Part shown: positions 1-44,781 of the stretch, piece after piece
Layout of the letters: each line of letters starts with the position of its first letter
How positions within the stretch are numbered: position 1 is the stretch's first letter
From: Pseudonocardiales bacterium
GTDB lineage: Bacteria > Actinomycetota > Actinomycetes > Mycobacteriales > Jatrophihabitantaceae
Reading direction: 5' to 3'
Assembly (NCBI GenBank): GCA_030840295.1
Contig: JAVEET010000157.1
Location: 1 to 44,781, forward strand
DNA length: 44,781 nucleotides
The notes under the pieces: model-generated
The model's database searches: none
Told to the model about the DNA's origin: nothing
The model's input: the letters and a program-made list of their open reading frames with translations, nothing else
Position numbers and translations under genes: made by a program

Positions 1-2
1 GA

Positions 3-1199
3 AAGCGGGTGGTCGCGGTGGGCTGCCTGGCCGAACGCTACGGGGACCAGCTGGCCGAGGCGCTGCCCGAGGCCGACGCAATCCTGGGTTTTGACTCCTA
101 TTCGTCCATCGACGACCGGCTCGAGGACGTGCTGGCCGGGCGCCCGATCGCACCGCATCACCCCGCGGACCGCCGCACCCTGCTCCCCATCAGCCCCGCG
201 CAACGGCCTCAGGCGGTGTCGGAGGTCGCAGTGCCGGGGCACCAATGGGGTCCGACCGCCGCCCGCAAACGATTGGACGACTCGCCGGTCGCGTATCTCA
301 AACTGGCGTCGGGCTGCGACCGGCGTTGTACCTTCTGTGCCATCCCCTCGTTCCGGGGTGCCTTCGTGTCTCGTGCGCCGGCTGATGTATTGGCCGAGGC
401 GGAGTGGCTAGCCGGCAGTGGCGTTCGCGAGCTGGTTCTGGTCAGTGAGAACTCGACCTCCTACGGCAAGGACCTCGGTGACCTGCGGGCCCTTGAGACG
501 CTGTTACCCCAGGTCGCCGGAGTCGAGGGCATCGAACGCGTCCGGGTGTCCTACCTCCAGCCAGCCGAGCTGCGACCTTCCTTGCTGCAGGTGATTGCCC
601 AGACTCCCGGTGTGGTCCCGTACTTCGACCTGTCCTTTCAGCACGCGAGCACCCCGGTGCTGCGCCGGATGAAGCGTTTCGGCTCCACCGAGTCCTTCGT
701 CGACCTGCTCGATCAAGCCCGAACGGTCGCGCCTACGGCAGGTGCCCGCAGTAACGTGATCGTCGGTTTTCCGGGCGAGACCGAGGCGGATCTGGCCGAG
801 CTCGAGCGATTCCTCACGCTGGCCCGACTCGACGTGGTGGGGGTGTTCGGATACTCCGACGAGGAGGGCACCGACGCGGCCGGCTTTGACGGCAAACTCG
901 CTCCGGAGGTGATCGCCGCACGGGTCGAGCGGGTCAGTGCCCTGGCCGACGAGCTGGTCAGTCAGCGGGCGGAGGACCGGATCGGTGAGCTGATCGAGGT
1001 CCTGGTCGAGGAGATTCTCGACGGTGAGGTGACCGGTCGAGCGGCCCACCAGGCTCCGGAGACCGACGGCGCCGTCACGTTGACCGGATCGCCGTCGACG
1101 TTGGGTGCCCTGCGCCGCGGTCACCTGGTCCGGGCCGAGGTCACTGACAATTCCGGCGCCGATCTCATCGCAGAGGTCGTCGCCGGATCCGCCCGATGA
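3..1199 (+). CDS. rimO: Ribosomal protein S12 methylthiotransferase RimO (5' partial)
   Basis: Radical-SAM enzyme that adds a methylthio group to the conserved aspartate of ribosomal protein S12, using two [4Fe-4S] clusters and SAM. The gene is open to the left edge of the window, so the first part of the N-terminal MTTase domain is missing; the GTG at position 9 is an internal codon. The visible part has the end of the MTTase domain (VGCLAERYG), the radical-SAM motif CDRRCTFC (cysteine codons at 314, 326, 335), the FPGET segment near 770, and a C-terminal TRAM-like domain from about 980. MiaB at 14412 is a paralogue with the same architecture; RimO is favoured here because the gene precedes pgsA and the sequence [18 protein letters not shown] is typical of that subfamily. 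The stop overlaps the pgsA start by four bases (ATGA), so the two are translationally coupled. Confidence 0.93.
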
Positions 1200-1801
1200 C
1201 GCATCTGGAACCCCGCTCGGATCCGATCGCGGACCCGGTGACCACCGTGTCGGTGTGGAACATCGCCAACGGACTGACGATGCTCCGGCTGGTTCTCGTC
1301 CCGTTCTTCGCGGCTGCGTTGTTTCACACTGACGGGCACTCCGGCGCCTGGCGAGCAGTGGCCTGCGTCATCTTCGCGGTAGCCAGCCTGACGGATCTGG
1401 TCGACGGCGATCTTGCGCGCAAGCGGGGATTGATCACCGAATTCGGCAAGCTGGCTGATCCGATCGCGGACAAGGCGCTCATCGGTACTGCCCTCGTAGG
1501 CCTGTCGATGCTCCGCGAGCTGGCATGGTGGGTGACCGTGGTGATCCTGGTCCGGGAAGTCGGCGTCACGTTGCTCCGCTTCTGGGTGATCCGGCACGGC
1601 GTGATCGCGGCGAGCCGGGGCGGCAAGCTCAAGACCATGGTGCAGGCCTGGGCCATCGGGCTGCTGGTGCTCCCGCTCTCAGGAACCTGGCACGCGATTG
1701 CGACCGGGGTGATGATGGCCGCCCTGGTGCTGACGGTACTGACCGGTTTGGATTACATTGTGCGGGCTTTCACCCTGCGACGCACTCGCCCGCTGGCCTG
1801 A
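1196..1801 (+). CDS. pgsA: CDP-diacylglycerol--glycerol-3-phosphate 3-phosphatidyltransferase (PgsA)
   Basis: Membrane enzyme that transfers phosphatidyl from CDP-diacylglycerol to glycerol-3-phosphate, the committed step to phosphatidylglycerol and cardiolipin. The protein has 201 residues and several hydrophobic segments. The CDP-alcohol phosphotransferase signature is complete: D67-x2-D70-G71-x2-A74-R75-x8-G84-x3-D88-x3-D92. The start overlaps the rimO stop by four bases. A GTG around 1249 would give a shorter N-terminus starting near [12 protein letters not shown]. In many actinobacteria cinA follows pgsA; here the next gene is clgR, as in M. tuberculosis. An exact substrate call within the CDP-alcohol transferase family (PG-phosphate versus related synthases) rests on context. 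Confidence 0.93.
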
Positions 1802-1844
1802 ACCCGGGCCGAAACAGTCACGGAACCTGTTATCGATGGTGATT

Positions 1845-1870
1845 GGAACACGATCCGGGTAGAAACCGTT
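1845..1870 (+). promoter_or_regulatory. Candidate ECF-sigma (SigE-type) promoter of clgR
   Basis: GGAAC at 1845-1849 and CGTT at 1867-1870 are separated by 17 bases, the bipartite form used by SigE/SigH-type ECF sigma factors. The -10 side reads CGTTGTACAGG and is identical over 11 bases to the one upstream of the sigma gene at 41894-41904. In M. tuberculosis clgR is transcribed from a SigE-dependent promoter, which agrees with this location. Transcription would start near 1876, about 105 bases before clgR. Confidence 0.65.
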
Positions 1871-1892
1871 GTACAGGTGTTCAAGCAGTGTT

Positions 1893-1906
1893 GTCGCTGG
1901 CGCGAC
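1893..1906. promoter_or_regulatory. Inverted repeat GTCGC-N4-GCGAC in the clgR leader
   Basis: A perfect 5+5 base dyad lies about 17-30 bases downstream of the predicted clgR transcription start. It resembles ClgR half-sites (CGC...GCG) but has a 4-base spacer, where the published motif as I recall it has five. It could be an autoregulatory operator. Confidence 0.35.
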
Positions 1907-1981
1907 TACGCTGGAGATTGAAAAGTGGTGGTGCGGCATTGAGGTGCTGACAGCACCTTACGAAACGAAGGGGTTATCGCA

Positions 1982-2335
1982 ATGGCAGTTCTGCGCCATG
2001 TAGTGGGCGAGACCCTGCGCGCAGTGCGTCTGCGTCAGCGCCGCACCTTGCGGGAGGTCTCCGCCGCGGCCCGGGTGAGCCTGGGCTACCTGTCCGAAAT
2101 CGAGCGGGGTCACAAGGAACCGTCCTCGGAGTTGCTTGCGTCTATCTGCCAGGCCCTCGACGTTCCGCTGTCCGAGGTCTTCATGGCGGTATCGGACACC
2201 CTGCGCCGACAGGAACGAATGGCTGATCGGGCAATGGTGCTCGGCAGCCGCACGGGTGGCCCGGTCCTCACGCCGGCTCCGCACCTCGACGCTGACGGTC
2301 CGCAGGTGCGGACGTTCCCGACCGTGGCGGCCTGA
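1982..2335 (+). CDS. clgR: XRE-family regulator ClgR
   Basis: DNA-binding transcriptional activator of Clp protease and stress genes in actinobacteria. The protein has 117 residues with one helix-turn-helix domain at about residues 10-65, including the family-typical segment [18 protein letters not shown]. It is close to the usual ClgR length and has no extra domain. A purine-rich stretch (cgaagggg) sits about seven bases before the ATG. pspA follows after a TetR-type gene, and in mycobacteria ClgR activates the adjacent pspA gene; the same membrane-stress module is inferred here. The upstream ECF promoter at 1845-1870 and the dyad at 1893-1906 suggest control by an envelope-stress sigma factor plus autoregulation. 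Confidence 0.9.
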
Positions 2336-2442
2336 TCCGGTCGGAGCAGTCCGCCACCTCGATCAGCGTCCAAGCCTCGACTAAGCGTCGAGACTGTTGG
2401 CGTGTCCGTGGTACAGCTACCGGCGCCGCGCGTCATCGGGCC

Positions 2443-2448
2443 TAACGT
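2443..2448 (+). promoter_or_regulatory. -10 element for a probable leaderless transcript of the TetR-type gene
   Basis: TAACGT fits the actinobacterial -10 pattern TAnnnT and ends seven bases before the ATG at 2456. No ribosome binding site precedes that ATG, so a leaderless mRNA is likely. This also supports 2456 over the in-frame upstream start at 2402. Confidence 0.45.
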
Positions 2449-2455
2449 GGCGTTC

Positions 2456-3157
2456 ATGAGCGCCTCGAACCCTCGTTCCCTTGATCCGCTGTCCGACGCG
2501 CTGTTCCGTCCGACCAGCGATGGCGCGGCGAGTTCGGCCGTCCGGCTGCGCGCGCAGGAAATCAGCCAGCATGGCGGGGTGCCGTCGCGGGCCGGAAATG
2601 CCATGGCGCGCAACCGGGTGGCCATCCTCAATGGCGCGGGCCGGGCGGTGGAACTCAACGGGATCAGCACGTCCATGGCCCAGGTCGCAGCTGCGGCCGG
2701 CGTCGCCAAAGCGACCCTGTACAACCACTTCAGAACCCGTGAGGACGTGCTGAACTCACTGCTGGTGGCTGAGATCGATCGGTTGATCGGCCGGCTCGGG
2801 CACCAGGAGCTATCAGAAGCCCTCCTACAGGCCGCGGTCGCCATCTCCGAGCACCCCTTGCTCGAGGCCCTCGGAGGTGAAGACACCTCCACCCTGGCCG
2901 TCCTGGCCCGGGTCGACGTGCGTTCGACCGGATGGATGCGGGTCGCGGAGGCGACGGGGGTGCTGCTGGCTAGGCACGGCCGCCGAGGCGTTCCCACCGT
3001 TCTGAGATGGCTGTCCTCCTTCATCATCGCACCGGCTGAGGTTTGCGATATCCGGGCCGACGTGGCGGTACTCGTCGCGGGTCTGCCGCCAGTGCGCCAC
3101 GAAGTGGTCGATGCCGCCTTAGATGGGCATGTTCTTGGACCGGCGTCCACGGGATAA
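2456..3157 (+). CDS. TetR/AcrR-family transcriptional regulator
   Basis: A 233-residue regulator. The TetR DNA-binding domain is plain: a first helix with ARNRVAILNGAGRAVE, then the turn-helix segment ending in VAKATLYNHFRTREDVL, in the first half of the protein. The C-terminal part is the variable ligand/dimer domain and shows no recognisable substrate specificity. There is an N-terminal extension of about 50 residues before the HTH. The start at 2456 is preferred because of the -10 element at 2443-2448; GTG 2402 is the alternative. The gene sits between clgR and pspA in the same direction, so a role in the membrane-stress module is possible but unproven. The coding start contains a GAAC-N4-GTTC core at 2467-2478 that resembles half of an SOS operator. 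Confidence 0.82.
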   Translation: MSASNPRSLDPLSDALFRPTSDGAASSAVRLRAQEISQHGGVPSRAGNAMARNRVAILNGAGRAVELNGISTSMAQVAAAAGVAKATLYNHFRTREDVLNSLLVAEIDRLIGRLGHQELSEALLQAAVAISEHPLLEALGGEDTSTLAVLARVDVRSTGWMRVAEATGVLLARHGRRGVPTVLRWLSSFIIAPAEVCDIRADVAVLVAGLPPVRHEVVDAALDGHVLGPASTG

Positions 3158-3254
3158 GGCAGACTGGTCGGTGAAGCGGGCAGCTGTGCTGGGAACCTCG
3201 GCGCGGATGACCGAGTTGAGCAGTTATAGGGACATCGAAAGGTCGTAGAACAGC

Positions 3255-4100
3255 ATGGCTAACGGCTTCGTCAAGGCGTGGAAGTACATGTCTGCCTGGT
3301 TCGGTGCCAAGGTCGATGAGAAGGCCGACCCGAAGATCCAGATCCAGCAGGCCATCGAAGACGCCCAGCGGCAGCATGAGGGTTTGACCCGGCAGGCGGC
3401 CAGCGTCATCGGTAACCAGCATCAGCTCGAACTCAAACTCGACCGTCAGCTCGGTCAGATCGAACAGCTCCAGGCGCAGGCGCGCCAGGCCCTTGTGCTC
3501 GCCGACAAGGCGCGGGCAAGCGGCGACGAGGCGAAGGCTTCGGAGTTTGAGCAGACCGCCGGCGTGCTGGCCAACCAGCTGGTGACGGCAGAGGCCTCTG
3601 TGGGCGATCTCAAGCAGCTGCACGACCAGTCCATCGGCGCTGCGCAGCAGGCGCGGCAGGCGGTTCAGGACAACGCGATGCTCTTGCAGGAGAAGCTCGC
3701 TGAACGGACGAAGCTGCTCAGCCAGCTGGAGCAAGCCAAGATGCAGGAGCAGGTTTCGGCCTCGCTGAACCAGATGAGCGAGCTGGCGGCGCCTCGCAAT
3801 ACCCCGTCGCTGGAAGAGGTGCGGGACAAGATCGAGAAGCGTTACACCAATGCGCTGGGTCAGGCCGAGCTAGCCTCGAATTCGGTGCAGGGCCGAATGC
3901 TGGAGGTCAAGAAGGCCACCACGAACATGGCCGCGCAGTCTCGTCTGGAGGAGATTCGGGCGTCGATGGGCGCCGGATCCGGCGCTGCGCCTACCTCGGC
4001 GATCGGTACCAACCAGCAACCCGCGATAAGCGATGCTCAGCCGGCCCACTCCGTTCCGGCAGATCAGCCGGCTACCCAGAACGCGGAGCCGCAGAACTAG
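3255..4100 (+). CDS. pspA: PspA/IM30-family membrane-stress protein
   Basis: Peripheral inner-membrane protein of the PspA/IM30 (ESCRT-III-like) family, which coats and protects damaged membrane. It has 281 residues. The N-terminus ([27 protein letters not shown], shown here only as a region, residues 1-27) is an amphipathic helix; residues about 28-220 are a long Gln/Ala/Glu-rich coiled coil; the last 45 residues form a low-complexity Pro/Ala/Gln/Ser tail. The actinobacterial form with this tail corresponds to the mycobacterial 35-kDa antigen. The ATG at 3255 is preceded by a weak purine-rich stretch. The stop overlaps the convergent nei2 stop by four bases. Confidence 0.93.
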
Positions 4101-4885
4101 TCCCCGGCTTGGCAGCTAGGGCAGTAGTACAGCACCCGTTGCATGCTGGGGTCCCCTTGCGCGTCTTGCCGGATCGCGGTTCCGCATCGGCGGCAGCCCC
4201 GACCCGTGCGCCCGTACACGTAGTACTGCTGAGCGGGCTGGGTCCAGCCGGTGGTCGACCGGTTGAAACGACCGATATTGCCCTTTAGCAGCCGCGCCGC
4301 GTCGATGAGCACCGCTTCCAGGTCGGTGGTCCCCGCGATCGTCTGCCACGGATTCAGGCGGTGCAGGAAAAGCAGCTCACACTTGTAGACGTTCCCGATT
4401 CCCGCCACCAAGCGCTGGTCGAGTAGTGCGTCGCCGATGAGACGATCCGGCTGCGCGGTGAAGCGACGGATGCTCTCGGCCACATCGAACTGTGCTGCGA
4501 GCAGGTCCGGGCCAAGGTGCCCGACGACCTCGGATTCGCAAGCCGTATCGATCAGCGAGAGGTCGTGCACCCGATATCCGACAGCGACTGAACTGGCATT
4601 TGCGACCACTGCCCGGATCGCATGACCCGGGCCACCGCGGGGGCGCTGACCGGCCGGATTCACCCGCCAGGCCCCGTCCATGCGCAGATGGCTGTGCAGC
4701 GTTCTCCCATCGGAGAACCGCATCAAGATGTGTTTGCCGACCGGCACGACCTCCCGCACGGTGGTTCCGACTTGATTCGTGAGCGCCAATGACGGTGTCC
4801 GTAGGTCGAACTGAGTGACCGGCCTGCCTTCGAGCGCGGTTCGTAGCCGCTGGGCCGTGAGATAAACGGTGTCGCCTTCAGGCAT
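4097..4885 (-). CDS. nei2: Fpg/Nei-family DNA glycosylase (Nei2-like)
   Basis: Bifunctional DNA glycosylase/AP lyase of the Fpg/Nei family that removes oxidised bases. The 262-residue protein begins MPEGDTV: Pro2 is the catalytic nucleophile and Glu3 the acid. Lys in VGKHILMRF (around residue 50) is the conserved minor-groove lysine, and the helix-two-turn-helix segment is [15 protein letters not shown]. The C-terminal zinc finger has CRRC and CPSC pairs. The MPEGDTV start and the neighbour lhr match mycobacterial Nei2. Only three bases separate the lhr stop from this start, so the genes form an operon. Substrate preference (oxidised pyrimidines) is inferred from the subfamily. Confidence 0.92.
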
Positions 4886-4888
4886 CTC

Positions 4889-7800
4889 TCAACCCCGTAG
4901 CTGTAGGCCCCGTGGGGATGGCCGGAATCCGGCGGCCTCGAGGGCCGCACCGAGGGCCGACGACGCCACGCGCTGTCCATCGGCAGTCTCGACATGCAGC
5001 TTGCCCAACGCGCCGTCCTTGACACTGACCGCCAGCGCGGCGGCCGCATGTCGAAGCGTGGTCCCGTCGTCCAGGAACGACAGCAGGCTCCGACCGCCGC
5101 GCTCGACGTACAGGACGCAGGCCCCGTCCACCAGAACGACCAGCGCACCGGCTTTACGCGCCGGCTGGTGGCCGCGCTTCCCGTCGTCGGGGTCGGCCTG
5201 GCGGACGCGTTGCGGCCAGGCCAGCGCGGCACCGTAGGGGTTGGCGGTATCGGTTGCCGCCAGCACGATGGCTTCGCCGGGTGGCATCGTCTCCGAGGCC
5301 GCTGACGCGGCGATTCCGCGGAGCCGGTCGACCGCGCCCGACACGCCGAACTGGGCCGCCCCGAGGCCCTCGACGAAATAGCCTCGACGGTAACGACCGG
5401 TTTCTTCGGCCTGCCTCAGCACCGGATACACCGCGGAGAAGCCACCTGGAATTCCTTCCGCGGCCACCTCCCCGCGGGTGAGCAGGCCGTAGCGATCCAG
5501 CAACACCTCGGTGCGCATCAGGGCGCTTCGGGTGTCCTCGATCGCCCGTCGCGGCAACCGGGACCATCGACCCGGGAGCGCCGGCAGGCCTGCACTTCTC
5601 GCGGCGTGCGCGGCGGCGGCGAGCGCACTGCGTGACGGCCGTCCGTACCGACCTCTCGGGGCAGCGGCCCGCCGGGTGTGTGTGGTGCGACCCGACCCGA
5701 GTCGGGTCCGCACCGGGGCCAGGGTGTCGTTGGTGAGCGCACCCGACCAGACAAGGTCCCAGATGGCCGACCCAACATCGCTCTCGCTGATCGTCTCGTC
5801 CTTCATTCGCTCGAGGATGCTTCGAGCGAACAGTGCTTGATCGCCATCGAGTAGCGTGAGAATTGCCTTGTGCAACGGGCTGAATCCTGAATCCGAGATT
5901 GGCGGCAGCAATTCCGCCGCAGCCTCGGCGGGCACCAGGGTGATCCAGCCGTCATTGCGGGCCAGCGAGCCGGAACCCGCCCACAGCACCTCGCCGGCGC
6001 TCGTCAGTTCGTCCAGCATGCTGGGGGAGTAGTCCGAGATCCGGGCCGGCAATACCAGGCTCTCGAGCGCGCTTGCCGGCACCGCCGCGCCCGCAAGTTG
6101 CTCGATCACGCGTACCAGGCCGTCTATCCCGCGGGACCGGCGGCTACCCCCGACGCCCTGCCATTCAGGTAAGAACCGCCCCAGGGTGGCCTGCGGCACG
6201 GGCTCCACCTCTCGCCGCAGCGCCGCCAGTGAGCGGCGGCGGATCGTTCGCAGCATCCCCGCTCCGCAGAACTGACGTCCGGACACGGTGGGAGTGAACT
6301 CGCCTGCAATCACCTGGCCGGTGGCCACCAGGCGGTCCAGACCCGCTGCCACGACCGCCACCCCGAGTCCGAGGCGCGCGGCCGGTTCGCCGACCGTGAA
6401 CGGGCCGTGCGTGCGGGCGTAGCGCGACAACAGGTCGCCGAGGGGATCGGCGACGAGGTCGGTGAAGACCTCGGGAACCCCTACCGGAAGCGCCACGCCG
6501 AGAGCGTCCCGGACCCGGCCGGCATCCTCGATGGCGATCCAGCGCTCCTGGCCGGCGATACGAACGGCCAAGGCCCGGCGACGCGCCTGCAATTGCAGGA
6601 GGTCAGCCGGTACAGCGCCACGTGCGGCCGCCTCGTCGGTGGTGAGATCGCCTACCTCTCGCAGCAGGTCAGCAGTCGGGTCAATGCCCTTGACCTGACG
6701 GTTGACGCTCAGTCGTTGGGCATCAGCGATCGACTCGGCGATGGCGGACTCGTCGAGCAGATCACGGAGGTCCGGTGATCCCATCAGTTCGGCAAGCAAG
6801 GAGGTGTCCAGCGTCAACGCCTGGGCCCGACGTTCGGCCAGTGGCACATCGGCGTCGTAGATGAACATGCCCACATAGCCGAAGAGCAGCGACTGGGCGA
6901 ACGGCGAGGGCATGGAGGTCTCGACGTCGACCAGCCGTACCTGGCGAGACTGCAACTGACGCATCAACTCGACCAGTCCGGGCAGATCGTAAACATCCTG
7001 CAGGCATTCCCGCATGGCCTCGAGGACAACCGGGAACTGGCCGTAGTCCTTGGCCACCTGCATCAGTGCGTTCGCCCGTTGCCGCTGCTGCCACAGCGGT
7101 GACCGGCGGCGCGGATCGCGTTTGGGTAGCAGCAGGGACCGGGCCGCGCACTCGCGGAACCGCGAGGCGAACAGCGCCGAATTCGTGACTTCTGCGGTAA
7201 CCAGCGACTCGATCTCGGTTGGCTCGAAAACGGCCAGGTCGGATCCTGGCGGTTCGGCGGTGGTGTCCGGCAACCGCAGCACGATGCCGTCGTCGGAGTG
7301 CATCGACTGGACGTCCATACCATGCTGTTCACGCAACATGGCGGCGATCGCCAGCGCCCACGGAGCGTTCACCGGCGCGCCGAACGGTGAGTGGATTACG
7401 AGCCGCCAGTCACCCAGTTCATCCCGGAAACGTTCGACCACGATGGTGCGATCGGTCGGCAGCTGGCCGGTGGCCTGGCGCTGCTCCGACAGGTAACTGA
7501 TGAGGTTGCCGGCGGCCCACTCGTCCAAACCGGCATCCCGGGCTCTTTTGAGAGCCTCGGGTTCGGCCGCGGCGTCGAGTTCGCGCACGAATGCGCCCAG
7601 CGCGCGTCCGAGCTCAGCCGGCCGGCCGATCGAATCACCTTTCCAGAAAGGCATCTTGCCGATCTGTCCGGGAGCCGGTGTGACCAGGACCCGGTCGTGG
7701 CTGATGTCCTCGATGCGCCACGACGAGGAGCCGAGTAGGAACACCTCCCCGACCCGGGACTCGTAGACCATTTCCTCGTCCAGCTCACCCACACGCTTAC

Positions 7801-9373
7801 CGGGGCCGTCGGAACTGGCGAGGAAGACCCCGAACATGCCACGGTCCGGGATGGTGCCGCCCGACGTAACGGCCAGCCGCTGAGCCCCGCCGCGACCAGT
7901 CAACTCACCGGTGATTCGATCCCAGACAAGGCGGGGACGCAGTTCAGCGAACGCGTCCGAGGGGTACCGGCCGGCCAACATGTCGAGGACCGCCTCGAGC
8001 GCCGAGTGCGGCAGGGTGGCAAACGGGGCGCTGCGGCGGATCAGGGTTTCGACCTCGGAGACGGTCACCGTTTCCATGGCCACCATCGCAACGATCTGCT
8101 GGGCCAACACGTCGAGCGGGTTGCGCGGGTAACGCAGCGATTCGATCTGACCGGAACGGATGCGCTCGGCGACGACCGCGGATTCGACCAGATCACCGCG
8201 ATACTTGGGAAAGATCACGCCGTAGGACTCGGCGCCTACCTGGTGACCCGCGCGGCCCAGGCGCTGGGTCCCGGCGGCAACCGATGGCGGCGACTCGATC
8301 TGGATCACCAGGTCGACCGCCCCCATGTCGATGCCCAGCTCCAGCGATGACGTCGCCACCACAGCCGGGATTTGGCCCGCCTTGAGTTCCTCTTCGACGA
8401 CCTGGCGTTGCTCCCGCGAGACCGAACCGTGATGAGCGCGGGCCACGATGCCGCGCTCCGGATCGCGCTCGGCGGCCAGGTCGTTCAATTGCGAGGTCAA
8501 CCGTTCGGCGAGGCGCCGGGAGTTTGCGAAGACGATCGTCGATCGATGTGAATCGATGAGATCGAGGACTCGCGCCTCGACGTGCGGCCAGATCGAGGAG
8601 CGCTGCTTGGGATCGGTGTCCTCGCTGACCGGGCCGGTTCCGAGTTCGGTGAAATCCTCCACCGGGACCACGACGGACAGGTTGAGCAACTTCGTCGACG
8701 TCGGAGCCACGACGCTGACCGGCCGGCCGCCGGCGAGGAAGGCGGCTACCTCTTCGATCGGCCGGACCGTTGCCGATAGGCCTATCCGCTGGGCAGGCCG
8801 ACTGAGCAGGACATCGAGGCGCTCCAGGCTAACCGCCAAGTGGGCGCCGCGCTTGGTGGCCGCGACCGAGTGAACCTCGTCGATGATCACCGTCTCGATT
8901 CCGGCGAGCGCCTGCCGAGCGGCGGAGGTCAGGAGAAGGAACAGTGACTCCGGTGTGGTGATCAGAATGTCCGCGCCGTGCCGGGCGAAAGCGCGCCGGT
9001 CCTCGGGCGTGGTGTCGCCGGAGCGGGTGGCGACTCGGACCGCAGGTTCGGCCAGGCCCAAGCGGCGCGCGGCTTGTGAGATCCCGACCAGGGGGGAGCG
9101 GAGATTGCGCTCGACGTCGGCGGCCAAGGCCTTCAGCGGGCTGATGTAGAGCACCCGGCATCGTTGCATGGGGTCGTCGGGAATGGGCAGCGCTGACAGC
9201 CGATCAACGGCCGACAGGAAGGCTGCCAGCGTCTTGCCCGAACCAGTCGGCGCCACGACGAGGGTGTGCTCGCCTTTCGCGATGGCCTGCCAGGCCCCCA
9301 GCTGAGCATCGGTCGGACGTTCGAACGCACCTTCGAACCACGCACGGGTAGCGGGTGAGAAGAGGGTGTCCAC
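4889..9373 (-). CDS. lhr: Large helicase-related protein Lhr (ATP-dependent 3'-5' DNA helicase)
   Basis: Giant SF2 helicase of 1494 residues, close to mycobacterial Lhr (about 1500). It translocates 3'-5' on single-stranded DNA and unwinds RNA:DNA hybrids. Motifs in order: Walker A APTGSGKT (41-48), DEVH motif II (165-168), SAT motif III (200-202), and motif VI in the GTQRLGRAGHQ segment near residue 370. These are followed by winged-helix and Lhr-specific domains and the long C-terminal domain. GTG is the start; the codons before it lack a better candidate. Pairing with nei2 downstream suggests joint action in repair. In mycobacteria the lhr operon is induced by mitomycin C; I see no SOS box in the 105-base gap upstream. 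Confidence 0.95.
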   Translation of the reverse strand: MDTLFSPATRAWFEGAFERPTDAQLGAWQAIAKGEHTLVVAPTGSGKTLAAFLSAVDRLSALPIPDDPMQRCRVLYISPLKALAADVERNLRSPLVGISQAARRLGLAEPAVRVATRSGDTTPEDRRAFARHGADILITTPESLFLLLTSAARQALAGIETVIIDEVHSVAATKRGAHLAVSLERLDVLLSRPAQRIGLSATVRPIEEVAAFLAGGRPVSVVAPTSTKLLNLSVVVPVEDFTELGTGPVSEDTDPKQRSSIWPHVEARVLDLIDSHRSTIVFANSRRLAERLTSQLNDLAAERDPERGIVARAHHGSVSREQRQVVEEELKAGQIPAVVATSSLELGIDMGAVDLVIQIESPPSVAAGTQRLGRAGHQVGAESYGVIFPKYRGDLVESAVVAERIRSGQIESLRYPRNPLDVLAQQIVAMVAMETVTVSEVETLIRRSAPFATLPHSALEAVLDMLAGRYPSDAFAELRPRLVWDRITGELTGRGGAQRLAVTSGGTIPDRGMFGVFLASSDGPGKRVGELDEEMVYESRVGEVFLLGSSSWRIEDISHDRVLVTPAPGQIGKMPFWKGDSIGRPAELGRALGAFVRELDAAAEPEALKRARDAGLDEWAAGNLISYLSEQRQATGQLPTDRTIVVERFRDELGDWRLVIHSPFGAPVNAPWALAIAAMLREQHGMDVQSMHSDDGIVLRLPDTTAEPPGSDLAVFEPTEIESLVTAEVTNSALFASRFRECAARSLLLPKRDPRRRSPLWQQRQRANALMQVAKDYGQFPVVLEAMRECLQDVYDLPGLVELMRQLQSRQVRLVDVETSMPSPFAQSLLFGYVGMFIYDADVPLAERRAQALTLDTSLLAELMGSPDLRDLLDESAIAESIADAQRLSVNRQVKGIDPTADLLREVGDLTTDEAAARGAVPADLLQLQARRRALAVRIAGQERWIAIEDAGRVRDALGVALPVGVPEVFTDLVADPLGDLLSRYARTHGPFTVGEPAARLGLGVAVVAAGLDRLVATGQVIAGEFTPTVSGRQFCGAGMLRTIRRRSLAALRREVEPVPQATLGRFLPEWQGVGGSRRSRGIDGLVRVIEQLAGAAVPASALESLVLPARISDYSPSMLDELTSAGEVLWAGSGSLARNDGWITLVPAEAAAELLPPISDSGFSPLHKAILTLLDGDQALFARSILERMKDETISESDVGSAIWDLVWSGALTNDTLAPVRTRLGSGRTTHTRRAAAPRGRYGRPSRSALAAAAHAARSAGLPALPGRWSRLPRRAIEDTRSALMRTEVLLDRYGLLTRGEVAAEGIPGGFSAVYPVLRQAEETGRYRRGYFVEGLGAAQFGVSGAVDRLRGIAASAASETMPPGEAIVLAATDTANPYGAALAWPQRVRQADPDDGKRGHQPARKAGALVVLVDGACVLYVERGGRSLLSFLDDGTTLRHAAAALAVSVKDGALGKLHVETADGQRVASSALGAALEAAGFRPSPRGLQLRG

Positions 9374-9478
9374 TAGTCCAGTCTGCCTCGTGGGTACGAC
9401 ATCGACGGCCGCCTGTCAGCAGTCCGGCTCCGGTGGGTCGAGCAGGGTGGCTAGCCCCGGGGAGGGTGGCGGATTTGG

Positions 9479-10189
9479 TCAGCCTCGGCGGGACGCGCTG
9501 TTCAACACCGCGCGTGCCGCGGGCCAGTCGTCGTCGGTCATGGCGTACTGCACGGTGTCCCGCCAACTGTCGTCCCGACGGATCCGGTGCTTGCGCAGCA
9601 CGCCCTCTCTGGCGGCGCCCAGCCGTTCGATGGCGGCCTGGGACCGCTCGTTTCGGATATCCGTGTGCCACACCACCCGGACCGCGCCGAGGGATTCGAA
9701 GGCGTGACCGAGTAGCAGCAGCTTCGAGTCCGTGTTGTGCCCGGTGCGCCACCAGGGCCGGCCGAGCCAGGTGTGGCCGATGGCCAGGGTTCGCAGCTCC
9801 GGGTACACCTCATACAGACTCGTAGTGCCGATGAACTCCCCGGTGGTGGAGTCGAGCTGCGCATACGGCAGCCGTTCACCACTGGCCCGCGCGGTGAGCG
9901 CGAGTGCGATCTGGCGGCGAGCGTCGTCAACGGTCCGGGGCACTGCGAGGGACAACCACCTGAAGACGTCGGCGGCGCCGTCGGCGGCATGCACTGCTGC
10001 GAAGTACCCCTCGGCGTGCTCATAGGCCAACGGAACCAGCTCGACCCGGTCCCCGGTGAGCCGTTCCAGGCTGAACCACCTGGCCGGATCGGGCGCGGCG
10101 GAAGCCGGGGTCGGGGAAGACGGGGACGGGGGAGTTGGGGGCTGGGGAGCTGGGGACTGGGGAGCTGGGGACGGGGAAGCCACGCCCAC
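9479..10189 (-). CDS. GNAT-family N-acetyltransferase with Pro-rich N-terminal tail
   Basis: A 236-residue protein. Residues from about 38 onward form a RimJ/RimL-type GNAT domain (SLERLTGDRVELVPL, then the acetyl-CoA region IGHTWLGRPWWRTGHNTDSK and AIERLGAAREGVLRKHRIR). These enzymes move acetyl from acetyl-CoA to protein N-termini or small molecules; the substrate cannot be told. The first 37 residues are a Pro/Ser/Ala/Gln low-complexity tail encoded by the G-tract block at 10107-10176. The GTG at 10189 is the only ATG/GTG ahead of the domain in frame, so the tail is probably translated, although a TTG/CTG start inside the domain cannot be excluded. It lies 105 bases upstream of lhr on the same strand and may be its operon partner. 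Confidence 0.82.
   Translation of the reverse strand: MGVASPSPAPQSPAPQPPTPPSPSSPTPASAAPDPARWFSLERLTGDRVELVPLAYEHAEGYFAAVHAADGAADVFRWLSLAVPRTVDDARRQIALALTARASGERLPYAQLDSTTGEFIGTTSLYEVYPELRTLAIGHTWLGRPWWRTGHNTDSKLLLLGHAFESLGAVRVVWHTDIRNERSQAAIERLGAAREGVLRKHRIRRDDSWRDTVQYAMTDDDWPAARAVLNSASRRG
10107..10176 (+). repeat. G-tract block with strong G-quadruplex potential
   Basis: Ten runs of four or five G lie within 70 bases, at 10107, 10113, 10122, 10128, 10137, 10144, 10152, 10159, 10167 and 10173, separated by 2-6 bases. The pattern is a degenerate tandem repeat of GGGGAGCTG/GGGGACTG units. On the minus strand it encodes the Pro-rich tail of the acetyltransferase. On the plus strand it ends 60 bases before the DUF3046 start. 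Confidence 0.8.
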
Positions 10190-10224
10190 GATCCTGGCCG
10201 ACGGCGTCGACGTCTGCCAACAGA

Positions 10225-10230
10225 TAAACT
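10225..10230 (+). promoter_or_regulatory. -10 element for a leaderless DUF3046 transcript
   Basis: TAAACT fits TAnnnT and ends six bases before the GTG at 10237. No Shine-Dalgarno sequence is present, consistent with leaderless translation starting at the GTG. Confidence 0.5.
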
Positions 10231-10236
10231 GCTGCG

Positions 10237-10428
10237 GTGCGCTTGAGCGAGTTCTGGCAGCGAATGGAGCTGCGTTTCGGGAGTGGTTACGCCCATTCGA
10301 TCGCGGCCGACTACCGCATAACGCTGCTCGGCGCGACCGTGGACGAGGCGCTGTCCCGAGGTGACTCGCCCAGGGCGATCTGGCGGGCGATCTGCCAGGA
10401 GTTCGAAGTCCCCGCGAAGCTTCACTAA
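10237..10428 (+). CDS. DUF3046 family protein
   Basis: A 63-residue protein of the DUF3046 family, beginning MRLSEFWQRMELRFG and ending with a conserved EVPAKLH-type tail. The family is small, actinobacterial and typically found immediately upstream of recA; its function is unknown. The start is GTG at 10237. No membrane segment or cofactor motif is visible. The following 230 bases hold the recA control region, so recA can be expressed independently. Confidence 0.88.
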   Translation: MRLSEFWQRMELRFGSGYAHSIAADYRITLLGATVDEALSRGDSPRAIWRAICQEFEVPAKLH

Positions 10429-10518
10429 GCCGGTCGGCAGTGGTTGAACCCGCATGCTGAATCAGATTGGCCGCTGTTCCGGCGCGTCCTTATTTTGCCC
10501 GGCGTGTCCTTAGCACAA

Positions 10519-10534
10519 TCGAACAGACGTTCGT
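10519..10534. promoter_or_regulatory. LexA (SOS) box upstream of recA
   Basis: TCGAACAGACGTTCGT matches the actinobacterial SOS box TCGAAC-N4-GTTCGA at 11 of 12 defined positions. It lies 125 bases before recA and implies LexA repression. Confidence 0.88.
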
Positions 10535-10541
10535 CTACTCT

Positions 10542-10567
10542 TGTGGACGAGAGAGCGTCCGTCCACA
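10542..10567. repeat. Inverted repeat TGTGGACG-N10-CGTCCACA before recA
   Basis: Perfect 8-base arms at 10542-10549 and 10560-10567. An overlapping alternative pairing is GGACG-N6-CGTCC (10545-10560). It sits between the SOS box and the PafBC-type promoter, so it could be a leader hairpin of the upstream transcript or a protein site. Confidence 0.5.
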
Positions 10568-10589
10568 GATCTAGTTTCGCCGACAAAAC

Positions 10590-10611
10590 TGTCGGAGGTC
10601 GGATCTAGCGT
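10590..10611 (+). promoter_or_regulatory. PafBC-type (RecA-NDp) promoter of recA
   Basis: TGTCGGAG, eight bases, then TAGCGT. The mycobacterial LexA-independent DNA-damage promoter is TGTCRGTG-N8-TAnnnT; the match has one mismatch and exact spacing. The implied start, near 10618, is about 40 bases before the recA ATG, close to the position of P1 in mycobacterial recA. The element overlaps a CCGACA-N4-TGTCGG dyad (10580-10595). Confidence 0.72.
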
Positions 10612-10658
10612 CGCAGCCAACTCCAGGACTCCCCAAGACTTGAAAGAGGTACCAGCAG

Positions 10659-11699
10659 ATGGCAGCAGCATTCGACCGTGACAAGGCGCTCGACGTCGCG
10701 CTCAGTCAGATCGACAAGCAGTTCGGCAAAGGTTCGGTTATGCGTCTGGGCGAGCGTCCGTACGTACCGATCGAGGTGATCCCGACGGGGTCGATCGCGT
10801 TGGACATCGCCCTTGGGATCGGTGGCCTTCCGCGCGGGCGCGTGGTCGAAATCTACGGTCCCGAGAGCTCGGGAAAGACGACGGTCGCGTTGCACGCTGT
10901 GGCGAATGCGCAAGCGGCCGGTGGTGTCGCGGCCTTCATCGACGCCGAACATGCACTGGACCCCGAGTACGCCCGGGCGCTCGGAGTAGACACCGATGCG
11001 CTGCTGGTCAGCCAGCCGGACACGGGTGAGCAAGCGTTGGAGATCATGGACATGCTGGTGCGGTCAGGCGCCTTGGATGTGATCGTGGTGGACTCGGTCG
11101 CTGCACTCGTCCCGCGTGCCGAGATCGAGGGCGAGATGGGCGACAGCCACGTCGGCCTACAGGCGCGGCTGATGAGCCAGGCGCTGCGGAAGATCACCGG
11201 AGCGCTCAGCAACTCGAACACCACTGCGATCTTCATCAACCAGCTGCGCGAGAAGATCGGTGTCATGTTCGGATCACCGGAGACCACTACCGGTGGCAAG
11301 GCGCTTAAGTTCTACTCATCGGTGCGTCTGGATGTCCGCCGGATCGAAACCCTGAAGGACGGCGGCGACGCGGTCGGTAACCGAACCCGGGTCAAGGTGG
11401 TCAAGAACAAGGTTGCGCCGCCGTTCAAGCAGGCCGAGTTCGACATCGTCTACGGCCAGGGCATCAGCAGGGAAGGCTCGCTGATTGACGTCGGCGTAGA
11501 TCAGGCTATTGTTCGCAAATCCGGTGCCTGGTACACCTACGAAGGCGATCAGCTCGGTCAGGGCAAGGAAAATGTCCGTAGCTTCCTTCGCGACAATCCC
11601 GATCTTGCAGACGAGATCGAGAAGAAGATCAAAGAGAAGCTTGGCGTCGGCGCACAGGTTACCGAAGAGGCTCCGCTGCCAGCCCCGGTCGATTTCTAG
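10659..11699 (+). CDS. recA: Recombinase RecA
   Basis: DNA strand-exchange ATPase and LexA co-protease, central to homologous recombination and SOS induction. The 346-residue protein is standard length with no intein. Walker A is GPESSGKT (67-74), Walker B is in [12 protein letters not shown] (near 140), loop L2 region follows [15 protein letters not shown], and the C-terminus is acidic/Lys-rich. The ATG at 10659 has an aaagagg ribosome site. Two separate damage-responsive elements precede it: a LexA box (10519-10534) and a PafBC-type promoter (10590-10611). recX begins 10 bases after the stop. Confidence 0.99.
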
Positions 11700-11709
11700 G
11701 CAGTCACGA

Positions 11710-12336
11710 ATGGCACGACGCTCGATGGGTGGCGGTGCGGAAACCGCGCCGCCGCCAACTTCTCTCGTACGACCGTTGCCGTCCCGGGAGCGACTACCCG
11801 AGGACATCGCGTCAGATCCCGACGCCGATCCCGAATCGGTGGCGAGAACCATCTGTTTGCGCCTCCTGACCGTTCGAGATCGCACTCGAGCCGAACTGGC
11901 TGACGCGCTGGCCGCCAAGCAGGTGCCGACGGAGGTCGCCGGCCGGGTGCTTGGCCGCCTTGGCGACGTTGGGCTAATCGACGACTGCGCGTTCGCGGCG
12001 ACCTTCGCGCAGACTCGGCAGTCCGAACGCGGCCTCTCAGCCCGCGAGATCACTCGGCAGCTCCGCAACAAGGGTGTTGCGGTGGAGGTCGCCGCCCAGG
12101 CGGTCGCCGGTATCGACCAGGAGGCCGAGCGTCGGACGGCGCGGGACCTGGTCGAACGAAAATTGCGTGGCATGACCCGACTCGATGGGCCGACGAAAAC
12201 CCGTCGACTTGTAGCGCTGCTGGCCCGCAAGGGTTACTCGCCTGGTATTGCCTACGGCATCGTGCGAGAAGTGATCGGCGCCGATACCGCCGATTCGACG
12301 CCGACAGCCGACGACGAATCGGCCTGGCTGGCTTGA
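11710..12336 (+). CDS. recX: Regulatory protein RecX
   Basis: RecA modulator that binds the RecA filament and limits its growth. It has 208 residues from the ATG at 11710, ten bases after recA, indicating co-transcription. The three-helix RecX repeats are visible from about residue 45: TICLRLLTVRDRTRAELADAL, LGRLGDVGLIDDCAFAATF and RDLVERKLRGM...LVALLARKGYSPGIAYGIV. The first 40 residues are a Pro/Arg-rich extension common in actinobacterial RecX. The open frame extends upstream into recA, but that part is a shadow. Confidence 0.93.
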   Translation: MARRSMGGGAETAPPPTSLVRPLPSRERLPEDIASDPDADPESVARTICLRLLTVRDRTRAELADALAAKQVPTEVAGRVLGRLGDVGLIDDCAFAATFAQTRQSERGLSAREITRQLRNKGVAVEVAAQAVAGIDQEAERRTARDLVERKLRGMTRLDGPTKTRRLVALLARKGYSPGIAYGIVREVIGADTADSTPTADDESAWLA

Positions 12337-12360
12337 CCGCCAGGCATATCGATATAGCCT
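12333..12360 (+). promoter_or_regulatory. Candidate promoter at the recX stop, reading toward rny
   Basis: TTGACC (12333-12338) and TAGCCT (12355-12360) are 16 bases apart; the -35 overlaps the recX stop codon. Transcription would begin near 12367, giving a leader of about 240 bases before rny. Confidence 0.5.
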
Positions 12361-12379
12361 CACAAGATCAGGAGAAAGG

Positions 12380-12439
12380 ATGTGCGGCCGACGTCGCACA
12401 TTGACATACAGATCAATGTGTTCGTTCGATAGACCGTGA
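12380..12439 (+). CDS. Possible 19-codon leader peptide upstream of rny
   Basis: An ATG at 12380 with AGGAGAAAGG directly before it opens a 19-residue frame, MCGRRRTLTYRSMCSFDRP, ending TGA at 12437. It contains two Cys and five Arg codons. Its reading frame covers two overlapping inverted repeats (12381-12400 and 12397-12420), the arrangement expected of a translated attenuator. A second short frame, ATG 12451 to TAG 12510, has no properly spaced ribosome site. The peptide is not one I recognise, and a frame this short could occur by chance; the ribosome site and the promoter at 12333-12360 are the support. Confidence 0.35.
   Translation: MCGRRRTLTYRSMCSFDRP
12381..12420. repeat. Two overlapping, mutually exclusive inverted repeats in the rny leader
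   Basis: TGTGCG (12381-12386) pairs with CGCACA (12395-12400) across eight bases. CACATTGA (12397-12404) pairs with TCAATGTG (12413-12420) across eight bases. Both hairpins need 12397-12400, so only one can form at a time. Further small stems follow at 12491-12504 (CCGGA-N4-TCCGG) and 12503-12514 (GGGC-N4-GCCC). Confidence 0.6.
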
Positions 12440-12604
12440 CAACGACAAGGATGAGGAGATACCCAGCCCCGCCATCGACTGGCGTGGGAACCGGACATTT
12501 CCGGGCTTAGGCCCGACCATTCTCATCGGTGTCCGCCTCTACGGGCCCGGCCTCCTGGCTGTTCGACGGGTTTGAGACCTAGTCGACTTGAGGGGAGGAA
12601 GGGT

Positions 12605-14359
12605 ATGGGCGTAGGTAGCCTGGCGGCGGTTGTCGCCGGTTTCGTGTTGGTCTTGGTTCTCGGTCTCCGGTTCTTATCCATTTATGCATCCGGCCGTACG
12701 GCGCGCGGCGCGCACGAAGTCCCCAATTCCGGCCAGGAAGCTGCAGAGCAGCTGGACCTGGCCGAGTCCGCGGCGGAGTCGATCAGGCAACGGGCCGAGC
12801 GGGAGGCCGTATCGCTGCGTCGCTCGGTCGCAGCCGAGGCCGACGCCCTACGCCGCGCCGCACAGAGCGAGGCAGAGGCGGTCCGGGCCGGGGCGGAGGC
12901 CGCTACAGCAAACGCCGAGGCGGTGCGCAGGCGGGCTGAATCCGAAGCCGCCGACCTGCGCGCCGCCGCCCGGCGCGCGGCAGATGTCGAACTGCGGGCT
13001 CGCCGCACCTCGCTGGATGATGCTGAAGGTGTCGTGGAGAAGCGAACAGCGGCACTCGATCAACGTGAGACCGAACTCGATCGAGCGTTGGCGACCCTGG
13101 CTGAGCGTGAACTCGAACACGACCAGGAGCGGCTGGCCATCGCCGGGCTGCGGGACGATGTCGAGACGATGCGGATCGAACTCGCCGGCGCGCGCGAATT
13201 GGTGGCCGCCGAGCAGGTCGCCACGCTGGAGCGCATCGCCGGCCTGACTGCCGACCAGGCCAGGGTGGAACTGCTGGCATCGGTGGAGTCGACTGCGCGC
13301 CGAGACGCGGCGTCTCTGGTGCGCAAGATCGAGGCCGAGGCCCGTGCCGAGGGGACGGACCGGGCACGGGCGATCGTCGTCGAGGCCGTCCAGCGGGTGG
13401 CCAGCGAGCAGACTTCCGAGACCGTCGTGAGCGTCCTGCACCTGCCCAGCGACGAGATGAAGGGCAGGATAATCGGCCGCGAGGGCCGCAATATCCGGGC
13501 GTTCGAGTCCGTGACCGGCGTCAACGTCATCATCGATGACACGCCCGAGGCGGTGCTGCTGTCGTGTTTTGACCCCGTCCGGCGAGAGATCGGGCGAATC
13601 ACGCTCGAGAAGTTGGTGCTCGATGGCCGGATCCACCCGCATCGCATCGAAGAGATCTACGAGACGGCCAAGACCGAGGTCGACGAGCTCTGTTTCCGGG
13701 CAGCCCGGGATGCGCTCGCCGATGTCGGTATCACCGACCTCGATGATCGCTTGATCCCGACGCTGGGTCGGCTGAAGTACCGCACGAGCTACGGACAGAA
13801 TGTGCTCGGTCATCTGATCGAGACCGCGCACATTGCAGGCGTGATGGCCAGCGAACTCGGCCTCGAACCGGCCCTGATCAAGCGGTCTGCCTTCCTGCAC
13901 GACATCGGTAAGGCCCTCACCCACGAGGTCGAAGGTTCGCACGCGATTATCGGGGCCGAACTGCTGCGCAAGTACGGCGAGGACGAGGCCGTCGCGCACG
14001 CCGTCGAGGCCCATCACAACGAGGTACAGCCACGGACGGTCGAGGCCGTGCTGACCCAGGCAGCCGACGCCTGCTCGGCGGCCCGGCCCGGCGCGAGGCG
14101 GGAGTCCCTCGAGACCTACGTCAAGCGACTGCAGCGCATCGAAGAGATCGCGGGATCCAAGCCCGGGGTGGAAAAGGTGTTCGCAATGCAGTCCGGACGC
14201 GAGGTCCGGGTGATGGTCTTGCCGAACGACGTCGACGACCTCGCCGCCGGCGTGATCGCGCGTGAAGTGGCCAAACAGATCGAGGATGAGCTGACGTATC
14301 CGGGACAGATCCGGGTAACCGTGGTCCGGGAATCGCGCGCGACCGAGGTCGCGCACTGA
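12605..14359 (+). CDS. rny: Ribonuclease Y
   Basis: Membrane-anchored endoribonuclease that begins mRNA decay. The 584-residue protein has an N-terminal membrane helix (about residues 3-24), an Ala/Arg/Glu-rich coiled coil (about 45-235), a KH RNA-binding domain with [12 protein letters not shown] (near 290), and an HD domain with His432-Asp433 in [12 protein letters not shown]. All domains of the family are present. The ATG at 12605 has an aggggagg ribosome site; an in-frame GTG or ATG at 12572 lacks one. RNase Y is well known in Firmicutes and less widely distributed in actinobacteria, many of which rely on RNase E/J. The 268-base leader is discussed separately. Confidence 0.95.
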
Positions 14360-14396
14360 CCCCGGCCAACCGTGCAGCGATGCCGGCTCAACCCCG

Positions 14397-14402
14397 TACC
14401 CT
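14397..14402 (+). promoter_or_regulatory. -10 element of miaB
   Basis: TACCCT fits TAnnnT and ends nine bases before the miaB ATG at 14412. No ribosome site is present, so the transcript is leaderless or nearly so. Confidence 0.4.
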
Positions 14403-14411
14403 GGAACCGAT

Positions 14412-15887
14412 ATGAACGCCGCACCTCCTTCAGCGCAGAACGGCATCGGGCGCACCTACGCGATCCGCACCTATGGCTGCCAGATGAACGTCCACGACTC
14501 GGAACGCCTCTCCGGCTTGCTCGAAGAGGCGGGCTATGTCCGGGCCGACGACCCGTCCGGTCACGATGCCGACCTGGTTGTCTTCAACACATGCGCGGTG
14601 CGTGAGAACGCCGACAACCGTCTCTACGGCAACTTGAGCCACCTCGTTCCAATCAAGAACGCCCGACCGGGTATGCAGATCGCCGTCGGCGGCTGTCTGG
14701 CCCAGAAGGACCAGGCCCTCGTCCTGAAGAAGGCGCCCAACGTCGACGTCGTGTTCGGCACCCACAACCTGGCCAGTTTGCCGGTACTGCTTGAGCGCGC
14801 CCGGTACAACGCTGAAGCGCAGGTCGAGATTGCCGAGTCCTTGCAGAATTTCCCGTCCGATCTGCCCAGCCGGCGTGACTCGGCCTTCTCCGCCTGGGTG
14901 TCGGTATCGGTGGGATGTGACAACACCTGCACCTTCTGCATCGTGCCCAGCTTGCGCGGTAAAGAGGCCGATCGCCGGCCCGGAGCGGTCCTGGCCGAAA
15001 TCAGGGCCCTGGTCGACGAGGGCGTCTCGGAGATCACGCTGCTCGGTCAGAACGTGAACTCCTATGGTCGCTCGTTCGGTGACGGGTTCGCCTTCGGCAA
15101 ACTGTTGCGTGCCTGCGGGGACATCGACGGCCTGGATCGGGTCCGCTTCACGAGTCCGCATCCGCGTGATTTCACCGAAGACGTCATCGCGGCCATGGCC
15201 GAGACCCCGAATGTGTGCCCTCAGCTGCATATGCCGATGCAATCCGGTTCGGATCAGGTATTGAAGGCGATGCGACGCTCGTACCGTCAGGCGCGGTACT
15301 TGTCGATCATCGATTCGGTACGAGCCGCATTGCCGGAGGCGGCGATCACGACGGACATCATCGTCGGCTTTCCGGGGGAGACCGAGGACGATTTCGGCCA
15401 GACCCTGCACGCCGTGGAGAGGGCGCGATTCGCCAGCGCCTTCACATTCCAGTATTCACAGCGGCCGGGGACGCCGGCCGCAGCGATGGCCGAGCAGGTT
15501 CCCAAGCCGGTGGTCCAGGAGCGCTACGAGCGGCTGATCGACTTGCAGGAGCAGATCAGTTGGGACGAGAACAAGCGGCTTATCGGCCATGAGGTCGAGG
15601 TCCTGGTCAGCACCGCGGTCGGCAAGAAGGACGGGGCCACCGGTCGCGTCACCGGCCGGGCGCGCGACGGCCGGCTGATCCATGTGGCCACCGGCCAGGC
15701 GCTCGTCGAGCCCGGTGATGTGGTTCGGACTCGGGTAACCTACGCCGCGCCGCACCATCTGGTGGCCGATGGCCCGATGCTGTCCAGGCAGACCTGGCGG
15801 GGCCGTTCCGGCGCCGTCACGCCTGCCAATGCCGGCGGCGGGACCGAGCGCAGGCCTCTCCTGACGATCGGACGCCGCCCGGACTGA
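14412..15887 (+). CDS. miaB: tRNA-2-methylthio-N6-dimethylallyladenosine synthase MiaB
   Basis: Radical-SAM methylthiotransferase that converts i6A37 to ms2i6A37 in tRNAs reading UNN codons. The 491-residue protein has the N-terminal MTTase domain with its three cluster cysteines ([18 protein letters not shown]), the radical-SAM motif CDNTCTFC (C169, C173, C176), the FPGET segment, and a C-terminal TRAM domain before a basic 45-residue tail. Its partner MiaA, which makes the i6A substrate, lies at 17167, with a DUF349 gene between them on the other strand. A short frame after the stop and before the DUF349 stop holds nothing else. Confidence 0.97.
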
Positions 15888-15925
15888 GCTGCAATGCTGG
15901 GCTGCCTTAGTCCAGCGGCAATACG

Positions 15926-17110
15926 CTACTCAGGCAGCAACCCACGCCGCTGAGCTACGTCGGACTCGGCCTTGGCGATCCGTCCGGCATCGCCTGAGGC
16001 CTTCGCCCGCTCCAACTTCGCTTCGGCCTCGGCCAACCGCTCCCTCAATTGGGCTAGGAACGGGTTCGACTCGACCGAGCTCCGCTTCCAGTCGGCGTCC
16101 AGCGCCTCCCGGACGCGCTGTTCGGCCGCCCGCATCCGATCTTCAGTACGGCGCATCGCATCGCGCGGCACATGTCCGACGGCTTCCAGACGTTCCTGCA
16201 GGTCGCGCAGCGCAACCTGCGCCTGCCGCGGGTTGGAAATGTCGAGCGTATTGGCCTCGGCGATGATGGCCTCTTTCTCTTTCAGGTTCTGCGCCTGCTC
16301 GGCGTCACGCTCGGCGAACACCCCCGACCGGCGCTCGAAGAAACTGTCCTGCGCTGCCCGGAATCTCTTCCACAACGCATCCTCGGTATTGCGATTCGCC
16401 CGGGGGGCGGCCTTCCATTCAGTCATCAGCTCTTTGAGCGCGGCGGAAGTTTCTCGCCAGTCATCGGAGGCGGCGAGTTCCTCGGCGCGCCTGACCAGCT
16501 CCTCCTTGACCGATTTCGCTGATTCCCGCTCGGTGTCGAGCTGGGCGAAATGACTGCCTCGCCGCTTGCCGAAGGCGTCCCTGGCAGCCGCGAACCGCTT
16601 CCACAGAGCATCATCGGTCTTACGGTCGATGCCCTTGATGAGTTTCCACTCGTCGACGATCGTGTGCAGCCGATCGCCGGCGACTTTCCACTGGGTCGAC
16701 GATTCGGCGAGCTGCTCGGCCTCTGCCGCGAGGACCTCTTTCTGGGCAATGGCCTGGGTCCGGGCCGCGTCACGTGCCTCGGCTTGTTCGCCGATCTTGG
16801 CATCTGCGGCCGAGATGAGGGCTACGAGTTTCGCGTCCACGGATGCCAGGTCACCGAGGACCGCGGCCGTCGGCAGCGACGCGTGCAGCGTCATGGCCTG
16901 CGATTTGGTGGCTTTTGCATCACCTGCGCCGGACTCGAGGCGCTTGCTCAGTAGCTCGACCTCGGTTTCGAGATCTTCGAAGCGCCGGACGTAGTACGCC
17001 AACCCTGCTTCCGGGTCGCCCGCCTGCCAGGAGCCGATTTCGCGTTCGCCCTCCGCCGTTTTCACGAAGACGGTGCCAGCCTCATCAATGCGTCCCCACT
17101 CCGAACTCAT
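15926..17110 (-). CDS. DUF349 domain-containing protein
   Basis: A 394-residue, highly charged, alpha-helical protein. It carries several DUF349 repeats, seen as recurring WK...(A)...LWKRFRAARD(A/S)F blocks such as DALWKRFAAARDAFGKRR and DALWKRFRAAQDSFFERR. Coiled-coil character is strong at both ends, and no catalytic motif or signal peptide is visible. DUF349 proteins are found in this spot in many actinobacteria, and their role is unknown. The ATG at 17110 (MSSEWGRIDEAGTVFVKT) matches the usual start of the family; GTG 17125 would add five residues. The gene is divergent from miaA. Confidence 0.88.
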   Translation of the reverse strand: MSSEWGRIDEAGTVFVKTAEGEREIGSWQAGDPEAGLAYYVRRFEDLETEVELLSKRLESGAGDAKATKSQAMTLHASLPTAAVLGDLASVDAKLVALISAADAKIGEQAEARDAARTQAIAQKEVLAAEAEQLAESSTQWKVAGDRLHTIVDEWKLIKGIDRKTDDALWKRFAAARDAFGKRRGSHFAQLDTERESAKSVKEELVRRAEELAASDDWRETSAALKELMTEWKAAPRANRNTEDALWKRFRAAQDSFFERRSGVFAERDAEQAQNLKEKEAIIAEANTLDISNPRQAQVALRDLQERLEAVGHVPRDAMRRTEDRMRAAEQRVREALDADWKRSSVESNPFLAQLRERLAEAEAKLERAKASGDAGRIAKAESDVAQRRGLLPE

Positions 17111-17152
17111 GAAAGCATTAGACACGACAGAGAGTCGCTCGTGTCACCCGGT

Positions 17153-17158
17153 TAGCCT
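17153..17158 (+). promoter_or_regulatory. -10 element of miaA
   Basis: TAGCCT fits TAnnnT and ends eight bases before the GTG start at 17167. No Shine-Dalgarno sequence is seen, which suggests a leaderless transcript. Confidence 0.4.
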
Positions 17159-17166
17159 CTTGCAAT

Positions 17167-18111
17167 GTGACCGTCACCCAGCTGGACCCGGGCCCCCGTC
17201 CGGTGGTGGCGGTCGTCGGACCCACCGCGACCGGGAAATCCGACCTCGCGGTGACCCTGGCCCAGCGTTGCGACGGCGAGATCATCAACGCCGACTCGAT
17301 GCAGCTCTACCGGGGTATGGATATCGGTACCGCGAAGCTGCCACCGGCCGAGCGGGGCGGCGTCGCCCACCATCTGCTCGACATCTGGCCGATCTCGAAG
17401 TCGGCCGCGGTGGCCGATTACCAGGCCCTGGCCCGGGCCGTCATCGCCGATATCCATGCCCGCGGCAAGCTCCCGATACTGGTCGGGGGTTCCGGGCTTT
17501 ACGTCCGAGGAACCCTGGACCGACTGGAGTTCCCCGGCGAGTCCAGTGCCGTGCGGGCGCGGCTGTCCGCCGAACTGGACGAGCTGGGATCCCACATCAT
17601 GCACGGGCGGCTCAGCCAGGCCGATCCGGCGGCGGCGTCGAACATCCTGCCCAGCAATGCACGACGTATCGTGCGAGCGCTGGAGGTCATCGAGATCACG
17701 GGCCGCCCGTTCAGCGCGACCATGCCACCTTTCGAATCCATCTATGACACGGTGCAGATAGCGCTCGACCGAGCCGACCTCGACGACCGGGTGCGGTTGC
17801 GGGTCGATCGCATGATGGCGGCAGGTCTGCTGGACGAGGTGCGCTCGCTGCTCCCGGCGGGCCTGGCGGACAGTCCTACGGCCGGAAAGGCGCTGGGGTA
17901 CCAGCAGCTACTCACCGTGCTGGATTCGGAGGGTGCGCTGGTCGGCGACCTCGATGAGGCCGTGACGGCGACGGTGCGAGGCACGCTACGGTTCGTCCGG
18001 CGGCAACGGTCCTGGTTTCGACGTGATCCGCGAGCGCGCTGGCTGGATGCAGCCGACGGCGGCCTTGTCGATAAGGCACTGGCCCTGCTACCGCCTACGC
18101 TGGTCAAGTGA
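17167..18111 (+). CDS. miaA: tRNA dimethylallyltransferase MiaA
   Basis: Transfers the dimethylallyl group from DMAPP to N6 of A37 in tRNA, the step before MiaB. The 314-residue protein has the P-loop GPTATGKS (18-25), the DSMQLYRGMDIGTAK motif that binds the tRNA and substrate, VGGSGLYVRG, and the insertion-domain-to-core segment TAGKALGYQQL. The start is GTG. The stop overlaps the dapF start by four bases (GTGA), so miaA and dapF are coupled. Confidence 0.97.
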   Translation: MTVTQLDPGPRPVVAVVGPTATGKSDLAVTLAQRCDGEIINADSMQLYRGMDIGTAKLPPAERGGVAHHLLDIWPISKSAAVADYQALARAVIADIHARGKLPILVGGSGLYVRGTLDRLEFPGESSAVRARLSAELDELGSHIMHGRLSQADPAAASNILPSNARRIVRALEVIEITGRPFSATMPPFESIYDTVQIALDRADLDDRVRLRVDRMMAAGLLDEVRSLLPAGLADSPTAGKALGYQQLLTVLDSEGALVGDLDEAVTATVRGTLRFVRRQRSWFRRDPRARWLDAADGGLVDKALALLPPTLVK

Positions 18112-18959
18112 GCCACTCGCTGCGCGCCGTCAAGGGACACGGGACGGAGAACGACTTCGTGCTGTTGCCCGATCTGGACGCCGTGTTGTCGATGTCGCCC
18201 TCGCTGGTGCGCGCGTTGTGTGACCGGCATGCCGGCATCGGTGCAGACGGCGTTCTCCGGGTGGTCCGCACCGAGAACGCGACCGAGCCGGACGTACGCG
18301 CCCAAGCTGGCGAGGCGGAATTCTTCATGGACTACCACAACGCCGACGGCTCCATCGCCGAGATGTGTGGCAATGGCGTCCGGGTCTTTGCTCGCTACCT
18401 GCGCACGGTCGGCCTGGTCGACGGCGACACCACGATTGCCACTCGGGGTGGACCGAAATCTGTGACGTTCTCGGGGGACGATGTCAGCGTCGACATGGGG
18501 GCGGCCAGCTACCGGCCCGAACGGCCTCGGGTCAGCGCGTCCGGGCTGCTGGGTGAATATCAGGGCATCGCGATCGACCTGCCCAATCCGCACGTCGTCG
18601 TGGAGTTGGCCGACCTGGCGAGCCTCGAGGCGCTTGAACTGTGGCAGCCGCCGCGCATTACCCCCGAGCTGCCGAACGGCCAAAATGTCGAATTCGTGGT
18701 GCGCACCAGTGCCCGCCGGCTCTCGATGCGCGTGCACGAGCGGGGTGTCGGGGAGACCCGATCGTGCGGCACCGGCATCTGCGCGGCAGTCGTGGCGGCG
18801 GCCGGCGATGAAGCTGGGGAAGGGCAATGGCGGGTCGAAGTGCCCGGCGGCCGATGCACGGTCGGCTGGACGCCGGATGGCTCGCTGATCCTGACGGGTC
18901 CGGCTGTGCTGGTGGCCGAGGTGCAACTAGGCGAGCAATGGCTTGCCGAGCATCGTTGA
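18108..18959 (+). CDS. dapF: Diaminopimelate epimerase DapF
   Basis: Cofactor-free epimerase converting LL- to meso-diaminopimelate, for lysine and peptidoglycan synthesis. The 283-residue protein has the two catalytic cysteines, C87 in EMCGNGVR and C220 in RSCGTGICA, each in its half of the pseudo-symmetric fold, plus the GTENDFVLL N-terminal motif with the substrate-binding Asn. The GTG start overlaps miaA by four bases. Confidence 0.97.
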   Translation: MSHSLRAVKGHGTENDFVLLPDLDAVLSMSPSLVRALCDRHAGIGADGVLRVVRTENATEPDVRAQAGEAEFFMDYHNADGSIAEMCGNGVRVFARYLRTVGLVDGDTTIATRGGPKSVTFSGDDVSVDMGAASYRPERPRVSASGLLGEYQGIAIDLPNPHVVVELADLASLEALELWQPPRITPELPNGQNVEFVVRTSARRLSMRVHERGVGETRSCGTGICAAVVAAAGDEAGEGQWRVEVPGGRCTVGWTPDGSLILTGPAVLVAEVQLGEQWLAEHR

Positions 18960-18974
18960 ACGCCGGTAGCGAAA
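18957..18974 (+). promoter_or_regulatory. ClgR-box-like site upstream of hflX
   Basis: TGAACGCCGGTAGCGAAA spans the dapF stop and lies 44 bases before hflX. As I recall, the Corynebacterium glutamicum ClgR motif is WNNWCGCYNANRGCGWWS; this site agrees at all but two defined positions. hflX is a reported ClgR target in that species, and clgR is present in this window. Confidence 0.4.
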
Positions 18975-19017
18975 TTCTGTCGCAATCCGGGCACTGGGCC
19001 TGTCACCATGGAGTCAT

Positions 19018-20550
19018 ATGACTGCTGAGGAACGACTCGACCGACTACCGAACATCGACGATGCCACCTGGGGCGACGGTCCATCGGGTGACGGTCGCCT
19101 GGACGACGATCCGTTGGGCGACCCTGCATTGGGCGACCCTGCATTGGGCGAAAACCTACGCGACGAATACACCGCGGGCGACTTGACCCTGGGCGACTAC
19201 GACCTTTCAGAGCGTGCTGCCCTGCGCCGGGTCGCCGGTCTGTCGACCGAGCTCACCGACGTCACAGAGGTCGAATACCGGCAGCTGCGGCTGGAACGGG
19301 TCGTTCTGGTTGGCGTCTGGACGACGGGCACGCTCACCGAGGCAGAGAACTCATTACGCGAGCTTGCCCGGTTGGCTGAGACGGCCGGCTCAGAGGTGCT
19401 CGACGGCATCGTCCAACGACGGGACAAGCCTGACGCGGCGACCTACATCGGTTCAGGCAAGGCAAAGGAATTGCGCGACATCGTCGATGCGACGGGCGCC
19501 GACACCGTGATCTGCGATGGCGAGCTGACACCGGGACAGCTCGGACAGCTGGAGCGGGTCGTCAAGGTGAAAGTGGTCGACCGCACCGCGCTGATCCTCG
19601 ACATCTTCGCCCAGCACGCGAGCTCGCGTGAGGGTAAGGCTCAGGTGGAGTTGGCGCAGCTGCAATACCTGGTACCTCGGCTGCGGGGTTGGGGTGAATC
19701 CCTGTCCCGACAGGTCGGCGGCCGGGCTGCAAACGGCGTCGGCATTGGCGGTCGTGGGCCCGGTGAAACCAAGCTCGAGATCGATCGCCGCCGGATCACG
19801 GCGCGGATGGCCAAGCTACGCCGCGAGATCAAGGGCATGAAGACGTCGCGCGACGTCAAGCGATCCCGTCGGGGCAACAATTCCATTCCCTCGGTAGTCC
19901 TGGCCGGTTACACGAATGCGGGCAAGTCCTCGCTGTTGAATCGCTTGACCGGTGCGGGGGTGCTGGTGGAAAACGCCCTTTTCGCGACTCTGGATCCGAC
20001 CGTACGCAGAAGCGAGACGACGGACGGACGGGTCTTCACGCTGACCGACACCGTCGGTTTCGTCCGACACCTGCCGCACCAGTTGGTCGAGGCCTTCCGC
20101 TCGACATTGGAAGAGGTCGCCGAGGCGGACCTCATCGTGCACGTCGTAGACGCATCGGATGAGGACCCGGAGGCGCAGATCCGAGCTGTGCGGGAAGTTC
20201 TGGCCGATATCGATGCCCTGAACGTCCCGGAGCAGATCGTCTTCAACAAGGTCGACGCATCGGATGCGGACACACAGATGCGGCTGCGCAGCCTGGTGCC
20301 AGACGCGTTGTTCGTATCAGCGCGGACCGGGCTTGGCGTGGTTGAACTCGCCCGTCTTATCGACAGCCGCCTGCCCCGCCCGGACCGATCGGTGACCGCC
20401 TTGATTCCCTACACCCGGGGCGATCTGGTGGCGCGGATCCATTCCGACGGCGAGGTGTTGTCCGAGGACCACACCGGCGACGGCACGCTCATCAGTGCTC
20501 GGGTGCGCTCTGACCTCGCTGCCGCGCTCGAGAATTTCGTAGCCGTCTGA
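19018..20550 (+). CDS. hflX: GTPase HflX
   Basis: Ribosome-binding GTPase that splits or rescues stalled 70S ribosomes under stress. It has 510 residues. The N-terminal HflX domain (from about residue 90) includes TYIGSGKAKELRD and the helical LVPRLRGWGESLSRQVGGR segment. The G domain has G1 GYTNAGKS (about 296-303), the DTVGFVRHLPHQL switch II, and NKVD. The first 70 residues are an acidic Gly/Asp/Leu-rich extension containing LGDPALGDPALG, made by a 15-base tandem duplication. The ATG at 19018 has a GGAG eight bases upstream. Confidence 0.96.
   Translation: MTAEERLDRLPNIDDATWGDGPSGDGRLDDDPLGDPALGDPALGENLRDEYTAGDLTLGDYDLSERAALRRVAGLSTELTDVTEVEYRQLRLERVVLVGVWTTGTLTEAENSLRELARLAETAGSEVLDGIVQRRDKPDAATYIGSGKAKELRDIVDATGADTVICDGELTPGQLGQLERVVKVKVVDRTALILDIFAQHASSREGKAQVELAQLQYLVPRLRGWGESLSRQVGGRAANGVGIGGRGPGETKLEIDRRRITARMAKLRREIKGMKTSRDVKRSRRGNNSIPSVVLAGYTNAGKSSLLNRLTGAGVLVENALFATLDPTVRRSETTDGRVFTLTDTVGFVRHLPHQLVEAFRSTLEEVAEADLIVHVVDASDEDPEAQIRAVREVLADIDALNVPEQIVFNKVDASDADTQMRLRSLVPDALFVSARTGLGVVELARLIDSRLPRPDRSVTALIPYTRGDLVARIHSDGEVLSEDHTGDGTLISARVRSDLAAALENFVAV
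19114..19151 (+). repeat. 15-base tandem repeat inside hflX
   Basis: TTGGGCGACCCTGCA occurs twice in tandem (19114-19128, 19129-19143) followed by a half copy to 19151. It encodes LGDPA pentapeptides, so copy number can change without shifting the frame. Confidence 0.8.
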
Positions 20551-20635
20551 CCGTCCGGGCCGCCGGCCTGCCGATAGCTGAGCAGAACAGGTCTGTTTAG
20601 CAGGGGTCAACCGGGTAAGGCGATCTCCCGTCGAT

Positions 20636-20655
20636 CCGGAGCCCGGTAGCTCCGG
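20636..20655 (+). terminator. Hairpin downstream of hflX
   Basis: CCGGAGC (20636-20642) pairs with GCTCCGG (20649-20655) around a six-base loop, 86 bases after the hflX stop. There is no T-run, as is common in high-G+C organisms. Confidence 0.5.
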
Positions 20656-20682
20656 GCGGACCCGGGAACCGGTGGTCGCGCG

Positions 20683-20688
20683 TAAGGT
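20683..20688 (+). promoter_or_regulatory. -10 element of tatA
   Basis: TAAGGT fits TAnnnT. It ends 36 bases before the tatA ATG, which has a GAGGAGA ribosome site at 20713-20719. Confidence 0.45.
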
Positions 20689-20724
20689 AGGCCACGTACC
20701 TGCTTCCCACTCGAGGAGATTCAA

Positions 20725-21087
20725 ATGGGTCTGGAAAATCCCAAGGCCTGGGTGATCATTGCCATTGCGGCGATTGTGTTGTTCGGTTACAAGAAGCTGC
20801 CGGACATGTCCCGCTCGGTCGGCCGTTCGCTGCGGATCTTCAAGACCGAGATGCAGGGTCTCAACGAGGACGAGGCCACCCGTAAGGCTGCCGAGACTCC
20901 TGCCACACCGCCTCCGCCGGTGGTGCCTCCGACTCCGGCGCCTCAGAACGCGGCACCGGTGGTCCAGCCCGAGGCGGTGACCGAGACCCCGCCGGTTGTG
21001 CCGCCGGTGGTCACGCCGACGGCACCGAGCGAACCGATCGCGGACACGAACGGGCCGAAGCCGCACATCAACACCAGCGCTTCCTGA
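20725..21087 (+). CDS. tatA: Sec-independent translocase TatA-family protein
   Basis: Small Tat-pathway membrane protein. The 120-residue protein has an N-terminal transmembrane helix (about 8-22, WVIIAIAAIVLFGYKKLP) followed by the conserved FGYKKLPDMSRSVGRSLRIFK hinge and amphipathic helix, given here as residues 20-40. A Pro/Val/Thr-rich acidic tail fills residues 55-120. TatA forms the pore for folded proteins; the gene stands alone without tatB or tatC. TatA versus TatB/E assignment is by the FG hinge and K-rich helix. Confidence 0.93.
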   Translation: MGLENPKAWVIIAIAAIVLFGYKKLPDMSRSVGRSLRIFKTEMQGLNEDEATRKAAETPATPPPPVVPPTPAPQNAAPVVQPEAVTETPPVVPPVVTPTAPSEPIADTNGPKPHINTSAS

Positions 21088-21095
21088 GCGCATAT

Positions 21096-21136
21096 CAGTG
21101 AGGGGCGGTCACCCCGACGGCGACTGCCCCTCACTG
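21096..21136. terminator. Bidirectional terminator hairpin between tatA and lexA
   Basis: CAGTGAGGGGC (21096-21106) pairs with GCCCCTCACTG (21126-21136), extended inward by four more pairs including one G-U. It lies between the convergent tatA and lexA stops. Confidence 0.85.
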
Positions 21137-21161
21137 GTGCGTGCTGATGCTCAAACGGTGA

Positions 21162-21962
21162 TCAGACTTTGCGCAGCACCGCGACGATCCGACCCAGGAT
21201 GGTTGCGTCGTCAGCGGGAATAGGCGAGTAAGCCGGGTTCTGCGGCATCAGCCAGGCATGACCGTCCCGTCTACGGAAAGTCTTCACGGTCGCCTCGCCA
21301 TCGATCATCGCCGCGACGATCTCACCGTTGTCGGCATCCGGTTGCTGGCGCACTACCACCCAGTCGCCGTCGGTGATTGCCGCTTCGATCATCGAATCAC
21401 CCTGCACCTTGAGCATGTACAGGGTTCCCTCGCCGACGACCGTACGGGGCAGTGGGAACACGTCCTCAACGACCTGCTCGGCGAGTATCGGTCCGCCCGC
21501 CGCAATCCGCCCCACCACCGGCACTAGCACCGGCGCCGGCGAGCCGGCGTCCAACGCGTCGTCGTGAGCCGGGTGCAACCGCGTCACATTGGACCGCGGT
21601 GCATCATCGGGAAAACGCACCTCCAGCGCGCGAGGGCGATTCGGATCCCGTCGGATGAAACCCTTCTGCTCCAGGACCGAGAGCTGATGGCTGACGCTCG
21701 ACGTGGACGCCAGTCCGGCCTCGTCACAGATCTCCCGCATGCTGGGCGGATAGCCCCGTCGTTCCACGGCCTCTCGAATGATCGTGAGAATGACCCGCTG
21801 TCTGGTGGTCAGGCCGTCGCCAGCGTCGTCGCCGTCCGCCAAGCCGGCGATCGTGCTGTTCTTCGGCCGGCCGAGGGCGCGCGGGCGTCCCTCGGCGGTG
21901 CCACGGCCGTTGCTACTTCCAGGGCTACTGCTACTGGCGCTCGTACTCGGCGTCTTCGCCAC
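21162..21962 (-). CDS. lexA: SOS repressor LexA
   Basis: Repressor of SOS genes that cleaves itself on RecA* filaments. The 266-residue protein has an unusually long, Ser/Gly-rich N-terminal extension of about 45 residues, then the winged HTH (about 50-115, with [18 protein letters not shown]). The cleavage site is Ala155-Gly156 in GRIAAGGPI; the catalytic dyad is Ser190 (GDSM) and Lys227 (ATVKTF), with the family-standard 37-residue spacing. The start is GTG with an AGAGGAGA ribosome site. A LexA box at 22127-22142 lies 165 bases upstream, for autoregulation; the region is shared with the divergent LysM gene. Confidence 0.97.
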
Positions 21963-22126
21963 CGGTATCTCCTCTGTCTCGCACGGCTCTCGCGACGGCT
22001 GCTGTCGACCCGTTCCTACCGGTCGGCCAAGGGACTGGCCGAGGGAACGTTCGCTGATAAATCACGAACGCTCGGTGTGGCGGGTGTCTCTTACGGGCTT
22101 GAGATTAGCCCGGATCGAGTAACGAT

Positions 22127-22142
22127 TCAAACATCTGTTCGA
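22127..22142. promoter_or_regulatory. LexA box of lexA
   Basis: TCAAACATCTGTTCGA has one mismatch to TCGAAC-N4-GTTCGA. It is the box nearest lexA and probably mediates autoregulation. The rest of the 308-base gap between lexA and the LysM gene holds two more boxes and promoter-like AT-richer sequence, and no gene. Confidence 0.78.
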
Positions 22143-22189
22143 TTGGCGTGTCGAATTCCTGGTTTCTGTCGTACCCATGTAGTAGACAT

Positions 22190-22205
22190 TCGTACAGACG
22201 TTCGA
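22190..22205. promoter_or_regulatory. LexA box, first of an abutting pair
   Basis: TCGTACAGACGTTCGA has one mismatch to the SOS consensus. Its last base is immediately followed by the next box. Confidence 0.72.
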
Positions 22206-22221
22206 TCGAACGGATGTTCGA
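22206..22221. promoter_or_regulatory. LexA box, second of an abutting pair (perfect palindrome)
   Basis: TCGAACGGATGTTCGA is a perfect SOS box, 49 bases before the LysM gene. Confidence 0.92.
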
Positions 22222-22270
22222 GTAGAGCTTAGCGGTCATTGGTCGCTGGGCGGTGAGATAGGAGGACGAC

Positions 22271-22756
22271 ATGTCCGTCGCAACCGAGTTCCCGCCGGTC
22301 GTGATCATCCCGGAGCGTGCCCGCCGAACCGACGGCGCCATCCGCCGGGCCCAATCGGGCACCGGCCGCGCTCATCTGTGGCTGGTCCCTGTCGCCGACC
22401 CGCCGAACCCGCTGCCGTCGCCGGCCGCGACTCCTGCCCGGCTTGCCGAGTCAGCCCCGCTGTCATCCGTGGCTCCGTTGCGGCTGACGCGTCGCGGGAC
22501 GCTGGCTTTGGCCGTCCTGGTTGCACTGGCCGGAGCGGCCGTCCTCTTCGCGGCGCACCTCTCTGCTGGTGGCGCCGCGAGCCCGACGTCGACTCATTCC
22601 GCCACGGTCACTGTTCGGGCGGGCGACACGCTGTGGTCGATTGCCAGAAAGGTCGCACCGGAGCGGGATCCTCGGGCGGTGGTCGACCAGTTGGTGTCGC
22701 GCAATCATCTCAATGGCGTCACGTTGACTCCAGGTCAGACCCTACGGGTGGCCTAG
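22271..22756 (+). CDS. SOS-controlled membrane protein with LysM domain (division-inhibitor-like)
   Basis: A 161-residue protein: a cytoplasmic N-terminus of about 75 residues rich in Pro/Ala/Arg, one transmembrane helix (77-96), and an extracytoplasmic LysM peptidoglycan-binding domain (111-160, TVTVRAGDTLWSIARKVA...VTLTPGQTLRVA). Position and layout match the lexA-divergent LysM genes of actinobacteria, such as Rv2719c/ChiZ of M. tuberculosis, and resemble B. subtilis YneA; these proteins hold back cell division after DNA damage. Inhibitor activity is inferred, not shown. The ATG has a strong aggagg ribosome site. Two abutting LexA boxes upstream imply tight SOS control. Confidence 0.85.
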   Translation: MSVATEFPPVVIIPERARRTDGAIRRAQSGTGRAHLWLVPVADPPNPLPSPAATPARLAESAPLSSVAPLRLTRRGTLALAVLVALAGAAVLFAAHLSAGGAASPTSTHSATVTVRAGDTLWSIARKVAPERDPRAVVDQLVSRNHLNGVTLTPGQTLRVA

Positions 22757-22896
22757 TCCAGCCTGCCGGGGCCGCCCGTGGCCTCCTCCGGCGACGTAGC
22801 CAACCCGAATCTGACATCGGTGCAAAGTTTCTTGTCAAAGTTGCTTGATCCGGAGTGTCGCCGCTTGCGGAAGTAAAGCAGACGCTCTAGCGTTCA

Positions 22897-22912
22897 CCCC
22901 TACATGTAGTAG
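22897..22912. promoter_or_regulatory. NrdR-box-like palindrome upstream of nrdR-nrdJ
   Basis: The core CTACATGTAG (22900-22909) is a perfect 10-base palindrome and fits the NrdR box core CwAtATaTwG except at two variable positions. NrdR boxes usually occur in pairs; I could not find a convincing second copy 31 bases either side. The gap from 22757 to 23065 holds this site, the DnaA-box-like cluster and no gene. Confidence 0.45.
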
Positions 22913-22927
22913 TTACAAGCATGTCGT

Positions 22928-23026
22928 TCGTCCACAAGTTGGGGTTTCTTCGTCCACAGGCTGTCAACACATCTGGCTGGTCATCCACCGATCATCCCCA
23001 GGTTATAGACAGCAGGGTGTTGATAA
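22928..23026. promoter_or_regulatory. Cluster of DnaA-box-like 9-mers upstream of nrdR
   Basis: Four direct 9-mers: TCGTCCACA at 22928 and 22950, TCATCCACC at 22981 and TCATCCCCA at 22992. One reverse 9-mer, TTATCAACA, is read on the minus strand at 23018-23026. They match TTGTCCACA/TTATCCACA at 8, 8, 7, 7 and 8 of nine positions. Spacings between the direct copies are 22, 31 and 11 bases, near multiples of a helical turn. An IR GGTTAT/ATAACC (23001-23028) overlaps the end. Confidence 0.35.
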
Positions 23027-23065
23027 CCCCGCGGCCGAGGTCAGCTGTAGAGGGAGGTGAGCACG

Positions 23066-23521
23066 ATGCGTTGTCCTTATTGTCGTCATCCGGACTCCAG
23101 GGTCGTGGACTCGCGAGAGCAGGACGAGGGTCAGAGCATTCGCCGTCGCCGCAGTTGCCCCGAGTGCGGGCGCCGCTTCACTACCGTCGAGGAGGCGACT
23201 CTGGCGGTGATGAAGCGCAGCGGCGTTACCGAGCCCTTCAGCCGAACCAAGGTCATCAATGGCGTTCGCCGCGCTTGCCAGGGGCGCCCGGTCGACGAGG
23301 ACGCGCTTGCGCAGCTCGCACAGGCGGTCGAGGACGCCATTCGGGCTACCGGTTGCGCTGAGGTACCAGCTCCAGAGGTGGGACTGGCGATCTTAGGTCC
23401 GCTGAAGGAACTCGACGAGGTCGCCTACCTCCGGTTCGCCAGCGTCTACCAGGCGTTCAGTTCGATCGATGACTTCGAGAAGGCCATCGGCGATCTCCGC
23501 GTCGGACATCGGACTCCGTGA
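23066..23521 (+). CDS. nrdR: Transcriptional repressor NrdR
   Basis: Nucleotide-sensing repressor of ribonucleotide reductase genes. The 151-residue protein starts MRCPYC and has a four-cysteine zinc ribbon (C3, C6, C31, C34) followed by an ATP-cone (about 47-137), which binds ATP/dATP. The ATG at 23066 is chosen because GGAGG lies eight bases upstream; the GTG at 23057 overlaps that site. nrdJ follows 97 bases downstream in the same direction and is the obvious target along with nrdR itself. Confidence 0.97.
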
Positions 23522-23618
23522 GTGCGGCCCGGCGATGCGTGAGCCCAGTATGACAACCCCACCAAGGCACGTAACCACAAGTCGAACATCAGATTCAGGA
23601 AGAAGGGAACAGCGGGAT

Positions 23619-26549
23619 ATGACCGAGGTTGTCGAAGGCGGATCCACTGGCAAGTCATCAGGCACCGCCGGAAAGGCCGGTGCAAGCGGCAAGAATTCCC
23701 ATGACTCCGCCGGTATCCGCAACAAGGCCGCAGCCAAGCAAGCGCCGGTGTACCCGGCCAACGGGCTGGTCATCGAACGCATCTACACGACCGAAGGCAT
23801 CCACCCCTACGACGAGGTCGACTGGGAGCGCCGCGACGTTGTCATGACGAACTGGCGCGACGGCTCCATCAACTTCGAGCAGCGCGGCGTGGAGTTCCCG
23901 ACGTTCTGGTCGGTCAACGCGGCCAACATCGTCACCACTAAATACTTCCGAGGCGCTGTGGGTACGTCCCAGCGCGAATTCTCGCTCAAGCAGCTCATCA
24001 ACCGCGTGGTGTCGACCTATCGCGTGGCCGGCGAGCAGTACGGCTACTTCTCCTCAGGCGCGGACGCCGAGATCTTCGAGCACGAACTGACCTGGATGCT
24101 CATGCACCAGGTTTTCAGCTTCAACTCGCCGGTCTGGTTCAACGTCGGCACGACGTCACCGCAGCAGGTCTCGGCCTGCTTCATCCTGGCCGTGGACGAC
24201 ACCATGGACTCGATTCTGAACTGGTACCGCGAGGAGGGCCTGATCTTCAAGGGCGGCTCGGGCGCGGGGCTCAACCTTTCTCGGATTCGTTCGTCGAAGG
24301 AGCTGCTGCACTCCGGCGGTACGGCCTCGGGCCCGGTGAGCTTCATGCGGGGTGCCGACGCCTCGGCCGGCACCATCAAGTCCGGTGGCGCGACCCGGCG
24401 GGCCGCGAAGATGGTCGTACTGGACGTCGACCACCCCGACATCGTGGAGTTCGTCGAGACCAAGGCGCGCGAGGAGGACAAGATCCGGGTCCTGCGCGAT
24501 GCGGGCTTCGACATGGATCTCGGTGGCGCAGACATCACGTCGGTTCAGTATCAGAACGCGAACAATTCGGTTCGCGTCTCCGACGCGTTCATGCAGGCCG
24601 TGGAGGACGGTTCCGAGTTCGGGCTGCGGGCTCGCTCGACCGGCGAGGTCATCGAGACCATCGATGCGAAGGACCTGTTCGCCAAGATCGCCAAGGCGGC
24701 CTGGGAGTGTGCGGACCCCGGTATCCAGTATGACGACACGATCAACGACTGGCACACCAACCCCGAGTCCGGCCGGATCACCGCATCCAACCCGTGTTCG
24801 GAGTACATGAGCCTGGACAACACCTCGTGCAACCTGGCGTCGCTGAACCTGATGAAGTTCCTACGTGATGACGACACCTTCGACTCGGAGAACTTCGTCA
24901 AGGCGACCGAGCTGATCATCACCGCGATGGACATCTCGATCTGCTTCGCCGATTTCCCGACCGAGGCAATCGGTGTCAATACCCGCGCGTACCGCCAGTT
25001 GGGTATCGGCTATGCCAACCTGGGTGCCTTGCTCATGGCAACGGGCCGCGGTTACGACTCCGAGGGTGGCCGCACGCTGGCGGCCGCCATCACCTCGCTG
25101 ATGACCGGTACCGCCTACCGTCGCTCGGCCGAACTGGCCGGCGTGGTGGGCCCGTACGACGGCTACGCCCGCAATGCCGAGGGCCACACCCGCGTGATGC
25201 GCAAGCACGCCGCGGCCAACGACCAGGTCCGTTCGGTGCACGCGGCGGATAAGTCGGTGCTGGCCAAGGCCACCGAGCAGTGGGCCGAGGGCCTAAAAAT
25301 CGGATCGGTCAACGGCTGGCGCAACGCGCAGGCCTCGGTACTGGCGCCGACCGGAACGATCGGTTTGATGATGGACTGCGACACCACCGGTATCGAGCCG
25401 GACCTGGCCCTGGTCAAGTTCAAGAAGCTCGTCGGTGGCGGTTCCATGCAGATCGTCAACCAGACGGTGCCGCGCGCGCTGAAGGTGCTGGGGTATCAGG
25501 TCGAGCAGATCGAGGCCATCGTCGAGTACATCGCCGAGCACGGCCACGTTCAGGACGCCCCGGGTCTTAAGCTCGAGCACTACGAGGTCTTCGACTGCGC
25601 GATGGGTCAGCGGGCTATCAAGGCGATGGGTCACGTGCGGATGATGGCGGCTACCCAGCCCTTCCTGTCCGGCGCGATCTCCAAGACGGTGAACCTGCCG
25701 GAAACGGCGACCGTCGCAGACATCGCCGATGTGTACCTGCAGGGCTGGAAGCTCGGACTGAAGGCGCTCGCGGTGTACCGCGACAACTGCAAGGTCGGTC
25801 AGCCGCTTTCCGCGGGCAAGGGGGCCAACAATGGTGCCGAGGCTGAGTCTGCCGCGGCGCCAGTCGTCGAATACCGGCCGATCCGCAAGCGGCTGCCGAA
25901 GTCCCGGCCGTCACAGACGGTGTCGTTCGCGGTGGGTGGGGCCGAGGGTTACCTGACCGCCGGTTCCTACCCAGACGACGGTGGGCTGGGCGAGGTGTTC
26001 CTCAAGCTCGGTAAGCAGGGCTCCACCCTGGCCGGTGTGATGGATGCGTTCTCGATCGCGATCTCGATCGCTCTGCAGCATGGGGTGCCGTTGGAGACCT
26101 ATGTCTCCAAGTTCACCAACATGCGCTTCGAGCCGGCCGGTATGACCGATGATCCCGACATCCGGATGGCACAGTCGATCGTTGACTACATCTTCCGACG
26201 GCTGGCGCTGGACTACCTGCCGTTCGAGACTCGATCGGCGATGGGCATCCACACTGCGGAGGAGCGGGCTCGCGAGCTCGAGACCGGCAGCTACTTCCCG
26301 GTCGAAGAGGTCACCGAGGACGAGTTGGAGACGCTCGCGCAGTCGGCCGCGGTTGCACCGAAGGAGGTCAAGGCCGCCGATGGTTCGACCAAGTCGCCGG
26401 TCACGGTGCACAGCTCGACTGAGCTGATGGAATCGCTACTCGGAGCCTCGGCGGATGCGCCGCTGTGCATGAGCTGCGGTACGAAGATGCAGCGCGCCGG
26501 ATCATGCTTCGTCTGCGACGGATGCGGTTCCACCAGCGGCTGCAGCTGA
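23619..26549 (+). CDS. nrdJ: Adenosylcobalamin-dependent ribonucleoside-diphosphate reductase (class II, NrdJ)
   Basis: Makes deoxyribonucleotides with adenosylcobalamin, without needing oxygen or a separate radical subunit. The 976-residue protein has an N-terminal linker rich in Gly/Ser/Lys/Ala (about 45 residues), the ten-stranded barrel core with CFILAVDDTM, NPCSEYMSLDNTSCNLASLNL region (about 390-415) bearing the active-site Cys, and PTGTIGLMMDCDTTGIEPD. A TSCPD-type domain and a C-terminal zinc-ribbon-like cysteine cluster (CMSCG...CFVCDGCG) follow. The ATG at 23619 follows a purine-rich stretch; earlier in-frame codons overlap nrdR. No cobalamin riboswitch fits in the 97-base gap. Confidence 0.96.
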   Translation: MTEVVEGGSTGKSSGTAGKAGASGKNSHDSAGIRNKAAAKQAPVYPANGLVIERIYTTEGIHPYDEVDWERRDVVMTNWRDGSINFEQRGVEFPTFWSVNAANIVTTKYFRGAVGTSQREFSLKQLINRVVSTYRVAGEQYGYFSSGADAEIFEHELTWMLMHQVFSFNSPVWFNVGTTSPQQVSACFILAVDDTMDSILNWYREEGLIFKGGSGAGLNLSRIRSSKELLHSGGTASGPVSFMRGADASAGTIKSGGATRRAAKMVVLDVDHPDIVEFVETKAREEDKIRVLRDAGFDMDLGGADITSVQYQNANNSVRVSDAFMQAVEDGSEFGLRARSTGEVIETIDAKDLFAKIAKAAWECADPGIQYDDTINDWHTNPESGRITASNPCSEYMSLDNTSCNLASLNLMKFLRDDDTFDSENFVKATELIITAMDISICFADFPTEAIGVNTRAYRQLGIGYANLGALLMATGRGYDSEGGRTLAAAITSLMTGTAYRRSAELAGVVGPYDGYARNAEGHTRVMRKHAAANDQVRSVHAADKSVLAKATEQWAEGLKIGSVNGWRNAQASVLAPTGTIGLMMDCDTTGIEPDLALVKFKKLVGGGSMQIVNQTVPRALKVLGYQVEQIEAIVEYIAEHGHVQDAPGLKLEHYEVFDCAMGQRAIKAMGHVRMMAATQPFLSGAISKTVNLPETATVADIADVYLQGWKLGLKALAVYRDNCKVGQPLSAGKGANNGAEAESAAAPVVEYRPIRKRLPKSRPSQTVSFAVGGAEGYLTAGSYPDDGGLGEVFLKLGKQGSTLAGVMDAFSIAISIALQHGVPLETYVSKFTNMRFEPAGMTDDPDIRMAQSIVDYIFRRLALDYLPFETRSAMGIHTAEERARELETGSYFPVEEVTEDELETLAQSAAVAPKEVKAADGSTKSPVTVHSSTELMESLLGASADAPLCMSCGTKMQRAGSCFVCDGCGSTSGCS

Positions 26550-26656
26550 TAGAGATGGTCATGAGTTTGGCCCGGTGATATCACCGTCGCGCGTGAGTTC
26601 GACGGTCGTGACAGCCGCCAGGACTCTCCGGCTGGTCAGGTTCGACGAACCTTAAG

Positions 26657-26701
26657 AGCGATCCGCCCCGACCCTGTTCGCCAGGGCCGGGGCGGATCGC
26701 T
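26657..26701 (+). terminator. Strong hairpin after nrdJ
   Basis: AGCGATCCGCCCCG (26657-26670) pairs with CGGGGCGGATCGCT (26688-26701), and CCCTG/CAGGG extends the stem inward around a five-base loop. It sits between convergent nrdJ and the metallophosphoesterase-like gene. Confidence 0.88.
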
Positions 26702-26779
26702 GAAGGGCGTTTGCAACGATGTGTCTCGGGAAAGGCGAACGTCGGCGCTCGCTCAGCAGGCCGGACGGCGCAGCGAGCG

Positions 26780-27805
26780 TCAGGACGTAAACGGCACCCG
26801 GGTCCAGCTCAGAACCTGCGGGGCATGCGAGTTAACCGTGACCCGCAGGTAATTGCTGACTCCGGTCGAGCCGTCAACCGTGACGCGCGCCAAGTTCTGC
26901 ACCGGCTGGCTGACGCCGTAGAACGACAGCCATTTCGATCCTGCAGCGAGCGGGTTGTCGCTGTTGTAGACGTGGCTGTCTCCGTTGAACAGGTATACCG
27001 GGCCCCCGAATGCCGCGCTTTCCCGTGCGATGGCTTGGACAATGGGCTGGAATCCGTAGTAACTCGCGAAGGTCGGGTCGGTCACCGTCGGGTCGAACAT
27101 GTCAGCCTGAGTGAGCAGCGTGACGGCCTTGTCGTGATGTTGCCGGGCGGTGGCGAACGTGTCGTGAATCTCGGAGATTACCGCGGACGTGCGGGCCAGA
27201 ACCTCGGCGGCTTGTTCCGGAGTAGGCGCGGTGTTGCCGGTCCACGGTGCGAGGCTGTTGTTGCTGCCGACGATGTGGAGCGCGGCGAAGGACACATCGG
27301 CCCGCTCCCATCGGACGTCTTCGGGAATGCCCTGGCCGGCTTGGGAGATGACCGGGGCGCTGTGCCGTCCGAGGGTGTGCCCGGGCTGGGGAAAGAACAA
27401 TTGCCGGATCGCGGCCAGGCGTTCGAGCGGGTTGTAGCCGCCGTTGTTCGTCCGGTGGCAGTCGGTCCACTCGTTGTCACCGACGGTGTACACAAGCGGG
27501 TCTTTGAACTGATCGAATTGACTTCGGATCGTCTGGAAGTACGCGTCGCTGCAGACGCTCGACCCGTCCTTGATGTCACCGAGATGGTCGACCCATTGCA
27601 CGGCCGGATCAGCGTTGATCTGTGCGATGACCTTGGGGAAAGCGCTTATCTGGGCGGGACCATAGGGGATATCGCCAAGGACGGCGAAGGTGTAGCTCGG
27701 CTCACGGTCATGCGAGGACCCGAACGCCGGTGACGACTGCGCGAGGGTGACGGTGAGCGTCGTGACTGCGGCGGCGGCCACGGCCGCGCGGTGCCATTTC
27801 TTCAT
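26780..27805 (-). CDS. Secreted metallophosphoesterase-like protein
   Basis: A 341-residue protein with a signal peptide (basic MKKWHR start, Ala/Thr/Val hydrophobic core 7-25, Ala-Phe-Gly-Ser near 27-30). The mature part shows calcineurin-like phosphoesterase motifs: GD-I at D45 (AVLGDIPYG), GD at D77 (DHLGDIKDG), GDN at 109-111 and a late GDSHVY. This is a divergent family set, so the exact substrate is unknown; it may act on phosphate esters outside the cell. The ATG at 27805 is preferred over the in-frame GTG/ATG upstream because an AAGGA ribosome site lies eight bases before it. It stands alone, bounded by hairpins. Confidence 0.8.
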   Translation of the reverse strand: MKKWHRAAVAAAAVTTLTVTLAQSSPAFGSSHDREPSYTFAVLGDIPYGPAQISAFPKVIAQINADPAVQWVDHLGDIKDGSSVCSDAYFQTIRSQFDQFKDPLVYTVGDNEWTDCHRTNNGGYNPLERLAAIRQLFFPQPGHTLGRHSAPVISQAGQGIPEDVRWERADVSFAALHIVGSNNSLAPWTGNTAPTPEQAAEVLARTSAVISEIHDTFATARQHHDKAVTLLTQADMFDPTVTDPTFASYYGFQPIVQAIARESAAFGGPVYLFNGDSHVYNSDNPLAAGSKWLSFYGVSQPVQNLARVTVDGSTGVSNYLRVTVNSHAPQVLSWTRVPFTS

Positions 27806-28077
27806 CGTGGTATTCCTTTTCGAGGAGGGGGCACGTCCGGCCCGACGCTTCCCGCTCCGATCGACCTTCGGGCGACCTCGAGGTGAACGTTGCGTCACCA
27901 GTCGGTGGACTGCCCGTGCAGGTCGACAGCCCCGGGCATCCGGGGCACCTGAGCCTTTACCGATTTGAGATTCCAGCTCGCGATGCGGCTACCCAAAATC
28001 CGCGAACGCTGCGCCTACACCAGCTAGAATTGTTAAGCTGGGCGTTGCCGGTGAAGACACACCGCCAAGAACGCCAA

Positions 28078-28094
28078 CCCGGGGTAAACCCGGG
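28078..28094. repeat. CCCGGG-N5-CCCGGG hairpin in the leader of the YeaQ-type gene
   Basis: Perfect 6-base arms about 70 bases before the start at 28167. The whole 27806-28166 gap (361 bases) has no supported gene; AT-richer sequence near 28025-28035 (TAGAAT and TTGTTAAG) may hold the promoter. Confidence 0.4.
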
Positions 28095-28166
28095 CGCGGA
28101 GGGGCAGAGGACCCAAAAAGTGCCTTCTGGACCTGCCGCGGTAGCTCTTTTCGGAAAGGTTTCACC

Positions 28167-28445
28167 ATGCTCGGTCTGATCATCAGTCTCATCGTCATCG
28201 GCCTGATCGCGGGTGCCGTGGCACGCCTCCTGATTCCCGGAAGGCAGAATCTGTCCATCCCGGCGACCATCCTCATTGGGATCGTGGGCTCCTTTCTCGG
28301 GGGATTCCTCGGGTACCTGATCTTCCACAAGGACGGCCAGGACGGCTTCTTCCAGCCCTCCGGGATCTTCGGGTCGATCATCGGGGCGGTCATCGTGCTC
28401 TTGCTGTGGCTCAAGGTCGGCGACCGAAACACTGTCCGGAGTTAG
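28167..28445 (+). CDS. GlsB/YeaQ/YmgE-family stress membrane protein
   Basis: A 92-residue protein of the transglycosylase-associated (GlsB/YeaQ/YmgE) family. It is mostly hydrophobic with three predicted membrane helices (about 2-22, 33-55, 67-85). The Gly-rich pattern LIAGAVARLLIPGRQN, GSFLGGFLGYL and GSIIGAVIVLLLW is typical. These small membrane proteins are stress-linked in other bacteria; the molecular function is unknown. The ATG has a gaaagg ribosome site. A strong hairpin follows the gene. Confidence 0.9.
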   Translation: MLGLIISLIVIGLIAGAVARLLIPGRQNLSIPATILIGIVGSFLGGFLGYLIFHKDGQDGFFQPSGIFGSIIGAVIVLLLWLKVGDRNTVRS

Positions 28446-28469
28446 CTGACACAGCCAGACCGCACGACG

Positions 28470-28518
28470 CCGGGGCGGCGAGATCAAAGGCTGAGGCTTT
28501 CCGATCTCGCCGCCCCGG
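28470..28518 (+). terminator. Strong hairpin after the YeaQ-type gene
   Basis: CCGGGGCGGCGAGATC (28470-28485) pairs perfectly over 16 bases with GATCTCGCCGCCCCGG (28503-28518), with a small inner AAAG/CTTT pairing. No T-run follows. Confidence 0.88.
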
Positions 28519-28632
28519 ATCGCGTCGGACCGCTCAATGCCTGCCAGCGTTCCACAGCGGTTAGACCGCACCGAATCCCAGACATGCCGGGTGGTGTCCG
28601 ACTGTTACGCAGCGAGCGGCGACAATCATGAC

Positions 28633-29829
28633 ATGCGAGCGGTTCTGATCGAGCAGTACAACGTCATGCCCACCGTGGTGGAGGTGCCTGCCCCCAGCAT
28701 CAGTCCGGACGGCGCCGTGCTGCGGGTGCAGGCCACCGGCTTGTGCCGCAGCGACTGGCACGGATGGCAGGGGCATGACTCGGATATAACGCTGCCCCAC
28801 GTACCCGGACATGAGATCGCCGGCACGATCGCCGAGATCGGCTCTGACGTGGCTGGCTGGTCCGTGGGCGACCGGGTGACGGTGCCGTTCGTGTGCGCGT
28901 GCGGTCAATGCGAGCAGTGCCGGTCGGGCAACTCGCAGGTGTGCCTTGAGCAGCAGCAGCCTGGCTTCACCTACCCGGGATCTTTCGCCGAGTTCGTGGC
29001 CGTTCCGCATGCTGCCGTCAATTTGGTACGCCTGCCGGACGAGATCGGTTTCGTGGCCGCGGCCGCGCTGGGCTGCCGGTTCGCTACCGCCTACCGCGGT
29101 GTTACCGGCGTCGCCGGCGTGCAGGCCGGGGAATGGCTGACAGTGTTCGGATGCGGGGGAGTGGGTCTGTCCGCGGTGATGATTGCCGCCGCGTTAGGTG
29201 CCCGGGTCATCGCGGTGGACGTCAACCCGGCCGCATTGTCGGCAGCCGGCCGCTTCGGAGCCGAGCACGCGATTCTCTTCGATCACGAAACGCCCGGGCG
29301 GATAAGGGATATCACCACCGGCGGCGCTCAGGTAACTATGGACGCGCTCGGGTCGGCAGCCGTCGTCGAGGCGTCGTTGCGGAGCCTTCGCCCACGGGGA
29401 CGGCATGTGCAGATCGGGCTGTTGCCCGGTAACACCACCGTCGACGTGGGCGCGTTGATCGGGCGGGAACTGCAATGGCTGGGCAGCCACGGCATGGCCG
29501 CCCGCGATTACCCGCAGCTCTTGAGTCTCGTCCGATCCGCAGCGGTCCGGCCGGCCGAGCTAGTGACACGGGTGATCGGCCTTGACGAGGTCCCGGCCGC
29601 GCTCGTCGCCATGTCCGATGCCAGTCCGACCGGCGTCACGGTGATCTGCCCCGGTGAACAAGCGGGCCGCCATGACGGACGGGATCAGCAGCAGCCCGGC
29701 TGCGATTCCGTCCAGCCAGAAGTGGTTTCCGGTGGCGGCCACGACGAAAACCGTCAACACCGGGTGGAGGAGGATCCACCAGCGATGCCGTCCGGTGCCG
29801 AAGCGAAGGGCCGCCCAGGCCACGAGTAG
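28633..29829 (+). CDS. Zinc-dependent alcohol dehydrogenase with readthrough tail
   Basis: Medium-chain dehydrogenase/reductase that oxidises an alcohol with NAD(P)+. Visible are the catalytic-zinc residues (GLCRSDWHGWQGH, GHE), the structural-zinc cluster CACGQCEQC...C, and the Rossmann segment VFGCGGVGLSA. The ATG at 28633 (MRAVLIEQYN) fits the family start. The conserved part ends near residue 338 (GVTVI, about 29646), the normal family length. The frame then runs on for 60 residues to a stop at 29829, antisense to the PAP2 gene, giving 398 residues in all. That tail is hydrophilic and shows no domain. Substrate is not determined. Confidence 0.85.
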   Translation: MRAVLIEQYNVMPTVVEVPAPSISPDGAVLRVQATGLCRSDWHGWQGHDSDITLPHVPGHEIAGTIAEIGSDVAGWSVGDRVTVPFVCACGQCEQCRSGNSQVCLEQQQPGFTYPGSFAEFVAVPHAAVNLVRLPDEIGFVAAAALGCRFATAYRGVTGVAGVQAGEWLTVFGCGGVGLSAVMIAAALGARVIAVDVNPAALSAAGRFGAEHAILFDHETPGRIRDITTGGAQVTMDALGSAAVVEASLRSLRPRGRHVQIGLLPGNTTVDVGALIGRELQWLGSHGMAARDYPQLLSLVRSAAVRPAELVTRVIGLDEVPAALVAMSDASPTGVTVICPGEQAGRHDGRDQQQPGCDSVQPEVVSGGGHDENRQHRVEEDPPAMPSGAEAKGRPGHE

Positions 29830-30411
29830 CGCCCATCCAACGTGTACCGACGGCATCGCGCCGAGTTCGTCGACCGTGATACCAGAGAGGTTGTAGACGG
29901 ACTGCCCGTACTTGGCGGCCACATCGACGAAACCCAGGTCCGGGAAGAGTCTTGGCGGCGCCACCGGGACGAGTTGGATCAGCAGGCAAGCGGCCGTGAG
30001 CAGTACCAGCGCAGTGCGGACCTCGGCGTATCGGTCCCGATGTCGGACGAAGAGCCACAACAGGAACACGCCCAGGACACCGAAGTGCATTGCGGCGTAA
30101 TAGAGATTGCAGAGCTGGGCGATCAGCGACTGATCGGCGACCAGATGCTGCAGCGATCGCTCGCTCGGCAGATGGGCCGAGCGCTGAATCCGTTCGATCC
30201 AACGGCCGCGGGCGAAGGCTCCGCTGGTGCCGAGCAGGGAGACCGACGCCGCGAGCTGCCACAACGCATACAGCCCGGCGACGATGGCTGATTCCTGCAG
30301 GTATGGCGCCGCGGCGCTGCTGCGGGGTGAGCGGCTGGCCACTGCCTTGCCTGCGAGCAGCACCAGGCCCAGGACCGACGCCTGCTCCCAGTCCAGCTGG
30401 AGGTTCACCAT
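29560..30411 (-). CDS. PAP2-family phosphatase/transferase, membrane enzyme
   Basis: A 283-residue multi-helix membrane protein of the PAP2 superfamily, close to the inositol phosphorylceramide synthase-like branch: VPVAPPRLFPDLGF, the catalytic MPSVHVGWALLVA motif, and a late His in NHFWLDGIAAG. Such enzymes act on phospholipid or lipid-phosphate substrates, often at the membrane's outer face. The conserved part ends near 29650; the last 30 residues run antisense into the dehydrogenase frame. GH15 gene at 30440-32335 is 28 bases upstream on the same strand and probably shares its transcript. Confidence 0.85.
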   Translation of the reverse strand: MVNLQLDWEQASVLGLVLLAGKAVASRSPRSSAAAPYLQESAIVAGLYALWQLAASVSLLGTSGAFARGRWIERIQRSAHLPSERSLQHLVADQSLIAQLCNLYYAAMHFGVLGVFLLWLFVRHRDRYAEVRTALVLLTAACLLIQLVPVAPPRLFPDLGFVDVAAKYGQSVYNLSGITVDELGAMPSVHVGWALLVAWAALRFGTGRHRWWILLHPVLTVFVVAATGNHFWLDGIAAGLLLIPSVMAARLFTGADHRDAGRTGIGHGDERGRDLVKADHPCH

Positions 30412-30439
30412 GCCTTCGCCGGCACCGTCGCCGCTGGGT

Positions 30440-32335
30440 TCACAGGGGTTGTGCGTCCTCGGCCGCGATCACGTGGAGGACAGCGTTGATCAGCGCCAGG
30501 TGGGTGAAGGCCTGCGGGAAGTTGCCCAGGTGCCGTCCGGTGTGCGGATCGATCTCCTCCGCGTACAACTCCAGCGGCCCTGCCAGCGAAAGCAGCTTGG
30601 CGCAAAGCTCACGCGCACGGACGTGCTCGCCGATCTCGCAGAGCGCCGATACCAGCCAGAACGAGCAGATCGTGAAGCTACCTTCCTCGCCGGCGAAACC
30701 GTCGTCGGTCTCGTCGACCTTGTAGCGCAACACCAACCCGTCCACGGTCAGCTCATCGGCGATGGCCAGTACGGTGGCCCGGATTCGCGGATCATCGGCC
30801 GGTAGGAAGCGGACCAGCGGAGCGAGCAGCAGCGAGGCATCCAGCGCGGTGCCGCCGTAGTACTGGGTGAGCACGCCGCGTTCGTCGACACCGTGGGCGA
30901 GGATATCTTCCTTGATCTCGTCGGCAGCCAGTTGCCACTGCGCGGCTTCTGCTTCCTGTCCGATCATCGACGCCAGCTTCGCGCCGCGGTCGGCAGCAAC
31001 CCAGCACATGATCTTGGACGAGGTGAAATGCCTGAGTTCACCCCGCACCTCCCAGATACCGGCATCCGGCTCGCGCCAGTGTTTGAGTGCCGCGTTGACC
31101 TGCTTGCCGAGGATCGGCCAGATCCGCCCGTCGAGGTGATCTGCCGCCTTCGAATGCAGATACACCGAGTCCAACAGGGCACCCCACACGTCGTGCTGGC
31201 GCTGCGTGCTGGCCGCGTTCCCGATCCGGACCGGTCGCGAGTTGGCGTAGCCGGGCAGGTGATCGAGGATGATCTCGGTCAAGTCCCGCTCGCCTCCGAT
31301 GCCGTACATGATCTGCAGATCGTCATCGGATTCGGCGAGGTCAGCGATGAAGGAGAAGAAATCGACAGCCTCCCAGTCGAAGCCCAGGGAGTACATCCCC
31401 CAGAGCGCGAAGGTGGCGTCCCGGATCCAGGTGTAGCGATAGTCGTAGTTGCGCTCGCCGCCGATGGTCTCCGGCAACGATGTCGTCGCTGCGGCGGCAA
31501 TGGCACCGGTGGGTGCGTAGGTGAGTCCCTTGAGGGTCAGGGCACTCCGTTGCAGATAGCTGCGCCAGGGGTGATCCGGGAACTTGCCGCGAGCCAACCA
31601 GTGCTGCCAGTGATGGGCGGTCCAGACCAGACGGGAATACGCATCGGCAAAGTCCATTGGCGGTTTCTTGCTTCCCCATGACAACGCCACGTAGCGGACG
31701 TCGCCTTGCCGGAGCAGTGTGCGGGCCGCGGCCTGGCCGCCTTCGAGACCCAGACGCATGTCGGTGGTGAGGACGAGCTCCACGTCGCTGCCGTCTGCCT
31801 TGGCCACTGCCTGGTGGTAGACCTTGTCGGTGTAGGACCACCGAGCGAATTTGCGGGCGTAATCGAACGCCGGCTCGCATTCCATCACGGTCTGAACCTC
31901 ACCGGACACGCAGCGGATGGTGCGCAGCAGCACATGTTCGGCGTCGTAGTCGGTCGGTGTCCGGCGCTGGGTGTGGGAGAACTCGTCCTCGTGCCGCCAT
32001 GGACCGATCAGCAGCACATCGCGCACGATGATCCAACCGGTGGCCGTGCCCCAGCTCGTTTCGAGGATCACGGTGCCGGGCAGGTAACGCCGGGCCGCGG
32101 GGACCGACACGTCGGTGGGTGCGATTCGGAAGGCGCCGGCGTGCCGGCCGAGGATGGCGCCGAACACGCTCGGCGAATCCATCCGGGGCAGGCACATCCA
32201 GTCGACCGAACCGCTTGGCGACACCAGTGCCGTGGTCTCGCCGTCGGACAGGAAGCCGTAGTCGGCAATCGGCACAGCGCGGGCAGTCGCGCTCGAATGC
32301 TCCGTTCCCGCCCACGAGGAAGTTTCGACGTCCAT
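30440..32335 (-). CDS. Glycoside hydrolase family 15 protein (glucoamylase/trehalase type)
   Basis: A 631-residue cytoplasmic protein with an N-terminal GH15 beta-domain (about 20-230, PIADYGFLSDGETTALVSPSGSVDWMCLPR) and an (alpha/alpha)6 catalytic barrel. Catalytic acids are probably the Glu in EEGSFTICSFWL and in YAEEIDPHTGRHLGNFPQA. In actinobacteria many such proteins are trehalases, so trehalose or a maltooligosaccharide is the likely substrate; the sequence alone does not decide. No signal peptide is visible. It lies 28 bases upstream of the PAP2 gene, suggesting an operon of uncertain logic. Confidence 0.92.
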   Translation of the reverse strand: MDVETSSWAGTEHSSATARAVPIADYGFLSDGETTALVSPSGSVDWMCLPRMDSPSVFGAILGRHAGAFRIAPTDVSVPAARRYLPGTVILETSWGTATGWIIVRDVLLIGPWRHEDEFSHTQRRTPTDYDAEHVLLRTIRCVSGEVQTVMECEPAFDYARKFARWSYTDKVYHQAVAKADGSDVELVLTTDMRLGLEGGQAAARTLLRQGDVRYVALSWGSKKPPMDFADAYSRLVWTAHHWQHWLARGKFPDHPWRSYLQRSALTLKGLTYAPTGAIAAAATTSLPETIGGERNYDYRYTWIRDATFALWGMYSLGFDWEAVDFFSFIADLAESDDDLQIMYGIGGERDLTEIILDHLPGYANSRPVRIGNAASTQRQHDVWGALLDSVYLHSKAADHLDGRIWPILGKQVNAALKHWREPDAGIWEVRGELRHFTSSKIMCWVAADRGAKLASMIGQEAEAAQWQLAADEIKEDILAHGVDERGVLTQYYGGTALDASLLLAPLVRFLPADDPRIRATVLAIADELTVDGLVLRYKVDETDDGFAGEEGSFTICSFWLVSALCEIGEHVRARELCAKLLSLAGPLELYAEEIDPHTGRHLGNFPQAFTHLALINAVLHVIAAEDAQPL

Positions 32336-32409
32336 AGTGGGAAGGATGCTCCATCAGCACCGGGCTGGCCAATTCGCCAGGCCGTGAGGCGGTCGAATCC
32401 AGGGAGCGG

Positions 32410-32453
32410 CGGCGGCTAATCGATGAATGTTGGCCGAAACCGGCTAGCCGCCG
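32410..32453. repeat. Long inverted repeat in the GH15/DMT divergent promoter region
   Basis: CGGCGGCTA (32410-32418) pairs with TAGCCGCCG (32445-32453). A nested small stem GCCG-AAAC-CGGC (32433-32444) abuts the right arm. The 210-base gap is shared by the divergent GH15 and DMT genes, so an operator or a leader hairpin is possible. Confidence 0.55.
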
Positions 32454-32545
32454 GGATCGACATTCTCGTAGCGTTGTCGTAGGTGCCGGGTACATACATG
32501 CACACCGGCAACGGGCCGGCAATCGAACCACAGAATTGAGGCGGC

Positions 32546-33451
32546 GTGTCTCGGCGCGGTTGGATCTTGTTCGCGGCGATGTGTCTGATCTGGGGACTGC
32601 CCTACCTCTTCATCAGGATCGCGGTCGAGCACATCACTCCGGGAGCCCTGGTGTTCCTTCGGACCGCGCTCGGCACGGTAGTCCTGCTGCCCCTCGCGCT
32701 GACCCGCCGTCAAGTACGGCCGGTCCTGCGCCGGTGGAGGTGGTTGGCGATCTTCGCTGTGGTCGAAGTGATCACGCCCTGGTTGCTGCTCTCGGACGCC
32801 GAGCGTCATCTCAACTCCTCGCTGGCCGGGCTGCTGGTCGCCGCTGTCCCGCTGATCGGGGCGGTCGTCGCGTGGTTCAGCCGGGGCGGCGATCGAGTCA
32901 CCGGCGTGCAGTTCATCGGCTTGCTCATCGGATTGGCGGGCGTGGCCGCACTGGTCGGCATCGACTTCGGCAACCTCAACCTCGTCGCGGTGGGCGAGAT
33001 GGCGGTGGTTGCGGTGTGCTACGCCATCGGGCCGGTCGTGCTGGCGCGTCGATTGGCCGACCTGCCTAGCCTCGGTGTGATCGCCTGCTCGCTCACGTTG
33101 AGCGCCGTGGTCACAGCGCCCTTCCCGGTCGTTCAGCCGCCGAATCTCGGCCGGGCGTCCGTGGTGCTGAGCGTCGCCGTGCTCGGCGTGGTGTGCACCG
33201 CCTTGGCGTTCATCCTGTTCTTCCAGCTGATTGCGACCATCGGGCCCACCCGATCGACAATCATCACCTATGTCAACCCGGCGGTGGCCGTGCTACTCGG
33301 TGTGCTGGTGCTGAATGAGAACCTCACGACCGGAATGCTGGTTGGATTTCCGCTGATCCTGTTCGGATCGATCTTGGGTGCTCGGGCCGGGTCGAAACCA
33401 CTCCCGACGGACCGCGTCTCGGTCGACCTGACCCCCGTCAGTCGATCGTGA
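32546..33451 (+). CDS. EamA/DMT-family transporter
   Basis: A 301-residue membrane protein with about ten predicted helices and two EamA repeats (roughly 5-135 and 150-285). Typical family features are the N-terminal LIWGLPYLFIRIAVEHITPGALVFLRT pattern (residues 13-40) and the C-terminal YVNPAVAVLLGVLVLNENLT. DMT proteins export metabolites such as amino acids or cations; substrate is unknown. The start is GTG with gagg upstream. It ends in a 14-base overlap with the convergent VOC gene. Confidence 0.9.
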   Translation: MSRRGWILFAAMCLIWGLPYLFIRIAVEHITPGALVFLRTALGTVVLLPLALTRRQVRPVLRRWRWLAIFAVVEVITPWLLLSDAERHLNSSLAGLLVAAVPLIGAVVAWFSRGGDRVTGVQFIGLLIGLAGVAALVGIDFGNLNLVAVGEMAVVAVCYAIGPVVLARRLADLPSLGVIACSLTLSAVVTAPFPVVQPPNLGRASVVLSVAVLGVVCTALAFILFFQLIATIGPTRSTIITYVNPAVAVLLGVLVLNENLTTGMLVGFPLILFGSILGARAGSKPLPTDRVSVDLTPVSRS

Positions 33452-34085
33452 CGACTCCGTGCGGTGTGGTGAAGTGCGCGGCCGCGATGCCGGTCTCGCC
33501 GTCGTTGTCCGAAACGGACAGCCACTTGACCTTCAGACCTTCCAGGTCCTGAGTGGCCCGTTCACCGAGGAAGGCGGTGACGGTCGACCGGTCACCCGCG
33601 ATATCCATGCGCTCCAGGTTGATGACACCGCCGGCCGCCGAGGGATGCTCGGACTTCTCGGATTCCCAGTGGATGAACCATGGCAACTGCGGGTCGTTGG
33701 CCGTCTCGTTGATACCGATCTGACGCCACCGGAGGTCATATCCGTCGGGCCGCACGCGGTGGCCCGGCGCCGCTGGCCGGCCGAGGCGCGCCTCGATCGC
33801 CGGCAGGTCCGATACGCCCACCACCCAGTTGAGCCAGCCGCCACCGGCCTCGCTGCGGGCCTTTACCAACCGGCCGAACGGCGCCCTTTCGACGGCTGGG
33901 TGGTCGAGTGCCTCGACGACCTCGAGGTAGACGCCACCACGTAGCGGCAGGACGAAGTTCCGCGTTCCGAATCGCGGATGCAAGCCGCCGTCGGTGAACC
34001 CGGCGCCGAGCTGTGCGCCGAGCCGCTGCACGCAGGAGGCGAGACCTTCCTCGCCGGCCGCATAGGAAAGATGGTCCAGTCGCAT
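33438..34085 (-). CDS. VOC/glyoxalase-like domain protein
   Basis: A 215-residue protein whose start (MRLDHLSYAAGEEGLASC) and beta-alpha-beta-beta-beta pattern fit the glyoxalase-like VOC family. HPRFGTRNFVLPLRGGVYLEVVEAL carries the usual metal-site His and Glu, given here only as residues 35-60. No substrate can be named. The ATG at 34085 is chosen because it lines up with family starts; the frame upstream of it is open but non-coding. It lies 99 bases downstream of the YaaA gene. Confidence 0.85.
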   Translation of the reverse strand: MRLDHLSYAAGEEGLASCVQRLGAQLGAGFTDGGLHPRFGTRNFVLPLRGGVYLEVVEALDHPAVERAPFGRLVKARSEAGGGWLNWVVGVSDLPAIEARLGRPAAPGHRVRPDGYDLRWRQIGINETANDPQLPWFIHWESEKSEHPSAAGGVINLERMDIAGDRSTVTAFLGERATQDLEGLKVKWLSVSDNDGETGIAAAHFTTPHGVVTID

Positions 34086-34184
34086 GACTCGATACTGACC
34101 CAACCCGAAATGCGCACGGCAACCGGGGTGGGTCGACCCAATGGGTCCGGCCACCGCTTCAGCTGCTATGGCGTCGGCCCTGAA

Positions 34185-34994
34185 TCAACAGACCACGGTG
34201 GAGGTGAAGGTGACCAGTTCCAGCACCCGTGCCGGATTGTCGGCGGTCAGCCGGGCGTCCTTGCCACCGATGTCGAGCCAGGTCTGGATCACGTCCTCCG
34301 CGGTGTCGACGGACTGTCCGGCTGCGACGCGCTCGAGGAGCCCGGCAGCCAGCTTGCCTTTGTGGTATTTGGATGGGTATGAGATCACGCCCAAGCTGCG
34401 ATCAGGTCTGGGAGACAGGACCCGGACGCCCACCATCCGCTCGCTGAGCGCGCCCATCCGGTTCGGGCGCCACATCGCGGCGTAGTCACTGGACCTCAGA
34501 TCGACGATGAGGCCGGCGCCCAGTAATGGCGGAAGCAGATCGTCAAGCTTGCGGCGCCAGTACGTTCGCACCACGCCAAGCCCGGGCAAGGTGGCTTTGG
34601 CCGGTACCCGATAGTTCGGCACCGGATCACCACCACGAACGACGCCCAACAGGCCGGACAGCACGAGCACATCGCGATTGGCCAGGCGGCGGGCTGCGGG
34701 ACTGAGCGCGGCGGCGGCGAGCCCGTCGTAGACGATGCCGGCGTATCGGTCGAGCGCCGGGCGGGTGGGTGTCGTGGTGACCCGAGCGTTGTCCGCGAGT
34801 GCCTGGGCTGCGATCGACTCGGGCAGGAACAGCGACCGGGACGCCTCGACCGGACCCGATCGGAGGAGGGCTCCCAGAGCGTGCAGGACCGCCTGCCGGG
34901 CTTGATCGAGCGGGGTGTTCGCCGACCGGGACTCCAATGGTTTGCCGCGCCCACCGCCCTGTTTGGCCTCGCTGGGCGGGAGCAGGATTCGCAC
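34185..34994 (-). CDS. yaaA: YaaA-family peroxide-stress protein (DUF328)
   Basis: A 269-residue protein of the YaaA/DUF328 family. It shows the conserved start MRILLPPSEAKQ, the DRYAGIVYDGL segment, VLSGLLGVVRGGD, YWRRKL and the SKYHKGKLA motif near the end. In E. coli YaaA limits iron-driven oxidative damage by binding DNA. The start is GTG. It lies between a Nudix hydrolase gene 92 bases upstream and the VOC gene; all three run the same way. Confidence 0.92.
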   Translation of the reverse strand: MRILLPPSEAKQGGGRGKPLESRSANTPLDQARQAVLHALGALLRSGPVEASRSLFLPESIAAQALADNARVTTTPTRPALDRYAGIVYDGLAAAALSPAARRLANRDVLVLSGLLGVVRGGDPVPNYRVPAKATLPGLGVVRTYWRRKLDDLLPPLLGAGLIVDLRSSDYAAMWRPNRMGALSERMVGVRVLSPRPDRSLGVISYPSKYHKGKLAAGLLERVAAGQSVDTAEDVIQTWLDIGGKDARLTADNPARVLELVTFTSTVVC

Positions 34995-35086
34995 CGACGC
35001 ACCTTATCGGTCACGCTGGTGGCTCAGCCGAGCGAGGTTGCCGGCATTCTCCTACGATCCCCGAGGCCGGTCGTGCAGGGACTCTG

Positions 35087-35770
35087 TCAGCTCAGCGACA
35101 ACAGCATGGCCGGATCGAGCACCACCAGGATCTGGCGGCCTGGCTCGGCTTCGGCGACCAGGGCAGCCGCATGATCGGAGTCCTCCACCAGCTCGGGTAG
35201 GGCGAGCAGGCGATGCAGCGATCCGGCGTCCAGACCGTCCGGTAGCCGGCTCGCCGCCAGTCCGTTCGCCGCGACGTCAGCCAACAACTTTTCGTCGGCT
35301 GCGCCGGGCCCGAGTAGCAGCCGCAGTGGCGCCGGAACCCGCTGCAGTTTCGGCCACGCCGACGCGAAGCCACCATGCAGCACGAGGTCGTCGACCTCTG
35401 CGACCGGCACCCACTCCACCGAGACGCTCTCAGCGTTCGCGGCCGACGGGTACAGCGGACGACGGGGTCGGGCGACCACGGTCGTATAGGACCAGCAGCC
35501 ATGATCTGCGATGTACAAACCGACCGGTTCGATATCGGCCTCGTCCAGTCCGGCCTCTTCGTGTGCTTCCCGTAGCGCGGCCTGTACCGCGGTCTCCCCG
35601 GCGTCGCGAGCGCCGCCGGGGATGCCCCAGCTGCCGCCTTCGTGGGTCCAGGGCGCACGATGCTGCAGAATCACCCGATCGCTCTCGATGATGAGGACAC
35701 CTGCGGCGCCGAACAACCCCCAGTGCCGATGGCCCAGTGCGCAGACGGTCCATCCGTCGCCCGAGCCCAT
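35087..35770 (-). CDS. Nudix hydrolase
   Basis: A 227-residue protein with a complete Nudix box at residues 52-74 (GGARDAGETAVQAALREAHEEAGL, shown by its key residues G52, E59, R67, E70-E72). Nudix enzymes cleave nucleoside diphosphates linked to other groups; the box and an N-terminal QHRAPWTHEGGSWGIPGG segment suggest an 8-oxo-dGTP/ADP-ribose-type fold, but substrate is not clear. The C-terminal 80 residues form a separate, Leu/Ala-rich helical region not assigned. ATG start with aggcgggg upstream. Confidence 0.9.
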   Translation of the reverse strand: MGSGDGWTVCALGHRHWGLFGAAGVLIIESDRVILQHRAPWTHEGGSWGIPGGARDAGETAVQAALREAHEEAGLDEADIEPVGLYIADHGCWSYTTVVARPRRPLYPSAANAESVSVEWVPVAEVDDLVLHGGFASAWPKLQRVPAPLRLLLGPGAADEKLLADVAANGLAASRLPDGLDAGSLHRLLALPELVEDSDHAAALVAEAEPGRQILVVLDPAMLLSLS

Positions 35771-36043
35771 CGCACCCCGCCTCGCCGCTTCGCAGTAACC
35801 GATCAGGCGAACGTCGACTGCAGCTCAGGGACCACAACGTTCGTTGGACGACGTCGGCCCGCCAGGTCGCCTCACGGCGGAAGGCCGCTCATGGCGGCAA
35901 TTGTGGGACCGGGGGCCATGGATCGGGCCGACGCCAGGGTCCAGTTTACCGTCTTGTGCTGCAACCGCCGAACCGCTTCGGCGCGCCCGGCCACGAGCCT
36001 CGCCGCCTTCCCTGCCACCTTTCGACCCATAGGCGCAAGCCCT

Positions 36044-36049
36044 TACCCT
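36044..36049 (+). promoter_or_regulatory. -10 element for a leaderless transcript at 36056
   Basis: TACCCT ends six bases before GTG 36056, the same motif and geometry as the miaB element (14397-14402). The 285-base gap from 35771 holds this and no gene that I can support. Confidence 0.45.
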
Positions 36050-36055
36050 GGTGGG

Positions 36056-36661
36056 GTGACCGAGCCTCAACGCCCGCACCGCCCAGTTCGGCGCGCCGAC
36101 CTGGCCTCGCTTGACGGCGCGGTTTCCGACGTCGAGCCCTTTGCCCGCACCGAACTTGCGCATGCCACGGCGGCTGCGGTTCTCAGCCAGGGTCGAGAGA
36201 ACGCCGATAACTCTTTCGTCGACCTTGCCGACCGGGTAGGACTGGACACCCTCGCGGAGCTGTGGCGCGACGAGCAGCCTTCGAGCCTGCCCGGGGCCCT
36301 CTGGGCGCTCTACCTTCTGCGACGTTGGTGCAACGGCAACGGCGAGGAGGTGACCCGCCTGTGGCGGGCCGGTCGTGGCTTTGCACCGGCGGATGAGGTC
36401 GTCGCCGGCGTGTCCGATAACGCGGACCCGGCCGCCGTAAGTGCATTGGCCGACTCTGTCCTGAGCGGGGCCTACTCCGGCGACTTCGACGTTGCGCTCG
36501 AGCGTGCGGCGGCGTTCTTCCGGGTCGTCGCGGCGGGCCGCCGGGAGTCCGCGCCGCCGGGTTCCGAAGGAGAACGCGAGTTGCAGCTCGCCGAACGAAA
36601 CTCCGACGTCGCCGACGGCCTGGCGCTGGCGGCTGCGCGCTGGCGCGCCCAGCCGCTGTAG
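36056..36661 (+). CDS. Actinobacterial hypothetical protein (unrecognised)
   Basis: A 201-residue, Ala/Leu/Arg-rich, mostly helical protein that I do not recognise. Residues 1-20 are basic and disordered-looking; the rest has helical segments around VDLADRVGLDTLAELWRDE, LPGALWALYLLRRWC and ALERAAAFFRVVAAG. There is no signal peptide, membrane helix or catalytic motif. The GTG at 36056 is preferred over farther in-frame codons because of the -10 element at 36044-36049. The gene precedes a DUF4192 gene, and the steady G+C-rich third positions support real coding. Confidence 0.7.
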   Translation: MTEPQRPHRPVRRADLASLDGAVSDVEPFARTELAHATAAAVLSQGRENADNSFVDLADRVGLDTLAELWRDEQPSSLPGALWALYLLRRWCNGNGEEVTRLWRAGRGFAPADEVVAGVSDNADPAAVSALADSVLSGAYSGDFDVALERAAAFFRVVAAGRRESAPPGSEGERELQLAERNSDVADGLALAAARWRAQPL

Positions 36662-36740
36662 CGGACTACCGCTGGGACGGCTCGACGATCCGCACAGACG
36701 ATCCGCTCAATAGTCGATCCGTCCGACATTCTCGTTAGGC

Positions 36741-36768
36741 CTGTGGAAAGTCCGCCGTTGATCCACAG
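36741..36768. repeat. CTGTGGA-N14-TCCACAG inverted repeat before the DUF4192 gene
   Basis: Seven-base arms at 36741-36747 and 36762-36768 in the 156-base gap. It resembles the TGTGGA/TCCACA dyad upstream of recA (10542-10567). Confidence 0.5.
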
Positions 36769-36817
36769 ACTGTCGGTCGGGCCGGAATATGGGTTTGACA
36801 GCGCCCAAGGTTGTCCC

Positions 36818-37888
36818 ATGACCTTCACCGACGTACGACGAATCAGCATCAGCGATCCCGGCGAATTGATCGAGGCGATTCCCTACCTGCTTGGGTTCCA
36901 TCCCCGGGAAAGCTTGGTGCTCCTCGGCTTCGAAAGCACCGATCCGGTGCGGCCGATGACCGGCACCGTCCAGGTTGCGCTACGGGTTGATCTTCCGCCG
37001 GACGTGAGCGAACCGATCGATATCGAGCCGTTGATCGAGACAATGCGGGGCTCGGGCGCGAGCGCCGTGGCGGCCATGATCCACAGCGCCGATGTCGGCG
37101 ACCCGGCGGGGCCGGCGGGCAAGTGGACGGCGCTGGCCGACGCGGTGAGCACGGCCGTGGCGGTTGCGGACATGGCGTTGGTGGATTTCCTGTTGTCTGA
37201 CGACAGCCGATGGTGGTCGCTGATCTGCGCCGATCCACGCTGCTGTCCGCCGACCGGCCGGGCCCGGGCTGTGGGCTGTTCGAAGGCTGCGGCTCAAGCC
37301 ACTCTCGCCGGTCTGGTGGCGCTGCCCGATCGTGAAGCGCTCGAGGCTCAGCTCGACGGAGACACCGAACTGACCCGGCGCAAGCTTCAACCGCACCTCG
37401 AGCAGGCCGAACACCGTGTCACCCGTGCCGTGTTGAGCAACGGAGTCGGTCGCTTGACTCGAGCTGATGCGACAGCATTGAAGAAGGCCTGCCGGGACAA
37501 GGCAGCAACCGCCGCACGGCAGGCGAAACTGTTGACACCCGAACAGCTGGCCAGATTCGGTGTTGCCTTGTCCGATATCGACGTCCGCGATGAGCTCTGG
37601 CTGGCCGTCGATGACCAGTCGTTGGACGCTGGCCAGCTGATGCACGAGCTGCTGACGCGATTGCCCGCCCCGTACGATGCCGCTCCGCTGTTTCTCTACG
37701 GCTGGCATCAGTGGCGGGCAGGCAACGGCACGCTTGCCGCGGTTGCCGCCGAACGGGCTTTGGAGTCCGACCGGGGGTACTCCGCCGCTCGGCTGCTCTT
37801 GCAGGCGGTTCGCTCAGGTCTTGATCCGCACAAAACCCCGTACTTGAGGGACCCGGTGGCTGATCCTAGAACCGTGCCCGGCGGCTGA
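36818..37888 (+). CDS. DUF4192 domain-containing protein
   Basis: A 356-residue protein with the DUF4192 fold: IEAIPYLLGFHPRESLVLLGF near the N-terminus is the family hallmark, followed by MIHSADVGDPAG and a C-terminal helical part. The family is nearly confined to actinobacteria and is uncharacterised. No signal peptide or membrane segment is seen. The ATG at 36818 is chosen over the ATG-like codon at 36743 because family members start with a short MTFTDVRRISISDPGELI-type leader (residues 1-18). It converges on the ideR gene with a three-base gap. Confidence 0.85.
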   Translation: MTFTDVRRISISDPGELIEAIPYLLGFHPRESLVLLGFESTDPVRPMTGTVQVALRVDLPPDVSEPIDIEPLIETMRGSGASAVAAMIHSADVGDPAGPAGKWTALADAVSTAVAVADMALVDFLLSDDSRWWSLICADPRCCPPTGRARAVGCSKAAAQATLAGLVALPDREALEAQLDGDTELTRRKLQPHLEQAEHRVTRAVLSNGVGRLTRADATALKKACRDKAATAARQAKLLTPEQLARFGVALSDIDVRDELWLAVDDQSLDAGQLMHELLTRLPAPYDAAPLFLYGWHQWRAGNGTLAAVAAERALESDRGYSAARLLLQAVRSGLDPHKTPYLRDPVADPRTVPGG

Positions 37889-37891
37889 TTA

Positions 37892-38602
37892 TCAGGCTGG
37901 GACGGAAACGAAGATTCCCTCGGCGACGGGTGCACCGACGATGGTGTCCTGCTGACCGCCGCTGACCTGGATGCCGTCCTTCGTTCGCTCGATGGTGACT
38001 GTGCTGCCCGGCGTAAGACCCGTCAGGGAGAGCAGTCTCATCAGCTCGGCGTTGGGTTGAAGGTTCTCACTGATCCGTTCGATGCGCACTTTCGTCGAGA
38101 CATCGGTGACTGAGGCAGCCAGTGTAGGAAGGAGCGCCGCATCCACAGGCTGGCCGAACGGCAATCCGAGATCTTCGAGCCCGGGAATAGGATTTCCGTG
38201 CGGACATACCAGCGGCTTGTCCAGCAGGGCCAAGATCCGGCGCTCGACGGCGTCGCTCATCACGTGTTCCCAGCGGCAGGCCTCGATGTGCAGTTGATCC
38301 CACTCCAGGCCGATGACATCCTGCAACAGGCGCTCGGCGAGGCGGTGCTTGCGCATCACCGCGGTGGCCAGCTGCCGACCCTCGACGGTCAGACTGAGGT
38401 GCCGATCACTCTCGACGTGCAGGAGGCCATCTCGCTCCATTCGGGCGACGGTCTGACTGACCGTTGGTCCGGACTGGCCCAACCGCTCGGCAATCCGCGC
38501 CCGCAGGGGCGTCACGCCCTCTTCCTCGAGTTCGTAGATGGTCCGCAGGTACATTTCCGTGGTGTCGATCAAATCGCTGTGATGGTGCTGGTAGTTATTC
38601 AT
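37892..38602 (-). CDS. ideR: Iron-dependent repressor IdeR (DtxR family)
   Basis: Iron-sensing repressor that controls uptake, storage and siderophore genes. The 236-residue protein has the DtxR winged HTH (about 8-70, [19 protein letters not shown] and [19 protein letters not shown]), the dimer/metal domain with [22 protein letters not shown] and [11 protein letters not shown], and a C-terminal SH3-like domain. Metal-site residues (His, Cys, Glu of CRWEH; His in MRKH) are present. The ATG at 38602 has an AAAGAGG ribosome site eight bases away. In mycobacteria ideR neighbours sigB; here the sigma gene is about 2 kb away. Confidence 0.95.
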
Positions 38603-38674
38603 GCAACGGACCTCTTTCAAACCGCTCGCGCCGCGGCGACGCGCGGTCTGAGTATCCATGTTAGAACCGTCATC

Positions 38675-39514
38675 GTGATCATTGATGCAGACTCGACCCT
38701 GGTCCGACCTTCCGAGCTGGCCGGGCGGCTGCGAACCGACCCGCCGGTGCTGCTCGATGTTCGCTGGGTGGTGGGATCACCTCCCCAGCGAAATGCTTAT
38801 CTGGCCGGCCATATTCCTGGGGCCCACTTCTGTGATCTCGACGCTGACCTCGCCGATCCACCGGGTGCCGGCGGTCGGCATCCGTTGCCAGACAGTGGGC
38901 GGCTGCAGCATCGGATGCGGGACTGGGGCATCCATGACGATTCATCGGTGGTGGTCTACGACGGCGATTCGTCGGTCGCCGCGGCACGCGCATGGTGGGT
39001 CCTTCGCTGGGCCGGCTTGAGCCGGGTCCAAGTGCTCGACGGCGGCTTCGCGGCATGGGTGTCGGCCGACCTGCCGGTCGAAATCGGAGCCGTGCCGAAC
39101 GAATCCGGCACGGTGAGCGTCCGGCCGGGCTCGGTGCCCGCCCTGGACGCGGCCGGGGCGGCGCGATGGGCCCAGGCTGGCAGACTGGTCGACGTCCGGG
39201 CACCGGAACGGTTTCGCGGTGAGGTCGAGCCGATGGACCCGGTGGCCGGCCACATCCCGGGAGCCAGGAACCTGCCCACCACCGAGCACGCCACCTCCAG
39301 CGGGAGCTTCAAGGCGCCCCGTGCCCTGCTTCGCGGGCTCGCCGAGGCTGAGATCGAGCCCGGCCAGGAGGCGGTGGGCGTTTACTGCGGGTCCGGCGTG
39401 ACTGCAGCACACTCGGTGTTGGCCATGAGCCTGGTTGGGATTGAGGCCGTGCTCTATCCGGGCTCCTGGAGCGAGTGGCTCAATGATCCAGGGCGTCCGG
39501 TCGCAACCGGTTGA
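38675..39514 (+). CDS. sseA: Rhodanese-type sulfurtransferase (3-mercaptopyruvate sulfurtransferase-like, SseA)
   Basis: A 279-residue protein with two rhodanese domains (about 15-140 and 165-275). The active-site loop is CGSGVT in [17 protein letters not shown], the form of mercaptopyruvate sulfurtransferases rather than thiosulfate rhodanese (which has CRKGVT). It transfers a sulfane sulfur to cyanide or thiol acceptors. The start is GTG at 38675. The only -10-like hexamer, TAGAAC (38662-38667), ends seven bases ahead, so the transcript may be leaderless. The gene is divergent from ideR across 72 bases. Confidence 0.9.
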
Positions 39515-39516
39515 GC

Positions 39517-39558
39517 GCGGCGGCCGGATCGACCTCGGCCTGCGGCGGCCGGATCGAC
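39517..39558. repeat. 17-base direct repeat between sseA and the PHP gene
   Basis: GCGGCGGCCGGATCGAC occurs at 39517-39533 and again at 39542-39558. It fills most of the 71-base gap between convergent genes. Confidence 0.75.
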
Positions 39559-39585
39559 ACCGACAGCGGCCAGTGCCGCGCCGGC

Positions 39586-40608
39586 CTACCGGCGACGTCG
39601 GCCGGTCCAGTCGAGAAGTTTTTCGACGGGCCAAGTTGTGACGATGCGATCGGCCGGTATGCCGCACTCGGCGGCTCGGGCGCAGCCGTAGGGCAGCCAG
39701 TCGAGCTGCCCGGGGGCGTGGGCGTCGGTGTCGATGCTGAACAAGCAGCCCGACTCGACAGCCAATGACAACAGCTCGACCGGGGGGTCCAAGCGCTCGG
39801 GGCGGCTGTTGATCTCGACTGCCACGCCGGCTTGCGCGCAGGCCTGGAAGACGGCGAGCGCATCGAACGTGCTCTGGCCCCGCTTCTTGGCTCCCACCAG
39901 CCGGCCGGTGCAGTGCCCGAGGATGTCGGTCTGCGGGTCGTTGATGGCGGCGATCATCCGCCTGGTCATTGCCGCGGACTCCATGCTCAGCTTCGAGTGC
40001 ACCGAGGCCACCACGATGTCGAGGTGACCGAGTAGTTCCGGGGACTGGTCGAGGCGACCATCGTCGAGGATGTCGACCTCGATTCCACTCAGAAGCCGGA
40101 AGGACCCCAGCCGGGGACGAAGTGCCGCCAGCACTTCGAGCTGACGCACCAGACGGTCAGCAGAGAGCCCATGCGCAACCGTGAGCCGCGGAGAGTGATC
40201 GGTCAGCGCTTGGTACTCGCGGCCCAGTTCGATGGCCGTGATGGCCATCTCCTCGATCGGGCTGCCGCCGTCGCTCCAGTCCGAGTGCGAGTGCAGATCA
40301 CCCCGCAGCGCCGCCCGGAGGCCAGCGGCGTCAGAATTGAGCTCGACCAGTGGAGTTGCCTGGGTCTCGAGCTCGGCCAAATAGGCAGACTGTCCACCGG
40401 CCAATGATTGGATGATCACCGAGGCGGTGGCATCCCCGATGCCAGGCAGTTCCTTCAGCGTTCCGGCAGCGGCGCGCTCGGAGATCTCATGGTCTCCGCG
40501 CGCAACAACTACGGCCGCGGCCGTCCGAAAGGCCTTGACCCGGTAATCGCGCGCTTGACCGCGTTCCAGCAGGAACGCGATCCTTCGCAATGCCGTCAGC
40601 GGCTCCAC
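39586..40608 (-). CDS. PHP-domain protein with N-terminal HhH/8-kDa domain (PolX-like)
   Basis: A 340-residue protein. Residues 1-80 resemble the 8-kDa/HhH domain of family X polymerases (ALRRIAFLLERGQARDYRVKAFRTA, then the hairpin LPGIGDATASVIIQSL). Residues about 104-330 are a PHP metal-dependent phosphoesterase domain (GDLHSHSDWSDGG, LTDHSP, EVDIL, VHSKL, HCTGR, SIDTDAH). The polymerase catalytic domain is absent. Such proteins may act as DNA 3' exonuclease, AP endonuclease or histidinol-phosphatase-like enzymes; the role here is not known. The start is GTG. It lies 48 bases downstream of the sigma gene, perhaps on the same transcript. Confidence 0.85.
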   Translation of the reverse strand: MEPLTALRRIAFLLERGQARDYRVKAFRTAAAVVVARGDHEISERAAAGTLKELPGIGDATASVIIQSLAGGQSAYLAELETQATPLVELNSDAAGLRAALRGDLHSHSDWSDGGSPIEEMAITAIELGREYQALTDHSPRLTVAHGLSADRLVRQLEVLAALRPRLGSFRLLSGIEVDILDDGRLDQSPELLGHLDIVVASVHSKLSMESAAMTRRMIAAINDPQTDILGHCTGRLVGAKKRGQSTFDALAVFQACAQAGVAVEINSRPERLDPPVELLSLAVESGCLFSIDTDAHAPGQLDWLPYGCARAAECGIPADRIVTTWPVEKLLDWTGRRRR

Positions 40609-40620
40609 CGGCTCACCGTA

Positions 40621-40637
40621 TCGGGCGGACCGCCCGA
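40621..40637. repeat. TCGGGCGG-A-CCGCCCGA palindrome downstream of the sigma gene
   Basis: A 17-base near-perfect palindrome (8+1+8) in the 48-base gap between the sigma stop and the PHP start. It could act as a weak terminator or an operator. Confidence 0.45.
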
Positions 40638-40656
40638 AACGCCATCAAACGGTGAC

Positions 40657-41811
40657 TCAGGATTCTAGGTAGTCCCGCAGCGACTGAGCGCGCGACGGGT
40701 GCCGCAGCTTGGCCATCGTCTCCCGCTCGATCTGCCGAATGCGCTCCCGGGACAAGTTGAACTTCTTGGCGATGTCGTCGAGCGTGTGCGGGTTGCCGTC
40801 CGCCAAGCCATACCGCAACCGGACCACTGCGGCTTCGCGTGGCTCCAGTGAGTCGAGCACAGATGCCAATTGACTGCGCATCAGTTCGAACTCGACGGCC
40901 TCGGTCGGCTTGGTCGCATCGGCGTCGGCAATGAAATCACCCAGCGAAGAGTCCTCTTCGGCGCCCACCGTCTGGTCCAGGCTGACCAGATCCCGGGCGT
41001 GGTCCACCAGTTCGTGCAGGCGGTCGACCGTGATGTCCAGCTCGTGGCTCAGTTCCTCGTCCGTGGCATCTCGGCCCAACGTCTGCCCGAGTTCGCGGCG
41101 CATGCGCTGCATCTTGTTGATCTGCTCGACCAGATGGACCGGCAGCCGGATCGTGCGCGACTGATCGGCCATCGCTCGGCTGATGGCCTGGCGGATCCAC
41201 CAGGTGGCATACGTCGAGAACTTGAAGCCCTTTGTGTAGTCAAACTTTTCCACGGCACGGATCAGCCCGAGATTGCCTTCCTGAATCAGGTCCAGGAACG
41301 GCATGCCACGGCCGGTGTAGCGCTTCGCCAGCGAAACGACCAGTCGCAGGTTCGCCCGCAACAGCAGATCCTTGGCGCGTTCTCCGTCAGCGGCGAGGGC
41401 CTGCAGTTCGCGTCGCCGGGGTACGGTCAGCCGCTTGCTGGTACTCAACAGGTGCAAGGCGTACAGGCCGGCTTCGATGCGCTTGGAGAGTTCCACCTCT
41501 TCGACCGCGGTAAGCAGCGAGACCTTGCCGATCTCGTTGAGATAGGAGCGCACAAGGTCTGCGGCCTGGACCGTCTCGTCGAGGTCTGCGGTCGCGAGCA
41601 CCGGGTTTGTCTCGGTCAGCTGTTCGACGGGCTGGTCGTCGCCGACGGCAACGGTGGTTGCCGCAACCTCGGACTCGTGAGGAGCCCGCGCGGGTGCGGC
41701 TGATGTCCGGCTCGAGCGGTGCCCGGGCAGCGCCCGGGACGCCGGCGTCCGGCGCTTGGAAGGGGTCTGGGTGCTGTTGGTCGAAGTCGCAGGCTGGCTG
41801 GCGCTCGCCAT
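40657..41811 (-). CDS. sigB: RNA polymerase sigma factor (SigB-type, primary-like group 2)
   Basis: A 384-residue sigma-70 factor. Regions 1.2 to 4 are present: 1.2 at about 85-120 ([16 protein letters not shown]), 2.x with [31 protein letters not shown] (residues 150-180 region), 2.4, region 3, and a 4.2 HTH with [19 protein letters not shown]. The N-terminus (about 80 residues) is Ser/Thr/Pro-rich and short compared with the SigA housekeeping factor. [16 protein letters not shown] recalls SigB; the ending [16 protein letters not shown] recalls SigA. The ATG at 41811 has an AAAGAGGA ribosome site, which is why it is preferred over GTG/ATG at 41853. An ECF-type promoter lies at 41901-41925, as for mycobacterial sigB. 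Confidence 0.92.
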
Positions 41812-41900
41812 GTCGGTCCTCTTTGTATCTGGCTTTGTCGCTGGCTGCGTCACGTCGGTGTCCGTCCGCTAATTTGGGGGTCTGTTGTCCCACCCTGTAC

Positions 41901-41925
41901 AACGATTCGGGGCGGAGCTTGTTCC
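41901..41925 (-). promoter_or_regulatory. Candidate ECF-sigma promoter of the sigma gene
   Basis: On the minus strand GGAAC (41925-41921) and CGTT (41904-41901) are 16 bases apart, and the -10 region continues as CGTTGTACAGG, identical to that before clgR. The predicted start is near 41894, leaving a leader of about 85 bases. The gap to the dtd stop (41812-42025) holds nothing else. Confidence 0.65.
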
Positions 41926-42025
41926 CGGATTGGCTGTGCAAGGGCTTTGAACCCCAGGTCTGAAGGGTTCCCCGGGGGCACCGACCTGGCCTGCTACCGC
42001 TATTGCACGGGCAGCTGCCGGACGG

Positions 42026-42463
42026 TCAGTTCGCGTCCAGCCAGATGGTCATCGGACCGTCGTTGATGCTCGACACCGCCATGGTTGCCCCGAACACCCC
42101 CGTCTCCACCGGGACGCCCAGTTGCCGTAGCTGGTCGCAGAAGGCGGTCACCAGGGGCTGCGCCATCGCTGCGGGTGCCGCTGCCTTCCAGCTGGGTCGC
42201 CGGCCGGAGGTCATGTCCGCGTACAGCGTGAACTGGCTCACCACCAGGACCGGAGCGGCGAGCTCAACGGCCGCTGCCTCGTCCCTGTCGCCATCGCGCA
42301 GGATTCGCAACCGAGCGGTTTTCGACGCCAGCCCACGCGCACCGGCCTCGCTGTCGCGGTGCGTTACGCCGAGCAGGACCAGCAGGCCGGGCCCGATCTG
42401 GGCGACGAGGTGGCCCTCGACCCGCACCGAAGCGCCGGTGACCCGCTGCACCAAGGCGCGCAC
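42026..42463 (-). CDS. dtd: D-aminoacyl-tRNA deacylase Dtd
   Basis: Cleaves D-amino acids (and glycine) from mischarged tRNA. The 145-residue protein has the full family length, with MRALVQRVTGASVRVEG at the start, the SQFTLYADM motif and the NDGPMTIWLD motif near the C-terminus (cross-subunit NxP-type loop). The GTG start directly follows the methyltransferase stop (no gap), so the two genes are coupled. Confidence 0.96.
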   Translation of the reverse strand: MRALVQRVTGASVRVEGHLVAQIGPGLLVLLGVTHRDSEAGARGLASKTARLRILRDGDRDEAAAVELAAPVLVVSQFTLYADMTSGRRPSWKAAAPAAMAQPLVTAFCDQLRQLGVPVETGVFGATMAVSSINDGPMTIWLDAN

Positions 42464-44026
42464 CTAGGTAGCCGCCGTTTCCGGCGGCAGCAGGATTCCG
42501 CGCTGGACGAGGTCGGCGACCACCGGCAGCAGCGAGGAAGTCACCGCCGCCGGATCCAGGCCTTGAAGCTCGGCGACCAGCGCAAGTGAGGCCCGTAGCG
42601 GCACCTGCCCGGTGCAGGAGGACAGCAGACCCGCCACCGCAGAGTCGGTCTCGAGTTCCCAGCGCATTCCCCGCGCCTGGCGCAACTGACTGACGGCGGA
42701 CTGCCAGCCGGTGGGGCCGAGCAGAGCACGCTGTTCGTAGATGAGATCTGCGACGACAGTGAACGAGGCATCCAGCAACCCGGCGGGTCCCGCGCTCCGC
42801 AGCCAGTCTTGGCGAGCGAACCACGTGGCGATCTCGGCTCCGATCGGCTGTTCGACCGCCTGGCGGACATCCTCGGCCACGATCACCGGTACCGATGATC
42901 CGGATCGGCGCAGGTTGACCAAGCCCATGCCTACCGCCAACACTCCGTTCTCGGCGAACCAGTCGAGCCAGCGGTCGTACTTGGAACGCCAGGTCCGAGA
43001 ACCGGGTTGCTCGCCGGCATCACGCAGCCACAGGGAGACGTACTCACCGGGATCGGCGACCTCCCGCTGCCAGATCCAGACGTCGCAGTCGGCGTCACCG
43101 AGCCAACCGGCAAGCCGGTCCTCCCATTGCCCATCGGCCGTGATCATCCAGTTGGCGAGTACCTGCGCCGTCCCGCCGGGCCGCAACATCGGTGCCAGCC
43201 CGCTGATCAATTGGCGGCAGACCTCGTCGCCGGGCAAGCCGCTGTCTCGATACGTGAAACCCTCATCCGACGCGGTGAACCCCGGGCCGACGATGAACGG
43301 CGGATTGCTGACCACGAGGTCGAACTGCTCCGCGCGTACCGGATCGAGCAGCGATCCGGCGCGCAGGTCCCAGCGGAGCCCGTTCAAGGCAGCCGTCGTA
43401 GCCGCCATCCGCAGGGCTCGTCCGCTCAGGTCGGTGGCCACGACTGAGCGGGCATGTCGTGACAGGTGCAGTGCCTGGACGCCGCAGCCGGTCCCGATGT
43501 CGAGGGCGGTCTCGACCGGCCGCCGCATGGTGGCCTGGGCCAAGGTGGCGGCCGCGGCACCGACACCGAGCACATGCTCGGGATCCAAGGCTCCGGGTCG
43601 CACCTCCGCGCCGAGATCGGAGATCACCCACCAGTCGGGGCCGCCGGCTTCGGAATACGGCCGTAGATCGAACATCGTCCGGACGCCAGTGGAGCCAGGC
43701 TCGAGAAGGCCGGCGGCGACCGCGTCGAACCGACCCTGCGTGCCGAACGCCCGGTCGGCGGCGTCGTCGGCAACCTCGATTCCCAGCAGGAACAGCCTGA
43801 TGAGTGTCTCGGTCGCCGAACCCCCGCGGGTGAATCGCTCCACCCCCGTGAGATCACCTCGTGACAGGGCCGCCTGGCCGGCCAGGCCGAGTGTCTCGGT
43901 TACGGCCTGGCCGCTGAACTCATCCGATAGGCAGGCGCGCAGCCTGTCGATGACAGCGCGCGGGAACAGCGGGGTGGGCGGCCCGGGCGACGAGTTCACG
44001 GGGCCCGGCACCCCATCCTCGGTCAC
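42464..44026 (-). CDS. Class I SAM-dependent methyltransferase (HemK/PrmC-like NPPF type)
   Basis: A 520-residue protein. An N-terminal domain of about 150 residues precedes the Rossmann core with motif I DIGTGCGVQALHLSRHARSVV (residue 190 region) and motif IV NPPFIVGPG, the sequence typical of methyltransferases acting on glutamine or on exocyclic amino groups. A long C-terminal part of about 250 residues is not assigned. The substrate could be a protein release factor, RNA base or small molecule. The start overlaps the upstream hydrolase stop by four bases (ATGA) and the stop abuts dtd, forming a compact operon. Confidence 0.87.
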   Translation of the reverse strand: MTEDGVPGPVNSSPGPPTPLFPRAVIDRLRACLSDEFSGQAVTETLGLAGQAALSRGDLTGVERFTRGGSATETLIRLFLLGIEVADDAADRAFGTQGRFDAVAAGLLEPGSTGVRTMFDLRPYSEAGGPDWWVISDLGAEVRPGALDPEHVLGVGAAAATLAQATMRRPVETALDIGTGCGVQALHLSRHARSVVATDLSGRALRMAATTAALNGLRWDLRAGSLLDPVRAEQFDLVVSNPPFIVGPGFTASDEGFTYRDSGLPGDEVCRQLISGLAPMLRPGGTAQVLANWMITADGQWEDRLAGWLGDADCDVWIWQREVADPGEYVSLWLRDAGEQPGSRTWRSKYDRWLDWFAENGVLAVGMGLVNLRRSGSSVPVIVAEDVRQAVEQPIGAEIATWFARQDWLRSAGPAGLLDASFTVVADLIYEQRALLGPTGWQSAVSQLRQARGMRWELETDSAVAGLLSSCTGQVPLRASLALVAELQGLDPAAVTSSLLPVVADLVQRGILLPPETAAT

Positions 44027-44781
44027 AGAATCCGCATGGCGGATGTCGCCCCGGCCAATTCACCGAGGACGCTCGATTCGCTCAGGACCTCGGCCGCGAA
44101 CGCGGCGATCTCGTCGGCCACGGCGACCGGCTGCCGCAACTGCAGGTCGTGGCCGCCATCGATCTGTACCCATCGTGACGCGGCAATGGCCGCCTGCAGC
44201 GCCGCCGGTGTCCGTTCGGGGATGACCTGATCCTGGTCGCCCGTGATGATCCGAGTAGGTGTGGCGATGTCGGGTAGCGCGGCTGTGATCATCGGTAGGT
44301 CACGAAGCAGGGCTCGCTGCTCGGTCAGGAAGCTGCGCCAGAGCGGCCGGAATCGCATTGCCGCGCCGCTGGATCGGGCGTAGGGCAGATCCATCGAATC
44401 CAGCTTCCCGCCGATCAGGGTCGCCGCCTTATGGGCAATCGGGCCGCGGCCGATCCGCAAGGTCGAAAACGAGATCAGCTCACCGAGTACCGGTGCCGCC
44501 AGCACGGGGTCCAGCCGAACCAGGCACTCCGGCCCGACGGAGGCCAGCAGCACCAACCCGGCGATCCGCGTCGAGGCTCGCTCGGCGGCCGCCAACGCCG
44601 CGACGCCGCCGGCCCAACTGTGCCCGACCAGCATTACCGGTCCCGGACAGAAGCGGTCCATCCACCGGGTCAACCACGCGACGTTTCCGCGATAGTCCGT
44701 CGCTGCAAGCCCATTCGCCCCATAGCCCGGACGATCGGGCACACCGATGCGAACCTCGGGCGACACCCGACTCCGCAGCGC
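44023..44781 (-). CDS. Alpha/beta hydrolase (5' partial)
   Basis: The gene is open to the right edge; the reading frame continues to base 44781 without a start. Visible: the PDRPGYGANG oxyanion/dipeptide segment, the nucleophile elbow GHSWAGG, and the acid-base pair (Asp in TGDQDQVIP and His in DGGHDLQLRQP). That is the catalytic triad of an alpha/beta hydrolase. The substrate cannot be read from sequence. It shares four bases with the methyltransferase start. Confidence 0.88.
   Translation of the reverse strand, partial: ALRSRVSPEVRIGVPDRPGYGANGLAATDYRGNVAWLTRWMDRFCPGPVMLVGHSWAGGVAALAAAERASTRIAGLVLLASVGPECLVRLDPVLAAPVLGELISFSTLRIGRGPIAHKAATLIGGKLDSMDLPYARSSGAAMRFRPLWRSFLTEQRALLRDLPMITAALPDIATPTRIITGDQDQVIPERTPAALQAAIAASRWVQIDGGHDLQLRQPVAVADEIAAFAAEVLSESSVLGELAGATSAMRIL

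Follow-up and report, generated by a model that had tools for sequence, protein, structure and literature searches.

Genetic organization of the recX-rny region

In many bacteria the decay of mRNA is initiated by RNase Y, and the question raised by this locus is how the gene encoding it might itself be controlled from the stretch that separates it from recX. The window analysed here comprised 44,781 nucleotides, in which the genes around the leader were assigned by Pfam domains to recA, recX and RNase Y (rny). Counted from the predicted transcription start to the rny start at 12605, the leader has approximately 240 nt. On the basis of sequence comparison and energy models, this gap is on balance judged a probable structured translational leader dedicated to rny, which would be ON by default and would close upon loss of its 5' strand. 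The elements on which this reading depends are presented in Table 1.

Table 1. Position and basis of the elements predicted in and around the rny leader.
Feature	Position in the window	Strand	Basis
Promoter: -35 TTGACC (12333-12338), -10 TAGCCT (12355-12360)	12333-12360	+	Genus pattern matches, alignment
Predicted P1, 5' strand UCAGGAG, within ATCAGGAG	12368-12374	+	Genus invariance, covariation in 41 leaders, deletion model
Hairpin P2, arms 12379-12388 and 12393-12402 (first hairpin of the original prediction)	12379-12402	+	Fold, genus pair changes
19-codon frame of the original prediction, ATG 12380, TGA 12437-12439	12380-12439	+	Present, not conserved
AUA motif ACATAC behind P2	12404-12409	+	Motif count in 45 leaders
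Second AUA copy, CGATAG	12427-12432	+	Motif match
Putative anti-Shine-Dalgarno CCUCC, overlapping the P1 3' strand	12551-12555	+	Consensus folds
Predicted P1, 3' strand CUCCUGG	12552-12558	+	Consensus folds, deletion model
Shine-Dalgarno GGAGG of rny	12594-12598	+	Pairs with CCUCC in genus consensus fold
rny, RNase Y, 584 aa	12605-14359	+	Pfam RNase_Y_N, KH_1, HD

Conserved promoter and 5' box

The original prediction placed the promoter TTGACC-N16-TAGCCT at the recX stop, followed by an AGGAG ribosome site (12370-12374), and both are present as written: TTGACC overlaps the stop codon (12334-12336) and is followed after 16 bases by TAGCCT, which has three of six bases in common with TATAAT. 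Based on the spacing to the -10 element, transcription is predicted to start at about 12366-12368. A generic sigma-70 scan found 0 promoters at this site, with 0.2 expected; the promoter was accepted despite this result on the comparison across the genus, where the pattern of promoter plus ATCAGGAG gave one match per genome, before rny, in eight of nine genomes, the ninth, without a match, being 63% complete. The alignment of eight genus leaders revealed that ATCAGGAG (12367-12374), located at the predicted 5' end of the mRNA, is invariant and is followed directly by the hairpin P2, with an invariant ATA behind it. Promoter and 5' box were also recognised by eye in all 22 family loci having upstream sequence. 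That rny has a conserved promoter and leader between recX and its start codon, as originally proposed, is supported by the genus pattern matches and the alignment.

Distribution of the leader and sets of leaders compared

A stringent pattern combining promoter, spacing and AGGAG matched 16 of 150 genomes of the order, with one match each, and coordinate comparison placed all 16 matches upstream of rny and on its strand. Among the same 150 genomes, those without an rny match gave zero matches, and a reversed control pattern gave one match. Since 64 of the 150 genomes had an rny match and 16 were matched by the pattern, the stringent pattern misses most genomes with rny. The leader was sought in 41 loci of the order, where a regular expression found 30, including a weak one that was not used (L152), and two more were recognised by eye (L142, L153). 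Two order loci are without upstream sequence (L023, L124), and the leader was not found or was unclear in L026, L030, L137, L139, L141 and L148, among which only L030 and L137 were read by eye. In at least one genome of the f2 family (L156, G067:C20:44300-46000) the promoter is kept and the leader has about 40 nt, too short for the proposed switch; this locus would be a natural loss of the switch and a useful comparison. Promoter and box were found in named Streptosporangiales, Actinocatenispora, Virgisporangium, Jiangella and Allonocardiopsis loci and, by eye, in Actinoplanes-type, Micromonospora and Kribbella loci. In Micromonospora-type loci (L130, also L125, L127, L129 and L131), a strong Shine-Dalgarno sequence after the leader starts a small frame, which in L130 has 37 codons (by eye) and a stop codon overlapping the likely rny start (ATGA); the sequence suggests translational coupling between this small frame and rny in these loci.

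The main comparative set of 41 leaders consisted of 22 family loci, 7 further loci and 12 order loci, in each of which a promoter and 5' box were recognised, by eye and with a regular expression, and which were required to have a readable rny start. The long-range pairing P1 described below had been noticed by eye before the tests were run. Micromonospora-type loci were left out of this set because of an ambiguous start, L038 and L130 being placed in a second set. This second set of 15 leaders covered Micromonosporaceae types, seven Streptosporangiales, Jiangella, Kribbella and Allonocardiopsis, and left out L121 as well as L036, L120 and L122, which had no anchor. For the k-mer, AUA-motif and unpairedness counts, the near-duplicates L111, L005, L143, L029 and L017 were removed and nine of the 15 second-set leaders were used.

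The short frame and the local hairpins

The original prediction proposed a leader-peptide attenuator, in which ribosomes on a 19-codon frame would choose between the hairpins 12381-12400 and 12397-12420. The frame, MCGRRRTLTYRSMCSFDRP, does contain two Cys and five Arg codons, and in seven of eight genus leaders a start codon lies 5-9 nt past AGGAG, which is in favour of such a mechanism; the remaining genus leader is without a start. The seven frames have 19, 19, 9, 18, 9, 18 and 15 codons, with, in the same order, 2, 1, 0, 2, 1, 1 and 0 Cys codons, and in L111, whose RNase Y is 96% identical, Arg replaces the first Cys. In the wider set, any start codon 3-12 nt after the box was found in 15 of 41 leaders, two leaders without a recognisable box being scored as lacking a start. 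What was found is thus a frame that varies across the genus in length, sequence and Cys codons, not a conserved short frame with regulatory codons, and the comparison indicates that it is probably non-functional.

The arms of the two predicted hairpins were located at TGTGCG (12381-12386) and CGCACA (12395-12400) and at CACATTGA (12397-12404) and TCAATGTG (12413-12420), with 12397-12400 common to both. Their mutual exclusion is weak, since the arms overlap but both hairpins can coexist when a few pairs shorter; neither is the overlap general, as L003 was seen by eye to have both hairpins without it. Conservation therefore extends to one of the two hairpins, P2, which is kept in the genus, and not to the shared arm or the frame, so that conserved alternative hairpins over the frame were discarded. 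Given this variability, the attenuator can hardly be the explanation of the leader.

P2 itself is partly supported by comparison of the sequences: in eight genus sequences, four of seven modelled pairs changed on both sides and 82% of cells were paired, while four such pairs were likewise reached in 80 of 500 runs in which the columns of the entire structure under test were shuffled. The fold of the frame region (12378-12437) was ordinary, with a z of -0.85 and 32 of 200 shuffles as good or better. Local folds of the window and seven relatives ranged from z -0.96 to +0.80 against shuffles, and because of this range local fold stability was not used as evidence. P2 (12380-12401) gave a terminator-like score on the minus strand only, where it is a possible stop for antisense transcription. 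A transcription terminator as the function of the leader was rejected, as the terminator scan detected none on the plus strand ahead of rny and two within rny.

Predicted long-range pairing of the 5' end with the anti-Shine-Dalgarno segment

Mutually exclusive pairings, which the original prediction assigned to the local hairpins, are better placed between 5' strand/anti-Shine-Dalgarno and anti-Shine-Dalgarno/Shine-Dalgarno. In the window, the helix P1 (UCAGGAG/CUCCUGG) and the pairing of CCUCC with GGAGG (12594-12598) exclude each other; the P1 strands are about 180 nt apart, and this exchange lies mostly outside the region first proposed. The sequence CCUCCU near rny is well conserved in the alignment of eight genus leaders (shifted in L006), and in the genus consensus fold it pairs with the rny Shine-Dalgarno. 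In the consensus fold of twelve f3-type leaders, the 5' GGAG pairs with the corresponding anti-Shine-Dalgarno segment instead. RNAalifold recovered four P1 pairs and two short local helices from the f3 alignment, few helices being obtained because the variable middle of the leader is out of register. The models thus contain what is expected of a translational switch, namely an anti-Shine-Dalgarno segment that pairs either with the Shine-Dalgarno or with an alternative upstream partner.

Within the genus, 93% of P1 cells were paired with zero changes on both sides, owing to the invariant 5' strand. For the same reason, the cognate pairing had no advantage in seven genus leaders, its value being reached by 4399 of 5000 permutations. 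Over the 41 leaders, the pairing of each 5' strand with its own 3' segment scored -21.4, compared to -18.2 (sd 0.43) for permuted pairings and -20.1 for the best of 5000 permutations. The cognate value was reached by 2 of 5000 permutations in 14 other family members and by 0 of 5000 in 19 further (order) leaders. A wider 5' segment of 32 nt, replaced by the narrower one in the reported test, gave -28.8 vs. -25.5 (sd 0.49), and covariation of Shine-Dalgarno with anti-Shine-Dalgarno was weak in the permutation test on the 41 leaders (-26.5 vs. -25.4, sd 0.49).

Different sequences occupy the same P1 place, as in CCAGAGC/GCTCTGG, TGAGGAG/CTCCTCA, ACGAGGAG/CTCCTCGT and TACGAGGAGTTA/TGACTCCTCGTA. 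Further equivalents are CCGGAGATGATG/CATCGTCTCCGG and TGTTGGAAGTAG/CTGCTTCTGACG and, recognised by eye, AAGGGAT/ATCCCTT in Kribbella and ACAGGAGTG/CACTCCTGT in L153. The best contiguous helix was located elsewhere than P1 in six of the 41 leaders. Helices were longer than in shuffles when the 41 leaders were combined (Fisher 4.8e-11), the p-values being optimistic because the leaders share a common ancestry. In the window alone, the P1 helix was not significant against dinucleotide shuffles (p 0.29); since the window by itself also gave an unremarkable fold (z -0.85) and no generic promoter, all weight was placed on the comparison. In seven Streptosporangiales loci (L039-L044, L046), the 5' part GAGGAGTTACTCCGCG hardly varies, and the duplex model gives it an extended pairing with a region that has the anti-Shine-Dalgarno at its end; in this model, the strands of P1 and P2 may be merged in these loci.

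Modelled cost of opening the Shine-Dalgarno

The effect of the two P1 strands on the ribosome site was calculated with energy models, whose absolute values are unreliable and whose result is the contrast with the controls. Removal of the 14-nt 5' strand increased the cost of opening the Shine-Dalgarno in 36 of 41 leaders (mean from 5.15 to 6.77 kcal/mol), whereas an internal deletion of 14 nt increased it in 23 (mean 5.23). Shuffling of the 5' strand raised the cost in 33 of 41 leaders, with a mean of 6.41. In the second set, loss of the 5' strand increased the cost in 13 of 15 leaders, against nine of 15 for the control. In the window, the cost rose from 6.10 to 8.89 kcal/mol upon removal and barely moved upon shuffling (6.33 vs. 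6.10). Among the cuts modelled there, only those that took off 7-30 nt from position 12361 onwards raised it, to 7.0-8.9.

The opposite effect was obtained when, in leaders without the 5' strand, the 3' partner was deleted as well. The mean cost decreased from 6.77 to 5.01, compared to 6.81 for the control deletion, and was below that of the control in 31 of 41 leaders; a decrease of any size was obtained in 27 of the 41, and with the control deletion in 20. This effect was also obtained in the window, where the cost dropped from 8.89 to 4.24 kcal/mol (control 8.88). In these models, the rny leader works like a translational switch with an anti-Shine-Dalgarno.

The AUA motif and a putative nuclease trigger

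The motif [CG]ATA[GTC] was present in 38 of 45 leaders, compared to 16.4 (sd 2.7) in shuffles, and was modestly more unpaired than other A/U positions (0.61 vs. 0.52, p 0.03, 25 of 41). A modelled cut at this motif increased the opening cost of the Shine-Dalgarno in 32 of 37 leaders (5.26 to 6.90), four of the 41 having no motif. In the window, the same cut lowered the cost from 6.10 to 5.55, and there the model is more compatible with 5' nibbling than with cleavage behind P2. For the B. subtilis enzyme, the part of PMC11780869 used here describes a preference for GA within AU-rich stretches that have little structure themselves and are followed by structured RNA.

It is reasonable to consider feedback by way of RNase Y, and we infer this enzyme, an attractive candidate, as the trigger. 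The AUA cut raises the cost in most leaders (32 of 37) and lowers it in the window, which makes both the nuclease trigger and the preferred explanation less certain. A tentative possibility is that a nuclease, either RNase Y or a 5' exonuclease, usually triggers the switch by attacking the 5' part, which would create a feedback loop. The 5' strand, which resembles the Shine-Dalgarno region of rny itself, would keep the anti-Shine-Dalgarno occupied until RNase Y, or a 5' exonuclease after it, removed this strand, and the anti-Shine-Dalgarno would then shut the ribosome site. Removal would proceed by a cut at the AUA behind P2 in most leaders and by 5' nibbling in the window. If a nuclease-read switch of this kind is true, the level of the enzyme would be sensed through the intactness of the mRNA 5' end, and a single helix would control stability as well as translation in many of the actinobacteria that possess RNase Y.

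Proposed mechanism and alternative explanations

Comparison and energy models together show that the leader is conserved, that P1 covaries outside the genus, that its 3' segment has alternative partners and that the leader is associated with rny and no other gene; we infer operation in cells, with ON as the default state and OFF upon loss of the 5' strand. Transcription would start from the conserved promoter at the predicted site, and the first bases of the mRNA would form P1, which would leave the Shine-Dalgarno less occluded and rny translatable. This state is taken as the default because the 5' strand is synthesised first. Loss of the 5' strand, or its sequestration elsewhere, would release the 3' segment for pairing with the Shine-Dalgarno, and translation would drop.

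The same output of P1, anti-Shine-Dalgarno and Shine-Dalgarno could be driven by a small molecule or a non-nuclease regulatory protein reading the middle of the leader. The architecture resembles that of a translational riboswitch, and a search for a metabolite-riboswitch core made GAAAGG (8 of 45 leaders vs. 0.6 expected) and the AUA motif (38 of 45) stand out, alone among the k-mer counts, either of which could belong to a binding core. GAAAGG lies mid-leader, downstream of the AUA motif, for example in L013, L007 and L021. The middle of the leader is, however, poor in conserved sequence and variable in length and matches no Rfam family, and a ligand or protein of this kind is considered unlikely. 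Quite unlikely, too, is that P1 serves as a static clamp against decay dependent on the 5' end, with no switching at the Shine-Dalgarno. P1 begins a few bases from the predicted start, and the 5' phosphorylation state can affect cleavage by RNase Y and RNase J (part of PMC3071783), both of which speak for such a clamp; the clamp leaves unexplained why the partner of the clamp is so often the segment that occludes the Shine-Dalgarno, and also the modelled effects of losing either strand.

It could also be argued that the promoter alone is under selection, the pairings being by-products of purine-rich starts in a GC-rich genome, and the local folds, no better than shuffles, together with the nonsignificant helix of the window, are in line with this view. 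Against it stand covariation that beats permutation, the increased opening cost after shuffling of the 5' strand and the combined helix test over the 41 related leaders, and it is held to be very improbable. The switch between the 5' strand and the Shine-Dalgarno remains the preferred reading.

Comparison with known systems

Rfam at gathering score gave 0 matches in the window and 0 in 20 related loci, and the leader gave three matches at E up to 10, all far below gathering scores. A known Rfam leader family, such as Actino-pnp or others, was discarded on this basis. No described family fitting the rny leader was found in Rfam or in the literature search, and no report of an rny leader in actinobacteria was found in this search, which excluded most subscription journals and a 2017 survey of 224 candidate RNAs.

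Translational riboswitch platforms contain a segment with two possible partners, an upstream strand and the Shine-Dalgarno, and the same either/or pairing is predicted for the rny leader. The difference is that no ligand-binding core was recognised here and that the upstream strand is predicted to be located at the very 5' terminus of the mRNA. The Actino-pnp motif is located, as its name indicates, in front of the RNase gene pnp. This motif (RF01688) is a cis-regulatory RNA in actinobacteria, according to part of PMC2864571, and differs in that its Rfam model matches neither the window nor the 20 related loci. In the 5' UTR of E. coli rne, which encodes RNase E, the leader structure mediates feedback on a decay nuclease (PMC10303841, in part), a likeness to the mechanism proposed here. 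The rne system concerns another enzyme and a bound stem-loop, in contrast to a 5'-end strand that would compete for the anti-Shine-Dalgarno in a leader with no Rfam match.

A further comparison is with B. subtilis, where RNase Y controls its own synthesis and, as in the leader described here, the rny mRNA has a long 5' UTR; most cuts fall within the initial 50 nt of the UTR, and the ribosome site can be in secondary structure (part of PMC10303841). Control in B. subtilis acts by mRNA decay, through cleavage within the UTR and within the first 100 nt of the open reading frame, followed by RNase J1, and no exchange between 5' end and anti-Shine-Dalgarno is described in the part of that paper used here (PMC10303841). 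B. subtilis is the one account found of RNase Y's own control, and it works via decay, as far as the same part of PMC10303841 goes; a conserved rny leader in actinobacteria, if true, would represent a second, different solution to the self-control of RNase Y.
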